Origin: Brevibacillus panacihumi W25
GTDB taxonomy: Bacteria; Bacillota; Bacilli; Brevibacillales; Brevibacillaceae
Assembly (NCBI RefSeq): GCF_000503775.1
Contig: NZ_KI629785.1
Span: forward strand, 991,501 to 1,055,500
Reading direction: 5' to 3'
Length of the DNA: 64,000 bases
A program made the position numbers and the translations under genes. Below, in pieces: positions 1 to 64,000 of this stretch. The first letter of the stretch is position 1. Every line of letters starts with the position of its first letter. A model generated the notes under the pieces. The model saw only the letters and a program-made list of their open reading frames with translations. It did no database searches and had not been told where the DNA came from.

Positions 1-1222
1 CGTGATTCACCCCGTAACGGTACTGGAGGGTCATGAAATCCGGCACATCGAATATCGTGATGTCCGCCTGCTTCCCCGGCTCAATGCTGCCGATCTGATC
101 ACCGCGGCGAATCGCATGTGCGGCATTGATCGTCGCTGCCGTCAGCACCTCAGCAGGGGTCATCCCCATCTTCAGACAGCCGAGATTCATGATCAGGGGC
201 ATGGAGACGGTAGGAGAAGAACCGGGATTGCAGTCCGTCGATAGGGCAACCGCTACTCCGGCGTCGATCATTCTTCGACCATTGGCAGACTCCGCCATCA
301 GGAAAAAGGCAGTTCCAGGCAGAAGCACAGCGATCACACCTGCGTCTGCCATCATCTGGATGCCGCGCTCGGACGCCCGCAAGAGATGGTCGGCAGAGAC
401 GGCCCCGATCTCGGCTGAAAGCTCCGCCCCTTGATACGGCTCGATCTCGTCGGCGTGAATTTTGGGCAAAAGACCATGCTGGCGGCCAGCCTCCAAGATG
501 CGTCTCGACTGCTCAGGCGTAAACACCCCGCGCTCGCAGAAGACATCGTTGAACTCAGCCAACTGACGGCGCGCTACCTCCGGGATCATCTCCCGGATCA
601 AAAGATCGACGAAATCATCCGGGCGTTCCCGATATTCCAGCGGGACAGCATGTGCGCCCATAAACGTGCTGACGACATCGGCCGGATGCTTTTCATCCAG
701 GAGCTTCGCCACTTCCAACTGTTTGATCTCCACATCCAACGACATGCCATAGCCGCTTTTCGCCTCGACGGTTGTGACTCCATGCAGCAAAAACTGGTCG
801 AGCCGTTTTTTGCTCTCTGTAAACAGCTGTTCTGCCGATGCCTCGCGGGTCGCCCTGGTCGTCGCATGAATGCCTCCGCCGCTGTTCATGATCTCCATGT
901 AGGTAGCGCCGTTAAGCCTCATATTGAATTCGTTCTGCCTGCTTCCAACGTGAACCAGATGGGTATGGGGATCGATCAGTCCTGGGGTGACCAGCTTCCC
1001 GGAAGCGTCGATGACCAGTGCCTCGCCGCTGCGCTGTCCATACTCTGCCGCGAGCTGGGCATCTGTTCCGACGCGCATGATTTTGCCGTCCTCCAGCCAG
1101 ACGCTGCCATCCTCGATGATCGCCAACTGATTCATCCGTTCTCCGGTCACTGGCGCGTCTGATGTCCCCGCCAGCGTGACAAGCTGCTGCGCATGGCGAA
1201 TCCATATCGGCTGGTGTCTCAT
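1..1222 (-). CDS. hutI: Imidazolonepropionase (partial, 3' end cut by window)
   Basis: Cytoplasmic metal-dependent amidohydrolase of histidine degradation, turning 4-imidazolone-5-propionate into N-formimino-L-glutamate. About 407 codons are present before the frame leaves the window at position 1; the family is roughly 410-425 residues, so only a short C-terminal piece is missing. Visible motifs are the metal-binding HTHLVH near residue 78, the glycine-rich [10 protein letters not shown] segment, SGYGMS, HADEI and STDCNPGS towards the C-terminus. The ATG at 1222 overlaps the hutU stop as ATGA and follows GGGGGA at 7-nt spacing; the in-frame ATG at 1228 sits too close to that site. It is translationally coupled to hutU in one operon. 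Confidence 0.96.
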
Positions 1223-2895
1223 ATCCATTCCCCCATCATCGGGATGCGCACGCCTTTTTCCCTGGCTGTCTGCTGTGCCAGCTCGTAACCGGCGTCTGCG
1301 TGGCGGACAATCCCCATCCCCGGATCTGTCGTCAGCACACGTTCCAGACGCAGAGCTGCTTCCGGCGTTCCGTCTGCCACGATGACCATACCGGCATGAA
1401 GCGAGTAGCCCATGCCGACGCCGCCACCGTGATGCACCGATACCCAACTTGCCCCGCCAACCGCATTGACCAGCGCATTCAGGATCGGCCAGTCCGCTAC
1501 GGCATCACTTCCATCCTTCATCGCTTCCGTTTCCCGATTGGGCGAAGCGACAGAGCCGGAATCCAGATGATCCCGCCCGATTACGATCGGGGCTTTCAAC
1601 TCACCGCGTCCCACCATCTCGTTGATGATCTGCCCGAAGCGTGCCCGCTCGCCGTAGCCCAGCCAGCAGATGCGCGACGGCAAGCCTTGAAACGAGATGC
1701 GTTCCTGTGCCATGCGTATCCAGCGGCAAAGATGCGTATTGGCAGCAAATTCACGCAGAATGACCTCGTCTGTCTTGTAGATGTCCTCCGGGTCGCCTGA
1801 GAGTGCTACCCAGCGAAACGGCCCTTTTCCCAAGCAAAATTGCGGCCGGATATAAGCGGGGACAAAGCCGGGAAAGCGAAACGCCTCCTCTACCCCCTGA
1901 TCCTTTGCCACCTGACGGATGTTGTTGCCATAATCGAAGGTAACAGCTCCTTGCTCCTGCATGGCGAGCATCGCACGGACATGTACCGCAATGCTTTCTT
2001 TGGACCGGGCCACATACACATCTGGCGACTGAAGACGCAGTGCTTCCGCTTCTGCCAAGGACATCCCCATGGGAATATACCCATTGAGGGGATCATGAGC
2101 TGAGGTTTGGTCAGTCAGCACATCGGGAATAAAGCCGCGATCCAGCATCTCGCGCAACACTTCCGGCGCATTGCCCACCAGTCCGATGGAGACTCCTTTT
2201 TTCTCGGCCTTCATCTGCTGGGCAAGATGGATCGCCTCATCCAGATCGCGGGTCATGACATCGAGGTACTTGGTGTCCAGTCTGCGCTGGATCCGAGCCG
2301 GATCGATCTCGATGTTGATGCTGACGCCGCCGTTGAGCGAGACCGCCAGCGGTTGTGCTGCACCCATGCCTCCCAGTCCAGCAGTGACAGTGATCGTACC
2401 TTCCAGCGTTCCGCCAAAATGCTGGCGCGCGCATTCGGCAAACGTCTCGTACGTGCCCTGCACGATCCCTTGGCTGCCGATGTAGATCCAGCTTCCCGCT
2501 GTCATTTGTCCGTACATCATCAGCCCTTTTTGGTCCAGCTCGTGAAAATGCTCCCAGCTGGCCCACGCAGGAACCAGATTGGAGTTGGCCAACAAGACGC
2601 GCGGTGCGTCGCGATGCGTCCGAAACACTGCTACAGGCTTGCCGGATTGGATCAGCAAGGTCTCATCGTCCGCAAGCTGCTGCAGCGTTCTGACAATCGC
2701 CTCAAAGCTTTCCCAATTGCGCGCGGCCTTGCCGATCCCTCCATATACCACCAGATCCTCTGTCCGCTCTGCTACCTGCGGATTCAGATTGTTCAGAAGC
2801 ATCCGCAGCGCAGCCTCCTGCACCCAGCCTTTGGCATGCAGCTTCGTACCCGAGAACTGCTGAATCAACTGCTCGATTGTTTGTGTAACCGCCAT
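1219..2895 (-). CDS. hutU: Urocanate hydratase
   Basis: Second enzyme of histidine breakdown: hydrates urocanate to 4-imidazolone-5-propionate using tightly bound NAD+ as electrophile; cytoplasmic. At 558 residues from the chosen start it has full family length. Family signatures seen are [10 protein letters not shown] near the N-terminus, the glycine-rich [26 protein letters not shown], and the C-terminal [12 protein letters not shown] and [11 protein letters not shown] stretches. The frame is open up to 2925, but AGGTGG lies 6 nt before the ATG at 2895, which is preferred over ATGs at 2901 and 2925. It is followed directly by hutI (4-nt overlap). No hutP or hutH lies immediately upstream; the upstream gene is a regulator separated by a terminator. 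Confidence 0.96.
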
Positions 2896-2958
2896 CCTCA
2901 TCCACCTGCTTTCTACTTTCTGCATTCTCTTTCTCAGTATAAAAAGGCAGGAAAACGC

Positions 2959-2991
2959 AAAAAAGGCACCAGCCTTTTGATTTGGTGCCTT
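2959..2991 (-). terminator. Intrinsic terminator after the AraC-type regulator
   Basis: Stem AAGGCACCA / TGGTGCCTT (2963-2971 with 2983-2991). On the minus strand it is followed by a run of T, placing it behind the regulator gene ending at 3057 and ahead of hutU. A weak TATACT (minus strand, 2936-2941) between this hairpin and hutU could be a hutU -10 box, but no good -35 is seen. Confidence 0.75.
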
Positions 2992-3056
2992 TTTCTTTCG
3001 CTCCCTCTCCTCCCATCCGGGAGATAAGAAGGGAAAACTGTCTTTTTTTTCGATTC

Positions 3057-4559
3057 TTAGCTTTTCTTTCGATTTCGGTATACGCGCGGCGTGATGCCCA
3101 GCTTTTCCTTGAACACCTTGCTGAAGTAGTTCGCGTTGGAAAAGCCGCTTCGAACCGCGATCTCCCGGATTGGCAGAGAGGTTTCCGTGATAAGCTGCTG
3201 CGCTTCCTTCAGGCGCATGTTGTTTAAAAGCTGGCGAAAAGAGATGCCCAAACTGCTGCTGACCAAGGTACTGAAATAAGCCGGGCTGCGGTCCACATGC
3301 CGGGCTACTTCTTCGAGCCGAAGATCGGGATCGTTGTACTTCCCTTCCATATAGCGGATCGCCAGCTCCACGACATCTACGCGCCCTGTGTTTTCTTTGC
3401 TTTGCACCGCATCCATAAGCGCAAATATGTAGAGGAGCATCTCCTGAATCACGCGGTAGAGAATAGGGGCGTACAGGACAGTCTCAAATATCCGGTGGTA
3501 CTCCTGTTCAAGCGGAGCGGCATCGAGTCCCTGCGACTTCATATAACGTCTCACTTGTGCAAGGATGCTGGTCAGCCGTATCCGCAATAGTCCAGGCTCC
3601 GGGTAAGGCTCTCTCAGATTGGTAAACTGAGCGTACATCCACATCTTGACCGCGTCCCTGTTGCCTTCCAAGAGCATGTCGATCCACGTTCGCTGTTCGG
3701 CTGGAGTCAGAAGAGGATCGATGGACGACCATGTGATGGGATCCTCGATGACGTACACCTGCCGATAGCCGATAAAGAAGCGCAGTTGCAGGGCTTGGCT
3801 GGCTTCCTCCCATTTTTCGTGCAAGCTCTTTGAAGGTGTCTGACCATGATGAATAACCAGCGATAACGGGGTAAGGTGACTTGCTTCCCACTCGCTCAAC
3901 AGCCGCTTGCCCAGCTGCGGCATCGATACGGATGTCGCTGCTTCCCGGCTTGCAAAGACGAGGGCGATCACGTCAGGCAGCGGCAGAATGGCTGGCTTCT
4001 CGTGAAAGGGATATGCGTGAAGAAACGCGAGCAGTTCGGGATGCTGGCTCGGATCCTCCAATTGGGCAAGCATCAGGGGACCAGCTGCTTTCCCTCCTCC
4101 ATCAGGAGCAAACAATTCTCGGTAAGAAGCGTGGGTTATCTCCGCGTCTGTTTCGGCGGCACCTGTACAGGACCTTTCTCGTCCCTTCTTTTTGCATTCC
4201 TGACAACAGCGGGTCAATACCCGCCTGATCGTCTGCGGCATCAGCGGCTTCAGCCAGAGGTCACGGGCATGCAGTTCGATCCCGAGCATCGCTTTTTCGA
4301 AAGTGGCTTCCGCTGTCATTACCAATACGATGGGGCGATACTGTTCAATCAGCACCTTGAGTCTGTCCCAACTGGTTCTGGCGATCATGTCCAGTTCCAG
4401 ACAGATGACGTCAGGTGTTTTATTTTCCAGTGTATGGAATGCCTCCATCTCCGTACTCGCCGAAAATACCTGATCGTAGGGTATCGCCCAGCTGTTGAGC
4501 AGCCAGTTGATCCCGGCGCGCTCGTTGGGGTCCCGGTCGGCGATCATGATGCTGGGCAT
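3057..4559 (-). CDS. AraC-type response regulator with atypical receiver (YesN-like)
   Basis: A 500-residue cytoplasmic transcription factor: N-terminal receiver domain (about 1-120), a long middle region and a C-terminal AraC double helix-turn-helix (about 400-498, ending [24 protein letters not shown]). The family usually works with a sensor kinase on carbohydrate or peptide transport genes; no kinase is next to it. In the receiver the acidic pair (D8, D10), the MTAEAT threonine and the LKP lysine are present. The phosphoacceptor position, in the usual PDxxxxDxxM pattern, reads [10 protein letters not shown], so Glu55 appears to replace Asp, with Asp57 two residues on. That would give an unphosphorylatable, possibly constitutively active receiver. 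RBS AGAGGGA precedes the ATG at 4559. Confidence 0.88.
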
Positions 4560-4611
4560 AATGCATCCCTCTTTTACGCAGAATATTCAGACATATGAGT
4601 TAGAAAGAGAA

Positions 4612-4648
4612 GCAAGAGCTTTCCTTGCAGAAAAACCCTTGCTCTTGC
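4612..4648 (-). terminator. Possible terminator after signal peptidase gene
   Basis: Inverted repeat GCAAGAGC / GCTCTTGC (4612-4619 with 4641-4648) with a long loop, followed on the minus strand by a pyrimidine-rich TTCTCTTTC rather than a clean T run. It lies just past the lepB stop. Confidence 0.45.
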
Positions 4649-4657
4649 GTTCGCCAT

Positions 4658-5218
4658 TTATTGCGAAGAAAACGGGTTGTTGATCATCGTTCCAATGATA
4701 TGGTTCATCGGAATGGCGCCCAATTCACGTGAATCTGTGCTGTCATTGCGATTGTCACCCATTACGAAGACATGATTTTCGGGTACCGTCACTACCTGGT
4801 CGGACATATACTCCATCTTTTCCTTGATATATGGTTCCTCCAAAGGCACACCGTTGCGATATACCTGGTGGTCTTTAAATTCCAGCACATCTCCTGGTTT
4901 GCCGATCACACGCTTGATGTACATCGACTTGTCTTCCGGTTGCCCCGTGATCATTTTGACTAAAGGATGACCGGTTATATCATCCATCAGGGTACGGTTT
5001 CGTTTCACCCGGCTGTCGACGACCACGATGTCGCCGTAATCCGGCAGATACGAAAAGGTATGGGATAGTTTGGACACAAAAACACGTTGTTCATCCTGCA
5101 GGGTCGGATCCATCGAGTGCCCATCCACCTTGTAGGGCTGGAAGACGAAAATGCCCAGCGCAAGGGCGAGGACGATAGCAAAACAGATCGATCGGACCCA
5201 TCCAAAAAATTCTTTCAC
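4658..5218 (-). CDS. lepB: Type I signal peptidase (SipS-like)
   Basis: Membrane-anchored serine protease that removes signal peptides from exported proteins. One N-terminal transmembrane helix (about 9-26) is followed by the catalytic Ser in GHSMDPTL (Ser35), the general-base Lys in YIKRVIGKPGD (Lys102) and the GDNRNDSTDSR motif near the C-terminus. The spacing between Ser and Lys is longer than in B. subtilis SipS because of an insert around residues 70-95. The frame is open to an ATG at 5257, but that codon sits right beside a -10 box; AAAGGAG at 5231-5237 points to the GTG at 5218, giving 186 residues, the usual SipS size. Monocistronic, between its own promoter and a downstream hairpin. 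Confidence 0.94.
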   Translation of the reverse strand: MKEFFGWVRSICFAIVLALALGIFVFQPYKVDGHSMDPTLQDEQRVFVSKLSHTFSYLPDYGDIVVVDSRVKRNRTLMDDITGHPLVKMITGQPEDKSMYIKRVIGKPGDVLEFKDHQVYRNGVPLEEPYIKEKMEYMSDQVVTVPENHVFVMGDNRNDSTDSRELGAIPMNHIIGTMINNPFSSQ

Positions 5219-5265
5219 GCGAGACCGACACTCCTTTCCAACAGCTCCTTCATCCATTCAACGCT

Positions 5266-5293
5266 ATCATACCACAAAAAGCTGCCGAAACAA
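5266..5293 (-). promoter_or_regulatory. Extended -10 promoter for lepB
   Basis: Minus strand: -35-like TTGTTT (5293-5288), 16-nt spacer, TGG then TATGAT (5271-5266), an extended -10. Transcription would start about at the ATG at 5257, which is one reason for choosing the downstream GTG start of lepB. Confidence 0.6.
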
Positions 5294-5326
5294 AAAAGAG
5301 GCAGTGCTATGCGGCTCCACTGCCTC
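5292..5326 (-). terminator. Terminator after the dpaL remnant
   Basis: Perfect stem GAGGCAGTG / CACTGCCTC (5298-5306 with 5318-5326) followed by six T on the minus strand. It lies downstream of the ammonia-lyase gene and partly overlaps the -35 of lepB. Confidence 0.85.
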
Positions 5327-5406
5327 TCTCAAGCTACCTGCAAGGGCGAAAGATCGGCTCTTCCGTCGGGACCTCAAAAGCTCACGCCAATTAAACAGAT
5401 ATCCGT

Positions 5407-6631
5407 TCATCTGCCCTTCGCGTCACTTCGGACAATCTGCTCATAGGACTCCCGGTCTGTGTCGCCCTCCGTACTAAAGCAAAGAACGACAGATGTCTCG
5501 TCCAGCTTCGCCGTTTTTCGAAAATCCTCCCACTCCTCTTGCCGCATGAACATATCCAACAGTCCGACACCGACAGCACCGCTCTCGCCGCTCACGATGG
5601 CCTGATCATCCCCGACAGGAAGCCCGAGGCTGCGCATGCCCTTCCGCCGCAACCGAATCCGGGCAGCTTGCAAAGGCATCTGCATAATCGCGGAGGATCT
5701 CCCACGCCAACGGACTCGGCTCGCCGCAAGCGAGTCCTGCCATGATCGTCCGCAGGTCGCCCATCGCGGGCAATGCCCGTCCATCTCCTGCTGCGGAGCG
5801 GTAGAAGCAGTCGGCCGCATGCGGTTCCACGATTATCGCAAACGGATATTGGGACGGGTTCCTGGCGACCACATAGCCAAGTACTGCTGCCGCCATGGAG
5901 CCGACCCCCGCCTGTAAAAAAAGATGGGTCGGGGTTTCTCCCGGGAACTGTTCCGCTATTTGCTGAAGGGCTTCTGCCGCCATGGTTGTATACCCCTGCA
6001 TGATCCATGCCGGGATATCGGTATATCCCTCCCAAGCCGTATCCTGGATGACCTGCCAGCCTCGTTCGCGTGCCATCTGATCCGAAAGGCGAACGGCTTC
6101 ATCGTAGTTGCCATTGATGACATGAGCATGCGCCCCGGTCTTGCGAATCGCCTCCACCCGTTGGGACGCACTCCCCTTCGGCAGATAGACGACGGCTTTT
6201 TGCCCCAATTGGGCGGCTGCCCACGCAACAGCCCTGCCATGATTCCCATCAGTCGCAGTGACGAAGGTCAGTTCGCCGAGTTGTCTTTTTACCTCCTCGG
6301 ATCGCAAATAGGCGAAATCCGCTTCCTCGATCGGAATCCCAAGCTTTTCACAAAGATATCGTGCAATGGCATAGGAGGCTCCGAGCACCTTGAACGCGTT
6401 AAGTCCGAAACGATGGGATTCGTCTTTGACCAGAAGCTGTCGGATTCCGAGTTTGGTCGCCAACCCTGGCAAGCCTTCAAGCGGGGTCGGTTGATAATCG
6501 GGAAAGGTGCGATGGAAGGTTTCGGCGGTATAAGCGGCTTTCGGAGATACAAATTCCGGAATGCTCATTCCCTTTCCGTTTCGTCGATTCATCGGGTTCA
6601 AACGCACGTGAGTGGCTTCTTTTTTCACCAT
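5407..6631 (-). pseudogene. dpaL: Diaminopropionate ammonia-lyase, frameshifted
   Basis: PLP-dependent lyase that converts 2,3-diaminopropionate to pyruvate and ammonia. The first frame (6631 to 5606) carries the PLP lysine in GLNAFKVLGAS (Lys81), the phosphate-binding DGNHGRA loop and the core up to CPDSVAAEG, then runs into nonsense and a stop. The real C-terminus continues in another frame: KGMRSLGLPVGDD, VSGESGAVGVG, then the tail ending at 5407. Removing one G from the GG pair complementary to positions 5644-5645 joins both halves into a protein of about 408 residues, the family length. RBS AGGGGGAAG precedes the ATG at 6631. It lies 39 bp behind the GH9 gene. A one-base sequencing error is the main alternative to a true pseudogene. 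Confidence 0.88.
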
Positions 6632-6670
6632 AGCGATTCTTCCCCCTAATCATTTCATTCTCTTCTCCAG

Positions 6671-8419
6671 CTAATTCCTTCTCTCATGGAGAAATCCTGC
6701 TATCACGACGAGGGGAGCGTTGTAATCAATCGCATATTCATTCGTTGCAAAAGAGCGGACATCGTCTATGTAGCTTTTTGCCCCCTGTTTGGCCACAGCG
6801 ACGTTGTCATTTGCATTTGCGTTGGGACCGCCGACCAAAAGCCCCGGGACCAGTATTCCGCTGGCGGCTGCATAGCGGTGATGGGGATGGACGGGCGAAA
6901 ACATGCCGATTCCGGTAACAAAGGACTGAGCCAGTGGATTGGCGCCCAGCACCCAGTCCAATTGCCGGGAAATGGCTGCCACATAGGCAGGCTTGGGCTC
7001 CAGCTGGTAAGCCACAGCGAGATGAACGCTGTACCCAAGTGCTGTCTTGGTCGAGGCCCAATCGTAATCACGGGCTTGAAGGACCGTGCCGTAAGGAGTC
7101 TGATTGATCCGGTTCACCACCTGGTCTGCATGATGAAGCAGCAGTTGACGCATCTGCAGCGTCAATTCCCAATCTGTCTGATGGTGCAAGGCCAGGGTGA
7201 TGATTGTCATCGCAGAGGTATTTTGCCAATACGATGGGGCCAGCTTCTTCGGACGAAGCTCCAATTCCCCCAGATTCTGCTCGACATAGGAACGGTAGCG
7301 CACATCGCCTGTCGCGAAGTACAATTCAGCAGCCGCCCATACCCGGCTCTGCTTGTCGCTTTTGATGCGATAGGCTTGGACCGTTTCCGGGACCAGCAGC
7401 TCATTGGAACTTTCGAGAAATGCCCATGCTCTCATCGACGCGTCCAATAGCATCTGCGCGTAAGGCTCGTCATAGGATTGATAGACGCGGGCTGCCCGTG
7501 CCAACGCTGCGGCAAAGATCGCCGTATCCGGTGTCGACACAGGGTAGAGATACTGTGTCTTTCGATCCTCCTCGGGCAAAATCATCCCGGGAAACTCCGC
7601 TGTCTTCACACTGTGATGCACAGCCCCGTCCTCTCGCTGCATCTTGCGCATCCAGTCAAGCTCTACCCGAATTACAGCCAAGGTGTCCGGCTCATCAGAA
7701 AGGGCAACGCTCTCCCCCTCACCAGCCCGCGGCAAAAAGAGAGAGGTATTTTTCAGCGTCATCGGCGCCAGCTCATATGCCAGCAGCAGGTGGGCAGTCG
7801 TCATGCCTGCATTGGCCGTGTACTTGCCATAATCTCCGGCATCGTGCCAGCCTCCCGTCACATCCCGCTCCTCTCCTTGTTCGCCCATCACCTGGGCAGG
7901 TGCCAGATGGCAGGCTTCATGATGCACATGGGAGACGGGATCGGCGAGGGCAATCCCGCAGCGCTGCAATTCATAGGAACGCATGACGGTCTGATAGATG
8001 CTTTGATAGACTTGATCACTGATCGCGAAGGGGGCGCTGCCGCGTCCATTGGATAACTGAAGCTGATAAACGCCCGGTCTTTGAAACGAGGAAAAATCCA
8101 TCTGATAGACTGGTTTTCCAGACTTTCGATCCTTTTGACTGATTGTCGGGACACCGCGAAATACCGCTTGATTGGCTTGCAAATCGACGAGCGAAAATTC
8201 TCCGACAGCTGTCGCCGTATACGCGATTTTGACAGCAGACGGCGCGTAGCCTGCCTGGTTGATCCCAATCTCCCGGGTTGCAGGCAGCGGGTTTACGAGA
8301 TGAGGCGGAGGCATTTTGTCAACCCGGATCAAGTACAGAACAGCAAGGACTGCAAGCAGCAAAGCCAAGACGACCATCCATCCCGTCCACCGCGAGGAAC
8401 GGACTTCCCGTTTTAGCAT
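6671..8419 (-). CDS. Membrane-anchored GH9 endoglucanase-type glycoside hydrolase
   Basis: Probable extracellular, membrane-tethered inverting glycosidase of family 9. From the ATG at 8419 (AAGGAG at 8 nt) it has 582 residues: an N-terminal transmembrane anchor (about 11-31), an Ig-like cellulase N-terminal domain (about 45-135) with the characteristic INQAGY start, and the (alpha/alpha)6 catalytic domain. The catalytic Asp pair is in GGWHDAGDY (Asp193, Asp196), a PHHRYAA segment matches the family PHHR motif, and the acid Glu is in NEYAIDYNAP (Glu561). It overlaps the upstream glycosyltransferase by 7 bp. Next to an exopolysaccharide operon it more likely trims or releases that polymer than digests plant cellulose; this is inference. 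Confidence 0.92.
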   Translation of the reverse strand: MLKREVRSSRWTGWMVVLALLLAVLAVLYLIRVDKMPPPHLVNPLPATREIGINQAGYAPSAVKIAYTATAVGEFSLVDLQANQAVFRGVPTISQKDRKSGKPVYQMDFSSFQRPGVYQLQLSNGRGSAPFAISDQVYQSIYQTVMRSYELQRCGIALADPVSHVHHEACHLAPAQVMGEQGEERDVTGGWHDAGDYGKYTANAGMTTAHLLLAYELAPMTLKNTSLFLPRAGEGESVALSDEPDTLAVIRVELDWMRKMQREDGAVHHSVKTAEFPGMILPEEDRKTQYLYPVSTPDTAIFAAALARAARVYQSYDEPYAQMLLDASMRAWAFLESSNELLVPETVQAYRIKSDKQSRVWAAAELYFATGDVRYRSYVEQNLGELELRPKKLAPSYWQNTSAMTIITLALHHQTDWELTLQMRQLLLHHADQVVNRINQTPYGTVLQARDYDWASTKTALGYSVHLAVAYQLEPKPAYVAAISRQLDWVLGANPLAQSFVTGIGMFSPVHPHHRYAAASGILVPGLLVGGPNANANDNVAVAKQGAKSYIDDVRSFATNEYAIDYNAPLVVIAGFLHERRN

Positions 8420-9633
8420 GATTGAATCTCCTTGTAGATGGACTCCATCTTCTGACCAAATGCCTCCCATGTGTGTTCACGGGCAAATGAATAGCCTATT
8501 GCCCCCATGCGCTTGCGCTCGTCAGGACGCTGAGACAGATAGGAGATTGCTTCCGCTATCTGCTTGACCGCCTGCTCCGGGTACACGACGGGTATCTTGA
8601 TTCCCGCATCATCCGGCACAAAATCCCGCACACCGTGATGGTCCAGCACAATGACAGGAAGCCCGTACGCCATCGCCTCCAGCACCTGCGCGCCGAAGGA
8701 ATCCCGCAGACTGGTAAACAAAAAACAATCGCTGCTCAGGTAGTGCTCCCTTACCTGCTCCCAGGGAAGCTGGCCAAGAAAGACCACCTGCTCCTCCACT
8801 CCATATTCCGCAATCCACCGCGGGACCTGATCTTCCAGCTCCCCACCGCCGATGATGTACAGTTGAACTCCCAACCCGCGATCCACCTGGGCCATCGCTT
8901 CTACGGCAAGCCTAAGCGCTTTGCGCGGCATCAACCGCCCTACCCAGAGAAGCTTCATCCCGCCTTCCGTTCTTCGTTCGGGCAGCTTGTCTGGGAAAAA
9001 ATTACGGGGCAAGGAGGTATCCAGAAACAGTGAGATATTTTTTCCGCCGACCGCCTGGGCGATTTGGAGTGTATCCCGATTCGTCACCAACGTCTTGCTG
9101 GCATTGCGGATGGTTCCGCGCAGTACGGGATTCCAACCCGCCATCCTGCATCGCAAGAGGGATCGGGCAGCTTCCTGTACCCATTTATTCCCAAAATATT
9201 GTTTGAATTCAGCCGGAGCGGTTTGTCCTCCCCCGACAGGGCCGAACACCATCGGTTTTTTCAATCGCCACAGCCAGGAGCCCCCCTGCAGACTCCCCAG
9301 GGTCATATGGTGGATGACATCGAAGGAAAGGTCTGCGTCCAGCCGCTTCGCAGCCTTGTACGCCTGATGCTGCCAGTAAAAGTAATTGATAAAATAACCG
9401 GCATTCCCTCTGATCAAACGGCGAATCTGCGGGCGATCTTTTACATAGACAACATGTAAGGACGGCATATGTTCTTCAGCCAGCTTACGCTCAATGGCTG
9501 CCCTCCCCTCGGGACGGGTCAGCACCCAGACTTCGTTTCCCTGCCGGGCCAGCTCGATAGCAGCATTCCAGCCGAAGCCAGGCTCTGAACCGCGATCAGG
9601 CTCGCAGGCAAATGCAGACAGCAGTATTTTCAT
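8413..9633 (-). CDS. Glycosyltransferase family 4-type
   Basis: A 406-residue GT-B fold glycosyltransferase, probably cytoplasmic and membrane-associated, adding a sugar to the lipid-linked repeat unit. The start at 9633 (MKILLSAFACEPDRGSEPG) follows GAGAGGAG; the longer frame upstream has no ribosome site. The N-terminal half has the GSEPGFGWN donor-side loop. The C-terminal Rossmann half has LLWVGRLMPRKAL, the F-x7-E region DSFGAQVLEAMAYGLPVIV, and a typical DHHGVRDFV stretch. It is cotranscribed with the GH9 gene and is separated from the main exopolysaccharide operon by the divergent GH39-like gene. Acceptor and donor cannot be told from sequence. Confidence 0.9.
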   Translation of the reverse strand: MKILLSAFACEPDRGSEPGFGWNAAIELARQGNEVWVLTRPEGRAAIERKLAEEHMPSLHVVYVKDRPQIRRLIRGNAGYFINYFYWQHQAYKAAKRLDADLSFDVIHHMTLGSLQGGSWLWRLKKPMVFGPVGGGQTAPAEFKQYFGNKWVQEAARSLLRCRMAGWNPVLRGTIRNASKTLVTNRDTLQIAQAVGGKNISLFLDTSLPRNFFPDKLPERRTEGGMKLLWVGRLMPRKALRLAVEAMAQVDRGLGVQLYIIGGGELEDQVPRWIAEYGVEEQVVFLGQLPWEQVREHYLSSDCFLFTSLRDSFGAQVLEAMAYGLPVIVLDHHGVRDFVPDDAGIKIPVVYPEQAVKQIAEAISYLSQRPDERKRMGAIGYSFAREHTWEAFGQKMESIYKEIQSC

Positions 9634-9771
9634 GCGTCTCCTCTCTTTCCAGCCCGAATCTATTTTACGCATTCCGTTGCCAATCGCCGATACAAGCAGG
9701 AGTGGATTTTCATATGCTAGGAATAGCAAGACAAGGTACGAATGTGACAAAAGGAGGTTTGATGCAATCCG

Positions 9772-12120
9772 ATGATAAACGGCTTGCAAGTGAGTTCACC
9801 CATAGACAGGCGTTTTTTCGGGATCCAGATACAGGAACTTCCCAATATGCGCCCGCTCGGATTCGGTACGCTCCGAGTCGGTACAACCTGGAGGCAGCTC
9901 GAAGCGCAAAAAGGACGGTTTGACTTTCGTGAGGTAGATGCTTACGTCGCTTTTGCTGAGCAGGAAAAGCTCGATGTCATCATGCAGCTTGGACAACCGC
10001 CGAACTGGGCCACGGGAGGAATCTCATCTTCCCCCTACGGAGATCTGTTCAACAGCATCCCGCCACACAACATTCAGGATTGGCGCAATTATGTGGCGGC
10101 ATTGGGTCAGCGCTACAAGGGGAAAATTCTCTATTACGAGGTCTGGAATGAGCCGAATCTGAGCGGATTTTACTCGGGAACATTGGCAAAGCTCGTGGAG
10201 CTGACCATGGAGGCCTACAAGATATTGAAAGCCATCGATCCGCAGATCCAGATCATCAGCCCGACTTACACGACTGTGGACGGCGTTGCGGGTATGGGAG
10301 ATTTTTTGCGGGCCGGGGGAAAAGACTGGATCGATATCGTCGGCATCCATCTCTACTCTTATCCCAAGCCCCCGGAAGCCATGCTCGATCTGGCGAGAAA
10401 ATATCGGCAGGTCATTACACAAGCGGGCGCGGGCGGCCTCCCTGTATGGAATACGGAGAGCAGCTGGAACAGCTTTTACTACAAAGGGGTGTTGTACGGC
10501 AGCGACGAAAATGACTACTCCGTCCAGATGCCGGACGATTTGGCCATTTCGTATATTCACCGGATGTTTTTATGCAATTGGATCGCCGGAATGGAGCGGG
10601 CCGTTTTTTACGGAATGGATCAGCCCTGGTCGCGCATCCGTCTGTTGGACCTCAATCGCCTGCCAAACGTAGCGGTTACGGGTCAATCCTACCAGCGAAT
10701 GGTGGAATGGCTGACAGGCGCATCGATGCATCAGTACACCTTTTCCACACAGGGTATTCACACCCTCTCCCTTACCTACGCGGACGGACGATCCGGCTAT
10801 ATTCTCTGGATGGATGATGACCGCACCGCTCAGCTCTCCCTGCCGCCCGAGCTTGCCATGAGCCAGATGCAGACGGCAGACGGCAAGCAGGTCCCGGCAG
10901 CGCAGACCATCACGGTCACCTCTATGCCCCTCTATCTAAAATCCTACGACGATCATCGGGCACTTCCGGAGATTTTCCCGCAAAGCAAGACGCGCACCGA
11001 ACTGCTCTACAACGGCGACTTTTCGCTGCGCCTCTCCGACGCTTCCTTCCCTGTCGGCTGGGATACAGGCGGCTTGAGCGTTAGCAAGTACATGGGAGCA
11101 GATGCACCTGCCAACCAGTCGACACTCACGCTCACCCCTTCCGTACAGTTTCAACAAATGGTCCAGCGTCTGAGAAAACCGCTCGCCAAAGGCGATCTCT
11201 ATACCATGTCCATCACATACAAGCTCCCCACCGCACCCGTAGCAGGAAAATGGACGATGGGCCTGGATGTGGGGGCAATGGGAACGCCATTGCATGATCA
11301 AGCCTTTCTCGAGCTGCCCGTCCAGGATACCTTCCAAACCAGAGAAGTGACGTTCTATTACGCGCTGGAGGATCCCGATCCTTCCCCTGACCTGCGTCTT
11401 TCCATCGTCAACATGGCACCGACCGGAACCAAACAGCCACTGTATATTTCCCGTATCTCCCTGACGCAGATTAGCGACCGGGGACATGTCCTCCCTCACA
11501 CCACAAACATCCTCTACTCTCCCGTCCTGCCTGCATCGGGCTCGTATTCCACGCATGATCAAATCTACTTCACAGATGCCAAATTGATCGCCACCGAGGG
11601 CCTGGGATGGGTGTGTCTGTCTTCGGGTACTTTTGGAGCCTTGAGCGGTGTCACCGGGACTTTGACCAATGGCAGCTATGTGCTCACAGTCAACAAAGCC
11701 AATTCCCTGCGTGTTGGTGATTACGTAAAGGTCGGCAATGATGCACAGGTCTATCTGATCGCCTATCAGGAAAGCCCTACCCGCTATGAGCTGGGATCGA
11801 CAGCGAGAACCACGCAGCAAAACCAGACTGTCTCTTACGTTCCGCCTGTTTTTCTTCCGCTGGCAAAACCTGTGCAGCCCGTTCTCCCTGCACCTGCGGC
11901 ACTGACAGCGACACGCAGCCCCTTCGTCTATAAAAATGCGCAGGTCTACCCAGTCGACGTCCTGGTAGCCAAAGGAGCCGTTTCCTTGATTGAATGGAGC
12001 CGCAATGGTTCCACCTGGTACGACACCGGTCAGACTGGCGGCATCATCTCTTTGTCGGCCGGGGATTCCCTGCGCATCACGTATACGTCTGCACCCAGAC
12101 TCACAGTCGTTCCCCGCTGA
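9772..12120 (+). CDS. GH39-like glycoside hydrolase with C-terminal beta-rich extension
   Basis: A 782-residue protein whose first 370 residues form a (beta/alpha)8 glycosidase of the GH39/GH-A type: FFGIQIQ start, acid/base Glu127 in YYEVWNEPN and probable nucleophile Glu229 in VWNTESSW. The remainder has beta-rich segments that look like carbohydrate-binding or Ig-like modules; I cannot name them. No signal peptide or membrane segment is visible, so it may act in the cytoplasm or the true start may be elsewhere. It is the only plus-strand gene inside the exopolysaccharide locus. AAGGAGG (9751-9757) is 14 nt from this ATG; the ATG at 9762 has better spacing but opens a different frame that ends soon. 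Likely processes the local polymer. Confidence 0.85.
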   Translation: MINGLQVSSPIDRRFFGIQIQELPNMRPLGFGTLRVGTTWRQLEAQKGRFDFREVDAYVAFAEQEKLDVIMQLGQPPNWATGGISSSPYGDLFNSIPPHNIQDWRNYVAALGQRYKGKILYYEVWNEPNLSGFYSGTLAKLVELTMEAYKILKAIDPQIQIISPTYTTVDGVAGMGDFLRAGGKDWIDIVGIHLYSYPKPPEAMLDLARKYRQVITQAGAGGLPVWNTESSWNSFYYKGVLYGSDENDYSVQMPDDLAISYIHRMFLCNWIAGMERAVFYGMDQPWSRIRLLDLNRLPNVAVTGQSYQRMVEWLTGASMHQYTFSTQGIHTLSLTYADGRSGYILWMDDDRTAQLSLPPELAMSQMQTADGKQVPAAQTITVTSMPLYLKSYDDHRALPEIFPQSKTRTELLYNGDFSLRLSDASFPVGWDTGGLSVSKYMGADAPANQSTLTLTPSVQFQQMVQRLRKPLAKGDLYTMSITYKLPTAPVAGKWTMGLDVGAMGTPLHDQAFLELPVQDTFQTREVTFYYALEDPDPSPDLRLSIVNMAPTGTKQPLYISRISLTQISDRGHVLPHTTNILYSPVLPASGSYSTHDQIYFTDAKLIATEGLGWVCLSSGTFGALSGVTGTLTNGSYVLTVNKANSLRVGDYVKVGNDAQVYLIAYQESPTRYELGSTARTTQQNQTVSYVPPVFLPLAKPVQPVLPAPAALTATRSPFVYKNAQVYPVDVLVAKGAVSLIEWSRNGSTWYDTGQTGGIISLSAGDSLRITYTSAPRLTVVPR

Positions 12121-12144
12121 CGCAAGCAGTCTACCACCAATTTT

Positions 12145-12175
12145 CCTGCCCCCGCCCCGAATGCGGCGGGGCAGG
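12145..12175. terminator. GC-rich hairpin between convergent genes
   Basis: Arms CCTGCCCCCGCC (12145-12156) and GGCGGGGCAGG (12165-12175) form a strong stem with one bulged C, placed exactly between the convergent GH39-like and WecG/TagA genes. No T run follows on either strand, so it would act as a weak or Rho-assisted end, or simply separate convergent transcripts. Confidence 0.5.
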
Positions 12176-12982
12176 CTATCCGAATGACTCGTCCCGCTCG
12201 TTTCGCTCCGGCAGCAAGGCCGGAATTTTTTTTAGTCCCAGCAGCTCGCAAAAGAGTGCCCAGAGATAGAGTGGATTTAAGTATAAATAGCGGCGCCATA
12301 ATCTGCCCGGCTCCTGGATCAGGCGAAACAGCCATTCCAGTCCGGCTCGCTGCATCCAGCCAGGCGCTTGCGGCAGATTGCCCGCATGAAAATCGAAAGC
12401 AGCCCCGACTGCCACCAGCGGCATGGCGAGCTCGTCGCGGTATTCGTATACCCATGTCTCCTGCCGGGGGCACCCCAGCCCTACCAGGACCCACTTCGCC
12501 CCGCTCTCCTTGATCGTACGGATCACTTCTTGCTTCTCTTCCTGCGTAAGTCGGCGAAAACGAGAAGGCGAGCATCCGGCAATGATCAGGCTCGGGTATC
12601 GCCGGGTCAGATTTTGCCGCAGGCTTTCAATCGTCTCCTGTGTGCTCCCGTAGAGATAGACAGGTATCCGCTCATCCGCAGCCCTTTTCAATAAGCGCAG
12701 GGTTAACTCTGGTCCATAGACGCGGTCCGGCAGACGGATGCGGTGCAGGATTCGCAAGCCCCAGCGCACCGGTTGTCCATCCGGCACCAGCAGATCCAAA
12801 GCATTCAATCGCCTTCGCTGCGCCTCATCCAGTACACCGCACATCACACCGTGAACCGCCAGAGCCGAGACTCCGTAGCTGCTCCCCTCCCGAGCATGGG
12901 TCATGATCTGTTCTACTGCATACTCGTAATCGACGGCTGCGATCTGGACGCCAAGGACGGGGTGTCTGCCGTAATTGATCAT
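12176..12982 (-). CDS. WecG/TagA/CpsF family glycosyltransferase
   Basis: A 268-residue GT26-type enzyme. Members transfer N-acetylmannosamine(uronate) or related sugars to lipid-linked acceptors in teichoic acid, enterobacterial antigen or capsule synthesis. Family signatures: [27 protein letters not shown], and the C-terminal block [11 protein letters not shown] and [18 protein letters not shown], ending LEWLFRL. The start at 12982 overlaps the stop of the upstream epimerase gene as ATGA, with GGAG 9 nt before it; an upstream ATG at 12997 has no spaced ribosome site. It is the last gene of the long wzz-led operon. Donor sugar unknown. Confidence 0.93.
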
Positions 12983-14055
12983 AGGGCATGGCTCCATCTC
13001 TCTTGGTTTTCCGCATAGATTTCCTCCATGATCATGGAGATGGTGTACGTAATTCTCCAGTGCGGATAGTCTCGCATCAGCTTGCGTACATCGCTCACGT
13101 ACCAAATATGGTCGCCTGCTCTGTGCTGCTCGCTATAGCGATGCTCCACTGGCCTGCCCGTAATTTTCTCAGTCAGCAGGATCGCTTCCAGCATGGAGAC
13201 ATTGGAAAAGATGCCGCCGCCCAGGTTGTACACCTCACCTGGCGCAGGTGGCTGGGAAAAGACTGCATGGATTGCCGCGATGACGTCTCTCGCATGGATC
13301 ACATCCCGCACCTGTTTGCCCTTGTACCCCAGGATCGTGTAGGGCGTCCCCGTCATCGCGCATTTCATCAAATAGTTGATAAAACCGTGCAAGGGAACGC
13401 CCGCCTGCCTGGACCCGCTCAATACACCGCCGCGAAAACAGACCGTTCTCACCCCGAAGTAACGCCCGTATTCCTGGACGAGAATGTCGGCAGCCAGTTT
13501 GGAGGAACCAAACAAAGAATGCATGCTCTGGTCGACACTCATCTCCTCGCTGATGCCTTGGTGAAACGGATGGGTTTTTTCCACTTCCCAGCGCGTCTCC
13601 CCTTCCACCAACGGAAGGCGATTGGGCGCATCCCCGTATACCTTGTTCGTCGAGGTAAAGACGAAAACCGCATCAGGGCAAAAGCGCCGCGTCGCTTCCA
13701 ACAGATGGAGAGTTCCGTTGGCATTGACCGTAAAATCCAGCAAGGGATCTTTCGCTGCCCAGTCATGGGACGGCTGGGCAGCAGTGTGAACGATCAGCGC
13801 GATTTCGGAAGCATAGCGGGAAAAGATCCGGTCCAGCTCTTCGCGATCGCGTATATCCACATCATAATGTTCGTACCGATGCTTGTAGGTGGAGAGCAGG
13901 CGCGAGCGATTCCACAAGGTGGAGCCCTCTTCGCCGAAAAAAGTCTGCCGCATATTATTGTCAATTCCGACTACATGGTAGCCTGCTTCCGCATAAAACG
14001 TCGCAGCTTCCGAGCCGATCAGTCCTGCTGCCCCTGTAATGATTACGACTGCCAT
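12979..14055 (-). CDS. NAD-dependent nucleotide-sugar epimerase (CDP-paratose 2-epimerase-like)
   Basis: A 358-residue extended short-chain dehydrogenase/reductase. The NAD-binding GAAGLIG lies at residues 8-14, followed by [12 protein letters not shown] and TSTNKVYGD. Overall it resembles CDP-paratose/tyvelose 2-epimerase-type proteins, which invert a sugar carbon through a keto intermediate. At the usual Tyr-xxx-Lys site the sequence is SLFGSSK, so Phe182 stands where the catalytic Tyr is expected while Lys186 is kept. I recall similar LFGxSK forms in relatives, so this may be a subfamily trait. RBS GGAGGAG precedes the ATG at 14055; the gene overlaps its neighbours on both sides (13 bp and 4 bp). 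Substrate not assigned. Confidence 0.88.
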
Positions 14056-15245
14056 ATTTGCTCTCCTCCATCTGCCGCACTGCGGTTGTCTCGAGCGGCT
14101 TCCACTGCCCGGCATATGCCTCGGGCGAACCGCTCCGCCATTTCTTCAATCGTATAAGTCAGGCTCGCCTGCAAGCAGCCTTTCTGCAGCGTATTCAGGC
14201 TCTGATCATCGGTCATCAGCTCGATGACTTTGGCAGCGTATGCATCGGCATCGTCTGCCTGCTCCAGCATGACCCCGTTTTCGTGATTGCGCAGATACTC
14301 GATCTCCGGGCTGTGGTAACGGACCTGGGTCGTAACGAGCGGCACTCCCAACGCGAATGTGTCGAGGATCGCCAGCCCGACCAATCCCGGCATCAAAAAC
14401 AACTTGGAGATCAAAAAATACGGTACCTTCTCCGCTTCAAATTTGGGTCCCGCATAGTGAATCCAGTCATGTCTCGCCGCTGCTTCCTTCACCACCCAGT
14501 CCTCCACACCGGCTCCGATAAAAATCATCTGAAAATCAGGGATGCTCTCGCGTATCCGTTCGCATGCCTTCAGTAAAAAAGGAAGCCTTTTTTCCGGATA
14601 CATGCCGCCCGTGTACAAGCCGATGTTGTCGCTGGCAATACCCATGGACTGTTTGAAGGAAGCCAGTCGGTCCGTCGTCCAGGACTCTTTTTCCCGCACG
14701 AGCTGACGGGTGTCGATCGCATTTTGCACAGATGTGATTCGCTCCGCCGGGAACCCCAGCTCTTTTACGACCTCGGCGCTCAATTCATTGTAGGAGAACC
14801 ACCAGTGGACATGACGGGACATCCAGGCCTTCATTTTTTCGCCCAGCCAGCTGGCATTATGATCCTGAAAATTGCGGCCATGTCCCCAAAAAGCAAGCCT
14901 GCGCGTGCCCCAAAGGCTTTGCAGCATCAGCACGTAATTGAGCATCAGCTTGCTCGCCTGCTCGACGATGACGAGATCGACTCCCTGCAGCAGGGGAAGG
15001 CAGGGCTGCCAGTACAGCTCACGCGGGCCCAAACGAATGATCTTGTTTTCAATCTTCTTCGCCCATGGCAAATGGATGGAATCCAGCTTGCTTGCCTCCG
15101 AGGCGCCGGGCTGACCGTAGATCAACTCAAAATCAATCCCACATAATTCCAATTGCGTTTTGAGCAGTTCATAAAACCGCCGGCGATACTGGGGTAATGA
15201 TTTGTACACAATGGCTACGCGCGGACGTTTCTGCATCTGCCTCAC
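14043..15245 (-). CDS. Glycosyltransferase (GT-B, family 4-like)
   Basis: A 400-residue putative glycosyltransferase of the polysaccharide operon. The N-terminal half begins [20 protein letters not shown]; the C-terminal half has [29 protein letters not shown] and the donor-binding region [21 protein letters not shown], where the F-x7-E glutamate appears weakly conserved. AAGGAGG lies 7 nt before a GTG at 15245, which overlaps the previous stop as GTGA; this start is preferred over the ATG at 15236. Order and overlap show cotranscription with the epimerase and the asparagine-synthetase-like gene. Sugar specificity unknown. Confidence 0.88.
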
Positions 15246-16762
15246 GTCGTCTCCTCCTTGCGCTTGCTGGTCAATAGCCCGCTGCCCTTTTTCAATGCCT
15301 GGTAGCCGTAATAAAGTCCTCCGCGCAGCGCTTCCTTGCCCATTTTCCTGAGAAAGGACGGTGCCGACATCGGGTTGATGGGTTCCAGCAAGGTCTCTGG
15401 CCACATCTGCCGAATCATCTCCCGATACAAAAAATTGCGTGATCCGAAGCTGTTCTTCACTGCCAAAAGAGTGGTTAGAATTTTGCGGTTGTTGAAAGGG
15501 CTGAACTCCTCAATGGCAATATCCTGCTCAGCCGAATAGATCGCGCCCCAATTGCCGAAAATCTGTTCCCACTCGAACAAGGTCAATGGATTAATGCCCC
15601 ATTTTTCATGGTCCTTGATTCCTTTCAGCCAAGCATCGAAGCTATTTATCACAAACGGGTTTTTCCCGAGCTTGGTATATCTGGCCAGAAAAGCACCCGT
15701 TACTTCTCGATTAGGATGGTAGTCGTAGTAGCACTCTCTCGCGATCTCACTGTAATTGCCGCTGATATTCACTTTTCCCTGGGAATGTAGGTAATGCTGG
15801 TAGATGATTCTCGTTTTGGCCAGATCGCGCATTTGCGCATTTTTTCTGTTGATGCGGACAAATTGTTCATCCATTTGCTCCGGTGATGGATGGATGTGAA
15901 AGGCGAGACCCAGCCGGGACAAAAGTCTTGAGGGAATCGCCACATCAGGCGAATCCTCCTCCAGACCAGGGTGAAGCGATATATAGTAATACACCTGTTT
16001 GCTTACCCCTCGGCTGGCAGCCAGCAATATCCGGCTGTCCCAGCCTGCTGTTACCGGGAGCATGATGTCAGATCGTCTGGCTATCGCTTCGATCGAGCCG
16101 ATCAACATCCGGCAGGCACTGCTTACAGCCTCTTCCACGGCGAGCGGCTGCAGCTTTTTGACTGGCCAAAAACGCTCTACCTTGCCACTCTGCATGTCAA
16201 GACTGTGATTGGGAGGCAAATGCTTGATACCTGCATAGGGAGTGCCGTCTCCCGGCCATAGGTTTTCCTCGCTTTGAAAGGGCTTGGATTGTATAAACCT
16301 CCGCAGGTCTTCATTCTCATCCACTTCAGCACCGATGTATGTGGCAAGCGTGACCGCCTGAGATGCGCACCATATGCCATCGGGCTGCACACTGTAGAAA
16401 ACCTGACGCATGCCGCAGGAATCGTGGAAGAGCTTTAGCGTGTTCCCTCTTTTGAACAAGAGAATCCATCTTCCCCCGCAATGCTCGACACCCTCCAAAA
16501 GCTGCTCAAATGAGGTGCACTGCTGATGGATGTCTTGAAGAATTTCTTCATCGCTCCACTCAGGATGTTCCGGGTCAATCAGATAGCCCAGCAGTGTCAG
16601 TTGGCTGTTTGGCCCGATGGATTGCACGACCTGCAAATCAGGGTGAACCGAGAGACACAAGCGATCATCAAGTGCAACCCGCTGCCAGTCGTCCATTCCC
16701 ACATATCGGGTGCCGATGACAAATTGACGGCGATAGACGAGCCGTTCCGTATTGGGGATCAT
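15242..16762 (-). CDS. Asparagine-synthetase-like ATP-dependent amide-forming protein lacking the glutaminase Cys
   Basis: A 506-residue protein with the layout of class II asparagine synthetases: an N-terminal Ntn-like domain and a C-terminal ATP-pyrophosphatase domain whose PP-loop is seen as VTAGWDSR (238-244; the family form is SGGxDS). The N-terminus (MIPNTERLVYRR) has no cysteine at position 2, so ammonia cannot be released from glutamine in the normal way. Members in polysaccharide loci can amidate uronic acids, and related enzymes form other amide bonds. Here UDP-glucuronate is made in the same operon. AAAGGAG is 8 nt from the ATG at 16762; the ATG at 16768, overlapping the previous stop, is too close. 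Exact reaction unknown. Confidence 0.85.
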   Translation of the reverse strand: MIPNTERLVYRRQFVIGTRYVGMDDWQRVALDDRLCLSVHPDLQVVQSIGPNSQLTLLGYLIDPEHPEWSDEEILQDIHQQCTSFEQLLEGVEHCGGRWILLFKRGNTLKLFHDSCGMRQVFYSVQPDGIWCASQAVTLATYIGAEVDENEDLRRFIQSKPFQSEENLWPGDGTPYAGIKHLPPNHSLDMQSGKVERFWPVKKLQPLAVEEAVSSACRMLIGSIEAIARRSDIMLPVTAGWDSRILLAASRGVSKQVYYYISLHPGLEEDSPDVAIPSRLLSRLGLAFHIHPSPEQMDEQFVRINRKNAQMRDLAKTRIIYQHYLHSQGKVNISGNYSEIARECYYDYHPNREVTGAFLARYTKLGKNPFVINSFDAWLKGIKDHEKWGINPLTLFEWEQIFGNWGAIYSAEQDIAIEEFSPFNNRKILTTLLAVKNSFGSRNFLYREMIRQMWPETLLEPINPMSAPSFLRKMGKEALRGGLYYGYQALKKGSGLLTSKRKEETT

Positions 16763-16764
16763 GA

Positions 16765-18366
16765 TCATGACTCCTTTTGCTGCACGTCAACAAACCGATT
16801 CAACAGATTGGCCGTTACTCCCTGGATGATTTCACTTACGTTGCCTCGTGCATCTTCCCAAGGATTGGCCAGACCGAAGCACCAGTATATCGTGCCTGCG
16901 TCAAAAACCAGGGCATTCGTCCAATAGCGATAAATGGTCGTATGTGCTTCTGCCTTCTTTCCCTTCGTATTGACCAACGGAGAAGCAGCGATGATGTCCA
17001 GATTGGCCGGTGTAAAAATATCGTTTGTCACTGTGTCATACTCCCAGCCAACCAACCCCTTGACCGCCTCTCCCTTCTGGACGCGAAGCCCCTGGTACAA
17101 CCAGTGATTCGGATTGCTCACGACCCAGTCATAGCCTTGGGAGACGAGACCTTCGTACATCTGTCCCAAGAGCTGATTTTCCGGTTCATTGATCTTGCGC
17201 CATTCTGTGGTCAATAATTTGCGCTGCTCGACAGGATCTTCCTCGATCGCTCGATATTTGTAGCAAACCTGCAGCTTCGGCTCTCGCCGCTCCCCAGCGT
17301 CTGTCTGCATGGAATCATCCTCGAAGCGGATCTGCCAGTACACATCGTTGGCTCCGAAGAAGGCCAGATGGACCCCTTGATCCCGCAGACGTTCCACGTA
17401 CGTGCGCATTTGGCGGGAGTAGTACTCGTCGTGGCCCAAAGAGACGAATCCCTTCGGAGTCCACGGCACCCTCCCCAAATGGGTGTCGATATTCGTCACG
17501 TAGCCGATATCATAGCCCTTGGACTCCAGCCAGTAGACGGTCGGATACTCCAGGTACAAATCCCCCGAGCCGCTGTACTGTTCATATGGGCGGTTGTACG
17601 AAATCTTCACGGCGACATTTTTCGGATCGTCATCGTATTCGAGGTACTCCCCTGTCTCGTCGCCATAATGTCCGTAGTAGCCGTACCCTCCCCAGGCGCT
17701 GTAGGCATGCCACGTCGTCACGGAGGACTGGACCATGAGATCGTGCTCGTACTGCTCATCACGAACCAGAAACGGTATGTAGGACTGATAGCCGTTTGCC
17801 TCGGTCAATCGGACGACGTACAGGCCCGTCACCCAATCCTCGCCGATCACAAGCTCGAAAGAAGGCTTCCAGCCCAGATCCAACAGCTTCGTTTCCGGGT
17901 CTGGCTCCGGCAGCCCATGCCTGCCTTCCTGCTGCGACCACCATCCCTGTGCCTGGCCCGTCAGTCCCTTCTTGGAAAAAACCTGGCGCGCTCCCTTCCC
18001 CTGGTAGTACCCCAAGCGGTATACCTCCAGGTCGTATGGTTGCCCTTGGGTTTGGGTGCTGATATGCAGCTGAAGGGTATCGCCTCCTGTCACGCTGGTA
18101 GCAGAGGCATAGCCCTGTATCTGTCCGGCCGCAGGCTTTGTCACTCGCCAGTTTGCCGTTCCAGGCTTTTCATTTTCCGCTGCGATCATTGGTTTGCGCG
18201 GGAATTTCTTGGGGGCAGGCATCGCCAGAGCTGGAGCGGCTGCTGCCAGCTTCCAATTCCGGTGGATAAACGGAATGCCTCCGAGAGTGACCATCACACC
18301 GGAGAGCATCGCTACTTTCAAAAAATGGCGTCTTGAGATGTGGATTCGTTTTTTCTCTTCGTTCAT
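16765..18366 (-). CDS. Tat-exported N,N-dimethylformamidase beta-subunit-like protein
   Basis: A 533-residue exported protein. The N-terminus has a clear twin-arginine signal, ISRRHFLKVA (10-19), then a hydrophobic stretch, implying export of a folded, possibly cofactor-bearing protein. The mature part resembles the C-terminal domain family of the DMFase large subunit. Conserved-looking motifs are GHDEYYS (311-317), FGANDVYWQ (337-345) and GWEYD (440-444); DMFase binds iron through two Tyr and one Glu, and these motifs could supply them, but I have not aligned them. The 5' end overlaps ugd and the 3' end overlaps the amide-forming gene, so both belong to the polysaccharide operon. An amidohydrolase or polymer-binding role is inference. 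Confidence 0.82.
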   Translation of the reverse strand: MNEEKKRIHISRRHFLKVAMLSGVMVTLGGIPFIHRNWKLAAAAPALAMPAPKKFPRKPMIAAENEKPGTANWRVTKPAAGQIQGYASATSVTGGDTLQLHISTQTQGQPYDLEVYRLGYYQGKGARQVFSKKGLTGQAQGWWSQQEGRHGLPEPDPETKLLDLGWKPSFELVIGEDWVTGLYVVRLTEANGYQSYIPFLVRDEQYEHDLMVQSSVTTWHAYSAWGGYGYYGHYGDETGEYLEYDDDPKNVAVKISYNRPYEQYSGSGDLYLEYPTVYWLESKGYDIGYVTNIDTHLGRVPWTPKGFVSLGHDEYYSRQMRTYVERLRDQGVHLAFFGANDVYWQIRFEDDSMQTDAGERREPKLQVCYKYRAIEEDPVEQRKLLTTEWRKINEPENQLLGQMYEGLVSQGYDWVVSNPNHWLYQGLRVQKGEAVKGLVGWEYDTVTNDIFTPANLDIIAASPLVNTKGKKAEAHTTIYRYWTNALVFDAGTIYWCFGLANPWEDARGNVSEIIQGVTANLLNRFVDVQQKES

Positions 18367-19769
18367 TTTCCCATCACACCCAACGAAGGAGAGGCCTTTG
18401 CAGCCACACCCAGTCCTTGGTAATCAAAACCGCATGTTCGCATGCGCGAAGCATCGAGAAAATTGCGCGTATCAAGCAAGTACGGCTGCCGCATCATACC
18501 GGCCATCTGCTGCCAATCCATCTCTTGGTACATACTCCAGTGAGTCAGCAGGACCACAGCATCTGCGTCCTGTCCTGTCTGCACCGGGTCCGTGCAATAC
18601 GTGATCGGCATATCGGGATTCAGCTCGCGAAACATGCCCATCCCCTGCGGATCATGGACACGAACCTGCGCCCCTTCCTCCAGCAGCTTTCCGATGATGT
18701 ACGACGCCTGGGTACGACGCGCATCATCCGTATCAGGCTTGAAAGTCAGACCCAGAATGCCGATGTTTTTGCCTTTCAGGCCGTTCAGCCTGCGCTCGAG
18801 CTTCTCCACCACGTACTGGTGCATTCTTTCATTGGAGGCGACTGCCGCCTTGACTACCATCAGCTCGCTGTCCACCTTTTCGCTTGCGGACAACAGCTCC
18901 GCCGTATCCTTGGGGAAGCAGCTGCCGCTCCCGCCGCTGGATACCTGCAAGAACTTGGGTCCGATGCGGCTGTCCAGTCCCATGCCAGCCGCTACATCCA
19001 GCACATTGCCGCCGAGCGCCTCGCACAGCCTGGCGATTTCATTGATATAGCTGATTTTTACTGCCAGAAACGCGTTGGAAGCGTATTTGATCAGCTCCGC
19101 GCTCTTGGTATCTGTCTCAAAATAGACAGCGGGCGGTGCAGCCAGATCGTAGGAAAAGGAGAAATGCTGGCAGAGATCTTCGTACCCGCTTCGGTCCAGC
19201 ACTCCCTGATACAGCCTGCGCATCGTCGACAAGCCTTGCGGATGAACGCTTCCGATCACGATGCGGTCCGGAAAAAAGACATCCTCCAGCGCGAAGCCCT
19301 CTCGCAGAAATTCCGGATTGCTGACGACAGTAAAATCTGATTCGGGAGTCAAGCCCGAGGCGTCAGCCAGCAAGGCTGTGACCCATTGGCAGGTGCCGAC
19401 CGGGACCGTCGATTTCATCGCAATGACGGTAAAACGCTCACCTGACAGGTGCTTGCCGATTTGTTCGGCGGTCTGCTTGATGTAGCGCAGGTCAGCTGAA
19501 CCGTCCGGGTTGGACGGAGTTCCGACCGCGATGAAGATCACATCGGCATCGGCTACAGCGTCATAGGACGTCGTCGCAAACAGGCTTTTTCCGATCAATG
19601 TCGGCAACAAAGTCTCCATCCCTGGCTCATAGATCGGGCATTCCCCCCGGCTCAACCGCTCGATCTTTTCCTGATTCACATCAATGATCGTTGTATGATG
19701 GTGGTTCGCAGCCAATGCCGTTCCCGTCACACTGCCGACGTAGCCTGCTCCGATACAGACGACCCTCAT
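18363..19769 (-). CDS. ugd: UDP-glucose 6-dehydrogenase
   Basis: Cytoplasmic NAD-dependent enzyme oxidising UDP-glucose twice to UDP-glucuronate. The 468 residues have family length. The N-terminal GAGYVGSVTG dinucleotide fold, the STVPVGT and NPEFLREGFA motifs, the central SNAFLAVKISYINEIA helix and the catalytic Cys284 in GGSGSCFPKD are all present, with the C-terminal LGLTFKPDTDD UDP-binding segment. AAAGGGGGAG precedes the ATG at 19769. It lies 19 bp behind a UDP-xylose-synthase-like gene and overlaps the Tat-signal gene by 4 bp. Together with galU upstream it converts glucose-1-phosphate to UDP-glucuronate for the polymer. Confidence 0.96.
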   Translation of the reverse strand: MRVVCIGAGYVGSVTGTALAANHHHTTIIDVNQEKIERLSRGECPIYEPGMETLLPTLIGKSLFATTSYDAVADADVIFIAVGTPSNPDGSADLRYIKQTAEQIGKHLSGERFTVIAMKSTVPVGTCQWVTALLADASGLTPESDFTVVSNPEFLREGFALEDVFFPDRIVIGSVHPQGLSTMRRLYQGVLDRSGYEDLCQHFSFSYDLAAPPAVYFETDTKSAELIKYASNAFLAVKISYINEIARLCEALGGNVLDVAAGMGLDSRIGPKFLQVSSGGSGSCFPKDTAELLSASEKVDSELMVVKAAVASNERMHQYVVEKLERRLNGLKGKNIGILGLTFKPDTDDARRTQASYIIGKLLEEGAQVRVHDPQGMGMFRELNPDMPITYCTDPVQTGQDADAVVLLTHWSMYQEMDWQQMAGMMRQPYLLDTRNFLDASRMRTCGFDYQGLGVAAKASPSLGVMGK

Positions 19770-19788
19770 GTCCTCTCCCCCTTTGGCA

Positions 19789-20754
19789 TTATGACTGGAC
19801 ACGCTCCACCCGCTGCTCCCTGTACGCTTTGATCGTACGGCGCAGCCCTTCCTCCAGATGGATCTGGGGCTTCCAGTCCAGCAGCAATTTTGCTTTTTCG
19901 ATCACGGGTCTGCGTACTCTCGGATCATCCTTGGGCAGCGGATGGAAGGTGATTTCGCTGGTCGACTGACACATCTCTTTCACCATCCGGGCTACTTCCA
20001 GGATCTCGTACTCCTGCGGGTTCCCGATATTAATGATCTCTCCGGTCGCTACCTTCTTCTCCATCATCAGCTGCAAGGCGCGGATATTGTCATCCACATA
20101 GCAGAAAGAGCGCGTCTGCTTCCCGTCTCCGTATACAGTGATCGCTGCCCCGGTCAACGCCTGGTTGACAAAGTTGGAAATGACCCTCCCATCATCGTTG
20201 CGCAGTCCTGCGGAGTAGGTGTTGAAGATGCGCGCCACCTTTACCTGCACCCCAAAGCGCTGGTAATACTCGTAGCAAAGCACCTCGCCCAATCGCTTCG
20301 CCTCGTCGTAGCAGGCTCGCGGACCCCAGGTGTTGACATTTCCCCGATACTCCTCCGGTTGCGGATGCATCACCGGGTCGCCGTACGCTTCGCTGGTGCT
20401 CGCATACAGCAGTTTGGCGTGGTTCATCTTCGCCAATTCCAGCATGTGCTTGGTCCCGATGGTGTTGACCGCAATCGTGGCGAAGGGATCATTTTGATAA
20501 AATTTAGGTGATGCCGGTGACGCGAGATGATAGATTTCGCTCACATCCAGCAGGGAATCGAGCTGGAGCACATCCGGGTCGGACACATCGAAGTGGATAA
20601 AGTGAAAATGCGGATGATGTCTCACCTCCTCAATATGTGCCAAACGCCCAGTAGACAGGTTGTCGATCCCAATGACATGCTTTCCCTTCGCGAGCAAATC
20701 TCTCAACAGATGAGAACCGAGAAAACCGGCTACACCCGTAATCAGTGTTTTCAT
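19789..20754 (-). CDS. UDP-glucuronate decarboxylase-like (UDP-xylose synthase) SDR
   Basis: A 321-residue extended SDR. It starts MKTLITGVAGFLGSHL (NAD fold), has DNLSTGR, STSEAYGDP, the motif WGPRACYDEAKR with Tyr149-xxx-Lys153, and ARIFNTYSAG. These are the hallmarks of UDP-xylose synthases, which decarboxylate UDP-glucuronate. The position next to ugd supports this substrate. Other decarboxylating or 4-epimerising relatives cannot be excluded by eye. RBS AGGAGGAG precedes the ATG at 20754. Cytoplasmic, in the polysaccharide operon. Confidence 0.88.
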   Translation of the reverse strand: MKTLITGVAGFLGSHLLRDLLAKGKHVIGIDNLSTGRLAHIEEVRHHPHFHFIHFDVSDPDVLQLDSLLDVSEIYHLASPASPKFYQNDPFATIAVNTIGTKHMLELAKMNHAKLLYASTSEAYGDPVMHPQPEEYRGNVNTWGPRACYDEAKRLGEVLCYEYYQRFGVQVKVARIFNTYSAGLRNDDGRVISNFVNQALTGAAITVYGDGKQTRSFCYVDDNIRALQLMMEKKVATGEIINIGNPQEYEILEVARMVKEMCQSTSEITFHPLPKDDPRVRRPVIEKAKLLLDWKPQIHLEEGLRRTIKAYREQRVERVQS

Positions 20755-20783
20755 CGAAGCTCCTCCTGACTTTCCATGGCTCC

Positions 20784-21710
20784 TCATACGCCGTGCGTCT
20801 CTTCGTATTCCTCATATCTGCTGCCTGCAAGCCCCATCACCATTCCTGCGCCGATACAAATCTGCTGCAGACAACGGATCAAACGCACGGGTCCGAGCAA
20901 GACAGACGGGAGAAGCAGCAGCATGCCCCACCCGATCCGCATCACTCCCTTCACAGCGCGAAGCAGCAGGAGATGAGCAGGCAAGCGAAAATCCCGCTCG
21001 CACAGTGCATAGGTGTTTCCCGAACGGTACGCTCTTTGCAAAAGCCATCCCGGCTTGATTCTGCTCGCCGGCACCCATTCGTAGACGACGGCTTCGTCCG
21101 CCCAGATGATCTCGTGTCCTTGTTGGCGAACACGCAGGAAAAAATGGGTGTCCTCCCCGCCAGACAAGCCGTAGCGGGGGTCGAAGCGGTTAGCTGGATT
21201 TTCCAACAAGCTGGTTCGAATCAGCACATTTCCCGTTCGGGCCAATTCCATGCGAAAGCCTGTCGGATGGCGGGACCTTTCGTAAAATCTCCCTTTTTTG
21301 CTCCACGCGGGCGCTGGCTCCACCATTCGCGGCAGTACGGGACCTGTCACGACATCAGCCCCGTATTCCTGCTGGACAAATAGCAATTGATCCAGCCAAT
21401 CAGGGGCCGGCTCCTCGTCATCATCGATAAAGGCGATCCCGTCATAGCCCTCCATACTTAGGTCCAAAGCCCGATTCCGCGCATGCGAGATGCCCCTGCG
21501 CGGCTCGTGGCTGTAACCCAGCTTCCATCGATAGCTTCCCTGCCGCTGTATGCAATCTTCCTGCGCACTTGCCTCTGGGTCATTGTCGATCACCAGAACG
21601 TGCACATCCGGCGTAGAAACCTTGTCAAAGGTGAGAAGCTCCAAGCCTGCCAAAAGCCTTTTTAGTCCATCCGGGCGTTTGTAGGTGAGGACACCAATCG
21701 CTACCTTCAT
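20784..21710 (-). CDS. Family 2 glycosyltransferase
   Basis: A 308-residue GT-A enzyme. The nucleotide-sugar fold begins VAIGVLTYKRPDGLKRLL, the metal-binding DxD-type motif is FIDDDEEPAPDWL, followed by GPVLPR and GGEDTHFFLR (the acceptor-side ED). The C-terminus has a hydrophobic hairpin (about 245-290) that could hold it at the membrane. The ATG at 21710 overlaps the O-antigen-ligase-like gene stop by 4 bp. It adds one sugar of the repeat unit; specificity unknown. Confidence 0.92.
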   Translation of the reverse strand: MKVAIGVLTYKRPDGLKRLLAGLELLTFDKVSTPDVHVLVIDNDPEASAQEDCIQRQGSYRWKLGYSHEPRRGISHARNRALDLSMEGYDGIAFIDDDEEPAPDWLDQLLFVQQEYGADVVTGPVLPRMVEPAPAWSKKGRFYERSRHPTGFRMELARTGNVLIRTSLLENPANRFDPRYGLSGGEDTHFFLRVRQQGHEIIWADEAVVYEWVPASRIKPGWLLQRAYRSGNTYALCERDFRLPAHLLLLRAVKGVMRIGWGMLLLLPSVLLGPVRLIRCLQQICIGAGMVMGLAGSRYEEYEETHGV

Positions 21711-23035
21711 GCTTCCCCCCTCCCCGCCGGCAAGTCATACCAGCGAATATGGCTTCTGCGTTCCGCCATTCTCCACTTTGGCAGCGAAAAGCCCAGGGCA
21801 ATGAACAGCGTCCAGAAAAAGCTGTTGTGATCCAGCAAAGTGGTCTCCGTCAGATTGCACAGTACCAGGTAGAAGAGAAACAGCATGGGCCAATCATGCT
21901 CCCAGCTCTGCGAACTCATCTGATAAGGGAGCGTCCTGCGAATACGGCTGAGAAAGCTGAGCAATACGAGACCAAGACCGATCAAGCCGATGTCTAATGT
22001 GACGTCCAGAAAGCCATTGTGGGAATTGGGCGGTTCCCAGAACGTCACCCTCCAGATATAAGCGGACTCCCCTTCCCATCCAAGCCAGAAGCCGCTGTAG
22101 CCGTACCCGAGCCAAGGGTGCTGCAGAATCATTTCACTCACGATGTCCCACAGTCCTGTCCTGCCCGTCAACGTCAGATCGCGGCCAAAATAGCGCAAGA
22201 TTGGCTCCAGATAGGTCAGAACCAGCACGCTGACACAGATGCCAGCCAGACCGACCGGCAGCCAGAGGAGAATTCGAGCGTATTCACTCCAGCGCAGCGT
22301 GCGAAGGAAGGGAATACAAACCAACAAAAGCAGCAAAACGATCAGAGCCGTCTTGGACTCCGACAAGAGCAGCAGCATGACACTTAGGCCAAAGCCGCCG
22401 ACTGTCAACCAGCGCGGCCATACCTTCATCATGAACAGCAGGAAAAAGACGATGGCACCAAGAGACATCAACCGTCCCAACTGATTCTTGTGAGGAAAGA
22501 TCCCTCTCCAGGCTGAGCTTCCCTGATACAGCATCTTTCCGATGTCCGGCATCAAAACGCTGACTACTGCGCTTATGAGCGCACCGCTCAACAAAACCCA
22601 TGCGACCATTTGAAATTGTTCACGCAGGGTAAAACGCGAAGCCAGGTAGATGGCGAACAGATTGGTGCCTACGAATGCGACGCTTCTGCGTACCGTGATT
22701 TCCGGTGCGGCCGACCACAGCGCGGACAGTACGATCATCAGCAGGAGAACGAGAGAAAGCTTGTCTCGAGCCAGAACCGCCAGGACGCGTTTGCGGTGCA
22801 CGAAGATCAGAACGGCGGCGATTCCGTAAATGATTTTCCAGATTGTCTGCAAGAGGGCATTGCCATCGGCTACGCTGTCCACCTGTCCAGCCTGGAAAAA
22901 AGGGAAAAACGCTTGCGCAAACAACAGGAGTGTCACGATGACGTATGCCTGCTCCAAACGCTGCCAGCGCTTTGCTGACTTCAAGCGCTTCTTCCGCGAT
23001 TCTCCTCTCGTCTCAGCGATCACTCCATTGTGCAA
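21707..23035 (-). CDS. O-antigen ligase/polymerase family membrane protein (Wzy-like)
   Basis: Integral membrane protein of 442 residues with about ten hydrophobic segments and a large outer loop (about 285-335) carrying GRTGLWDIVSEMILQHPWLGYG and PNSHNGFLD, the pattern of the Wzy_C/WaaL family. It most likely polymerises lipid-linked repeat units on the outer face. The frame is open to an ATG at 23050, but AGGAGG at 23047-23042 sits 6 nt from a TTG at 23035, so TTG is the better start; a GTG at 23023 is a third option. It overlaps the flippase gene in either case. Confidence 0.88.
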   Translation of the reverse strand: MHNGVIAETRGESRKKRLKSAKRWQRLEQAYVIVTLLLFAQAFFPFFQAGQVDSVADGNALLQTIWKIIYGIAAVLIFVHRKRVLAVLARDKLSLVLLLMIVLSALWSAAPEITVRRSVAFVGTNLFAIYLASRFTLREQFQMVAWVLLSGALISAVVSVLMPDIGKMLYQGSSAWRGIFPHKNQLGRLMSLGAIVFFLLFMMKVWPRWLTVGGFGLSVMLLLLSESKTALIVLLLLLVCIPFLRTLRWSEYARILLWLPVGLAGICVSVLVLTYLEPILRYFGRDLTLTGRTGLWDIVSEMILQHPWLGYGYSGFWLGWEGESAYIWRVTFWEPPNSHNGFLDVTLDIGLIGLGLVLLSFLSRIRRTLPYQMSSQSWEHDWPMLFLFYLVLCNLTETTLLDHNSFFWTLFIALGFSLPKWRMAERRSHIRWYDLPAGRGEA

Positions 23036-24362
23036 ATTTCGCCTCCTCATGGATCATGTGTCCCTCCAAGCGCACGGCGCGCTCACGACGCAACAGATAT
23101 CCAATCATCACCCAGTAGCTGCAGCACAGCATCACATCGCCGATGATGCTGACCACAATCGCTCCCTTCCAGGAGTAGAGAGGCACGATGAGAATATGCA
23201 GGCCTGCCACGAGTATTGCCACCATGACCTGAATACTGGAGCGCCAGCCTTGAAACCCGGCTCCTGTCAATGCATCAGCCGCAAAAATATGCAGGCCCTT
23301 GAACAGCGGAATGATCGCCATCCAGCGAATCGCCTCGACAGCGAACAGGTAATCCTCCCCCAGCACCCATGGGAGAATCGGGGCTACCAGATAGAGGACC
23401 AGCCAGGCAATGGCGGCGTAGACAAGCGAGAACGGAATCAGCCGTTTGGCGTAGCTGACGCTTTTCACGATCCCGTTCTTGCCTTCCTGAAAAAAGCGGG
23501 AGAACGCCGCGCTCATCAGCGAATAGATCGGTGTCAACGCTACGTCTACGATTCTGCTTGCGGCAGCGTAAATGCCGGCATGCTCGGCGGAAGCATAGCG
23601 AACCAGCATGGTTTTGCCGATATCGGAATAGACGACGAGTGAAGACAGGCTGATCGAAAAATAGCTGCCCTCCTTCAGCTCTGTAATCAGTTTGCGTACG
23701 TGAAAGCGGGGCTTTCCCAACTCCTTGATCACCAGCGTCAAGGCAGCCGACATCATCACCAGCGTCGTCACCAGATAGAGAAAGCCCCACCATTCGATAC
23801 TGTGATGCGAGGACATCCACGCCAGGGCGACAGCGCCCGCCAGTCTGATCCCGCCCATGAGCATATTGAATTGCGCCGTTCGCTTCAAACGCTCCAAGGC
23901 TTGATAGGATTGCCCGCAAATCGAGAACACCCGATAGAAAATCAGATCGGACAAGGCGACCCAGAGGATCACCATGGGATGGATCGTATCCGGCAGGAAC
24001 AGCCCCCCCAGCGTTACGGCCAAGATCGTCAGCATAATCCCCGAGATCAGCGTCATGAGCAGGGCATTGCCCAGATATTCCGAGAATGCCGACCTGTCCC
24101 GTGATACATGCATGACGAGCAGTTCACCGCGCCCCAGGCTGGAAAACGGGGCCATGATCGCGACCAGCGTAACGACGCCCATAAACAATCCATAGCCGTT
24201 CGCTCCCAATGTCCTGGCGATGATCACGAAATACCCCATCTGCAAGACCAGCTTGACTCCCTCGCCCATCAGCATCCAGAGGGTGTTGCGCAGCAAGAGG
24301 CTGTTCCAGCTTTGGCGCCATTCCAGCAAATGCTCTTTCAAACCTCCGAGAGGCCTCAGCAT
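23013..24362 (-). CDS. Polysaccharide flippase (Wzx/MATE-like)
   Basis: A 449-residue membrane protein with some 12 hydrophobic helices and the polysaccharide-biosynthesis/flippase pattern: NTLWMLMGEGVKLVLQMGYFVIIARTLGANGYG at the N-terminus (typical first two helices) and later repeats of the same type. It would flip undecaprenyl-linked repeat units to the outside before polymerisation by the neighbouring Wzy-like protein. The start at 24362 has GGAG 6 nt upstream and overlaps the sugar transferase gene by 7 bp; the longer frame to 24419 has no ribosome site. Confidence 0.92.
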   Translation of the reverse strand: MLRPLGGLKEHLLEWRQSWNSLLLRNTLWMLMGEGVKLVLQMGYFVIIARTLGANGYGLFMGVVTLVAIMAPFSSLGRGELLVMHVSRDRSAFSEYLGNALLMTLISGIMLTILAVTLGGLFLPDTIHPMVILWVALSDLIFYRVFSICGQSYQALERLKRTAQFNMLMGGIRLAGAVALAWMSSHHSIEWWGFLYLVTTLVMMSAALTLVIKELGKPRFHVRKLITELKEGSYFSISLSSLVVYSDIGKTMLVRYASAEHAGIYAAASRIVDVALTPIYSLMSAAFSRFFQEGKNGIVKSVSYAKRLIPFSLVYAAIAWLVLYLVAPILPWVLGEDYLFAVEAIRWMAIIPLFKGLHIFAADALTGAGFQGWRSSIQVMVAILVAGLHILIVPLYSWKGAIVVSIIGDVMLCCSYWVMIGYLLRRERAVRLEGHMIHEEAKFAQWSDR

Positions 24363-24967
24363 GTATTGCTCCGCATGACGACCTGTATCGTCCGGCAAAT
24401 GATGGTCAGATCCAGCCAAAAGGACATCTGTTCCAGGTACAGAAAGTCATGCTGCAAATTTTCATGAATCGGCTTGTTGCGGTCCTGACTGATCTGCCAC
24501 AGCCCGGTCATTCCTGGTTTGACCAGAAATCGCTGCTTCTCGCGGATGGTATACAGCTCTTCCACGATCTTTTTCTGTTCCGGTCGGGGGCCGACAAAGC
24601 TCATCTCCCCGCGCAGAATATTCAGCAATTGAGGCAATTCATCCAGGCTTGTTTTCCGCAGAAATCGTCCGAATCGCGTAATTCGCGGATCCTGGTCCGA
24701 GGTCGGCGAGAAACCTTCTGCAGGCACGTCGGTATGCATGGTGCGAAGCTTGTAAATGGTGAATTCTTTGCCGTGCTTGCCGACGCGGACCTGTCGAAAG
24801 AAGATGCGTCCTGGAGAATCGAGATACAAAATGACAGCGAGTAGAAGAAAGAGGGGGAGGAGGAGGATGAGCAGGAAGAAGGCAAAAACAATGTCAAGAA
24901 CACCCTTTACACAACTCGCATACAATGAGACGGTAGCCCTGGGCCGTGTAACGCGAATATAGTCCAT
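24356..24967 (-). CDS. Initiating undecaprenyl-phosphate sugar-1-phosphate transferase
   Basis: A 203-residue member of the bacterial sugar transferase family in its short (PglC/WbaP C-domain) form: one hydrophobic N-terminal segment (about 22-48), then YLDSPGRIFFRQVRVGK, YKLRTM, RITRFGRFLRKTSLDELPQLLNIL, GEMSFVGPRPE and KPGMTGLWQ. It transfers the first sugar-1-phosphate to undecaprenyl phosphate and so starts the repeat unit. It lies 7 bp behind galU, whose product UDP-glucose is a plausible direct or indirect donor. Confidence 0.94.
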   Translation of the reverse strand: MDYIRVTRPRATVSLYASCVKGVLDIVFAFFLLILLLPLFLLLAVILYLDSPGRIFFRQVRVGKHGKEFTIYKLRTMHTDVPAEGFSPTSDQDPRITRFGRFLRKTSLDELPQLLNILRGEMSFVGPRPEQKKIVEELYTIREKQRFLVKPGMTGLWQISQDRNKPIHENLQHDFLYLEQMSFWLDLTIICRTIQVVMRSNTC

Positions 24968-24974
24968 TTCTTCA

Positions 24975-25877
24975 TCATCCTACGGGAAGCTTCCAATTGT
25001 TTACCAAATATTTGTGCTGGATGTTGTTCAAATACAAACCAAAATCTTTGTTCAATTCCTCATTTTTCATGGCAAACTCTACCGTTGCCTTCAAAAAGCC
25101 GAATTTGCTTCCGACGTCATACAAGGTTCCCTCATAGCGATATGCAAGCAAATCCTGTTCGCGCGCAAGCATCTGGAGCGCATCTGTGAGTTGAATCTCC
25201 CCCCCTACTCCCGGCTCGATCTGCTCCAGCAGGTCGAAGATACGCGGCTCCAGAATATATCGGCCAATGATCGCCAGATTGGACGGAGGATTGTTCTGCG
25301 GCTTCTCGACCAGATCATGAATCAGATCAAGGCGCTCTCCGATGGCGACTCCTTCGATGACACCGTACTTGCTCACCTCATTCCAATCCACCGCCTCGAC
25401 CGCGATAACGCTGCTTTGCTGCTGATTATAAATATCCATCATCTGTCTGAGGCACGGAATCTCGCTATCGATCACCATATCCCCCAGCAAAACCGCGAAG
25501 GGCTCATTCCCGATGAATTTACGGGCGCACCAGATCGCATGCCCCAGACCCAACGCTTCTTTTTGCCGGATGTAATGGATCTCTACCAAATTGGTCAAGC
25601 CTTCCACGATCTCGTACAAATCGGTCTTGGCGCGTTCACGCAGATTGACTTCCAGCTCATAGTTCTTGTCAAAATGATCCTCGATGGCCCTCTTGCTCCG
25701 TCCTGTCACGATGATGATATCCTCGATTCCAGAGTTGACCGCTTCCTCGACGATGTATTGAATCGTCGGTTTGTCCACGATCGGGAGCATCTCCTTGGGC
25801 ATGGCTTTGGTGGCGGGAAGGAACCGGGTACCCAGGCCTGCAGCAGGAATCACCGCTTTTTTAATCTGTTTCTTCAT
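24975..25877 (-). CDS. galU: UTP-glucose-1-phosphate uridylyltransferase
   Basis: Cytoplasmic nucleotidyltransferase making UDP-glucose. 300 residues with the N-terminal AVIPAAGLGTRFLPATKAMPKEMLPI signature (only part quoted), GHAIWCARKFIGNEPFAVLLGD, and the VGGEIQLTDALQ motif near residue 240. GGAGG at 8 nt supports the ATG at 25877; upstream ATG (25883) and GTG (25886) overlap the ribosome site. Second gene of the operon, feeding ugd. Confidence 0.96.
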   Translation of the reverse strand: MKKQIKKAVIPAAGLGTRFLPATKAMPKEMLPIVDKPTIQYIVEEAVNSGIEDIIIVTGRSKRAIEDHFDKNYELEVNLRERAKTDLYEIVEGLTNLVEIHYIRQKEALGLGHAIWCARKFIGNEPFAVLLGDMVIDSEIPCLRQMMDIYNQQQSSVIAVEAVDWNEVSKYGVIEGVAIGERLDLIHDLVEKPQNNPPSNLAIIGRYILEPRIFDLLEQIEPGVGGEIQLTDALQMLAREQDLLAYRYEGTLYDVGSKFGFLKATVEFAMKNEELNKDFGLYLNNIQHKYLVNNWKLPVG

Positions 25878-25893
25878 AACCATCACCTCCCAC

Positions 25894-26586
25894 CTATTCG
25901 TGTTGTACCATGGGCTCCGGTTCGAATCCTGGTCCTGTCACCGGTCCAGGCTGCTCAAGACTCATCCGTTTTCTGTTCGATTTTCTCCTCATCGCCTCCA
26001 AGGCCTCCATCCAGATCAGCACACCGACCATCAGCACCAGACCCACGCCAAATGCCGCTGCCATATTGACCAAAGGCTTGGGAGATACGGGCTCCATCCC
26101 CGCTTCATACTCCGCTTCGTCCACGATCATGACGTTGTCGATGTTCATGAACAAATTGACGTTCTGGGAAAAAGAGCGGGAGACTTCATTCGCAATCTGT
26201 ACAGCGCGAAGCGGGTCCGTGTCGCTGTAGGTCACCGTGATGATAAAGGAAATGTTGGACGTTTTGACATCCAATCGCTCCATGAGCTGTTCCGGTGTTT
26301 GGGACAAGCCCAGCTTGCGAATGACGTCTTGTGCCATCCTCCGGGTTTGAATCAACCCGCTGTATGTCTTGATGAGCTGTTGATTGCTGAGGATGCTGTT
26401 GTAGAGGTCCTGCCTGTCCAGATCCTGCGGCTTCACCAGCATGGTCGTCGTCGCTGAATAGGTAGGGACCAGTACGAAATAACTGATATACCCACTCGCC
26501 AATACACAACACAACGGAATGGTGAGCATCAAGACCCAGCGCTTGCGAATGGCTTGGAGAACCAGCAATACAAATTCCAGATTCAT
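25894..26586 (-). CDS. Wzz/polysaccharide co-polymerase chain-length regulator
   Basis: A 230-residue inner-membrane protein with transmembrane helices at about 18-38 and 172-192 enclosing a periplasmic-side domain, the Wzz/YveK topology. The PTYSATTTMLV start of the external domain and the PKPLVNM proline-rich run before helix 2 fit the family. It sets polymer length and often activates a partner tyrosine kinase, but no BY-kinase gene is found in the window. It is the first gene of the operon and follows a 135-nt structured leader. Confidence 0.9.
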   Translation of the reverse strand: MNLEFVLLVLQAIRKRWVLMLTIPLCCVLASGYISYFVLVPTYSATTTMLVKPQDLDRQDLYNSILSNQQLIKTYSGLIQTRRMAQDVIRKLGLSQTPEQLMERLDVKTSNISFIITVTYSDTDPLRAVQIANEVSRSFSQNVNLFMNIDNVMIVDEAEYEAGMEPVSPKPLVNMAAAFGVGLVLMVGVLIWMEALEAMRRKSNRKRMSLEQPGPVTGPGFEPEPMVQHE

Positions 26587-26721
26587 ATGAGCATGGACTC
26601 CTTTTTCGTTCTTTTCTAACCCACCACCCCTGGCAACCGTCAGGACGGCCCTCTAGGAAGGCCCTTCTCAGCGGTATGGATAGTCCATATTCCCCAAACT
26701 TAGAGCCAGTATATGTACAAA
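26587..26721 (-). promoter_or_regulatory. Structured leader of the polysaccharide operon
   Basis: On the minus strand this stretch holds a palindrome TATGGA-CTA-TCCATA (26675-26689), a 7-bp stem GGCCTTC-CTA-GAGGGCC, and next to it CCGT-CCTG-ACGG (within 26638-26670). The first looks like a regulator binding site, the other two like RNA hairpins ahead of wzz. Long exopolysaccharide operons in Bacillales are known to use anti-termination leaders (EAR/epsC type); whether this is one cannot be decided by eye. No clear -35/-10 pair was found. Confidence 0.4.
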
Positions 26722-26750
26722 GCGTGGGAATATATGTCATATTCCCACGC
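26722..26750. terminator. Hairpin overlapping the LCP gene stop codon
   Basis: Perfect 12-bp arms GCGTGGGAATAT (26722-26733) and ATATTCCCACGC (26739-26750) with a 5-nt loop. The stop codon of the LCP gene lies in the loop. On the minus strand only a weak T tail follows; on the plus strand CTTTTTTTC follows after a gap. Confidence 0.6.
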
Positions 26751-27726
26751 CTTCCGTCTCCTTTTTTTCTGCCTGGATTGTTACGCTGGGACCAGGCTCG
26801 CCGATGAAACGCTCGATCTCCTGTTTGATTCTCAACCGCTCCTGCTCGGGCACAAAGTAGTAATACACGCCTTGATACATGCCGCCCTCCCCTTGCAAAC
26901 GCTGGGTTTCGAGGTGGTCCAGGGAGCTTCTGTAATTCAGCATCAGCTCCTGCATGTCGCTCAGTGTGAGATTTGTTTTGAAGCTGTTGCCGATATTGGC
27001 CAGTATGTCGTCCATTTTGCCCACGGTGCTGATCTGCTTCGCCTTGCTCATCAATTCGCGGAGGATGAGCTGCTGTCTTTTATTGCGTCCAAAGTCGCCT
27101 TCCGGATCTTCATAGCGCATCCGTGCATAGGCAAGCGCCTTTTCCCCGTCCAGTGCGATCATCCCTTTGGGAAAATGATAGCCCTCATAGTCGAAGGCGA
27201 ACGCATTGTCCACTGCAATTCCGCCCAAAGAATCGACGATCGCTGCAAAGCCCTCCATTTCCACCTTTACATAGTAGTCGACCGGAACGTCCAAAAAGCG
27301 CTCCACTGTCCTGACTGTCGCAGGGATCCCGCCTTTGCTGTAGGCGTGGTTGATCTTGTCCTCCTTGTCGCTGTCGGCCAAAAAGGTACGGGTATCCCGG
27401 GGAATGCTGAACATCAGCGTCTCTTTTTTCCCTGGATGGATCGCGAGAAAAATCAGGGTATCACTGCGACCGGGATCACTTCCCCTTTTGTCTACACCAA
27501 AAAGTAGAAGCTTCAGCGGTCTTTTGTCCTCCCCCTGTCTGGGTTCCTCGGGCTTGGGCTTTTCCATTTTTGCGGCTGCGACGGAAGGCACGGGAGGAGG
27601 CGGAAGTGGTTCGTAGATGCTCTTTGCTGTCTGCTGTACACGCCCAAATAGTTGGTGCACGTACCACGTCGTTCCTCCCAGACTGAGCAGCAGCAGCCCG
27701 ATGATGATGAGGCGCAATCGTTTCAT
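26737..27726 (-). CDS. LytR-CpsA-Psr (LCP) family cell-wall polymer ligase
   Basis: A 329-residue extracytoplasmic enzyme with one N-terminal membrane anchor (about 5-24) and a proline-rich linker (40-65). The LCP domain contains LLLFGVDKR, GRSDTLIFLAI, SIPRDTR, KINHAYSKGG, VDYYVKVEM and YARMRYEDPEGDFGRNKRQQ, including the arginine and aspartate residues that bind the polyprenyl pyrophosphate. The family moves lipid-linked polymers such as teichoic acid or capsule onto peptidoglycan. It lies directly upstream of the exopolysaccharide operon and could attach its product to the wall. AGGAG lies 10-11 nt before the ATG. Confidence 0.94.
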   Translation of the reverse strand: MKRLRLIIIGLLLLSLGGTTWYVHQLFGRVQQTAKSIYEPLPPPPVPSVAAAKMEKPKPEEPRQGEDKRPLKLLLFGVDKRGSDPGRSDTLIFLAIHPGKKETLMFSIPRDTRTFLADSDKEDKINHAYSKGGIPATVRTVERFLDVPVDYYVKVEMEGFAAIVDSLGGIAVDNAFAFDYEGYHFPKGMIALDGEKALAYARMRYEDPEGDFGRNKRQQLILRELMSKAKQISTVGKMDDILANIGNSFKTNLTLSDMQELMLNYRSSLDHLETQRLQGEGGMYQGVYYYFVPEQERLRIKQEIERFIGEPGPSVTIQAEKKETEGVGI

Positions 27727-27815
27727 TTACACGCATCTCCTGGTTCTTAGGCATCTGGATTCGTCCCATTACCAAGGTATTACGCTTCCCCTGATTTCTT
27801 TCCCACCGAAAAAGA

Positions 27816-27851
27816 ATCGCCCCCTCCTCTCAATCGAGAAAAGGGGGCGAT
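27816..27851 (-). terminator. Terminator after the 27869 gene
   Basis: Stem ATCGCCCCCT / AGGGGGCGAT (27816-27825 with 27842-27851) followed on the minus strand by TCTTTTTC. It ends the short gene upstream and separates it from the LCP gene. Confidence 0.8.
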
Positions 27852-27868
27852 CCATCAGCAGCGCCTGA

Positions 27869-28270
27869 TCAGGAAATGCGGCGCAAATCCGGGTTGTATC
27901 GTTGAACATAGGTAAAAATGTCTTCTCCGGACAAAAAACGGAGTTCGGGCGAACCTTTCTGTTGGCTGAGGTGAGCCAGAAGCTGTTCCTTGCCTTTTTC
28001 CAGTCTGCGCTTGGCGGCATCAGGCAAGGTGAGCACATGAGGAACGAGCAACTGCAGATACCATCTTCCCTCTTCTTCCTCCGAGACATCGATCTCCAAT
28101 TCCATATCGGAAGAATCAAACGCAAATAAATGATTAAACAAAGCCTCACGCGTTCCGGTGTCGATGGCAGACACATCTGCGAGGCTAACGCTCAGATAAT
28201 ATTCATCGTTGAACAAGATCATGTCGTCGTTGATTTCCTTATACGTTTTGAAGAGTGGATTCGCTTCCAT
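27869..28270 (-). CDS. Conserved hypothetical protein, 133 aa
   Basis: Not recognised. An acidic, soluble protein without signal peptide or membrane helix; it has an EEEEG acidic patch near residue 65 and a charged helix KRRLEKGKEQLLAHLSQQ (about 87-104). AGGAGG lies 8 nt before the ATG. Upstream on the minus strand, TTGCGC and TATGCT with 18-nt spacing may form a weak promoter next to the dispersed repeat. It is monocistronic. Confidence 0.75.
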   Translation of the reverse strand: MEANPLFKTYKEINDDMILFNDEYYLSVSLADVSAIDTGTREALFNHLFAFDSSDMELEIDVSEEEEGRWYLQLLVPHVLTLPDAAKRRLEKGKEQLLAHLSQQKGSPELRFLSGEDIFTYVQRYNPDLRRIS

Positions 28271-28343
28271 ACGGTTGGCCTCCTAACAGGTTCGTGGACG
28301 TTTCGTATAGCATACTATTTTTCCAAACTTTCGCGCAACTTAT

Positions 28344-28568
28344 GGGTTGGAGGTATTCGGACTGAACAGGCGGGGTGGGGTCTTCACTGGTGGCCTCTCT
28401 GGCCGCCTCCACTCCAAAGGCGGAACCGCGGCCAAAAGCAGCCCACTTCCAAGAAGTAAATCAGGGTTGGCCGCTGAATGCGTGTTCCGCCTTTTCCATA
28501 GCGTCTGGGTCAAGATCCCAAATGCCTCTCGCTTATTTCCTTTTTTCCTCGACCAGCTGGTTCAATCC
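28344..28568 (+). repeat. Dispersed structured repeat, copy 1
   Basis: About 225 bp closely related to 62312-62572. Shared blocks include GGGTTGG at the left end, AAGGCGGAACCGCGGCCAAA, AGCAGCC, AGGGTTGGCC, CTGGGTCAAGATCCCA and CCTCGACCAGCT near the right end. Closing stem: TGGGGTCTT (28376-28384) with AAGATCCCA (28512-28520), one G-U pair on the plus-strand RNA. An inner hairpin ACTTC-CAA-GAAGT and an outer stem GGACTGAAC / GTTCAATCC (28359-28367 with 28560-28568, one mismatch) are also visible; seven T follow shortly after. Short reading frames across it show amino-acid similarity between copies only because the DNA is similar. It lies between the end of the sftA gene and the start of the 27869 gene. 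Confidence 0.85.
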
Positions 28569-28577
28569 TCCATTTTT

Positions 28578-31304
28578 TTACACCAAACTCGAACCTTCCG
28601 CTACCGCTTGCGCGTCTTCAAGCGTGATCAGGACTGCCCTCGCCTTGCCGCCGCTTTGGCCGGCGACATAGCCGTCTGCTTCCATCATTTCGATCAGACG
28701 GGCCGCACGGTTGTACCCCACCCGGAATCTGCGCTGCAGGCCGGAAGCGGAAGCCTGTCCCTGCTCCGCGACGAAGACGAGCGCTTCCAGGTAGAGGGGA
28801 TCGTCTCCGGCGTCAAAGGATTGCACCTGTTGCTCCAGATCTTCTTTGCTGAATAGGTAGGAAGGTTTTCTCTGCTTCTTGATGATGTGCGTGATTCGTT
28901 CAATCTCGTCGTCCGAGACGAAATTCCCCTGCAGCCGAAGCGGCGTGGTTCCGCTCTCCAAAAAGAGCATGTCCCCTCTGCCGAGCAATCGCTCCGCTCC
29001 GGACTGATCGAGGATCGTCCGAGAGTCGACTTGGGAAAACACCGCAAAGGCAAGGCGAGTCGGCACGTTCGCCTTGATGTTGCCTGTAATCACATCGACG
29101 GATGGTCGCTGTGTCGCCAGCAGCAGATGGATGCCGCATGCCCTTGCCTTCTGGGCGATCCGAATGATGCAGTCCTCCACATCCTGCGGGGAGACCATCA
29201 TCAGATCGGCCAATTCGTCGATCACGATGACGATATAGGGCAAATGATCATCTGTCGTCTGATTGTAGCGTTCAATGTCGCGTACCCCCGCATCCACGAA
29301 CAGGGCGTAACGCTTCTCCATTTCCTCGACTGCCCATTTCAGCGCGGCCGTCGCTTGCTTGGCTTCTGTGACGACTGGTGTCACCAGATGCGGCAAGTGG
29401 TTGTACGGAGCCAGCTCTACCATTTTAGGATCGATCAGCAGCAGCCTCACTTGTTCGGGCGTCGCCTTGTACAACAGACTGACGATGATCGAATTGATGC
29501 AGACGCTCTTACCGGAACCGGTGGCACCAGCGATCAGTCCGTGCGGCATCTTTTTGATGTCCGCAATAATCGGAGCCCCTCCGATATCCATCCCCAGAGC
29601 GACTGCCAATGCCGAAGGATGCTGTTGAAATTCCGCGGACCCGATGATTTTCTCAATCAGCACCGGCTGGCTGGACAGATTCGGGACCTCGATCCCTATC
29701 GCATTGCGACCCGGAATCGGCGCTTCGATCCGAATGTCCTTGGCAGCCAGATTCAGCTTGATGTCATCGATCAGGCTGGTAATTTTGTTTACTTTGACGC
29801 CTGGAGCTGGCTGCAGCTCAAATCTCGTTACAGACGGACCTTTCACGATCCCGACCACCTGCGCGCTGACATTGAAGTTCGCAAGCGTCTCCTCCAGCAG
29901 CAGCTTTTGCAATTGTGTATGCTCGTCATCATCCCCCGCAACCTCCGGGCTTGGATTGAGCAAATCCAGCGACGGCAACTGATAGGAAGGCACAGCTTGC
30001 AGGTCGTCAGGCTGCTTTTGTTCCGTCGGCTTTTGCACTGGTTCAATGCGCAATGGCTCGGTATGAACAAGCGGAGCTGCGTAAGTTACGTTGACTGGCG
30101 TTGCCGCTGTATCGTCCTGTTCTTCCTCTACAGTCGTGAGTGGACTGAATTCCGCACGTTCCAGGAGGCGAGCTATCTCGGGACTCTGCCCAGCCTCCAT
30201 AGCGGCTTTCTCGAAGTCCACCTTCTCTTCCCCCTGCTCCATATCACTTTCTATGAAAACGATGCTCTCGTCTTCCCCTGCTACATCGTCTTCCTCTTGA
30301 TCTGGCGAAATCTCGCTTTCAAGGAACTCCACCACTCCGCTTGATGTATCCGGAATCTGTGGTTCCTCGATCACAGTTTCTGCTTCGATTTCAGTTTCTG
30401 TTTCGATTTCAGATTCTGTTTCGTTTTCTACCTCGGCTACTGCTTCCGTCTCTATTACATGATCTGCTTTTGCTTCGGATGATTCATGCTGTGGAGCTTC
30501 TGGCCAGGCTGTCTCCTCTTCGCTTTCCTCTTCCTCGACTGGAGGCTGCTGTTTCCTTGCAAATAGAAACACCGGCTCGATTGAGGTATCTGCCTCTTTC
30601 TCCACCGTAGCCTCGCTTGCGGCCGCTGCTTCGTCAGCAGCTGTCTCCTCGGCAGGCTCGTCTGCCATTTCCTGCGGCTCATTTTCCGTTTTTCCTGCCA
30701 TCTGCATCTGCTGCCACAGCTTTAATTGGTTTAGCTGCTCTTCCTGCTCCTGGAGCGGGTAGACAATGCCCGCCGTTGTATGAATGCGATGCTCCATCTC
30801 CATCGTGGCCGGCGTAATTTTTCCGTATACAGGAGAGACAATATCCGAAGGCTGATAGGCTCTTTTTTCGCTTCCTGCCGTCTTCTGATTCCCCGGCTTC
30901 GTAGAAGCTCCCCGGTGATCCACCTGTTGTTTTTTGACTGGCAAGGTCTTCTCCTCCGGCTGCTCCACTGCTTTTGCAGCCCTCCGGTTGGGCAACCTCT
31001 CACGTGAAGAAGACTGGTTCTCCTGGTTTCCTTCAAGAAGATCCGGATCCAGACCCATCTCCTTCTCTATTCTTCTGCGCTCCGGATAGTGGTCTGGGAC
31101 GACCGGAAACCGGAACTGCCGCTGCTTGTCCGTTCTGAACTCGTCATGTTCCCGACTGCTTTCACGCTCTCTCGGGTAGATGCTTTTCGTTTTTGCCTGG
31201 AGCTGACGGGATTTCGTATGGTTGGGTGGATGCGTCTCATCCTCATCCACTTCCCTCTCTTCCCCCCGAAACACATTCATCAGCTTTTGGAACCACGACC
31301 ACAT
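28578..31304 (-). CDS. sftA: Soluble FtsK/SpoIIIE-type DNA translocase (SftA-like)
   Basis: A 908-residue hexameric dsDNA motor that clears chromosome DNA from the division septum. No N-terminal membrane helices are present, unlike FtsK/SpoIIIE; instead the first 430 residues are charged and low-complexity with glutamate-rich repeats (ETEIEAETVIEE), which fits B. subtilis SftA/YtpS. The motor follows: beta-type segment FNVSAQVVGIVKGPSVTRFELQPAPG, Walker A GATGSGKS, Walker B VIVIDELADLMM, and a C-terminal gamma winged helix (RRFRVGYNRAARLIEMME) for KOPS-like recognition. RBS before the ATG is weak (AAGG). Monocistronic as far as can be seen. Confidence 0.9.
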   Translation of the reverse strand: MWSWFQKLMNVFRGEEREVDEDETHPPNHTKSRQLQAKTKSIYPRERESSREHDEFRTDKQRQFRFPVVPDHYPERRRIEKEMGLDPDLLEGNQENQSSSRERLPNRRAAKAVEQPEEKTLPVKKQQVDHRGASTKPGNQKTAGSEKRAYQPSDIVSPVYGKITPATMEMEHRIHTTAGIVYPLQEQEEQLNQLKLWQQMQMAGKTENEPQEMADEPAEETAADEAAAASEATVEKEADTSIEPVFLFARKQQPPVEEEESEEETAWPEAPQHESSEAKADHVIETEAVAEVENETESEIETETEIEAETVIEEPQIPDTSSGVVEFLESEISPDQEEDDVAGEDESIVFIESDMEQGEEKVDFEKAAMEAGQSPEIARLLERAEFSPLTTVEEEQDDTAATPVNVTYAAPLVHTEPLRIEPVQKPTEQKQPDDLQAVPSYQLPSLDLLNPSPEVAGDDDEHTQLQKLLLEETLANFNVSAQVVGIVKGPSVTRFELQPAPGVKVNKITSLIDDIKLNLAAKDIRIEAPIPGRNAIGIEVPNLSSQPVLIEKIIGSAEFQQHPSALAVALGMDIGGAPIIADIKKMPHGLIAGATGSGKSVCINSIIVSLLYKATPEQVRLLLIDPKMVELAPYNHLPHLVTPVVTEAKQATAALKWAVEEMEKRYALFVDAGVRDIERYNQTTDDHLPYIVIVIDELADLMMVSPQDVEDCIIRIAQKARACGIHLLLATQRPSVDVITGNIKANVPTRLAFAVFSQVDSRTILDQSGAERLLGRGDMLFLESGTTPLRLQGNFVSDDEIERITHIIKKQRKPSYLFSKEDLEQQVQSFDAGDDPLYLEALVFVAEQGQASASGLQRRFRVGYNRAARLIEMMEADGYVAGQSGGKARAVLITLEDAQAVAEGSSLV

Positions 31305-31396
31305 GTTGCAACGCCCTTTCTCACTTGCTTCATTTCCCTTTTATTTTACCAGAAAAAAAGACTTGCGTTCGTTCGATTCTGTTTTTTTCGTATTTA

Positions 31397-31423
31397 TGAA
31401 ACTTTTGGTGGGTCTCACACGTA
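31397..31423 (+). promoter_or_regulatory. ECF-sigma-type promoter for the 31469 lipoprotein
   Basis: TGAAAC (31397-31402), 17-nt spacer starting TTTTGG, then CGTA (31420-31423). This resembles the cell-envelope-stress SigW/SigV class of Bacillus promoters, with a spacer one base longer than the SigW standard. Confidence 0.5.
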
Positions 31424-31468
31424 CATAGTAAGGGAAAGAAAAAGTATATACATAGGGAGGAATACCGC

Positions 31469-32752
31469 ATGTGGAAGAAGGGGAGTGCCCTACTGATAGC
31501 AGGGATGCTCGTATTGTCCGGATGTTCCGGTGAAGCATCACTGGTCCGCGATTCCATCGTCCAAACGCTGGATAAACCGAATTACGACTACCAAGGCACG
31601 TTGAAATTGACGGGTGACATCGACAAATTGCCGGAAGCATTGGGCGAGACGGTCGATCCTGAAGGAAAAGCCGTATTGGAAGCTCTGAAAGCGGGCGTCA
31701 CAGTGAAAGGTTCGCAGCTTGATCTGGAAAACGCCAAGGCTGTCATTGAAGTAAACGACGACAAGCTGTTGCGCGACAACAAGCTGTGGTCCGGGGATAA
31801 AAATGCTTCGGTCGAGCTTTTGGTAAGCAAAGATTCGTTCTATTTGAAATCTCCGCTGGACAGCAAATATCTGGTGATGAGCGCTGATGTTTCTGGTGAT
31901 ATGGCCGCGATGGGCGCTTCGGAAGCTGCCAACCCTGCCAAATTGAAGGAATATCAGGAAAAAATGAACGACCTGACGATTTCCTTCATTAAGAAATATG
32001 TAGCAAAATACGGCTACAAGCTGAACAACGTGAAAAATCTGGGAGCGGCTACCGTTGAACTGCCAAACGGCGAAAAAGCGGAAGCTACCCACATCGCGAT
32101 CAAGCTGGATGCCAAAGAACTGGTCAACATGTTCTTCTACACAGCAAATGACGCGGTTGCAAGCCAAGACGTCAAAGCTTTCGCTATCGACATGATGGTC
32201 CTCTCCACTTCCCTGCAGGAAGAGATGTTCCCAGAGGATGGCAAGACGACTGAAGCCGAAAAACGCGCCATGGCTGAACAGGCTGTAACAACCGGTCTGG
32301 CTGAAGCGAAAAAATGGCTCGAGGAATCTGGCAAAGTATACACAGCTGACAAGGTTGTCGAAGAAATGAAAGCCGCTGGTTTCCACGCTTTGAACTGGAA
32401 CCTCGACTTCTACATCAACAAAGATAAATTGCCTGTTCAACAAAAAAGCGCTTTGAGCGTAACATTCCAGGTTGACGGCATGAAACAGCCTCTGACAGTA
32501 GGTCTCGAAGCTGATCAGTATGCCTACAACTTCGGCAAAGCGACCAAATACGAGATCCCTGGCAAAGATGCCGGCGTGACCATCGAACAACTGTACAATG
32601 ATGAAAAAGCAATCGACAGCTTCAGTGACAAAGGCTTCTTCCGTCACTTTGTCCAGTCCTCCCTCGACCAGTACAAAGTCCAGAAAGAATGGGAAGAGGA
32701 ATGGGCGAACTGGGAGCTGGAAGATGCAGCTGAGGGAGAAGCAGCTGAATAA
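31469..32752 (+). CDS. Secreted lipoprotein of unknown function, 427 aa
   Basis: The signal peptide MWKKGSALLIAGMLVLSGC ends in a lipobox (LSGC), so the mature protein is anchored outside the membrane. The rest is a lysine- and glutamate-rich protein with alternating beta-like segments; I do not recognise the domain. RBS AGGGAGG precedes the ATG. An ECF-type promoter upstream suggests a cell-envelope-stress role (inference). The gene ends at a bidirectional hairpin. Its codons are more AT- and lysine-rich than those of flanking genes, which can be typical of highly expressed surface proteins. Confidence 0.9.
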   Translation: MWKKGSALLIAGMLVLSGCSGEASLVRDSIVQTLDKPNYDYQGTLKLTGDIDKLPEALGETVDPEGKAVLEALKAGVTVKGSQLDLENAKAVIEVNDDKLLRDNKLWSGDKNASVELLVSKDSFYLKSPLDSKYLVMSADVSGDMAAMGASEAANPAKLKEYQEKMNDLTISFIKKYVAKYGYKLNNVKNLGAATVELPNGEKAEATHIAIKLDAKELVNMFFYTANDAVASQDVKAFAIDMMVLSTSLQEEMFPEDGKTTEAEKRAMAEQAVTTGLAEAKKWLEESGKVYTADKVVEEMKAAGFHALNWNLDFYINKDKLPVQQKSALSVTFQVDGMKQPLTVGLEADQYAYNFGKATKYEIPGKDAGVTIEQLYNDEKAIDSFSDKGFFRHFVQSSLDQYKVQKEWEEEWANWELEDAAEGEAAE

Positions 32753-32769
32753 GCATTCCTCCCATCGAA

Positions 32770-32804
32770 AAAAGCACGATGCCCACATGGCGTCGTGCTT
32801 TTCT
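32770..32804. terminator. Bidirectional terminator between convergent genes
   Basis: Arms AAAAGCACGATGCC / GGCGTCGTGCTTTT around the CACAT loop, with one G-U type mismatch, A-run before and T-run after. Shared by the lipoprotein gene (plus) and the inositol-phosphatase-family gene (minus). Confidence 0.88.
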
Positions 32805-32817
32805 GCTTTCATCTTGC

Positions 32818-33621
32818 CTACTCTTTGATCAAGCCGCGGATCGTCTCGTGCAAGATTCCGTTGCTGGCGACAAGGGATGCGAGCTCCTCCACCCGAAATG
32901 CCTGGTGACGATAAGGCTCTCCCTGCCAATTCGTGATGGTTGCCCCCGCTTCTTTGGCGATGACAATTCCTGCAGCGACATCCATGATGCTGGAGCGCTG
33001 CATGATGATATAATCAAGCCAGCCGTTGGCGAGCAAGCACCAGTCCAGTGCAGGCGCGATGTTGCGCATCAAGCGTTTGGTCTGCATCACGAATGGCTCG
33101 GTGAACGCCAGCTCTTGCTCCTTGGTGACGGAATGGCGCCCGCGAATATACGTACCCACGGCCTTCGTCTGATCAGCGCGTTGATTGATGGAGATGCGTT
33201 TTCCATTCAGGAAAGCACCACCTCCCTGCTCTGCCCAGAACATCTGTCCCGCTACCGGATTGTAGACGACCCCCAAAACCAGTTCGTTTTTATGCTGCAA
33301 GGCGATGGATACGGAAAAGTAAGGGTATCCTATAAAGTAATTATTGGTGCCGTCCAATGGATCGACAATCCAGAGGTACTCTGCATCCCGCTCCAACAGC
33401 CCGATTTCTTCCGAGAAGATCGAGTGCGCCGGAAAATGGCGATGTAGCACTTCGATGATGCGCTTTTCGCTTTCCTTGTCCTCGGGCAGTTTGACATCAT
33501 TATGCAATTCCTCGTCTGGAACAAGCTGTTCCAGAAAACGCTCCTGCAAATAATCACCCGCCGCTTTTGCTGCAGCTTTGGCTATTTCCAGCATTCTTTC
33601 CACATCCTCATGAAGTTTCAT
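32818..33621 (-). CDS. Inositol monophosphatase family protein
   Basis: A 267-residue Mg2+-dependent phosphatase of the IMPase/FBPase superfamily. The metal sites are seen as DVKLPEDKESEK, FSEEIG and WIVDPLDGTNNY, and the C-terminal motif as SSIMDVAAGIVIAKEAGA (family WDxAAG). Substrate could be inositol-1-phosphate, NADP(H), PAP or fructose-1,6-bisphosphate; sequence alone does not decide. No good ribosome site precedes the ATG at 33621; an ATG at 33594 is a possible alternative. Confidence 0.9.
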   Translation of the reverse strand: MKLHEDVERMLEIAKAAAKAAGDYLQERFLEQLVPDEELHNDVKLPEDKESEKRIIEVLHRHFPAHSIFSEEIGLLERDAEYLWIVDPLDGTNNYFIGYPYFSVSIALQHKNELVLGVVYNPVAGQMFWAEQGGGAFLNGKRISINQRADQTKAVGTYIRGRHSVTKEQELAFTEPFVMQTKRLMRNIAPALDWCLLANGWLDYIIMQRSSIMDVAAGIVIAKEAGATITNWQGEPYRHQAFRVEELASLVASNGILHETIRGLIKE

Positions 33622-33633
33622 TCGTGTTTTCGG

Positions 33634-33663
33634 TTGCCACTCAAGCCCTACATTTACTATGAT
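33634..33663 (+). promoter_or_regulatory. Promoter of the 33702 gene
   Basis: TTGCCA (33634-33639), 18-nt spacer, TATGAT (33658-33663), 38 nt before the start codon. Confidence 0.6.
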
Positions 33664-33701
33664 AGATAGACGCCCTACTACAGAATGGGAGGGGATTTCA
33701 C

Positions 33702-34076
33702 ATGAACAGCGATTTTATCCGCCTGAAAAATCTGGAAGGCGAACTTAAGCTGTCCCAAATGAACAAGCACCTCGGCTGTTCGGTCACCAGCAAGGAACTG
33801 GTTTTGTATAAGCCGCATCTGACCTATCATCTGTTTCTGCACGATATCGTGAGCATGGTTCCGATCCAGCAGGATTCCATCCCCGTCCTTTTTCGCAAGC
33901 AAGGGAAGCAACGCCCTTTCTTCGACTCCCAGACCTACAAGCTGGTAGCCAAATGGGCACGGGTCGTCTCCCGCTCCGGCATCGTGGAAAAGGAGAACAT
34001 GGAGTTTATCCTCCCCATCTCTTCCAAGATGCTTTCGTACATCTCGGAATACAGCGGCCTGGTAGTCATCCGCTGA
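33702..34076 (+). CDS. Conserved hypothetical protein, 124 aa
   Basis: Not recognised. A soluble basic protein with no signal peptide or membrane segment. It has a compact, beta-rich look (LVLYKPHLTYHLFLHDIVSMVPI in the middle, YISEYSGLVVIR at the end). GGGAGGGG lies before the ATG. Own promoter and own terminator; divergent from the inositol-phosphatase-family gene. Confidence 0.8.
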   Translation: MNSDFIRLKNLEGELKLSQMNKHLGCSVTSKELVLYKPHLTYHLFLHDIVSMVPIQQDSIPVLFRKQGKQRPFFDSQTYKLVAKWARVVSRSGIVEKENMEFILPISSKMLSYISEYSGLVVIR

Positions 34077-34089
34077 ACGTTTTCTATCC

Positions 34090-34128
34090 AAGCCTCTATC
34101 CCGCATCACCGCGGTTTAGAGGCTTTTT
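34090..34128 (+). terminator. Terminator after the 33702 gene
   Basis: AAGCCTCTA (34090-34098) pairs with TAGAGGCTT (34117-34125), followed by T. Its right edge overlaps the stop codon of the convergent thioesterase gene. Confidence 0.8.
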
Positions 34129-34606
34129 ACTTTGCTTTTTTGTCCAAGACGATAAACGTCCCGGTACCATGCGCAACCCGCTTGTTGCGGTCATCGTAGA
34201 TGCTGGTGTCCATAACCACCAGTGTTTGTCCGCGATGCAAAAATGTCGCTTCTGTGCGCAGGCTCTCTCCCAAAGCCGGACGCAGGTAATTGACCTTCAG
34301 CTCTGTCGTCACGGCATACTTATCCGGCGGCAGGGAGCGGTTGATCAGGGAACCCATCGTGGAGTCGATCAACGTAGCCAGAATTCCGCCGTGTACCGCA
34401 CCCGTCGAGTTTTTCATAAATGTGGTGATCGGCACCTCGAAAGAATAGGTGCGATCATCGAGGAACCTCCCCTGCAAGCCAAGGAACCCGGATAGAAATA
34501 CACTTTTTCTCTCTCGTCTTTGGCGAATGGACTGAAGCGTTAGCGCGAGCAGCTCCCGTTCCTCCTCGCTGCCTTCTTCCCAGATATTTTTCAATTCTTC
34601 TATCAT
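34127..34606 (-). CDS. PaaI-type hotdog-fold thioesterase
   Basis: A 159-residue cytoplasmic acyl-CoA thioesterase of the 4HBT/PaaI group. The catalytic region reads NSTGAVHGGILATLIDSTMG, with the family N...G..HGG and downstream Asp; a typical ELKVNYLRPA strand follows. About 30 extra charged residues precede the domain. GGAG is 7 nt from the ATG at 34606. Substrate unknown. Confidence 0.9.
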   Translation of the reverse strand: MIEELKNIWEEGSEEERELLALTLQSIRQRRERKSVFLSGFLGLQGRFLDDRTYSFEVPITTFMKNSTGAVHGGILATLIDSTMGSLINRSLPPDKYAVTTELKVNYLRPALGESLRTEATFLHRGQTLVVMDTSIYDDRNKRVAHGTGTFIVLDKKAK

Positions 34607-34649
34607 TTTTTCACTCCACCCTAAATCGTCGCTTTCTCTATTTTAAAGC

Positions 34650-34664
34650 AATTTTCTGCATTTT
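34650..34664. promoter_or_regulatory. Candidate CodY box upstream of ilvD
   Basis: AATTTTCTGCATTTT matches the CodY consensus AATTTTCWGAAAATT at 12 of 15 positions. It lies 60 bp upstream of the ilvD -35 box and also just ahead of the divergent thioesterase gene. CodY commonly represses branched-chain amino-acid genes in Bacillales, so the location makes sense. Confidence 0.45.
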
Positions 34665-34723
34665 TCTATGCAGCACTTGTCCAGCAAGTGTTTGACTCTG
34701 AGCAAATGTTCAGACTTTAACGG

Positions 34724-34753
34724 TTGTTTCTATTTAGTGAAAAGTGTTAAGAT
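34724..34753 (+). promoter_or_regulatory. Promoter of ilvD
   Basis: TTGTTT (34724-34729), 18-nt spacer, TAAGAT (34748-34753), 48 nt before the GTG start. No T-box leader is present between promoter and gene. Confidence 0.5.
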
Positions 34754-34801
34754 AGTGCAAAATAGAAGGCTGGATTTTCTATTCGGAAGGAGAGTTTACA
34801 A

Positions 34802-36481
34802 GTGGCCAGACTGAGAAGTGATATGATCAAAAAAGGATTTGACCGCGCACCTCACCGCAGTTTGCTGCGTGCAGCAGGTGTGAAAGAAGAGGATTTCGAC
34901 AAACCGTTTATCGCGATCTGCAACTCGTATATCGACATTATTCCAGGTCATGTACACTTGCAGGAATTCGGGAAAATTGTGAAGGAAGCCGTTCGCGCTG
35001 CCGGAATGGTTCCTTTTGAATTTAACACCATCGGCGTGGATGACGGGATTGCCATGGGCCACATCGGTATGCGCTACTCGCTCCCAAGCCGCGAAATCAT
35101 CGCAGACAGCTTGGAGACCGTTGTTTCCGCTCACTGGTTCGATGGCATGATTTGTATTCCGAACTGTGACAAGATTACTCCGGGGATGATCATGGGCGCA
35201 CTCCGCGTGAATATTCCGACAGTATTCGTGACAGGCGGTCCGATGAAGGCCGGAAAAACCAGCGATGGCCGTTCGATCTCGCTCTCGTCGGTCTTTGAAG
35301 GCGTTGGCGCTTATCAAGCCGGCCTGATCGACGACAAGCAATTGGATGAGCTGGAGCAATACGGCTGTCCAACCTGTGGCTCCTGCTCCGGCATGTTCAC
35401 CGCCAACTCGATGAACTGCCTGCTCGAAGCCATCGGTCTGGCGCTGCCAGGCAATGGTACTGTTCTCGCAGTCTCGCCTGAGCGCAAGGAACTGGTAAAA
35501 GCATCTGCTGAAAAACTGAAGCACCTGATCGAGCGCGATATCAAACCGCGCGACATCGTAACGCTGGAAGCGATCGACGATGCTTTTGCCCTCGACATGG
35601 CAATGGGCGGTTCCACCAATACCGTGCTGCACACCCTGGCAATCGCACAGGAAGCCGGCATCGAGTACTCGATCGAGCGCATCAATGAAGTAGCCAAACG
35701 CATTCCGAACATCTGCAAGCTGGCTCCTTCCTCCGACTACCACATCGAGGATTGCCACGAGGCAGGCGGCGTCTCCGCCATTCTCAAGGAAATCTCGAAA
35801 AAGCCTGGAGCGATCCACCCGAACCGCATTACCGTTACTGGCAAAACACTGGGCGAAAACGTCGCAGATGCCGAGATCAAAAACGATCAGGTCATCCGTC
35901 GACTGGACAACCCGTACAGCGAATCCGGCGGCCTTGCCGTCCTCTTCGGAAATCTGGCAGAACAGGGCTCGATCATCAAAACTGGCGGTGTGGATCCTTC
36001 GATCAAACGCCATGAAGGTCCTGCCATCTGCTTTGACTCCCAAGAAGATGCCCTCGCAGGGATCGCGGCTGGCAAGATCAAGCCTGGCCACGTCGTGGTA
36101 ATCCGCTACGAAGGTCCAAAAGGCGGCCCTGGCATGCCTGAGATGCTTGCACCGACTTCCCAGATCGTCGGTATGGGCCTCGGCAAAGAAGTGGCTCTCG
36201 TAACAGACGGACGCTTCTCTGGAGCTTCTCGCGGAATCAGTATCGGCCACGTGTCTCCTGAAGCTGCAGAAGGTGGACCGATTGCCTTCGTCGAGGATGG
36301 CGACATCATCTCCATCGATCTGGAAGCGCGGACGATTGAACTGCATGTCGATGAAGCCGAACTGGCACGTCGTAAAGAAGCCAATTGGAAAGGGTTCGAG
36401 CCGAAAGTAAAAACCGGCTACTTGGCCCGCTACTCCAAAATGGTGACCAACGCCAGCATGGGCGGCATTCTGAAAATCTAA
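34802..36481 (+). CDS. ilvD: Dihydroxy-acid dehydratase
   Basis: Fe-S enzyme of valine, isoleucine and pantothenate synthesis, dehydrating 2,3-dihydroxy acids to 2-oxo acids; cytoplasmic. Full length at 559 residues. The cluster cysteines are seen in [16 protein letters not shown] and [18 protein letters not shown]; the C-terminal [22 protein letters not shown] signature is intact (only part quoted). The start is GTG with GGAG about 9 nt upstream. It stands alone rather than in an ilv-leu operon, with its own promoter, a candidate CodY site and a strong terminator. Confidence 0.97.
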
Positions 36482-36495
36482 TCCAGGACAAAAGA

Positions 36496-36533
36496 TCAGC
36501 CCCGCATCTGCTCGGATGCGGGGCTGACTCTTT
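36496..36533 (+). terminator. Terminator of ilvD
   Basis: Perfect 13-bp stem TCAGCCCCGCATC / GATGCGGGGCTGA (36496-36508 with 36515-36527 approx.) followed by CTCTTTCTTTTTC. Confidence 0.88.
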
Positions 36534-36606
36534 CTTTTTCTTATTTACAAAATTTGCTGTCCCTTTCGACGAAACCAATCGCCGCGTGATGCGTCTTATA
36601 TGATAA

Positions 36607-37107
36607 CTACATCATCCGCCGGGCGGTGACGAAGCGTTTCTCCCAGGAGGTCCCCCGGAATGTACTATAGGTAACCCCTGGCTTCCCATAGGTATGTAAC
36701 AGTTTGTTATTTCCAGCATAAATGGCAACATGCGTAATTCTCTGCGACGATGTAGTCGTACTCGCCTTGAAGAAAATCAAATCGCCTTTTTTCAGATTGC
36801 TTTTGGAAATACGGGTTCCCACCTTCGATTGTGAACGCGAATCGCGGGGCAGCTTCTTGCCAATAGCTTCTCTGAAAACACGCTGCGTAAACGACGAGCA
36901 ATCAAAAACAGCCGTCGTATTTTTGCTTGCACCAAATTTATAGGGCCTGCCCATATATTTTCTTCCGGTGTTGATGACTTTGTCTGCCTTGCTCTGACTC
37001 CATGCGGCATGCGCAACGCCAATGTCACCTGGTATCGGTGCTACTACGGCCGTCAACCCCATCGTGACGCCCATTAGAATTCCTACAATCGCTTTTCTTA
37101 CCTTCAT
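36607..37107 (-). CDS. Secreted NlpC/P60 peptidoglycan endopeptidase
   Basis: A 166-residue cysteine peptidase expected to cut the peptide stem of peptidoglycan outside the cell. A Sec signal peptide ends at VAHA-A (about residue 34). The catalytic Cys70 (FDCSSFTQ), His126 (ITHVAIYAG) and a third His138 (LLHTYG) are all present. No LysM or SH3 wall-binding domain is found, so it is a minimal form. GGGAGG lies 9 nt before the ATG at 37107; the ATG at 37116 overlaps that site. Confidence 0.93.
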   Translation of the reverse strand: MKVRKAIVGILMGVTMGLTAVVAPIPGDIGVAHAAWSQSKADKVINTGRKYMGRPYKFGASKNTTAVFDCSSFTQRVFREAIGKKLPRDSRSQSKVGTRISKSNLKKGDLIFFKASTTTSSQRITHVAIYAGNNKLLHTYGKPGVTYSTFRGTSWEKRFVTARRMM

Positions 37108-37514
37108 GTTGTTCATCCTCCCTTTTATGAAAAGTTTGGTTGATCTTCCGCTGTTTCTCTACTCTACCATCCCTCTTCTATCTACGAAATTGGCAAAAAG
37201 TTTCCAAGCAGACTAACCACATTCGGACGAAATTTCCACTTGACGCCTCGAAGCCGCAGTTTTATAGGCATTTGTCAAATTTTCAGTCTTCTTCATTTGC
37301 CAACATGTTCCTCCGGAATCCCCCAATTTTTTCCGCACCTTATATAGGCCTTTTCGCATATCCTGTGACTTTTCTCCTGCGTTTCATTGTAAAAAATCCC
37401 TGAACGATGCAAACAGGACTGGTCTTTCCTGGAATCATCCATTTCTACTCTCTACTTGCAACATCAGGGGAGTCATCGTAAAGTAAATAGGAGTTCGTTA
37501 TCAAGGAGGAATCT
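37108..37514. other. Intergenic region between the NlpC/P60 gene and trmB
   Basis: About 400 bp, more AT-rich than its flanks, with divergent genes on both sides. It must hold both promoters, but I could not pick convincing -35/-10 pairs. No gene, riboswitch or repeat was recognised in it. Confidence 0.5.
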
Positions 37515-38159
37515 ATGCGACTGCGTAATATTCCAGGCGCCGAGTCGGCCCTGGCTGAATATCCGACGTTTGTGCAAAATCCTGTTTCCTACAAAGGGAA
37601 ATGGAATGAACGCTTCGGGAACAACAATCCCATCCACGTAGAGATCGGATGCGGGAAGGGACGTTTCATCAACACATTGGCTGCCCAGCATCCCGACATC
37701 GACTTCATTGCCGTTGAACTGAAGGCTGAAGTGGTCTTGCGAGCCGTACAGCGCACGGAATACCGCGAGATTCCCAATCTCGCCTTCGTCCAGTACAATG
37801 CAGCGATGCTGACAGACCTGTTCGCTGATCATGAAATTTCTCGACTCTATCTCAACTTCAGCGATCCTTGGCCAAAGACGAGACATGCCAAGCGTCGTCT
37901 CACCTATTCTAGTTTTCTGCAAACCTATCGCCAGGTATTGAAGCCGGACGGTGAGATTCATCTCAAGACAGACAATGAAAAGCTGTTTGAGTTCTCGCTG
38001 AACCAGATGGCCGCAGAGCGTTTCCAGCTTCGCAACATCACCTTTGATCTGCACCAGTCCAAACTGGCTCAGGACAATGTCATGACGGAATACGAAGAGC
38101 GCTTTTCCTCGAGAGGACAACGAATCTATCGGGTTGAGGCAGCTTGTTCCTTCCATTGA
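37515..38159 (+). CDS. trmB: tRNA (guanine-N7-)-methyltransferase
   Basis: SAM-dependent enzyme that methylates G46 in tRNA variable loops; cytoplasmic. 214 residues, normal for the family. Motifs: IHVEIGCGKGRF (SAM binding), FIAVELK, the TrmB hallmark LYLNFSDPWPKTRHAKRRLTY and IHLKTDNE, and a C-terminal VMTEYEERFSSRG stretch. AAGGAGG precedes the ATG. The broken diguanylate cyclase gene follows at 112 bp. Confidence 0.96.
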   Translation: MRLRNIPGAESALAEYPTFVQNPVSYKGKWNERFGNNNPIHVEIGCGKGRFINTLAAQHPDIDFIAVELKAEVVLRAVQRTEYREIPNLAFVQYNAAMLTDLFADHEISRLYLNFSDPWPKTRHAKRRLTYSSFLQTYRQVLKPDGEIHLKTDNEKLFEFSLNQMAAERFQLRNITFDLHQSKLAQDNVMTEYEERFSSRGQRIYRVEAACSFH

Positions 38160-38271
38160 TACGCAAAAGTCATCTCTTTCTCTTTCTCCAGATCAGCCGC
38201 TGGCAATCCAGCAGTCTGCTCTGGAGAAGGAGTCCTTCCGTTCTCTTCCATACCTGTGTAAAGGATTGAAT

Positions 38272-39765
38272 ATGGATCAAATGAAAGCACATACAGAGAA
38301 TTTCCACTATTCACACTTGTCTTTTCTGCTCAAGCGATTGCATGTCATTTCCATTGCACTCCTAGCACTCTATGCCTTTTACTTCTACGTCGATTTGGTT
38401 CTCTACCAGCATGTTGCCGGCACTCCTTTCCATACGACACTGATCCTTATCCATGCTGCCGGATTTCTGGCTTCCCTGTTCTACATGGGGATCTACCCAC
38501 TCGTCAAGAAGAATCAGCGTTTTCTCCAATCGGTGGGGCCTGATCTGCTCCTCGACTTCTACGTTTTCCTCTACATCGGCTCCAGTGCGCTCGCTTCCCT
38601 AAATAGCTACAGATTGAGTGGTCACATCGATATGTACCTGGTTGTTCTCGTGGCTTCCGCTGTCCTGCTGCCGATTCGTCCCAAGCATTTTTTCTGCATT
38701 CTCGCAATCATTCATGTGCTGTTTCTCTCCCTGCTCTCATCCTTCATCGACGATCCGAATCTATTAACTTCCAAACAAATCATCTCTACCATTGCAGCTT
38801 TTATCTCCTTTTTGCTCTTGGTGCTGCTCTACTCGTCCCGGGAGCAAGAATTCCTGCATCAACAAAAACAGGATGAACTGCAAAAAACTTTCGCACCTTA
38901 TTTGAGATGAATCCCTATCCGCTTATCCTGTCCAGGCTTTCCGATGGCAAATTGCAGCTCTGGAACAAAGCGGCTGCAGAATCATGCCCGCCCTCCCAGA
39001 CTTCTGATTCTCTGACTGACCACCAGCTCGTCTTCAGCAGTCCGCAAGAGCGGCTTCAACTCGTCAGTGAACTGCGCATGCGAGGAAGCATCAAAAACTA
39101 CATACTGAAGCAAGATCAGCCGCTTGCAAGATCAGCCGCTTGGGACAACGAAATGGGGAATGGCCCATTATGAGCTGATCATGTATGGAAGCGAGACCTG
39201 CATTCTCTCAGGAGTTACGGATATCACTCCCTTGAAGCGGGTAGAAGAGAATCTGGCAGAGCACGCCAACTACGACGCATTGACAGGAATTCTAAATCGT
39301 CGGGGTGGACTGGAGGCATTGAACAACTGGCTAGCCAATCCCCATTCAGAGGCATCTTCGTGTATCGTCTGCTTTATTGACTTAAACAATCTCAAACAGG
39401 TGAACGATTGCTACGGGCATCAAGCAGGGGATGAGATGATCAAGGAAGTCTGTACGGTGATCAGTGAGCGCTTGCATGCCGAAGATCTCTTTTTCCGTTA
39501 CGGCGGAGATGAATTCATCATTCTTTTCTTTCAAAAGGATTGGCAGCAAGTCACTTCAATCTGGGCATCCATCCAGCAGATGTTCGCGGAGAAGAACAGC
39601 AGCAGCGGCAAGCCTTACACGCTATCTGCCAGTCGAGTGCTCTATCATTGCGAGAAAGACACGGATTTGTCCATCGAAGAAATCATCAAGAGGGCTGATC
39701 TTGAGATGTATAAGGATAAGCAAGGGCAGCGCCTTGCTTCCTCTCCATTTGGAGAAATGGTATAA
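38272..39765 (+). pseudogene. Membrane-bound diguanylate cyclase with two frameshifts
   Basis: Reading across three frames gives one protein: about six N-terminal transmembrane helices (to about residue 190), a PAS-like region (LFEMNPYPLIL onward) and a GGDEF domain with intact NYDALTGILNRRG, FIDLNNLK and RYGGDEFIILF. Lesion 1: the A tract at 38882-38887 has six A; seven would join the membrane part to FRTLFEMNPYP. Lesion 2: CAAGATCAGCCGCTTG occurs twice in tandem (39111-39142); removing one 16-bp copy joins the PAS-like part to TTKWGMAHYEL. RBS AAAGGA precedes the ATG at 38272. As it stands no full protein can be made without slippage; the GGDEF part alone might be translated from internal starts. 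Confidence 0.9.
39111..39142 (+). repeat. 16-bp perfect tandem duplication
   Basis: CAAGATCAGCCGCTTG at 39111-39126 is repeated exactly at 39127-39142. Sixteen is not a multiple of three, so the second copy shifts the frame of the cyclase gene. Confidence 0.95.
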
Positions 39766-39766
39766 T
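39758..39766 (+). promoter_or_regulatory. Extended -10 promoter for the 39801 gene
   Basis: TGGTATAAT: TATAAT at 39761-39766 preceded by TG. It overlaps the stop codon of the cyclase remnant, so the small membrane protein can be expressed independently. Confidence 0.6.
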
Positions 39767-39800
39767 ATTGGAATGTCTGGAAGACTTGGAGGAACCTACG

Positions 39801-39995
39801 ATGGACCTTGGATTTGCTTTTGCTTCCTTTATTCCGCTTTTGCTGATGCTGGCCTTCTACGCCCTCATCATCTACTTGATCGTGCAAGTCATTCGTTTCA
39901 TGAAACAAAAAACGCTCCATGACCAACAACGAAATGAAAAGCTGGACGCCCTAATCCAGCTCTTGCGTGAAAAAGAAAGAGAACAGCAACCCTAA
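39801..39995 (+). CDS. Small single-pass membrane protein, 64 aa
   Basis: Not recognised as a named family. It starts MDLGFAFASFIPLLLMLAF, has one long hydrophobic segment (about 5-32) and a charged, probably cytoplasmic helical tail (KNEKLDALIQLLREKEREQ type). TTGGAGGAA precedes the ATG at 39801; an ATG in the longer frame at 39768 has none. The stop codon is part of an AACCCTAA sequence at the border of the AT-rich islet. Confidence 0.8.
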   Translation: MDLGFAFASFIPLLLMLAFYALIIYLIVQVIRFMKQKTLHDQQRNEKLDALIQLLREKEREQQP

Positions 39996-40013
39996 CGTAA
40001 GACGTTCTCTTTT
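39976..40013 (+). terminator. Terminator after the small membrane protein gene
   Basis: AAAGAGAAC (39976-39984) pairs with GTTCTCTTT (40004-40012) and a T follows. The right arm is part of the left terminal inverted repeat of the islet. Confidence 0.6.
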
Positions 40014-40021
40014 GAATGAAC

Positions 40022-40072
40022 AAGAGAAAAAGCATGACCATTCACATGTAGAATAGGTCATGCTTTTTCTCT
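40022..40072. terminator. Bidirectional terminator
   Basis: Perfect 18-bp arms, AAGAGAAAAAGCATGACC (40022-40039) and GGTCATGCTTTTTCTCTT (40055-40072). The right arm touches the stop of the lipoprotein gene; the T-rich arm gives a proper tail on either strand. Confidence 0.88.
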
Positions 40073-40744
40073 TTAATCAGTGACTTTTTTAAGTTCAAAA
40101 GATGTTGCCTCTAATAACAAGATAAGCCTATCATTATTAACAATAAAAAAACTTAGAGGTATGCCAAGTTGTGTAGAAGAGTCATTTATTACTATGTATT
40201 TTACTGTATCATTATTATTTATATTTAAAGGATCGGGATCTGTTTGAAATAAACGATAAAAAGAGTCTGAGTTATCGCATATAAAATCAAGCCTATATAA
40301 TGGGTTCTTCAGTTCGTGTTGATAATCATGATAGTTTTTAAGTCCTTTTGATGAAAAGAAGTCTTTTTTGATTATCATTTCATCACCAATTATTTTTTGC
40401 CCTGTTGGATATTCAGAAGCATCATTGTATGAATTTGCAAACCCCAAAAGTTTCTCAACTTTCCAAGTTCCATAGAAAGACTTTTCCGTTTCATCATCCA
40501 AATTTGTCCATACCCCATCACAGTATTCAGCGGTACTCTTTGGAATAATGGACTCATCAGTTTCAGATTCATGCTCACTGGTAGAATTTGTTTGCGAAGT
40601 ATCTGCACCTTTGGGAACCGTTGTATTTTCTACGCTATTATTCGAAGTATTTGAAGTTTTTGTAGTTGATGCTGTTTGAACATTTTCACAAGCCGATGAC
40701 AGCATCAACATGATCGTAATACAAACCAAGAATCCTTTTTTCAT
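40073..40744 (-). CDS. AT-rich lipoprotein of unknown function, 223 aa
   Basis: Lipoprotein signal MKKGFLVCITIMLMLSSAC with lipobox SSAC, then a Ser/Thr/Asn-rich linker (about 22-70) and a globular part of about 150 residues rich in Asn, Asp and Lys. A TVKYIVINDS segment followed by a LILLLEA strand suggests a beta-rich fold; I do not recognise a family. Base composition is much more AT-rich than every neighbouring gene, pointing to transfer. It is the only gene in the inverted-repeat-bounded islet. CAGGGTG precedes the ATG at 40744; an in-frame GTG at 40753 is less likely. Confidence 0.82.
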   Translation of the reverse strand: MKKGFLVCITIMLMLSSACENVQTASTTKTSNTSNNSVENTTVPKGADTSQTNSTSEHESETDESIIPKSTAEYCDGVWTNLDDETEKSFYGTWKVEKLLGFANSYNDASEYPTGQKIIGDEMIIKKDFFSSKGLKNYHDYQHELKNPLYRLDFICDNSDSFYRLFQTDPDPLNINNNDTVKYIVINDSSTQLGIPLSFFIVNNDRLILLLEATSFELKKVTD

Positions 40745-40992
40745 ATTGCACACCCTGTTTTAATTTTTTTTACTAACCTGCCTCGTTAAAAAAAGACTAC
40801 TATTGAATTTTGACAAACGCAAACTTCTAACAGGTTTTCATTTCCTTTGAAATGCTCTCTCTTATTTCACAATTATATCCTTTACGTCAAACACTTTATT
40901 GTTAATCCGATTCGTTGAGCAGGTATAAAAAATAGGGTACGGGAACCATTGCGATTCCGCACCCACTTTGTGTTGCGAATTCAATTCAAAAG

Positions 40993-41027
40993 AGAACGTC
41001 TTAACCCTAATGGCCGTTCTTTTTTTT
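40993..41027. terminator. Terminator at the right border of the islet
   Basis: AGAACG (40993-40998) pairs with CGTTCT (41015-41020), followed by a run of T on the plus strand; on the minus strand the stem is followed by CTTTTG, which would end the ABC transporter operon. Confidence 0.55.
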
Positions 41028-41038
41028 ATGTCTTCCAT

Positions 41039-41905
41039 TCATACATCTCTTCGCTGAAAAATCCGGATCGCGATCAGCAATGCGACAAGTCCGTACCCAA
41101 GGGTGTAGTATAGCATTGCGGCGCTTGGCGGAGAAGAAGTGCCGAAAATCCCTTGGGAAGCAAAAGACAAGGGATTGTCCACCGCCTCAAACAAGGAGAG
41201 CATGCTCAGCCGAAACAAGGAATCGGTCGGAAAGATCAGGCTGGAGACAATGCCGATCTGAACGAGGGACTCTTGGTGTATCAAGGAGCCCAATTGTTCG
41301 ACGAAACCGCCGATAAAGCTGATGCCATAAAGAATGATCAGGAAAATGCCGCCGGTGACGGTCGTCGTCATGCTGCTCATCAGCAGGGATACGCAAACCA
41401 GGATGACCGGCAGGAGAAGAAAGTAGCCCAGCCCTGTCATGACCTGCGTTGCACGCAGCTGCACGGCCATCTCACCGCCTCCGACCCATTGATTGATGGC
41501 GATCAGTCCCAGATAGAGCATCGCTGTATAGAGAATCAGCATGCTGGCCAGTCCGAGGAATTTACCGAGCATATATTGTCTGCGTGGCATCGCGCGCGCA
41601 AGCCACGTATCGATCTGATGACTCTCGATTTCCGAAGCGATGCTCCCCACACTGCTCAGAATCGCCAGTAACGCGGCGATAATCGAGCCAAAATACAAAC
41701 CCATTCCCAGCAATTGCGTCGAGAAAAACCCTTTCATCATCATCGCATCGCCAGAGACCGCGCCCATTGTTTCCCTGATCTCGCGCGCGGCGAACCAGGT
41801 CGCGACGCCGAATAAGAGCAGGAACGCCAGTGACATCAAGACGGTGATGGTAAAAATCCGTTTGGAGATCATCTCCCGGTATGTGATTTTAATGATTGGC
41901 CACAT
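41039..41905 (-). CDS. ABC-2 type transporter permease
   Basis: A 288-residue membrane protein with about six transmembrane helices; the first (about 17-38) is followed by an outer region and a run of helices typical of ABC-2 exporter permeases. It would form the channel for the ATPase encoded just upstream (17-bp overlap). GAAGGAGAGG precedes the ATG at 41905; the longer frame to 41995 has no ribosome site. The substrate is unknown; the neighbouring sigma/anti-sigma pair suggests envelope or antimicrobial-peptide stress (inference). Confidence 0.92.
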   Translation of the reverse strand: MWPIIKITYREMISKRIFTITVLMSLAFLLLFGVATWFAAREIRETMGAVSGDAMMMKGFFSTQLLGMGLYFGSIIAALLAILSSVGSIASEIESHQIDTWLARAMPRRQYMLGKFLGLASMLILYTAMLYLGLIAINQWVGGGEMAVQLRATQVMTGLGYFLLLPVILVCVSLLMSSMTTTVTGGIFLIILYGISFIGGFVEQLGSLIHQESLVQIGIVSSLIFPTDSLFRLSMLSLFEAVDNPLSFASQGIFGTSSPPSAAMLYYTLGYGLVALLIAIRIFQRRDV

Positions 41906-42836
41906 GCGTTTCCCTCTCCTTCTGCTGGACCCAGTACAAGAACACTTCCTCCAACGATTGTTGCTTGCGAACGACCTCGTGAACGGCAGCCCCACTTGCC
42001 ACCAGCTCCTGCAAAAGAACAGGCACCCGTCCCTCCTGATCCAGCGTCACGAGCCAAGTCGCTTGCCCTTCCCGTTCCTTCAGCAAGCGCTGATCCGTTA
42101 CAAACGGCAAATGGGCATGCCAATCCGCTGTCGCCTGCTCGATGGTGATCTCCACCTGGGGCTTTACTGCGCTTAGCTTGCGCCACTCTCCAGAGGTGAC
42201 CAGCTCACTTCGGTGAATGATGCCGACATAATCACAGACGCTTTCCATCTCGCTCAGCAGGTGACTGTTGAGAAAAATCGTTTTTCCCTGATCACGCAGG
42301 CGCGCAATCAGCTCCCGCACTTCTTTTCTGCCGATCGGATCAAGCGCAGATGTCGGTTCATCCAAAAAGATCAGCTCCGGGTCACTCAGCAGGGCGCAGG
42401 CCAAACCAATTCGTTGCTGCATCCCTTTGGAATAGCCGCGAATCCGTTCGTCGACCCGCCCGCCCAGACCGACAACCTCGACAACCTCGCCGATCACCCG
42501 GTCCCGCTGGCTTTTGGACAAGCCGCAGATCTCCCCGTGATGCTTGAGCAATTGCCTGCCGGTAAGCCAGTCCGGATAACGGAACAGCTCAGGCAAATAA
42601 CCGACTTTCCGGCGTGATTCCACGCTTCCGATGGGGTGGCCGAGCATCGTCGCACTTCCCGCAGTCGGGTGCAGCAAGCCCAGCATGGTGCGGACGAAGG
42701 TGCTCTTCCCAGCGCCATTTTGCCCCAAAAAGCCAAATACAGAGCCGCGCGGAACTTGCAGCGTGATCTGCTTGCAGCCGCCTTTGCCGTCGTATTGCTT
42801 GGATAAACCTATCGTTTCGATGACATTGTCAGACAT
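41889..42836 (-). CDS. ABC transporter ATP-binding protein
   Basis: A 315-residue ATPase of the exporter class that pairs with ABC-2 permeases: Walker A GQNGAGKST, signature YSKGMQQRIGLA, Walker B LIFLDEPTSALD, and H-loop NSHLL. The last 90 residues form an extra C-terminal domain common in this class. GGGAGG lies before the ATG at 42836. Cotranscribed with the permease; separated from the anti-sigma gene upstream by a hairpin, so the two units may be only loosely coupled. Confidence 0.95.
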   Translation of the reverse strand: MSDNVIETIGLSKQYDGKGGCKQITLQVPRGSVFGFLGQNGAGKSTFVRTMLGLLHPTAGSATMLGHPIGSVESRRKVGYLPELFRYPDWLTGRQLLKHHGEICGLSKSQRDRVIGEVVEVVGLGGRVDERIRGYSKGMQQRIGLACALLSDPELIFLDEPTSALDPIGRKEVRELIARLRDQGKTIFLNSHLLSEMESVCDYVGIIHRSELVTSGEWRKLSAVKPQVEITIEQATADWHAHLPFVTDQRLLKEREGQATWLVTLDQEGRVPVLLQELVASGAAVHEVVRKQQSLEEVFLYWVQQKERETHVANH

Positions 42837-42858
42837 AGTACCCTCCCAGACTCTCAGA

Positions 42859-42895
42859 CAAAATAAACGGGCAAAAGCAAAGCCCACCTCGCCCG
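42859..42895 (-). terminator. Terminator after the anti-sigma gene
   Basis: Minus strand: CGGGC (42895-42891) pairs with GCCCG (42872-42868), with an alternative inner GGGC stem, followed by TTTATTTTG. Confidence 0.6.
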
Positions 42896-42920
42896 GTAAG
42901 CTCTGCCAATTTGACAGCCA

Positions 42921-44099
42921 TTATTTGACTTTTTTTGCGAAGGACATCAGTTGCTCGGCTTTGTCTTCCGCGCCGTCCAGCATGTGAATGGAGCCATTGT
43001 GCTGCCAGATCAGGTAAGAGCGATGCGGCGATTCGATCAGCAAGCCCTCTTCGCCATTGACGTTTACGTTTTTCACCTGGCTGTCCTTGTCCTCGATGTA
43101 AGGCAGTGGCAAGGTGTGCTGCCAGTCATCCAGATTGACCATCTGTTTTTTGACGTTCTCCGGAATAAACGGCAGGGCCAGCACCGTATCGCGAAGTTCA
43201 GCAAGATCTACCCCTTCAGGAGCTTGCAGCTTCAATCCCCCCACTACATTGTAGGTAAAATCGGCATCTCCCGACTTCAGGTACAGGTTCATGGTTTGCG
43301 GTATTTGCAGCGAGAATGGCTTGCCATTCAGTTGGTCGTCGAAGCGTTTGTCCATGCCGACTTGCTCGAGCAGGCGATTCGCTTTTTCCGTATCGATTTC
43401 AAATTGGACGCGATGCGCAGCATGCACATCCACCCCATTGAAGCTGACGTCGCTCGGGAGCTCAGGAAGCTGGACGCCTGCCTTCTCCGCCTCTTCCTTC
43501 GACTCATACCAGACCGAGCCATCGCCGTTCTGATCCGAATCATCGATGCTGATTTTTCCAATTCCATTTAACTCCAATTCCCCGGCCTTTCCGGAGGACA
43601 GCCACATTTCCGCGTGCTGCAAATCCTCCGCGGTCACTTTGACGAATGCTACCTTGTCTACGCGAAAAATAGACAAGAGATCCTTGGCCGCCACTTGCAC
43701 CTGCGGGATAGACAGCGCTACGGCGACTGCCGCTGCTGTCGATACACCTGTGATCCACTGTTTGGTTCGCTTGTTCATATGACTCCAACTCCTTTTATTC
43801 ATCGGGCTGCTGGCAGGAGCGGCTCCTATTTCCGCATCCTGCTTGCCGATGTTCTGCTGATTGATCTGTTGGGAAAAACGTTGCCATGCTGCCTCCGTAT
43901 CTACCTTCACTTCATGGGGCGAGGAGAAAAACGACTTCTCTACCTTCTCCCTGGTCCAATTCTCCAGTTCGGATAGTTCGGTAAAACGTGCTTGACAGAT
44001 GGCACAGGTTTCCAAATGCTGGGAGATGTTTTGAAACTCCTCATACCCGCATTCTCCGTCCAGGTAGATTTGAAGCAAATCTTCAGCCACGCATTTCAT
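42921..44099 (-). CDS. Zinc-binding transmembrane anti-sigma factor
   Basis: A 392-residue single-pass protein. The N-terminal cytoplasmic part has the ZAS motif His28-x3-Cys32-x2-Cys35 (HLETCAIC), which binds zinc and the ECF sigma factor. A membrane helix lies at about 117-137 (GVSTAAAVAVALSI). The large outer domain ends with YLIWQHNGSIHML and resembles the sensory domains of DUF4367-type anti-sigma proteins (tentative). It overlaps the sigma factor gene by 4 bp, as usual for such pairs. The signal sensed is unknown. Confidence 0.92.
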   Translation of the reverse strand: MKCVAEDLLQIYLDGECGYEEFQNISQHLETCAICQARFTELSELENWTREKVEKSFFSSPHEVKVDTEAAWQRFSQQINQQNIGKQDAEIGAAPASSPMNKRSWSHMNKRTKQWITGVSTAAAVAVALSIPQVQVAAKDLLSIFRVDKVAFVKVTAEDLQHAEMWLSSGKAGELELNGIGKISIDDSDQNGDGSVWYESKEEAEKAGVQLPELPSDVSFNGVDVHAAHRVQFEIDTEKANRLLEQVGMDKRFDDQLNGKPFSLQIPQTMNLYLKSGDADFTYNVVGGLKLQAPEGVDLAELRDTVLALPFIPENVKKQMVNLDDWQHTLPLPYIEDKDSQVKNVNVNGEEGLLIESPHRSYLIWQHNGSIHMLDGAEDKAEQLMSFAKKVK

Positions 44100-44644
44100 T
44101 CAGCTTCCCCCCTCATCTGTTTGTAGATACTGCGGAATTTCAGCTTGGCGCGAGAGAGCAGCTTGCCCACTGACCCTACTTCGACACCTGTTGCTCTCGC
44201 CAGCTCCGTATAGGGAAAGCCGGAGTATTTCATGACCAGCAGTGTGCGCTCCCGTTCATCCAGTGCGGACAACACGTCGCGCACTTGCCCGATCTCATCC
44301 TGCTCCAGCCATATCTCTTCCGACGACGGCGCGGTATGTGTCCGCTCGGCTTCCACCTGCTCCTCTCGCGCATTTCTTCTCTTTTCCGATCGCAGATAGT
44401 TGTACGCTGCATATATCGAAGCTTTGGACAGCCAGGCTGGAATATGCTCGATTACGGTTCGATCCGTACGGTAAAAGGTGAGGAAGACTTCCTGAGCCAA
44501 ATCCTCCGCAGTCTGCTGGTCTTTGACGATCCGTACGATTTGCCGGACGACAAACGGATAATAGGCCGTAAACAGCTCTTGAAAGTTGTCTGCATCCTGC
44601 TTTCCTCTCATGGATTGAATCGCCAGTTTGGCCTGCACACCCAC
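44096..44644 (-). CDS. ECF-type RNA polymerase sigma factor
   Basis: A 182-residue sigma-70 family protein of the extracytoplasmic type. Region 2 is seen as FQELFTAYYPFVVRQIVRI, DQQTAEDLAQEVFLTFYR and the DNA-melting part around SIYAAYNYLRSEKRR; region 4 as LSALDERERTLLVMKYSGFPYTELARATGVEVGSVGKLLSRAK (partly quoted here). AAAGGAGG lies 7 nt before a GTG at 44644. The ATG at 44671 overlaps a probable -10 box, so it is not used. The pair with the zinc anti-sigma gene is one operon, probably autoregulated. Confidence 0.93.
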   Translation of the reverse strand: MGVQAKLAIQSMRGKQDADNFQELFTAYYPFVVRQIVRIVKDQQTAEDLAQEVFLTFYRTDRTVIEHIPAWLSKASIYAAYNYLRSEKRRNAREEQVEAERTHTAPSSEEIWLEQDEIGQVRDVLSALDERERTLLVMKYSGFPYTELARATGVEVGSVGKLLSRAKLKFRSIYKQMRGEAE

Positions 44645-44673
44645 TTCCTTTCCTCCTTTCGCCTCGTTCATTT

Positions 44674-44704
44674 TATAGAAACCGCCGAATCCGGTTTTGT
44701 GACA
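44674..44704 (-). promoter_or_regulatory. Candidate autoregulated ECF promoter
   Basis: Minus strand: TGTCAC (44704-44699), 19 nt, TCTATA (44679-44674), placed 30 nt before the GTG start of the sigma gene. TGTCAC-type -35 elements are known for several ECF groups; the assignment here is by appearance only. Confidence 0.35.
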
Positions 44705-44761
44705 AGTTCACGTAAAATTTTTTGCTGTCTTTTCCGATACACCCAATAGGGAGGAGTTTAC

Positions 44762-46186
44762 ATGGAAAAGCTTTCCTTTCTCCAGGAAAAAAGTTCGTTT
44801 CACATGCGGTATCCGCAGCAGAGCGATCTCGCCTTTTACCGCTGGTTCACCGAGCAGTACCCGCAGGAAGCCATCGGCTGGTATCACCTGGGACGGGAGC
44901 ATGAAGCACGCGGGGAACGAGACTTGGCGCTCGCCGCACACAGGCAAGCCTTGCACACCCGACCAGGTCCGTTCCAAGAAGAAGCGAGACAAGCCTTCCA
45001 GAACCTGCTGCGCGAACGGCAGAAGGAAGCCTGGAGGAGACGCTCCCGCCTTTTGCTTGGCTCTCTATTGTTTTTCTACCTGCAGTTTGTTTTTTCGCCA
45101 GGTTTGCTGACAGATCCGCTTCCGGCTGTTGCACCTGCACAGGCTGCATCCGAGTCGATGGCCCCCGCCACCATGGACAAGCCCCATGTGGAGGTCATTG
45201 CCGTACCGCCTTCGCTATCCGTCGAGGAAATGAAAAGTCAGGTCAGACGTTATTTGTTGGGGCGACGACCGGCTCTTGAACAGCCCTACACGGTCATGAT
45301 CGTGCCTGAGGCTTTTGGCTTGCCGTTGTTTACACCGCTTTTGTTTTATCAACCCAAGGAAGTCCTTGGAATTGTCAAGTATCATCCGTCTTCACGCATG
45401 GTCCTGTCGGAGCAATGGTTTGCCCAGCCCGCAAGCTACCAGACGGAGAACGCATTGAGCCAGGCTAGAGAAGCATTCACCCGAGAGCAGATGGTCTACC
45501 AGCATATCATCACCTTGCGCAACGCCCTTTACCGCCATTATCAGCAAAAAGGAGCCTTGCCAGCCCGTCTGGAAGATCTCGCCGGAGCGTATCCCGGCAA
45601 CAGTCTGCCGCAAATTCCGCTCCCGCCCGCCGAATGGGGAATGACATCTTATGCATACCATCCAGAAAAATGGGACTCTGCCCTTGCTTGGGACAGCTTG
45701 CCGGAAGTCCTGCCCCTGCCCGGATATCCGGAGCCTGTCGTACCGCTTGAACCGATGCAGCTGCATCTTTTCCAGGCGAGCCACAGAGTGGAGTTGCGAA
45801 GCGGTTCCCACGTGATTCGCAGTCATCCGATCGGAATTGGCAAAAACCAGGCAACGCCAAACGGGCTCCATACGATCCTGCAAAAAATCAACAAGCCCCG
45901 CGGTCACGACAATATTTACGGCACACGTGGCCTCGTCTTCATGCCGGAGGGCTATGCCATCCACGGTACAAACGACCCGGCCAGTATCGGTCAAAACTCG
46001 TCTCTCGGCTGTGTACGGCTGCACAATGCCGACGTCGAGGAACTGTACAGCTTCGTCTCGCTGGGGACAGAGGTCGTCATCTCCGCCATGCCTGCCAGTG
46101 CGGACTGGAGCAATCCCGCCCCCTTCGTTCTGGCTGCAGGACCCGAGGAAGAGACGCCGCATGTGGTGTACAAGTGGCTGCATTAA
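44762..46186 (+). CDS. L,D-transpeptidase (YkuD) with cytoplasmic TPR-like N-terminus
   Basis: A 474-residue envelope enzyme. Residues 15-90 look like one or two tetratricopeptide-type helices (AIGWYHLGREHEARGERDLALAAHRQAL, partly quoted), then a basic run and a membrane helix (about 97-115), then an outer region ending in a YkuD domain. The catalytic motif HGTND...SIGQNSSLGCVRLHN contains His and Cys as required for 3-3 cross-linking of peptidoglycan. GGGAGGAG precedes the ATG. It is divergent from the sigma factor gene and may be in the same stress response (inference). Confidence 0.92.
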   Translation: MEKLSFLQEKSSFHMRYPQQSDLAFYRWFTEQYPQEAIGWYHLGREHEARGERDLALAAHRQALHTRPGPFQEEARQAFQNLLRERQKEAWRRRSRLLLGSLLFFYLQFVFSPGLLTDPLPAVAPAQAASESMAPATMDKPHVEVIAVPPSLSVEEMKSQVRRYLLGRRPALEQPYTVMIVPEAFGLPLFTPLLFYQPKEVLGIVKYHPSSRMVLSEQWFAQPASYQTENALSQAREAFTREQMVYQHIITLRNALYRHYQQKGALPARLEDLAGAYPGNSLPQIPLPPAEWGMTSYAYHPEKWDSALAWDSLPEVLPLPGYPEPVVPLEPMQLHLFQASHRVELRSGSHVIRSHPIGIGKNQATPNGLHTILQKINKPRGHDNIYGTRGLVFMPEGYAIHGTNDPASIGQNSSLGCVRLHNADVEELYSFVSLGTEVVISAMPASADWSNPAPFVLAAGPEEETPHVVYKWLH

Positions 46187-46239
46187 GGTCTGCTAGTCAG
46201 GACGTTTATGAACACCAAAAGTTACGTTCCACAAACAGG

Positions 46240-46275
46240 AAAGCGCGCCCTCTGAGAAGGAGGAGCGCGCTTTTT
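46240..46275. terminator. Bidirectional terminator
   Basis: AAAGCGCGC (46240-46248) pairs with GCGCGCTTT (46265-46273), T follows; shared by the L,D-transpeptidase and deformylase genes. Confidence 0.85.
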
Positions 46276-46290
46276 GGATACTTCCTTGTT

Positions 46291-46869
46291 TTACAACGCC
46301 TCGATCGGAACACCGGAAGGCAGGAGATACGGATGCTTTTTATTGATGTGATCGTAGAACATGATCCCGTTCAGATGATCGATTTCATGCTGCGTCACGA
46401 TCGCCCCATATCCCTTGAACGACAGGACGACTTCTTTGCCTGCTGGATCGTAGGCCCTTACCTTGATCCGCTGATAGCGGGGAACATAGCCTTTGACAGA
46501 CCGGTCGACGGACAGGCAGCCTTCCCCCTCCGACAAATAGATCATCCCGACGGAATGGCTGATAATCTTCGGATTGATGAGCATGTACGCCTGCGACTCC
46601 CCCGTCTCATCCGGAAAATATGCGGCAAACATGCGCTTATCCAGCCCGATCTGATTGGCCGACAGCCCCACGCCGGGGCGCAGGCGATATCGCTGGGAAA
46701 GCTCGGGGTCTTGACTGTTTTTCAGATACTGCAGCATGCATTGCAGTTCTTCTACATCCTCTGCCGCAGGAGGAATGCTCACTTCTTCCGTCACTTTGCG
46801 CAGAATCTTGGCCCCTTCGCGGACAATATCCTTCATCGTGATGACATAATCCTTGGTAAATTTGCTCAC
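46291..46869 (-). CDS. def: Peptide deformylase (DefB/YkrB-like)
   Basis: Cytoplasmic metalloenzyme removing the formyl group from new proteins. 192 residues from a GTG at 46869, which overlaps the MFS stop as GTGA and follows AGGTG at 8 nt; no ATG gives a full N-terminus. All three motifs are present: GVGLSANQ (66-73, Ser where most have Ala), EGCLS with Cys118, and QHEIDH with His161, Glu162 and His165. The N-terminus and the NSQDPELSQRYRLRPG insert match the long Gram-positive type. The coupling to a drug-efflux-type MFS gene is unusual but has no obvious meaning. Confidence 0.94.
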   Translation of the reverse strand: MSKFTKDYVITMKDIVREGAKILRKVTEEVSIPPAAEDVEELQCMLQYLKNSQDPELSQRYRLRPGVGLSANQIGLDKRMFAAYFPDETGESQAYMLINPKIISHSVGMIYLSEGEGCLSVDRSVKGYVPRYQRIKVRAYDPAGKEVVLSFKGYGAIVTQHEIDHLNGIMFYDHINKKHPYLLPSGVPIEAL

Positions 46870-48146
46870 TTTCCAAACACCTCGTCTATCGTATCCTTCA
46901 CACGTTTTTTCGTTTTCTTGCTTCTGTTCTCCTGCCGTGCAATCCTTGTATGCCTGGCTAGTCGGCTCTGGGCCACGATAAACAGCGGGATGGCGAGCAA
47001 CGTCATCCCTGCCAGAACACCAAAGACCAGATGCCCCTCGGCAAATCCCAGCAGCTTGAGCAAATACCCCCCGAACCAAGGTCCGATGCTTTGTCCGAGA
47101 AAGGGAATACCGCTCGCCCCGAAGTACGTGCCTTTGGCATGCTCAGGCGCCAGCTCCTGAATAAAGACCTCCGACATGACAAAACAGAGAATCTCGCCTA
47201 CTGTAAACAGTACCATGCAGAACAGAAGCGGCACAAGCGATTTGAACAGGCCAAAACCGAACAAACCAAGCGCGAACAGGACCGTCCCGAGCTGCAGCGA
47301 CTTCATCGCGGGGAAGCGCCTCGCCAGGCGCAAGACCGGAACCTGCAACAGCAGGACAGCGACAGTATTCGCAGTCACCAGATATGAGAACAGCCGGACA
47401 CCATCAGTAAATCCGGGAGCACTCCCCATGTATTGTACGAGAGTCGACTCCAACTGTGCATATGCTGCTGTCAAAAACATCATCCCGATGAGAAACGCGC
47501 AAAACACCTGATCGGAAATCACGACTGACAGTGCCTGTTTGACCGTAATGGCAGTCTCATCCGGCGCTTCTTTTTGCCTCACCGACGCTTGCGGCCACCT
47601 TGCTTGCAGCAAAAGGATGATCAGCAGGTAGAAGCCGTAGGTGCCGGCAGTCAGGAAAAACGGGGCCGCCGTCTGCGCGCTGCCTAGATATACACCTGCG
47701 ATCGGTCCCAGCGCGGCACCCGCATTGATCGCCAGGTAACGTGCATGAAATACGGTGGCCTGCTCTTCTATGCTGGTCATATCGGACAGCAGCGCCTTCG
47801 AGACCGGCTCAAAAATATTGCGGAAAAAGCCGTTTAGTGCGCTGATGAGAAAAAAAGCGAAGGGTGATTCGGCATAAACAAAGCCCAGGAAGGTAAGCGC
47901 CCAGCCAAGCAAGGCCAGGATCATCACGGGATAGCGTCCATAGCGATCCGAGATCATTCCTCCCCAAAAGCTGCTGGCCACTCCGACCAAAAAGCTGATG
48001 CCAATCACTGCTCCGATCCAGTCCGCATCCATCCCTTTACTCTTGTATAGATAGATCGCCAAAAACGGCATGGTCATATACGTCGCCACTCTGGATAAAA
48101 AGGTCCCTGCAAGCAAACTCCACACGACAGGATGAAAACGAGCCAT
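46866..48146 (-). CDS. MFS transporter (drug/metabolite efflux type)
   Basis: A 426-residue membrane protein with 12 predicted helices. The inter-helix motif A is seen as GGMISDRYGRYPVMI after helix 2, and a second similar loop in the C-terminal half. The tail after the last helix is very basic (RSKKTKKRVKD). AAAGGTGATC precedes the ATG at 48146. Cotranscribed with the deformylase gene; an AraC-type regulator lies 165 bp upstream in the same direction. Substrate unknown. Confidence 0.9.
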   Translation of the reverse strand: MARFHPVVWSLLAGTFLSRVATYMTMPFLAIYLYKSKGMDADWIGAVIGISFLVGVASSFWGGMISDRYGRYPVMILALLGWALTFLGFVYAESPFAFFLISALNGFFRNIFEPVSKALLSDMTSIEEQATVFHARYLAINAGAALGPIAGVYLGSAQTAAPFFLTAGTYGFYLLIILLLQARWPQASVRQKEAPDETAITVKQALSVVISDQVFCAFLIGMMFLTAAYAQLESTLVQYMGSAPGFTDGVRLFSYLVTANTVAVLLLQVPVLRLARRFPAMKSLQLGTVLFALGLFGFGLFKSLVPLLFCMVLFTVGEILCFVMSEVFIQELAPEHAKGTYFGASGIPFLGQSIGPWFGGYLLKLLGFAEGHLVFGVLAGMTLLAIPLFIVAQSRLARHTRIARQENRSKKTKKRVKDTIDEVFGK

Positions 48147-48311
48147 ACGATCACCTTTTCTTTCTGATGCATTCTTTCCCCACTTTACATGGGGAGCGGT
48201 GATGGTACGGCGCAAAAATTGCCAAATAAACAGAGCAATTTTTACAGCAAAAAACCACGGAAAGTCAGCCGCGGTCACTGGGTTTGCTTGCTTTCAACAA
48301 GTGTCGGTAGT

Positions 48312-49136
48312 TTACTGCATCCTGCGAAACTCGCTTGGGCTCATGTGATGCTTTTGCTTAAACAAGCGCTCGAAGGTATCCAGACTGCCGAAACCGACGT
48401 CATAAGCAATCTGCGTGATGTCAGCTTTGGTTTCGATCAGTTTTTGCTTCGCTTTGGAAAGCCTGACTTCCGCAATGTAAGCGCTGGGGGTCTGCCCGAG
48501 GTACTCCTTGAACAAGCGGATGAGATAGTACTTGCTAATGCCTGCTTCTTTTGACAGGACGTCCAGACGCAGATCAAGCGACAGGTCGTCATGGATGCGG
48601 CGAAGCACTCTTTGCAGAGTCGGATGCTCCAAACGCGGCGTGCGCTGCTGCCAGCCTTCTGTATGGCTCCCTTTTCCCAGCGCAAACAGCAGCGAAGCCA
48701 GTTCGTATTCCAGCTCCAGCAACGGCGCTTGATCGCCATCTCCTTCCAGGGCAAGCTGCATCAGGCTCAACGCCCCTTTGCGTAGAGCCTCTGCCGGCCC
48801 TCCCATCCACGGCATAAACTCGACCTGCATTGCCTTCTGTTCCAAATGCTCCGCCAATACCTGCTGCAAAAAAGAATGCTCCAGGTTGATCAACAGCACC
48901 TTCGCCGGTCGGTCGTTGGCAAAATGGTAGTGCTTCTCGCCAGGAGCCGTGATGCACCACAGATTTTCTTCCAGCCTGCGCGTCTCCTGCTGATAGCGGA
49001 TATACGGAGAGCCGGCCAGCGGGATACTCAACTGAAAGTCGGTGCCATGCGCATGCTCCTCGGGATCTGCTGTATTAGGAGAAAATTGAATCATCATGAC
49101 TTTGCTGTTTGTCAGTTTCAATTCGATTAGCTTCAT
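48312..49136 (-). CDS. AraC family transcriptional regulator
   Basis: A 274-residue DNA-binding protein: an N-terminal cupin-like sensing domain with EEHAHGTDFQLSIPLAG and APGEKHYHF (His-rich sugar-binding type), and a C-terminal AraC domain with two helix-turn-helix units (LDVLSKEAGISKYYLIRLFKEYLG and DITQIAYDVGFGSLDTFERLFKQKHHMSP, partly quoted). AAGGTG precedes the ATG. It may control the MFS-def unit downstream; ligand unknown. Confidence 0.92.
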   Translation of the reverse strand: MKLIELKLTNSKVMMIQFSPNTADPEEHAHGTDFQLSIPLAGSPYIRYQQETRRLEENLWCITAPGEKHYHFANDRPAKVLLINLEHSFLQQVLAEHLEQKAMQVEFMPWMGGPAEALRKGALSLMQLALEGDGDQAPLLELEYELASLLFALGKGSHTEGWQQRTPRLEHPTLQRVLRRIHDDLSLDLRLDVLSKEAGISKYYLIRLFKEYLGQTPSAYIAEVRLSKAKQKLIETKADITQIAYDVGFGSLDTFERLFKQKHHMSPSEFRRMQ

Positions 49137-49186
49137 GCATCCACACCTTCATTCGGCCATTTTTCCAGTTTGCTCCATGTTTATCC

Positions 49187-49217
49187 AAAAAAGCGCGCCC
49201 CCTGCTGGAGACGCGCT
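49187..49217 (-). terminator. Terminator after the 49226 gene
   Basis: AGCGCG / CGCGCT arms (49192-49197 with 49212-49217) with additional G-C pairs, followed by six T on the minus strand. Confidence 0.8.
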
Positions 49218-49225
49218 CAACCTGA

Positions 49226-49576
49226 CTATTTTTCTTCCTCTAGCTGGCCAATCTTCTCTTCTTGCTCCGCTTCCGGATTCCAGTAGTCGAGTACCTTGCC
49301 CTGCAAAACCTTGCCTTCGATGAACTGTACCTGCTGTTCTGTAAAGTCAGCCTTCCACTCAATCCCGAGTTCTTGGGCCAACCGCACCACAGTCAGCAAT
49401 TCCGACCAAGCCACATACCTCTTATACCAGAAAAACTGGGGTTGCTCGTTCATGTATGGGTAAAGGTCATCAAAATCGGTGTGTTTACAGTCGAGAGCTC
49501 GCTCAAAATTCACCTTGGCACGGCGTAATTGCTCGATAAAAAATGGGGGTAAATCTGTTTTTGCGAAGTCAGACAT
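49226..49576 (-). CDS. Conserved hypothetical protein, 116 aa
   Basis: Not recognised. Soluble, rich in aromatic residues and glutamate (QPQFFWYKRYVAWSELLTVV in the middle; a glutamate-rich tail EAEQEEKIGQLEEEK). AGGAGGGAAAG precedes the ATG. Monocistronic with its own terminator. Confidence 0.78.
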   Translation of the reverse strand: MSDFAKTDLPPFFIEQLRRAKVNFERALDCKHTDFDDLYPYMNEQPQFFWYKRYVAWSELLTVVRLAQELGIEWKADFTEQQVQFIEGKVLQGKVLDYWNPEAEQEEKIGQLEEEK

Positions 49577-49674
49577 AGACTTTCCCTCCTGTCTCCCGAT
49601 TTATAGGTATTGTACCACGCGAAGAAAGTTGTGCAAATAGGTGAAACTGTTCGTATCTTTATCTATTCTGTCGA

Positions 49675-52257
49675 TCAGCCGTGTGTGTCACCCGACTCTT
49701 CATCTGGCGGAGGAGGGAGCTCAATGCCCGAACCAGTTGAACCGGAATTCGGAATTCCCAAATCTGGCGGGATCACAGGGATGCCTTCACCCGAGTTCCC
49801 GGAATCCCCAGAGTTTCCGGAGTTTCCGGAGTTTCCGGAGTTGCCTGCATTTCCGGAATTCCCGTGGTTCCCCTGATTGCCTGGATTCCCAGAATTGCCT
49901 CCATTTCCCGAGTTGCCTGGAGGCCAAGGTTCATCTGTACCGCCATTGGAGTCGCCCGAATCCCAGGAATCGTCGCCTTCGATCGGATACTCGCTGCCGT
50001 CCTGGTGATGCTGCTCCCCGCCTTCGAACAAATTCTCCAACGTCTTGGTGTCAACATCCACGATAGGGGAAGGCGTTCTTTCTTCTCCATCAGGTGTTCG
50101 CGGAACGACCACATATTGGTAAATGGTTGATCCATCGAGAACATCAACGTATTTGGTATCCGCCAGATTAGACGCGATCGGAATCCGTTCTCCATTCGCC
50201 TTGACACGATAGACATCGTACGTGTATTCCGGCAAACCGCCGATCCAGCTAAGCACCACGACCGGGTTGTTGTTATCCAGCGTCAGGACTGCCGCCAATT
50301 GAATCGGGAGATCTTTTACTTCCTCTTTCTCCTCCGTCTCCCGCATCCCGGCAGGCGGAACAAACTCGCTTGCCTTCACACCTTTTAACCCTTCTCCCAA
50401 CACCTTGGAAAACATGCTGGCCGTCATGCTGCTGCCTTGTGTCATCAAATGCTGTTTGTCCTCGGGATCAAAGCCCATCCAGACCGCGGCGACGTATTCA
50501 GGCGTGTAGCCGACGAACCAGGCGTCCTTGTTGACGTTGCTGCCGCCAGCGATGGACTGTGTGGTCCCTGTTTTCCCCGCTACATGACGTCCGGAGATGC
50601 GGGCTGCTTTCCCGGTCCCTTCCTGAACGGCCCGCTCCAGCATGCGATGCACTTCCCAAGCCGACTCTGGCTTCAGAGCCGCAGTCTGCTTGGCTTCATG
50701 GACAAGCGATACGCCCAGCGCTTTGTTTTCCAGCTTGCTGATGGCAAAAGGCTCTGAGACGATGCCGCCATTGGCGAAAGCCGTGTATGCCTGGGCCATG
50801 CGCAAAGGCGAGGTCCCCTTGTTGAGACCTCCCAATGCGATGGCCAGATTCCGGTCCTCAGGAGTAAGTTCAATCCCGAATTTCTCGAGATACTTCAAGC
50901 TATTCCCTACCCCGATCTCATTCAACAGCCAGACGGCAGGCACATTGAGGGAGTCGATCAAGGCGCGGTTCATGCTTACCGAATCACTGTATTTATTGTT
51001 GTAGTTGCGCGGCTCATAGCCATTGAAGCTTTGTTTTTTGTTGCTCAAGGACGAATTTCGGTTCCACTTGCTGTTCAAGTCGATCGCAGGGGCAAAGACA
51101 GCCAACGGTTTGAAGGCAGAGCCAGGTTGGCGCTGCATCTGGGTCGCGTAGTTGAACCCTTTTGCTGCGTATTTGCGTCCTCCGACCATCGCTGCGATTC
51201 CGCCGTCTTTGGAATCCAGCACGATCATGGCAGATTCCACCTGGCGTGTTGCCCCGTCTTTCGGGAAGTTTTTCGGATTGCTGTATTGTTCAGACATAGC
51301 ATCCTGCATTTTGGAATCGAAGGTCGTATAGACCATCCAGCCGCCCCGGTACAGTTCTTCCTCTTTGACGTCGTATTTGGTCTCGGCTTCATTCAACATA
51401 TAATCAAAGAATGCCCTGTACTCTTTTTTCACACCCGAGCTTGGTGCCTTGTGTTCTGTCTCTTCAGGCAGAGGCTCGGCTTGGGCTTGAAGCTTTTGCT
51501 CCTCTGTGATGATGCCCTGCTCCGCCATCAAACGAATCACGGTATCCCGGCGCTCTTTCGCAAGATCCGGATAATTGAATGGCGAATAGTACGTCGGCGA
51601 TTTCGGAATCGCTGCCAGCATGGCTGCTTCCGCGATCGAAAATTCGGGATCATCGACCGGCATGTCAAAGTAAAACTTGGATGCATCCTCGACCCCGAAC
51701 TGTCCTTCACCCAGATAGACGCGGTTCAGGTACATTTCCAAAATCTGATCCTTGGAGAATCTGCGCTCCAAGCCAATCGCGATGCTCATCTCTTTTGTTT
51801 TGCGCCAAAAGGTTTGATCCAGGTTCAAAAACACATTGCGCGCCAGCTGCTGGGTAATCGTGCTGCCGCCCTCAGCCAGCGAACGCTTCTTGATATCGTT
51901 GATGATCGCGCCGCCAATCCGTACCATGTCAACGCCCTTGTGTTCATAGAAGCGTTTATCCTCCACGGCAAGGAAAGCTTTGATCAGAATTTCCGGCATT
52001 TCGCTGATTGGTTTGTATTCACGGTTCTTCTCACGGATCAGTCTCCCGATTTCTACACCGTGCTTGTCGTATATGACAGTCGGTTCGACTTTCAAATCCA
52101 ACAGTTTCTGTTCATTTTCCGCAATCATCCGCTCTCCAGCGTAAAGGAGAGAGAAGTATCCCCCGACCACACTCAAGAGCAGGAAGATGATAAACGATAC
52201 GGCAATCAACAGCAATTTGTTTTTCTTTCTGACTTTTTTCTTGGCTTTTTTTGCCAT
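49675..52257 (-). CDS. Class A penicillin-binding protein (bifunctional transglycosylase/transpeptidase)
   Basis: An 860-residue peptidoglycan synthase with a short basic cytoplasmic tail, one membrane helix (about 14-38), a GT51 transglycosylase (catalytic Glu99 in AVEDKRFYEH; GGSTITQQLARN) and a transpeptidase (Ser380-xx-Lys383 in QPGSAFKP, SLN at 436-438, KTGTT at 562-566). A fibronectin-III-like domain follows (about 650-745), then an acidic and Gly/Asn/Ser-rich tail of about 110 residues. Layout and tail are like B. subtilis PBP1 (ponA), but other class A paralogues cannot be excluded. AGGAGG lies before the ATG. Penicillin target. Confidence 0.95.
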   Translation of the reverse strand: MAKKAKKKVRKKNKLLLIAVSFIIFLLLSVVGGYFSLLYAGERMIAENEQKLLDLKVEPTVIYDKHGVEIGRLIREKNREYKPISEMPEILIKAFLAVEDKRFYEHKGVDMVRIGGAIINDIKKRSLAEGGSTITQQLARNVFLNLDQTFWRKTKEMSIAIGLERRFSKDQILEMYLNRVYLGEGQFGVEDASKFYFDMPVDDPEFSIAEAAMLAAIPKSPTYYSPFNYPDLAKERRDTVIRLMAEQGIITEEQKLQAQAEPLPEETEHKAPSSGVKKEYRAFFDYMLNEAETKYDVKEEELYRGGWMVYTTFDSKMQDAMSEQYSNPKNFPKDGATRQVESAMIVLDSKDGGIAAMVGGRKYAAKGFNYATQMQRQPGSAFKPLAVFAPAIDLNSKWNRNSSLSNKKQSFNGYEPRNYNNKYSDSVSMNRALIDSLNVPAVWLLNEIGVGNSLKYLEKFGIELTPEDRNLAIALGGLNKGTSPLRMAQAYTAFANGGIVSEPFAISKLENKALGVSLVHEAKQTAALKPESAWEVHRMLERAVQEGTGKAARISGRHVAGKTGTTQSIAGGSNVNKDAWFVGYTPEYVAAVWMGFDPEDKQHLMTQGSSMTASMFSKVLGEGLKGVKASEFVPPAGMRETEEKEEVKDLPIQLAAVLTLDNNNPVVVLSWIGGLPEYTYDVYRVKANGERIPIASNLADTKYVDVLDGSTIYQYVVVPRTPDGEERTPSPIVDVDTKTLENLFEGGEQHHQDGSEYPIEGDDSWDSGDSNGGTDEPWPPGNSGNGGNSGNPGNQGNHGNSGNAGNSGNSGNSGNSGDSGNSGEGIPVIPPDLGIPNSGSTGSGIELPPPPDEESGDTHG
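49795..49915 (-). repeat. Short tandem repeats coding the Gly-Asn-Ser tail of the PBP
   Basis: Nine-base units of the GGAAACTCC type (seen on the plus strand as repeated gagtttccg) encode GNS/GNP/GNA triplets. The unit length is a multiple of three, so gain or loss changes only tail length. Confidence 0.8.
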
Positions 52258-52369
52258 TTCTTACCTCCTGTTTTCTCTCTTCCCCCATCTTATAGACGGA
52301 TACGATCGAAAAAAGTTTCTTCCCCGGTCCATTGTCTATCATTCCATACGAACAACGGTTTGTCACTGG

Positions 52370-52404
52370 AAAAAGCCTACCCTCCATGGCAGAAGGTAGG
52401 CTTT
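52370..52404 (-). terminator. Terminator of tkt
   Basis: AAAGCCTACC / GGTAGGCTTT arms with a 13-nt loop and TTTTTCC following on the minus strand. Confidence 0.85.
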
Positions 52405-52418
52405 CTCCTATCGAAATG

Positions 52419-54428
52419 CTATTTTTTCAACAGTTTTTCCGCTTCGGCAACGACGTTCTCCACGGTGAAACCGTACTCCTTCATGATTCGCTCACCCGGC
52501 GCGGATGCTCCGAATTGGTTGATCGCAATAACTTTTCCGCTGTCGCCTGCATAGCGTTCCCAGCCCATCGGCGATCCCATCTCGACCGCGAGACGTGCTT
52601 TTACGCCGGACGGCAGGACGGCTTCACGATATTCTTGCGGCTGGCGCTCAAACAGATTCCAGCTCGGCATCGAGACCACGCGTGCTTCGATTCCGCGTTC
52701 CAGCAATGCTGCACGAGCTTGCATCACCAGAGAAACCTCGGAACCCGTTGCGATCAAGATAAGCGCAGGCTTGCCGCTTGGCGCATCTGCCAGTACATAG
52801 GCCCCTTTGGCAACGCCTTCTGCTGCTTTTTCCAGCGTTTCCGGCAGGACCGGCAGATTTTGACGGGTCAAGACCAGAACAACCGGTTCATCTGTGCGGG
52901 AAATCGCGTATTTCCATGCTTCATTCGTCTCCACTGCATCAGCCGGACGCAGGATGGTCAGGTCAGGCATCGCCCGCAGGGAAGCCAATTGTTCAACTGG
53001 TTCATGCGTCGGTCCGTCTTCCCCGACAGCGATCGAGTCATGGGTAAAGACGTAGACCACTGGCTGTTTCATCAGCGCAGACAGGCGAATCGCCGGGCGC
53101 AGGTAGTCAGAGAAGACGAAGAAGGTACCGCCGTACACTTTTACGCCGCCATGCAGGGCCATCCCGTTCAGCGCTGCCCCCATCGCGAATTCGCGGACCC
53201 CGAACCAGATGTTGCGGCCCTCATAGGTGCCTGGGAGGAAATTGCCGCCTTCCTTGATCAGCGTGTTATTGGAGGAAGCCAGGTCAGCGGAGCCGCCCAG
53301 GAAGAACGGAATGCCTTTTGCCAACGCGTTGATGGCACTGCCGGAGGCCGCACGGGTCGCCAGTTTTGCACCTGCCTCGTAGGCTGGCAGCTGTTGTTCC
53401 CAGCCTGCTGGCAGCTTGCCGTCTACTGCCAGCTTAAACTGCTCAGCCAGTTCAGGATGTGCTTTTGCATAGGCTGCGAATTGCTCATTCCAGGCAGCTT
53501 CCGCTTTTTTCCCGTTGGCCGCCAGCTCGCTGTAGAACGCGGATACTTCTTCCGGTACATGGAATTCATTTTCATGGGTCCATTCGTAATGCGCTTTTGT
53601 CAGCTTCACTTCGTCTTTGCCCAGAGGAGCTCCGTGAGAAGCACTGGAGCCGCCTTTATTCGGGCTTCCGTAACCGATGACCGTTTTCACTTCGATCAGC
53701 GTCGGGCGATCCAGGTCCTTCTTCGCTTCTGCGATCGCCGCTTCGATAGCAGCGAGATCGTTGCCATCCTCGACGCGCAGGTATTGCCAGCCGTATGCCT
53801 GGTAGCGCTGCGCCACGTTTTCCGAGAAGGAGCGGGACAGTTCGCCATCGAGCGAGATGTCGTTGGAATCGTAGAGGACGATCATTTTGCCCAGTTTCAG
53901 ATGAGCAGCCAGGGAAGACGCCTCACTGGACACGCCCTCCATCAAGTCTCCGTCTCCGCAGATGACGTAGGTGTAGTGGTCAACGAGATCAAAGCCGTCC
54001 CGATTATAGGTAGCAGCCAGATGTTTTTCTGCCATCGCCATTCCGACTGCCATCGCAATCCCTTGGCCGAGCGGTCCTGTCGTCGCATCGACGCCCGGCG
54101 TGTGTCCGAACTCGGGGTGCCCTGGCGTCTTGCTTCCCCATTGACGGAAGTTATGTAGGTCTTCCAAAGAAACATCGTATTTCATCAAATGCAACATCGA
54201 GTATAATAGCATAGAGCCATGTCCAGCCGAGAGAACGAAACGATCCCGATCGATCCAGCTCGGATTGCTGGGGTTCACTTTCATGAAGCGGCTCCACAAT
54301 ACATGGGCCATGGGAGCTGCCCCCATCGGCATGCCTGGATGTCCGGAATTTGCCTTCTCGATGGCATCTATGGCCAGCGTGCGGATTGTATTAATGGAAA
54401 GCTGATCAACAGTAGATTGCTGAGTCAT
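52419..54428 (-). CDS. tkt: Transketolase
   Basis: Cytoplasmic thiamine-diphosphate enzyme of the pentose phosphate pathway, moving two-carbon units between sugar phosphates. 669 residues, family length. Motifs: [20 protein letters not shown] near the N-terminus, the ThDP motif [17 protein letters not shown] and the catalytic-site [19 protein letters not shown] (partly quoted). GGGAGG lies 10 nt before the ATG at 54428; the longer frame to 54476 runs past the promoter's start region. Own promoter and terminator. Confidence 0.97.
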
Positions 54429-54485
54429 CTTACACGATCCTCCCTGTCTGTACTTGTAATATTCGGGTAATAACATGACTGTCCA

Positions 54486-54494
54486 ATTATAGCA
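54486..54494 (-). promoter_or_regulatory. Extended -10 promoter of tkt
   Basis: Minus strand TGCTATAAT: TATAAT at 54491-54486, TG upstream. No strong -35 is seen, as is normal for extended -10 promoters. Confidence 0.55.
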
Positions 54495-54545
54495 CAGTTC
54501 CTTTTTACAATCATGCCAGCAATTGAAAAAGGAGGGGAAACCAAC

Positions 54546-54698
54546 TTGTCTCCTGCGTTATCCTTGACCATCGGTATTGTTCTGGCGCTAGCTGGATTTG
54601 GGATGTTGATTTTTGCCTTTTCCAGCTCGCCTATGTTTAAGAAAAATCGGGAAAAATTGCGAAAAAAACGGGCAGAACAAGAGAATCGCCCGTCCTGA
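54546..54698 (+). CDS. Small single-pass membrane protein, 50 aa
   Basis: Not recognised. From a TTG at 54546, with AAAGGAGGGG 8 nt upstream, it reads a short outside part, one membrane helix ([18 protein letters not shown], about 8-25) and a very basic tail ([14 protein letters not shown]). An in-frame ATG at 54513 has no ribosome site. It lies 27 bp before the Nudix gene and is probably cotranscribed. Confidence 0.72.
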
Positions 54699-54725
54699 CA
54701 GCTAAACCTTGAGGAGCCGAATCTG

Positions 54726-55199
54726 ATGAGCGATAAAAAACGCTTTACCATGCCCGTAGCCGTCCATCTATTCTTGTTGAAGGGAAATGAAGTCCTCCTT
54801 CTGCGAAGATACAACACAGGGTATGAAGACGGGAAGTACAGTGTCCCTGCTGGACATATGGACGGGAACGAAGAGGTCAAGCACGCCGCAATCCGGGAAG
54901 CGCGTGAAGAATGCGGAATTGACCTCGCGGAAGAAGATGTGCAGGTAGCAGGCGTGATGCATCGCCGCTCTAGTGACGAACGGATTGATTTTTTTCTCGT
55001 CGCATCAAAATGGAGCGGTGAAATCACCAATACCGAGCCGGACAAATGCGACGAGCTGATCTGGGTGGACATGCAGCGTTTGCCTGAGAATATGATTCCC
55101 TATGTTCGGCAAGCTATTACGAACTATCGGGACGGCAAGTGGTTCGACAGTTTTGGCTGGAGGGAAGCCGCAGATCAAGTGCACGCCAAACAACCGTAG
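54726..55199 (+). CDS. Nudix hydrolase
   Basis: A 157-residue cytoplasmic pyrophosphohydrolase. The Nudix box G-x5-E-x7-REUxEExGU is complete: it starts at Gly43 (GHMDGNE) and continues through REAREECGI to residue 65. Substrate could be an oxidised nucleotide or a nucleoside diphosphate derivative; the DERIDFFLVASKW strand after the box is typical of MutT-like members. GAGGAG lies before the ATG. Confidence 0.93.
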   Translation: MSDKKRFTMPVAVHLFLLKGNEVLLLRRYNTGYEDGKYSVPAGHMDGNEEVKHAAIREAREECGIDLAEEDVQVAGVMHRRSSDERIDFFLVASKWSGEITNTEPDKCDELIWVDMQRLPENMIPYVRQAITNYRDGKWFDSFGWREAADQVHAKQP

Positions 55200-55224
55200 G
55201 GTCAGCCTCTACGGTTGTTTTTAT
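55189..55224 (+). terminator. Terminator of the Nudix gene
   Basis: AACAACCGTAG (55189-55199) pairs with CTACGGTTGTT (55209-55219), followed by TTTAT. The left arm overlaps the stop codon. Confidence 0.85.
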
Positions 55225-55236
55225 ATGGGCGTTTCG

Positions 55237-55440
55237 TCAGGACCGCAGCCCGCTTCTTCTGTTTTTGACCGCCGCCAACGCCTCAATGAACTCTTCCTTG
55301 TCGATGACGTTCAACTCGTACAGCTCACGAATCTCGTCTTCGATCAGCAGAAGATCCCCTAACGGATCTCCTGTATACACAAATAATGAGTAACGCTGCA
55401 GAAACGCGTTCAAATCGAAGTCGTTCGGGCTCCTTCTCAA
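55237..55440 (-). CDS. yqgQ: YqgQ family protein
   Basis: A 67-residue helical protein matching the small YqgQ (DUF910) family of Bacillales; the shared core is FVYTGDPLGDLLLIEDEIRELY followed by a KEEFIEA stretch (partly quoted). Function unknown; single-stranded nucleic acid binding has been suggested for the family. The start is TTG with GGAGG 7 nt upstream, overlapping the previous stop as TTGA, so translation is coupled. Confidence 0.88.
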   Translation of the reverse strand: MRRSPNDFDLNAFLQRYSLFVYTGDPLGDLLLIEDEIRELYELNVIDKEEFIEALAAVKNRRSGLRS

Positions 55441-55835
55441 TGTGATCCCTCCAGATCGATCTCCATCCTAGCGAGGACGGCATCGTAGTCAAACTCGACA
55501 GCAAAGCCGGTAATCACGACGATCTTCGCGTGCGGATACGTTTCTTGCCACGCCTTCTCCTCATCTGGTCGCAATCCGACGATGTACAACGGATCAGCGG
55601 ATAAAAACGGGTCCGCCATGCATTGTTGCAAAAACGCATGACATCTCTGTTGTTCCTGTGCAGCATTCAGAACGAGCACCGCACGCTCCACTTCACCGGA
55701 CTTTCGCTGTTCTGCCAGCATGGCGAACGTCTTGGCTGTAGGGACAACCGCGTTTACTTCAGGGAAACGATCCAGCATCTCGTCCAGCCAATCATCTTCA
55801 TGCCAGGCCAGGTAGTACATCATCGCAGTAGACAT
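55437..55835 (-). CDS. Conserved hypothetical protein, 132 aa
   Basis: Not recognised. A soluble acidic protein with several tryptophans (YYLAWHEDDWLDEMLDRFP at the N-terminus) and a Rossmann-like look in the second half (DPLYIVGLRPDEE, KIVVITGFAVEFDYD). AGGAG lies 9 nt before the ATG. It forms a two-gene operon with yqgQ behind an extended -10 promoter. Confidence 0.78.
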   Translation of the reverse strand: MSTAMMYYLAWHEDDWLDEMLDRFPEVNAVVPTAKTFAMLAEQRKSGEVERAVLVLNAAQEQQRCHAFLQQCMADPFLSADPLYIVGLRPDEEKAWQETYPHAKIVVITGFAVEFDYDAVLARMEIDLEGSH

Positions 55836-55898
55836 GGTTTACAAACTCCTCAGAAATAGATAATTTCCATAGTAAAGTATATGGTAATTTTCACATTC

Positions 55899-55907
55899 AT
55901 TATAGCA
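55899..55907 (-). promoter_or_regulatory. Extended -10 promoter for the 55835 gene and yqgQ
   Basis: Minus strand TGCTATAAT: TATAAT at 55904-55899 with TG before it; the same GTGCTATAAT core as in front of tkt. Confidence 0.5.
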
Positions 55908-55936
55908 CGTAGCTCGGAACATGCCCATTCCCTTGC

Positions 55937-55965
55937 TTGACTTCACTGACACCTTCACGTAAGGT
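55937..55965 (+). promoter_or_regulatory. Promoter with overlapping palindrome for the MFS gene
   Basis: TTGACT (55937-55942), 17-nt spacer, TAAGGT (55960-55965). The palindrome ACCTT-CACGT-AAGGT (55951-55965) covers the -10 box, and CTTCAC is repeated 12 bp apart (55941 and 55953). This looks like a repressor site for the efflux gene. Confidence 0.5.
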
Positions 55966-56002
55966 AAAAACAGCTAATTTCGTGTGGAAAGAGGTATTTT
56001 CT

Positions 56003-57172
56003 GTGAAAAAGAAACATCTCGCCCTCTTATTCTTGATTGCGTTTCTCACCATGCTGGGCTTTGGAATTATTATTCCCATACTGCCATTTTTTGCAGAAAA
56101 ACTGGGAGCCTCCTCCTTTGACCTCGGTGTCCTGTTTGCCAGTTTCAATATCATGCAATTCATTTTTGCCCCGCTTTGGGGTACCCTTTCGGATCGGATC
56201 GGACGCAAGCCGCTCGTCTCCTTTGGCTTGTTTGGATTTGCCATCACGTTTATCCTGTTTGGATTGGCGGACAGTTATACAGAAATGTTAATCTACCGCA
56301 TCCTTGGCGGAATCGTCTCCGCTGCAGCCCTGCCTACGGTACACGCGATGGTCGCTGACCTGTTCCCTCCCAAGGACCGCGCAAAAGGAATGGGTATCGT
56401 CGGCGCTGGGATCGGACTCAGCTTTGTCTTTGGTCCTGTGATCGGCGGACTGCTGAGCAGTTATGGCGTGGCCGTACCCTTCTTTGTCTCGGGCGGCGTA
56501 GCGTTGCTTACTTTTTTTGTCATTTTATTTGCCTTGCCGGAAAGTCTTCCGAAAGAAAAACGCAGCTCCTCCGGAAAACGCAAGGGAGCCAATCCGTTTG
56601 GCGCCTTGTTCGGTTCGCTGTCCTTGCTGTATGCCATTCTGTTCATCGTATCGTTTGCCTTTTCCGGGCTCGAAACGACTTTTGCCCTCTACATCAGCGA
56701 TTTGTACGGATTTGATTCGCGTGATCTCGGCTATATGTTTTTGGTCATGGGGATTATCGCGGCATTCGTACAGGGAGGCATGATCGGCAAGATGGTGAAA
56801 CGCTGGGGGGAAGCAACCGTGTTGACCATTGGGATGTGCCTGTACGGCATTGGCTTTTTCACGATTCCGGTATTCGGGAACTTCTGGGCCTTTTCCTTGA
56901 TCCTCGCATTGTTTGGCGCTGGACAAGGCATGATTCGCGCTACGGCCAATGCCATGATCACACAGCGCACCACGATCGGACAAGGAGTCACCACTGGCGC
57001 GATCAGCTCGATGGACAGCTTGGGGAGAATCCTCGGTCCCCTGGCGGGAGGAGCGGTCTACCAGTTCACCGCAAGTGGACCTTTCATCTTGGGCGGGGTC
57101 CTGATGGTCATCGTCCTGCTCTGGTTCCGTCTGCGTCATCAGAGGCTGCCTGAGCCAAGCTTGGAAGCTTAA
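56003..57172 (+). CDS. MFS multidrug-efflux-type transporter
   Basis: A 389-residue protein with 12 membrane helices, of the TetA/MdtG-like drug-proton antiporter class. Motif A is GTLSDRIGRKPLV; motif C-like GIGLSFVFGPVIGG lies in helix 5. From a GTG at 56003 with GAGGT upstream; the longer frame starts before the promoter and is discounted. Substrates unknown. It ends at a strong bidirectional terminator. Confidence 0.93.
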   Translation: MKKKHLALLFLIAFLTMLGFGIIIPILPFFAEKLGASSFDLGVLFASFNIMQFIFAPLWGTLSDRIGRKPLVSFGLFGFAITFILFGLADSYTEMLIYRILGGIVSAAALPTVHAMVADLFPPKDRAKGMGIVGAGIGLSFVFGPVIGGLLSSYGVAVPFFVSGGVALLTFFVILFALPESLPKEKRSSSGKRKGANPFGALFGSLSLLYAILFIVSFAFSGLETTFALYISDLYGFDSRDLGYMFLVMGIIAAFVQGGMIGKMVKRWGEATVLTIGMCLYGIGFFTIPVFGNFWAFSLILALFGAGQGMIRATANAMITQRTTIGQGVTTGAISSMDSLGRILGPLAGGAVYQFTASGPFILGGVLMVIVLLWFRLRHQRLPEPSLEA

Positions 57173-57176
57173 AAGA

Positions 57177-57215
57177 AAGGCTGGAGAAGCATTCGATCGC
57201 TTCTCCAGCCTTTTT
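57177..57215. terminator. Bidirectional terminator
   Basis: Perfect 14-bp stem AAGGCTGGAGAAGC / GCTTCTCCAGCCTT (57177-57190 with 57199-57212) with an 8-nt loop, T run on the plus side and A run on the other. Confidence 0.92.
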
Positions 57216-57224
57216 GATTGACTG

Positions 57225-58868
57225 CTACTTCATCTCGACATACTTCAGATCGCCGTTGCCTAATACATCGACGTAAATGCCTTTGGCCACATTCTCTCCT
57301 TGCAGCCAACTGTCCTTATAGAAATAGATCGGGGCAATCGGCATTTCGTCCATCAGAATTTGCTCCGCCTCGCCAAAAAGCTGCTGGCGTTTTTGGGGAT
57401 CTGTTTCCTTGCTGATTTGGACCAACAGTTGATTGTACTTGTCATTGATCCAGTTCGTGCTGTTGTTTCCTTTTTTCTCCCGGAAAATCTCCATGAAGGT
57501 GATTGGATCGTTAAAATCCCCCGCCCATCCGCGCCGAGCTATTTGATAATTCGTTTCGTCCACCGTATCCAGGAATACCTTGAACTCCAAATTGGTCACT
57601 TTCACATCGACGCCGAGCGTTTGCCGCCATTGATCCTGGATTGCTTCGGCAATTTTTTTATGCGCGTCGCTTGTATTGAAGATCACCGAGATTGGCGGCA
57701 GCTGGCTGATCCCAAGCTCCCTCATGCCTTCCTCCAGCAGCTGCTTGGCACGTTGGGTGTCGTGATCCTGGAAGTAGCCCTCCGGTTTGACAGACATGGT
57801 AGGGGGCAAAAAGCCAAGTGCAGGGATCTGTCCTGTCTGCAAGATATTCTCGACAATCTCTTTTCGATTGATCGCATAGCTGAACGCTTTGCGGATTTTC
57901 ACATTATTGAAAGGGGGCTGCTCAATGTTGAAGGAGTAGAAATAGGTCGATGCGACTGGCTTACCTTGCAGTTTGCCAGAGTCCTTTAGCACAGGAATAG
58001 CATCGGTAGGCAAAGTGACCATCGGGGCACCCGCCCAGTCCAGCTCCCCATTCTCAAACATGGAGAAAGACGTGTTGTTGTCTTCGATCATTGTGGCGTC
58101 TACTTTATCGACCTTGACGTTGTCCTTATCCCAATAGTGGCCGTTCTTCGTGAACTGCATGGCGCTTTTATGCTCCCATTTTGCCAGCGTGTACGGCCCG
58201 TTGCCGATGTGGGTACTGGCTTCCATCGCCCATTCGGGATTATCCTTGACCGTCTTCTGATGGACCGGATAATAGGTGGCAAATGCGGTAAGCTCCAGGA
58301 AAAACGGCGTCTGATTTTCCAGATGGACTTCAAGGGTATGGTCGTCGAGTGCTTTTACGCCGACGTCATCAGCCGTGGCATTGCCTGCGTTGTATGCTTC
58401 GCCGTTCTTGATGTAAAAGAAATTGTAGGCGTAGCTGGAAGCAAATGCGGGATCAAGCGCGCGTTTCCACGCAAACTCGAAGTCATGCGCTGTCACCGGA
58501 TCGCCGTTGCTCCATTTGGAATCCCGCAAATGAAAGGTATAGACCAAACCGTCCTCAGAGATGTCGATCTTTTCGGCGACGGCATTGTGGATTTTGTCGT
58601 CCACGCCTCTTCGCGTCAAGCCATCGAAAAGGGAGGAGACGACCAGAATCGAGGTGCTGTCATCTGCCAAGCCGGGGTCTGCTGTGGAAGGCTCGGAGCC
58701 GATGTTGATCCGGAACACTTTGTCGCCAGCAGACGGGGCTGGACTGCTCGTGCCGCCTGATGGATTCGTTGCGCCAGACTCCGTAGCAGAAGGTGCCTGC
58801 CCTGTACAACCTGCCAATACTCCTGTCACCAGGATCAATGTGGCTATGGTGGACATGATTTTTTTCAT
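57225..58868 (-). CDS. Oligopeptide ABC transporter substrate-binding lipoprotein (OppA-like)
   Basis: A 547-residue extracellular lipoprotein that binds peptides for an ABC importer. Lipobox LAGC ends the signal (about residue 21), then a Ser/Thr/Pro-rich linker. SBP family 5 signatures include INIGSEPSTADPGLADD, YTFHLRDSKWSNGDPVTAHDFEFAWKR and GNGPYTLAKWEHK (partly quoted). No permease or ATPase genes are adjacent, so it is an orphan binding protein that must share another system. GGGGG lies 7 nt before the ATG. Confidence 0.94.
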   Translation of the reverse strand: MKKIMSTIATLILVTGVLAGCTGQAPSATESGATNPSGGTSSPAPSAGDKVFRINIGSEPSTADPGLADDSTSILVVSSLFDGLTRRGVDDKIHNAVAEKIDISEDGLVYTFHLRDSKWSNGDPVTAHDFEFAWKRALDPAFASSYAYNFFYIKNGEAYNAGNATADDVGVKALDDHTLEVHLENQTPFFLELTAFATYYPVHQKTVKDNPEWAMEASTHIGNGPYTLAKWEHKSAMQFTKNGHYWDKDNVKVDKVDATMIEDNNTSFSMFENGELDWAGAPMVTLPTDAIPVLKDSGKLQGKPVASTYFYSFNIEQPPFNNVKIRKAFSYAINRKEIVENILQTGQIPALGFLPPTMSVKPEGYFQDHDTQRAKQLLEEGMRELGISQLPPISVIFNTSDAHKKIAEAIQDQWRQTLGVDVKVTNLEFKVFLDTVDETNYQIARRGWAGDFNDPITFMEIFREKKGNNSTNWINDKYNQLLVQISKETDPQKRQQLFGEAEQILMDEMPIAPIYFYKDSWLQGENVAKGIYVDVLGNGDLKYVEMK

Positions 58869-58989
58869 GCAAGATCCCCCTTATTTTTCCAATTGCCCTT
58901 ACTATAGCGCAGGAGAAAAGGGGAATGAACAGATCTGCGATAGATTTTATTATGATTTATCAAAATATTCCGTTTATATACATTAATAA

Positions 58990-59028
58990 AGAAAAATAAC
59001 CACCAGCTCCGTCATAGAGGCTGGTGGT
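58990..59028 (-). terminator. Terminator of the ABC-F gene
   Basis: ACCACCAGC / GCTGGTGGT arms (58999-59007 with 59020-59028), followed by TTATTTTTC on the minus strand. Confidence 0.85.
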
Positions 59029-59050
59029 GCCAAGACTGCCTCACCTTCAA

Positions 59051-60994
59051 TCACTCGTTTTCCTGCATCGCCATCCACTGCTGGAAGGAGGCATCGAGCC
59101 TCGTCTGAATCTGATCCAGCTCTTGCTGCCATTCCAGCAATCGCGGATAACTCTCTTCGCTGGCCGACAAAAGCTTCGTTACTTCATCCCGCTTTGTCTC
59201 CAGCATAGAGATCTCCCGCTCCAGTTCTTGCAGCTTGTATAGGTTGGTGCGCTTTGCAGAAGTCGCATGGACGCCTATCTCTGCATCTGTCTTCGGCGCG
59301 CTTGCCTTGGCCGCAATCGGCTTGGGCGTTTCTTCCTTTACCGGCAGCGTGGCGATCATCATCCGTTGCTTCCGCTTTTCCCTCGCCTCCTCATAGCTGC
59401 CGACATCATGCCAAAGCCGCCCATTCTCCACCCAAAACACGCCATCCACCATCTTTTGCAGAAAATAGCGGTCATGGGAGACGATAAAAAGCGAGCCGCG
59501 GAAATCCGCCAATGCCTCCTCCAGCGTCTCCCTCGCTTCGATGTCCAGATGGTTCGTCGGTTCATCGAGAATCAACAGATTGATCTCCTGATGCATCATC
59601 TGGGCGAGGCGCAGTCGCATCCTCTCTCCACCGCTTAGTTGGCTCAGCTGCTTGAAGACCTGTTCACCGTAAAAGAGAAAGCGGGCGAGCAGATGCCGCG
59701 CTTCTGCTTCAGTGACGGCGGCCACCTCCCGGAACACCTCGATGACCCGGCGTGTTTGATCTCCTTCCAACGCTTGCTGGGACAGATAGCCTACCTTCAC
59801 ACTGCTGCCGATGGTGACGGTGCCCTGATCCGGCACGACTTCTCCGAGCAGCATTTTGATCCATGTCGATTTGCCGCAGCCATTGGGCCCCAGCAGTGCT
59901 TTGCGTTCCCCGTACCGCAGCAAGAAGCTCGCATCAGCAAACAGTGTTTTGGCTCCGAATGTTTTATGCACACCCTCCGCTTTCAACACATCCTGTCCGC
60001 TGCGCTCCGTCTTCTGAAATTGCAGCCCCATCCGCTCTGCTTCCAGTCGCGGCTTGTCGATGCGCTCGATTCGCGCCAGCGCTTTTTCCATGCTTTTCGC
60101 CCTGCGGTGGAACGCTTCATTCGGCGGATTGGAGCGGTTGCCCCATTCTTTGAGGCGTTTGATCGTTTCCTTCATCTTTTTGATCTTTTTTTGCTGCTCC
60201 TGATAAGCGGCAAATTGGCGCAGGAGCCTCTCCTCCCGCTCCTTGACAAAAGCCGAGTAATTCCCGATATAATAGTCGGCTTCCCCGCCGTCCACATGAT
60301 AGATCGATGTGACGACGGCATCGAGGAAATAGCGGTCGTGAGAGATGATCAGCACAGTCCCGGGATAGCTTTTCAGAAAGGTTTCCAGCCATTCCATGGA
60401 TTCCACATCCAGATGGTTCGTCGGCTCATCCAGCAGAAGGACGTCACTTTGCTGACACAGCAGCCTGGCCAGCCCTGTCTTGGTCTTCTCGCCACCGCTT
60501 AACTGAGCGAATGGCGTATTCAGGAATTCTTCTGACATACCGAGCCCTTCTGTCACTTGCGCCATGCGCGTCTCCCACTGATAGCCATCCAGCTGCTCGA
60601 ATTCCTCTTGCAGCTTCTGATAGCGATTCATGAGCCGTTCCAGGTCTTGCGCGGATTCGGCTGCTTCTCCCATCTGTTCTTCCAGTGCGCGCATCTGCTG
60701 CTGCAAGGCTCCGATCTGCGCGAAAGCCCCCGCGATCACGTCTTTTGCCAACCAAGAGGGATTGTACTGCGGCGTCTGCGGCAGATACGCCCAGACTGTC
60801 CCCTTCGCCCGGTACAGCTCTCCGCTGTCAGGAGTCTCTACACCTGCGAGCAGCTTGCACAAGGTGGTTTTGCCCGCGCCATTTGGCCCTACGATACCGA
60901 CGCGTTCTCCAGCTTTTATTTCAAGCGTCACATCCTGCAGGACAGGATCTGCGCCATATGCTTTTTGTAATTGTTTCGTAGCTACAATAATCAT
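59051..60994 (-). CDS. ABC-F family ATPase (ribosome-acting)
   Basis: A 647-residue soluble protein with two ABC ATPase domains and no membrane helices. Domain 1: Walker A GPNGAGKT, signature LSGGEKTK, DEPTNHLD; domain 2: GPNGCGKS, LSGGERMR, DEPTNHLD. The linker between them (about 245-325) is long and charged, and the C-terminal 100 residues form a coiled coil. ABC-F proteins act on the ribosomal E/P site; some give resistance to antibiotics such as lincosamides or pleuromutilins. AAGGAGG lies before the ATG at 60994. The leader carries an intrinsic terminator and a short reading frame ending at its base, a layout known for inducible resistance ABC-F genes. Confidence 0.94.
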   Translation of the reverse strand: MIIVATKQLQKAYGADPVLQDVTLEIKAGERVGIVGPNGAGKTTLCKLLAGVETPDSGELYRAKGTVWAYLPQTPQYNPSWLAKDVIAGAFAQIGALQQQMRALEEQMGEAAESAQDLERLMNRYQKLQEEFEQLDGYQWETRMAQVTEGLGMSEEFLNTPFAQLSGGEKTKTGLARLLCQQSDVLLLDEPTNHLDVESMEWLETFLKSYPGTVLIISHDRYFLDAVVTSIYHVDGGEADYYIGNYSAFVKEREERLLRQFAAYQEQQKKIKKMKETIKRLKEWGNRSNPPNEAFHRRAKSMEKALARIERIDKPRLEAERMGLQFQKTERSGQDVLKAEGVHKTFGAKTLFADASFLLRYGERKALLGPNGCGKSTWIKMLLGEVVPDQGTVTIGSSVKVGYLSQQALEGDQTRRVIEVFREVAAVTEAEARHLLARFLFYGEQVFKQLSQLSGGERMRLRLAQMMHQEINLLILDEPTNHLDIEARETLEEALADFRGSLFIVSHDRYFLQKMVDGVFWVENGRLWHDVGSYEEAREKRKQRMMIATLPVKEETPKPIAAKASAPKTDAEIGVHATSAKRTNLYKLQELEREISMLETKRDEVTKLLSASEESYPRLLEWQQELDQIQTRLDASFQQWMAMQENE

Positions 60995-61047
60995 GATTTT
61001 CCTCCTTGAAATGGGGCACATCACCGCACCAAGCGGGGGGAGAACAC

Positions 61048-61075
61048 AAAAAAGCTGCAGGCATGCACCCGCAGC
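61048..61075 (-). promoter_or_regulatory. Leader terminator/attenuator ahead of the ABC-F gene
   Basis: Minus strand: GCTGCGGG (61075-61068) pairs with CCTGCAGC (61061-61054), eight pairs with one G-U, 6-nt loop TGCATG, then six T (61053-61048). It lies 53 nt before the ABC-F start codon and inside its transcript, so it can act only as an attenuator. Confidence 0.65.
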
Positions 61076-61076
61076 A

Positions 61077-61124
61077 TCATTCGTGAAAAAAGTATCTGTC
61101 CAAGCACTCATCATGCTTATCCAT
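61077..61124 (-). CDS. Putative leader peptide of the ABC-F attenuator
   Basis: ATG at 61124 opens a 15-codon frame, MDKHDECLDRYFFHE, whose TGA (61079-61077) sits one base before the terminator stem. A ribosome stalled near its end would cover the stem and let transcription continue. The ribosome site is weak (GAGAAG). A second tiny frame, MVSDHEK (61149-61126), precedes it. Existence and translation are predicted only. Confidence 0.4.
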   Translation of the reverse strand: MDKHDECLDRYFFHE

Positions 61125-61373
61125 TCTACTTCTCGTGATCGCTTACCATGCGATTCCCGCTTGATGGTTGGTACGCCTTTGAATGTTCCGTTCAGTTGTA
61201 TGGGCAAAAATGGGCAGACTGATCCCGTTGACGGTAAAATCATGTGTCATACTGGAAGTTTCTACCACAAACCATACGTGAACGGCTTCAACCACGTACC
61301 TGCACCTCCCTTTCCAAAAAGAGAAAAATGGAATCTGAAACGAATATACAACATCTGTCGAAAGATCTCAATA

Positions 61374-62183
61374 TTATTGTGGATTCGGCTCCTGGGCAAA
61401 CAGCTCTTTCTTGGTGTCAGCATCAAGGAAGACGACCGTGGTATACGGAGGCAGCTCTGCCTTTGCCACAATTACGGGATAGGTAATGACTTGCGGATAC
61501 ATGCGATCCGGCTCTGGGGAAGTCTGCTTGACGTACACGATGAGCTGTTCCCAGGTCCATTGGGTAGCAGTCACCTTCAAGCCATAACCCGGATTCGGGG
61601 ATTCTCCCCGAGCAATCACGAATAAATCGCCTTGCTGATGAATGCCACGGGTTTTCTTGACCGATTCCACAAATTTCTGTTCTTCGGCACTCAGTTGCTC
61701 CGTATTCATCAGTGTCAGTCCGCCCTCTTTGAGCGTCGTAGTGATCTGAACTTGATGCTCCTGTTCGTTCCAAGCGATCTCATGACCGGCCTGTTCCACG
61801 ATCCATCGCAGCGGCAGGTAGATGTCCTGCCCTTGTACGATTGCTTGCTCCCCCTGCTCTTGCCATTCGCCGTTTACCGCGACTTTTCCGGTGTCCCATT
61901 GAAAGCCAAGCGAACGACTGTCCCCGATCTGCAGGGTGCCAGTTTTCCCGTCCAATACCCACTCGGCTTGCAAAATCCTGGCCGCGTCTTGAGCAGTGAT
62001 ATAGGTTTTTTCCTGTATAAGAATCGGTTCCTTCACGAGATGGGTCAACTGACCATTCACCATCAATGATGCAGGTGCTGGGGGGGAAGCGGTGATGTCT
62101 TGTGCGGAGGCTTCCGCTGAAAGAAAGGCGGAGAAACCGATTTGCAAGCCTAGGACAACCGCAACTACACTCTTGCCATACAT
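61374..62183 (-). CDS. Secreted protein with copper-amine-oxidase-like N-terminal and PrcB-like C-terminal domains
   Basis: A 269-residue exported protein. A signal peptide ends near AEASAQ (about residue 27). Residues 38-150 form a copper-amine-oxidase N-terminal-like (stalk) domain: MVNGQLTHLVKEPILIQEKTYI and DIYLPLRWIVEQAGHEIAWNE (partly quoted). The last 100 residues (GYGLKVT, VYVKQTSPEPDRMYPQVITYP) look like the PrcB C-terminal domain, known from protease-complex and Gram-positive surface proteins. AATGGAGG lies 8 nt before the ATG at 62183. Role unknown; wall-associated binding is likely. Confidence 0.86.
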   Translation of the reverse strand: MYGKSVVAVVLGLQIGFSAFLSAEASAQDITASPPAPASLMVNGQLTHLVKEPILIQEKTYITAQDAARILQAEWVLDGKTGTLQIGDSRSLGFQWDTGKVAVNGEWQEQGEQAIVQGQDIYLPLRWIVEQAGHEIAWNEQEHQVQITTTLKEGGLTLMNTEQLSAEEQKFVESVKKTRGIHQQGDLFVIARGESPNPGYGLKVTATQWTWEQLIVYVKQTSPEPDRMYPQVITYPVIVAKAELPPYTTVVFLDADTKKELFAQEPNPQ

Positions 62184-62311
62184 AACGCCAACCTCCATTC
62201 ATTCTGATCCTCTTTGCCAGTGCTATCCTGTAAGACTCGTGTCGGGATCGATTCGTTTCATATACTCTACCCTCATTTTACGCTGGTAAAACGTGACAGA
62301 AGTACCATCTT

Positions 62312-62572
62312 GGGTTGGTGGTTGTCGGGCTGCAGTGCTGGGAAGGAAAAAGGAGAAAATGCTCCAGGCGGGTTGGGATCTTCATTGGGGCAGTACTGGC
62401 CGGCTCCATTCCAAAAGGCGGAACCGCGGCCAAAAGCAGCCGACTTCGAAGAAGTGGTTCAGGGTTGGCCACTAAGGACGTGTTCCCCCTTTTTCCATTG
62501 CGCCTGGGTCAAGATCCCAAATGCCTTCGCTTTTTTCTCCTTTTTCCTCGACCAGCTTATTCAAGTCCCCGT
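62312..62572 (+). repeat. Dispersed structured repeat, copy 2
   Basis: Related to 28344-28568 over nearly its full length, with about 30 extra bases near the left end. Closing stem TTGGGATCTT / AAGATCCCAA (62373-62382 with 62511-62520) is perfect here. The extra bases supply a longer outer stem: GCTGG (62337-62341) with CCAGC (62552-62556), and AGGAAAAAGGAGAAAA (62344-62359) with its exact complement at 62533-62548. The inner hairpin ACTTC-GAA-GAAGT has the same stem as in copy 1 but a changed loop. No protein gene is evident inside. Confidence 0.85.
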
Positions 62573-62780
62573 TCCTACAATTGTGGGTTTCTCTTGGAGC
62601 AAAGAAAAAACATCATAATACTAGACAACCCAATAAAACATGTAATTTCATGTACATCATTAACGTGTAGCTTGCAAATAAAAAGCAATAGCATCAGGAA
62701 TTTACGATTAGTTACAGAGTACTTAATCTGGTACATAATTTTTCTCACATATTAACCTTTTTTAGTCGCTTTATGTCGGA
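62573..62780. other. AT-rich intergenic stretch
   Basis: About 200 bp with a sharp drop in GC compared with the region to the left. No gene, terminator or repeat recognised; it marks the transition to the recombinase remnant. Confidence 0.5.
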
Positions 62781-62804
62781 CTATTATGAATAGTTTGTTA
62801 TAAT
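62781..62804 (+). promoter_or_regulatory. Extended -10 promoter with palindrome, ahead of the recombinase remnant
   Basis: TGTTATAAT with TATAAT at 62799-62804; immediately upstream is the palindrome ACTATT-ATG-AATAGT (62780-62794 approx.), lying in the usual spacer. The palindrome may be a repressor site. Confidence 0.5.
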
Positions 62805-62856
62805 ATGTACAATACTAGTTAACTTTGATGAATGTATGAAGGTAAGGGGGAATTTC

Positions 62857-63782
62857 ATGACGAATTCTGTTGTTCATTTTGGTGGATTTTCTCATAATCC
62901 TGAAATCGATTCTTTCCGTTTTTTGTACAGACGTGGCCTTTCTACAAATAGATAATATCCGAGAATATCGTAAACATTCTGTAATCATGCTAAAGAACTC
63001 CATTACAAATCAATCAATCATACACCCTTTGACTGCATTTATCTTTTGGAAATGGAAACGGAAAGAATATAACACACAGCGGTTGCAAGCGATCCACCTT
63101 TGTCAGTTTTTAAACTACATTCTAATAGAGAAAAGAAACGTACTGCACTTCGTATAGCTCCACGAATTAGTCTCGGATTTATATGTCTATGTTTGGTGGA
63201 CTGCGTGCAGGAGAAGTTGCAAATATAAGAGTAATCGATATTACGCCCTATGGTGATTCACATGCCTCAGGGGGAATGAAAGTTTCTATAGTGACCCAGG
63301 ATTTAAGAAAAGACATTGGAGACAAGTCAGGCACGAGCCAAGTCAAACGGGAGAGAAAACAGTTCGTTTTTAACATCAAAGATGTGCTTCCTCTCCTTTA
63401 TAAAGAACATATGAAACGCTATTCATTATCCGATCGATCACAAAAATCCTCCATTTATGATCCCCTGTTTATAAATCGAGATGGGAAAGCGATGACCGGT
63501 AAGAGCATTCGCTATTACTCCAATAAGATCAAAGCCGAATTTATCAGGGAGCTTCTTGCTTCAGACAACCCCGACGATGTAATTACCGCCCTCAATCTGC
63601 AATCGACGAAATGGTCTTTCCACATCGGAAGAAGTATCTTTACAAATCTGACAGCAAAAACCGCCAAAAATCCATATGAAGTGGCACTCGCAAAAGGTGA
63701 CCTAAGCATTTATTCAGCCCTTACCTATATGTCAGATACACCTGAATGCCCTGTCCATTGCAGGCTCTACAGTCATTGTTAA
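62857..63782 (+). pseudogene. Decayed tyrosine recombinase/integrase
   Basis: AAGGGGG precedes the ATG at 62857, which opens a frame reading VVHFGGFSHNPEIDSFRFLYRRG before a stop near 62955. A second frame (to 63157) looks like the helical core-binding domain (HPLTAFIFWKWKRK, QAIHLCQFLNYILIE). A third (63183-63782) has the catalytic domain: GLRAGEVANI with the first Arg, FHIGRSIFTN (His-x-x-Arg) and IYSALTYM, where the Tyr nucleophile is expected. At least two frameshifts separate them, so the enzyme is dead unless the catalytic part is used alone. In another frame a 60-residue stretch (LNALSIAGSTVIVN to FVAQMTS, stop at 63942) continues past the end; it may be the true C-terminus or a separate fragment. 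Confidence 0.72.
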
Positions 63783-63942
63783 TTGCATCTCCAAGCAAAA
63801 AGTGGACTACTCTGCTATCACAAAAACTGTGAAAAGACTTCGAAAGATTGATTGGTCTACAAACGGAAACTTAATATTTGTTAAAGGGTTAAACAGTTCA
63901 AAAACACTCGCTTCTGACTTCGTTGCGCAAATGACATCTTAA

Positions 63943-64000
63943 TCATACACAGTAATTTAAGGTGTTTGTTTATGCTATCGATAAAAATTCTTTACACCTT
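63943..64000. other. Window end with partial inverted repeat
   Basis: AAGGTGT (63959-63965) and ACACCTT (63994-64000) are complementary across the last 42 bases. This could be a hairpin or the start of a longer structure cut by the window edge. Confidence 0.3.

What the first reader, a model, noticed from the sequence alone, without database searches (positions are those of the whole stretch)
28344..28568. Dispersed 225-260 bp repeat with conserved RNA-like folding, two copies 34 kb apart
Copies at 28344-28568 and 62312-62572 share long identical blocks in non-coding DNA. Their closing stem differs by one base but stays paired: TTGGGATCTT/AAGATCCCAA in copy 2, TGGGGTCTT/AAGATCCCA in copy 1. 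The change gives G-U only in plus-orientation RNA; on the other strand it would be a C-A mismatch. An inner hairpin keeps its stem (ACTTC/GAAGT) while its loop changes. This is the pattern expected for a transcribed structured RNA or a fold-back mobile repeat. I know of no named family that it matches.
Basis: partly seen in the sequence, partly recalled or inferred. Interest (0 to 1): 0.75.

Follow-up and report, generated by a model that had tools for sequence, protein, structure and literature searches.

The report
Brevibacillus fork-oriented dispersed DNA palindromes
The two repeats belong to a family of roughly 200-base hairpin-shaped DNA repeats, dozens in most Brevibacillus genomes searched, whose two arms change together and which, in several chromosomes checked, nearly all point the same way relative to DNA copying; they look like DNA fold-back elements and landing pads for other mobile DNA rather than an RNA gene.

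Summary
The repeat has 59 copies in the window's genome; a covariance model matches 24 of 26 genomes of the genus, which is Brevibacillus. Rfam has no match. The fold is supported: 28 of 45 pairs change on both sides. The strand argument fails: in 207 distinct copies, pairs found on both strands hold 74 G-U and 79 A-C cells; a SAM riboswitch control gives 9 and 0. Families C and D behave alike. Constraint seems to act on DNA as a palindrome. Orientation follows replication: 40 of 40 copies in G006, 24 of 25 in G012, 14 of 15 in G017, weaker in G001. A group II intron occupies one site in 10 of 59 copies and an IS110 end one arm site in 7 of 59. No target duplication, no clean empty site and no dependence on Y1 transposase were found. 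Best reading: a non-coding fold-back DNA element that spread on the lagging-strand template. How it moves is unknown.

The parts
28349..28577 (+). Copy 1 of the repeat (family A); left outer arm lost
   Evidence: R1 155.4 bits at 28349-28550; profile positions 23-236
62316..62574 (+). Copy 2 of the repeat (family A), complete; core 62343-62549
   Evidence: R1 201.4 bits; profile 2-234; left end judged from column conservation
62343..62359 (+). Copy 2, outer arm, purine-rich left side
62531..62549 (+). Copy 2, outer arm, pyrimidine-rich right side
62373..62382 (+).
   Evidence: helix 3 (8 of 11 pairs change on both sides)
62511..62520 (+).
62414..62424 (+). Copy 2, inner stem (AAAGGCGGAAC), left side
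   Evidence: helix 6
62482..62494 (+). Copy 2, inner stem, right side
   Evidence: helix 6
62426..62431 (+). Copy 2, apical stem GCGGCC, left side
   Evidence: helix 7
62467..62472 (+). Copy 2, apical stem, right side (one mismatch in this copy)
   Evidence: helix 7
62443..62455 (+). Copy 2, small inner hairpin ACTTC..GAAGT
28376..28384 (+). Copy 1, closing stem left side, with the G of the G-U pair
28512..28520 (+). Copy 1, closing stem right side
28445..28457 (+). Copy 1, small inner hairpin ACTTC..GAAGT
62465..62466 (-). Place in copy 2 that corresponds to the group II intron insertion site (unoccupied here; occupied in 10 of 59 copies)
   Evidence: junction placed by eye
62349..62350 (+). 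Approximate place in copy 2 that corresponds to the IS110 insertion site in the outer arm (unoccupied here; IS end present in 7 of 59 copies)
   Evidence: exact base ambiguous within a run of A

Best explanation
It is a non-coding fold-back DNA element (core 206 bases), one of at least three related palindromic families in Brevibacillus (A, C and D; the B palindrome beside A in G006 resembles D). Shown: many copies, mostly between predicted genes, arms that change together by Watson-Crick pairs with no strand preference, strong orientation with replication in several genomes, and fixed insertion sites for a group II intron and an IS110 element. Inferred: the element folds as a DNA hairpin or cruciform, most readily on the lagging-strand template. 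There its arms are kept complementary by hairpin template switching, possibly helped by selection for the folded DNA. New copies entered in a fixed direction relative to the fork through a trans-acting single-strand recombinase or retrotransposition activity not yet identified. The intron and the IS exploit it as a harmless, plentiful target.
For: 59 copies in the genome, 24 of 26 genus genomes. 28 of 45 pairs change on both sides and 94.7% of cells pair against 38.9-58.8% when the partner is slid. Strand-neutral departures: 74 G-U, 79 A-C, 4705 Watson-Crick in 207 copies (two-sided p 0.75); SAM riboswitch control 9 G-U, 0 A-C. Family C: 1147 Watson-Crick, 13 G-U, 7 A-C; family D: 945, 2 and 5. 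Own-genome rows: 46 double changes against 19.7 expected if the sides were independent. Fork polarity: G006 40 of 40 copies (27 loci), G012 24 of 25, G017 14 of 15, dnaA near base 1 in all three; on G000 contig C5, which carries dnaA at 428947, 5 of 6 copies. Only 33 of 45 predicted window genes lie on the favoured strand. At convergent gene pairs, where gene direction gives no cue, 8 of 8 such loci among the 20 G006 loci examined follow the fork. Insertions: intron end in 10 of 59, IS110 end in 7 of 59, each at one site and facing one way.
Against: Fork polarity is not universal: in G001 6 of 33 matches lie the other way (4 of about 16 loci), G017 has one exception, G021 one copy close to the presumed terminus, and for most of G000 fork direction was only inferred from the majority on each contig (55 of 59 agree). 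In exceptions the neighbouring gene still ends toward the element in 6 of 9, so gene direction may matter too. Loop motifs look conserved across families (by eye), which template switching alone would not explain. A few pairs that only the plus-strand fold contains are mostly G-U (columns 30/192, 44/179, 46/177 of A1), which could hint at an RNA. No target duplication, no clean empty site and no mobilising gene, so active mobility is not shown. No expression data were available.
Confidence: 0.55

Rival explanations
1. A transcribed structured RNA (from either strand) that is selected as RNA; arms covary because the RNA must fold.
For: Strong covariation; loop motifs that look conserved across families (by eye); a few plus-only pairs are mostly G-U; the minus strand usually runs in the same sense as the gene that ends beside the element (right-hand gene on - in 53 of 56 called, and 26 of 30), so read-through is plausible. 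Template switching can also keep true RNA hairpins paired (PMC8794818, passages read).
Against: G-U and A-C departures are equal over strand-shared pairs, unlike the SAM control; families C and D likewise. No Rfam match. Fork polarity in G006, G012 and G017 is stricter than gene polarity in the window.
Confidence: 0.2
2. A REPIN/RAYT-like or IS200/IS605-derived element moved by a Y1 (HUH) transposase on lagging-strand single-stranded DNA.
For: Hairpins, fork polarity, no target duplication; convergent pairs of elements occur. Lagging-strand targeting by IS608 and ISDra2 and the proposed role of TnpAREP in REP spread: PMC6006769 abstract.
Against: Y1_Tnp found in 16 of 26 genomes only; G012, G013, G014 and G041 have 60 to 77 model matches and no Y1 match. 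In G000 only partial Y1 matches. No Y1 gene among the 25 largest neighbour-gene clusters as I read them. Modules are about 200 bp, REPs 20-40 bp (PMC3733652 abstract start in listing). A past Y1 role is not excluded.
Confidence: 0.12
3. A functional chromosomal site (for example a polar site read by replication or segregation proteins, or a single-strand priming hairpin), kept by selection in one orientation.
For: Near-absolute fork polarity in G006 and G012, and no family A copy of 140 bits or more in the two deciles around mid-chromosome of either (0 of 27 G006 loci); a loop motif shared by families A, C and D (by eye).
Against: 2 of 26 genus genomes have no match and one has a single weak match, so it is dispensable; copy number varies greatly; tandem arrays occur; 20 of 28 of the weak matches of 50-72 bits point the opposite way.
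Confidence: 0.1
4. An integron attC-like folded recombination site.
For: Both attC sites and this element are imperfect palindromes associated with group II introns; the integron case is in PMC7923331 (abstract).
Against: Copies are scattered, not in cassette arrays; no integrase among the 25 largest neighbour-gene clusters as I read them; the attC core triplets (recalled, not from a call) are not seen at the expected places. No search for integrases was made.
Confidence: 0.03

Closest known systems
REP / REPIN sequences with RAYT transposases
   Same: Many dispersed extragenic palindromes; used as fixed-position targets by IS110-family elements (ISPa11 6/6, ISPpu9 7/7, ISPpu10 7/7: PMC1525189, passages read); possible lagging-strand link (PMC6006769 abstract).
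   Different: About five to ten times longer, seven stacked helices, strong fork polarity in several genomes, no Y1 dependence.
ERIC-type RU-1 and RU-2 repeats of enterobacteria
   Same: 127-bp and 168-bp intergenic repeats described as MITE-like (PMC2759123, abstract start in search listing); the identity of RU-1 with ERIC is recalled.
   Different: Unrelated host; not compared by sequence. Arm-by-arm covariation and fork polarity are the features measured here.
bcr1 and other bcr repeats of the Bacillus cereus group
   Same: Dispersed roughly 150-bp folded repeats in a Bacilli genus (recalled; only search listings seen).
   Different: Not compared by sequence here.
IS608/ISDra2 (IS200/IS605) and their non-autonomous derivatives
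   Same: Hairpin ends, insertion on lagging-strand template (PMC6006769 abstract); lack of target duplication is recalled.
   Different: No linked or genus-wide Y1 gene found; the whole element is the hairpin.
Quasipalindromes corrected by template switching
   Same: Arms homogenised in one step, giving double changes without intermediates (PMC8794818, passages read).
   Different: A mutational process rather than an element family; it explains arm identity, not spread or polarity.

Membership tests
REP/REPIN with RAYT | Short (20-40 bp) palindromes | tested here: not met
   Core 206 bases
REP/REPIN with RAYT | Y1 (RAYT) transposase in the genome, flanked by the repeats | tested here: not met
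   No Y1 match in G012, G013, G014, G041 despite 60 to 77 matches each; none among the 25 largest neighbour-gene clusters
DDE-type MITE | Target-site duplications | tested here: not met
   Same-copy shared words no longer than permuted ones in 43 of 59 copies; old copies may have lost them
DDE-type MITE | Terminal inverted repeats matching an autonomous transposon | tested here: inconclusive
Structured RNA family (Rfam) | Match to a curated covariance model | tested here: not met
   loci with B, C and D palindromes have no match, only the intron does
Structured RNA family | Strand-specific wobble pairs | tested here: not met
   74 G-U against 79 A-C over strand-shared pairs; control 9 against 0; three plus-only pairs are mostly G-U
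Structured RNA family | Transcription of the folded strand | not testable with these tools
   No RNA-seq held
IS200/IS605-derived element | Orientation tied to lagging-strand template | tested here: met
   G006, G012, G017; weaker in G001
IS200/IS605-derived element | Related to a Y1 transposase element | tested here: inconclusive
   No Y1 match in 10 of 26 genomes; ends not compared with known IS200/IS605 ends
Integron attC | Integrase and cassette array | tested here: inconclusive
   Copies scattered; no integrase among the 25 largest clusters, no dedicated search

The most novel reading that the evidence does not exclude
Brevibacillus carries a superfamily of large palindromes that are maintained as DNA hairpins, read in one direction relative to the replication fork by a host or mobile-element machinery that recognises the conserved loops (GGGGGATTNACTG and CCAAAG-type motifs, seen by eye), with arms kept complementary by template switching. 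That would be a new class of fork-polar, structure-recognised chromosomal element.
Probability: 0.3. Interest if true: 0.82.

Novelty: new variant of a known kind. Interest (0 to 1): 0.62.

Why it matters
Covariation is usually taken as strong evidence of a structured RNA. Here a large natural data set shows covariation without the wobble signature over the pairs that both strands share, so it can help to separate DNA-level from RNA-level causes. The family also offers dozens of natural hairpins per genome with known fork orientation, useful for testing template switching and lagging-strand insertion, and it shows a Gram-positive counterpart of REP sequences as landing pads for IS110 elements and group II introns.

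Tried and rejected
Plus-strand RNA from the G-U argument: rejected by the strand-shared count and the SAM control. The counts from a plus-strand fold alone do show G-U excess (147 against 27 in 43 copies; 107 against 32 in A1), and from a minus-strand fold alone minus-strand G-U excess (37 against 21; 91 against 21); both lean on fitting, which is why only pairs found on both strands were used. That filter also removes any true strand-specific wobble pair.

T-box resemblance of AAAGGCGGAACCGCGG (recalled motif): no T-box among the Rfam hits up to E 10. Y1/RAYT mobilisation: no dependence. A recurring neighbour gene: of the 25 largest clusters shown, the only mobile-element ones by my reading are the intron RT and the IS110 transposase. 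Target duplications: none detected. Empty sites: ten G006/G012 locus pairs compared; one (L197/L198) lacks A but is rearranged, one pair gave no alignment, others show the element in both, internal deletions or tandem differences. Orientation by neighbouring gene alone: rejected as sole cause because convergent G006 loci follow the fork, although the right-hand gene rule also holds in 6 of 9 fork exceptions. Phage origin: three viral contigs match the pattern; two of them overlap at 100% over 7209 bases and, by my reading of their ORFs, look like prophage next to host DNA. The one named hit not titled Brevibacillus has no model match.

Choice of rows: family D rows were taken only from matches that point opposite to A, so D polarity is not an independent result; family C rows are 20 of the matches of about 75-90 bits. 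Neighbour-gene directions were read for 59 of 59 G000 copies, 20 of 27 G006 loci, 9 of about 16 G001 loci and 1 G017 copy. A1 holds 31 of the sequences available, thinned for redundancy.

Not in print: searched in PubMed Central open papers with the terms; in the listings seen (each capped) no title or abstract start describes this repeat. One search matched 111 papers, 10 listed. Only listings were seen, apart from passages of PMC1525189 and PMC8794818 and the outlines with abstracts of PMC7923331 and PMC6006769.

Full report
WHAT WAS CHECKED. The two stretches are present as described. Both lie between predicted genes: copy 1 between a 133-aa ORF and the end of a gene with FtsK/SpoIIIE, FtsK alpha and gamma domains (28578-31304, minus strand); copy 2 to the right of the start of a gene with Cu_amine_oxidN1 and PrcB_C domains (61374-62198, minus). 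Copy 1 has lost the left outer arm (profile match from position 23), so the complete copy in the window is copy 2.

COPY NUMBER. One BLAST-type search of the genome gave 41 matches (only 40 of 90 candidates were scored). The most conserved 28 bases, with up to 3 mismatches, occur 46 times forward and 13 times reverse, and never in the reversed control. A profile over the loci fetched gives 60 rows, one a 42-base fragment of 15.5 bits; 59 are counted here. In 55 of these 59 no predicted ORF overlaps the element; in 4 one does. The covariance model R1, built from 31 sequences of which 19 come from other species, finds matches in 24 of 26 genus genomes at E up to 0.001; 21 of 26 have 19 to 85 matches (74 in G000), G020 has 4, G008 has 7 weak ones, G009 1 weak one, and G011 and G022 none (at most 93 candidates scored per genome). 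These numbers include weaker relatives and some opposite-strand matches of the same palindrome. In a sample of 250 Bacilli genomes, 15 match at E up to 1e-4: 10 of the genus, 3 of other genera of the family and 2 single weak hits elsewhere (stricter filters).

STRUCTURE. Of 45 pairs, 28 change on both sides; 184 cells are double-changed against a shuffle mean of 63.6 (sd 6.8, 0 of 500 shuffles reach it), and sliding the partner by 1 to 3 columns drops pairing from 94.7% to 38.9-58.8%. The fold is therefore real as a constraint on sequence.

RNA OR DNA. An RNA tolerates G-U but not A-C, and the two swap when the strand is reversed. I folded alignments on both strands and counted only the pairs that both folds contain (letters read on plus). 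70 sequences: 47 G-U, 56 A-C, 2420 Watson-Crick, 44 other. A1: 12, 23, 997, 16. 207 distinct copies: 74, 79, 4705, 72. SAM riboswitches, 27 distinct sequences: 9 G-U, 0 A-C over shared pairs, 33 and 0 over the plus fold. Families C and D, 20 sequences each: 13 G-U and 7 A-C, and 2 and 5, with 1147 and 945 Watson-Crick cells; row L328 of the C set is an outlier and was kept. In family D one arm position takes all four letters, and in the 19 of 20 rows that could be read its complement lies opposite. Among the 48 own-genome rows of the large alignment, double changes number 46 against 19.7 expected from independent sides; one-sided changes are 26 G-U, 20 A-C and 18 other. This pattern fits constraint or copying at the DNA level. 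Template switching inside hairpins is a proposed way to make such one-step double changes, also in true RNA genes (PMC8794818, passages), so it does not by itself exclude an RNA. Against my reading stand three plus-only pairs that are mostly G-U and the fact that the shared-pair filter hides any true strand-specific wobble.

ORIENTATION. In G006 all 40 copies of 140 bits or more (27 loci) are on minus in the first half and on plus in the second half of the chromosome; in G012 24 of 25, the exception lying 41 kb before the coordinate end. dnaA lies near base 1 in both. G017: 14 of 15. G001: exceptions at 1479961, 4960005, 4960290, 5318271, 5318558 and 5902404, that is 6 of 33 matches, 4 of about 16 loci. 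G021: 7 of 8 main copies agree if the terminus is opposite dnaA, the eighth lying about 64 kb from that point; four further matches of 147-158 bits lie about 160 to 3200 bases downstream of main copies in the opposite direction, and one more of 109.8 bits also points against the rule. In G000 copies are on plus in 22 of 22 on contig C4 and 23 of 26 on C1, on minus in 5 of 5 on C6 and 5 of 6 on C5; C5 carries dnaA at 428947 and its copies lie beyond it, so there the direction is as in G006, elsewhere it is inferred from the majority. Gene direction alone does not explain this: 33 of 45 predicted window genes are on minus, and where two genes converge on the element 8 of 8 G006 loci follow the fork (among 20 of 27 loci examined), as do 8 of 8 G000 loci by contig majority, 3 of 5 in G001 and 0 of 1 in G017. 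The gene to the right nearly always ends toward the element (53 of 56 called in G000; 26 of 30 in the second set); the ORF caller is a simple codon model of mine. Matches of 72-95 bits, mostly family C, agree with A in 21 of 22 (G006) and 20 of 22 (G012); of those of 50-72 bits 20 of 28 are opposite, and the family D rows were drawn from matches that are opposite. In the G006 clade an A palindrome and a B palindrome form a unit of about 520 bases that is repeated in tandem.

LANDING PADS. In 10 of 59 copies the element stops at one position and continues into the 3' end of a group II intron, in the same direction each time. The far half of the element was found again in four of the ten, 1946 bases on in three and about 3.3 kb on in the fourth, whose intron carries a further insertion. 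The intron encodes a reverse transcriptase/maturase (TIGR04416, E 5e-130; RVT_1, GIIM) and matches the Rfam families group-II-D1D4-4 and Intron_gpII; its 5' junction was read in one locus (L113). In 7 of 59 copies the left arm joins the right end of an IS110-family element, two of these also holding the intron; both IS junctions were read in three, and the transposase matches NF033542 and PF01548/PF02371. REP sequences as IS110 targets are known (PMC1525189, passages).

WHAT COULD NOT BE SHOWN. No target duplication beyond permuted pairs in 43 of 59 copies. No clean empty site. No mobilising gene: of the 25 largest ORF clusters over 264 loci, the only mobile-element ones by my reading are the intron RT and the IS110 transposase, and Y1 transposases are missing from four genomes rich in copies. 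Expression could not be tested.

CONCLUSION. A genus-wide set of large palindromes with orientation tied to the fork in several genomes and with DNA-type covariation is shown. Propagation on lagging-strand single-stranded DNA and arm correction by template switching are inferred. It works like a REP-type fold-back repeat but fails the tests for REP/RAYT membership, so it is filed as a new variant of the dispersed extragenic palindrome kind.

Noticed in passing
L109:4934-7101 and nine further G000 copies: A closely similar group II intron sits at one site of the repeat in 10 of 59 copies, which looks like a recent burst of site-specific homing into a non-coding repeat.
   Followed up: partly
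L109:3055-4678, L111, L112: An IS110-family element is inserted at the same spot of the outer arm; its bridge RNA could be predicted and compared with the arm.
   Followed up: partly
L175:500-2600: About 520-base units of two different palindromes in convergent order are tandemly repeated four times in one related genome.
   Followed up: partly
L321-L340 and L341-L360: Two further palindrome families (C, D) with nearly perfect arms and loop motifs that resemble those of family A.
   Followed up: partly
L299:540-740: A repeat copy lies beside a holin-like ORF and phage tail-like ORFs (my reading) in a contig filed as viral; by eye a similar upstream flank occurs at G000:C4:1710044.
   Followed up: no
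G006 chromosome: No family A copy of 140 bits or more lies in the two deciles around mid-chromosome, and the first half of the chromosome holds 29 of 40 copies.
   Followed up: no
L113:1017-3202: The intron seems to begin GCGCG by my reading of one junction; the usual GTGYG start is recalled, not from a call.
   Followed up: no
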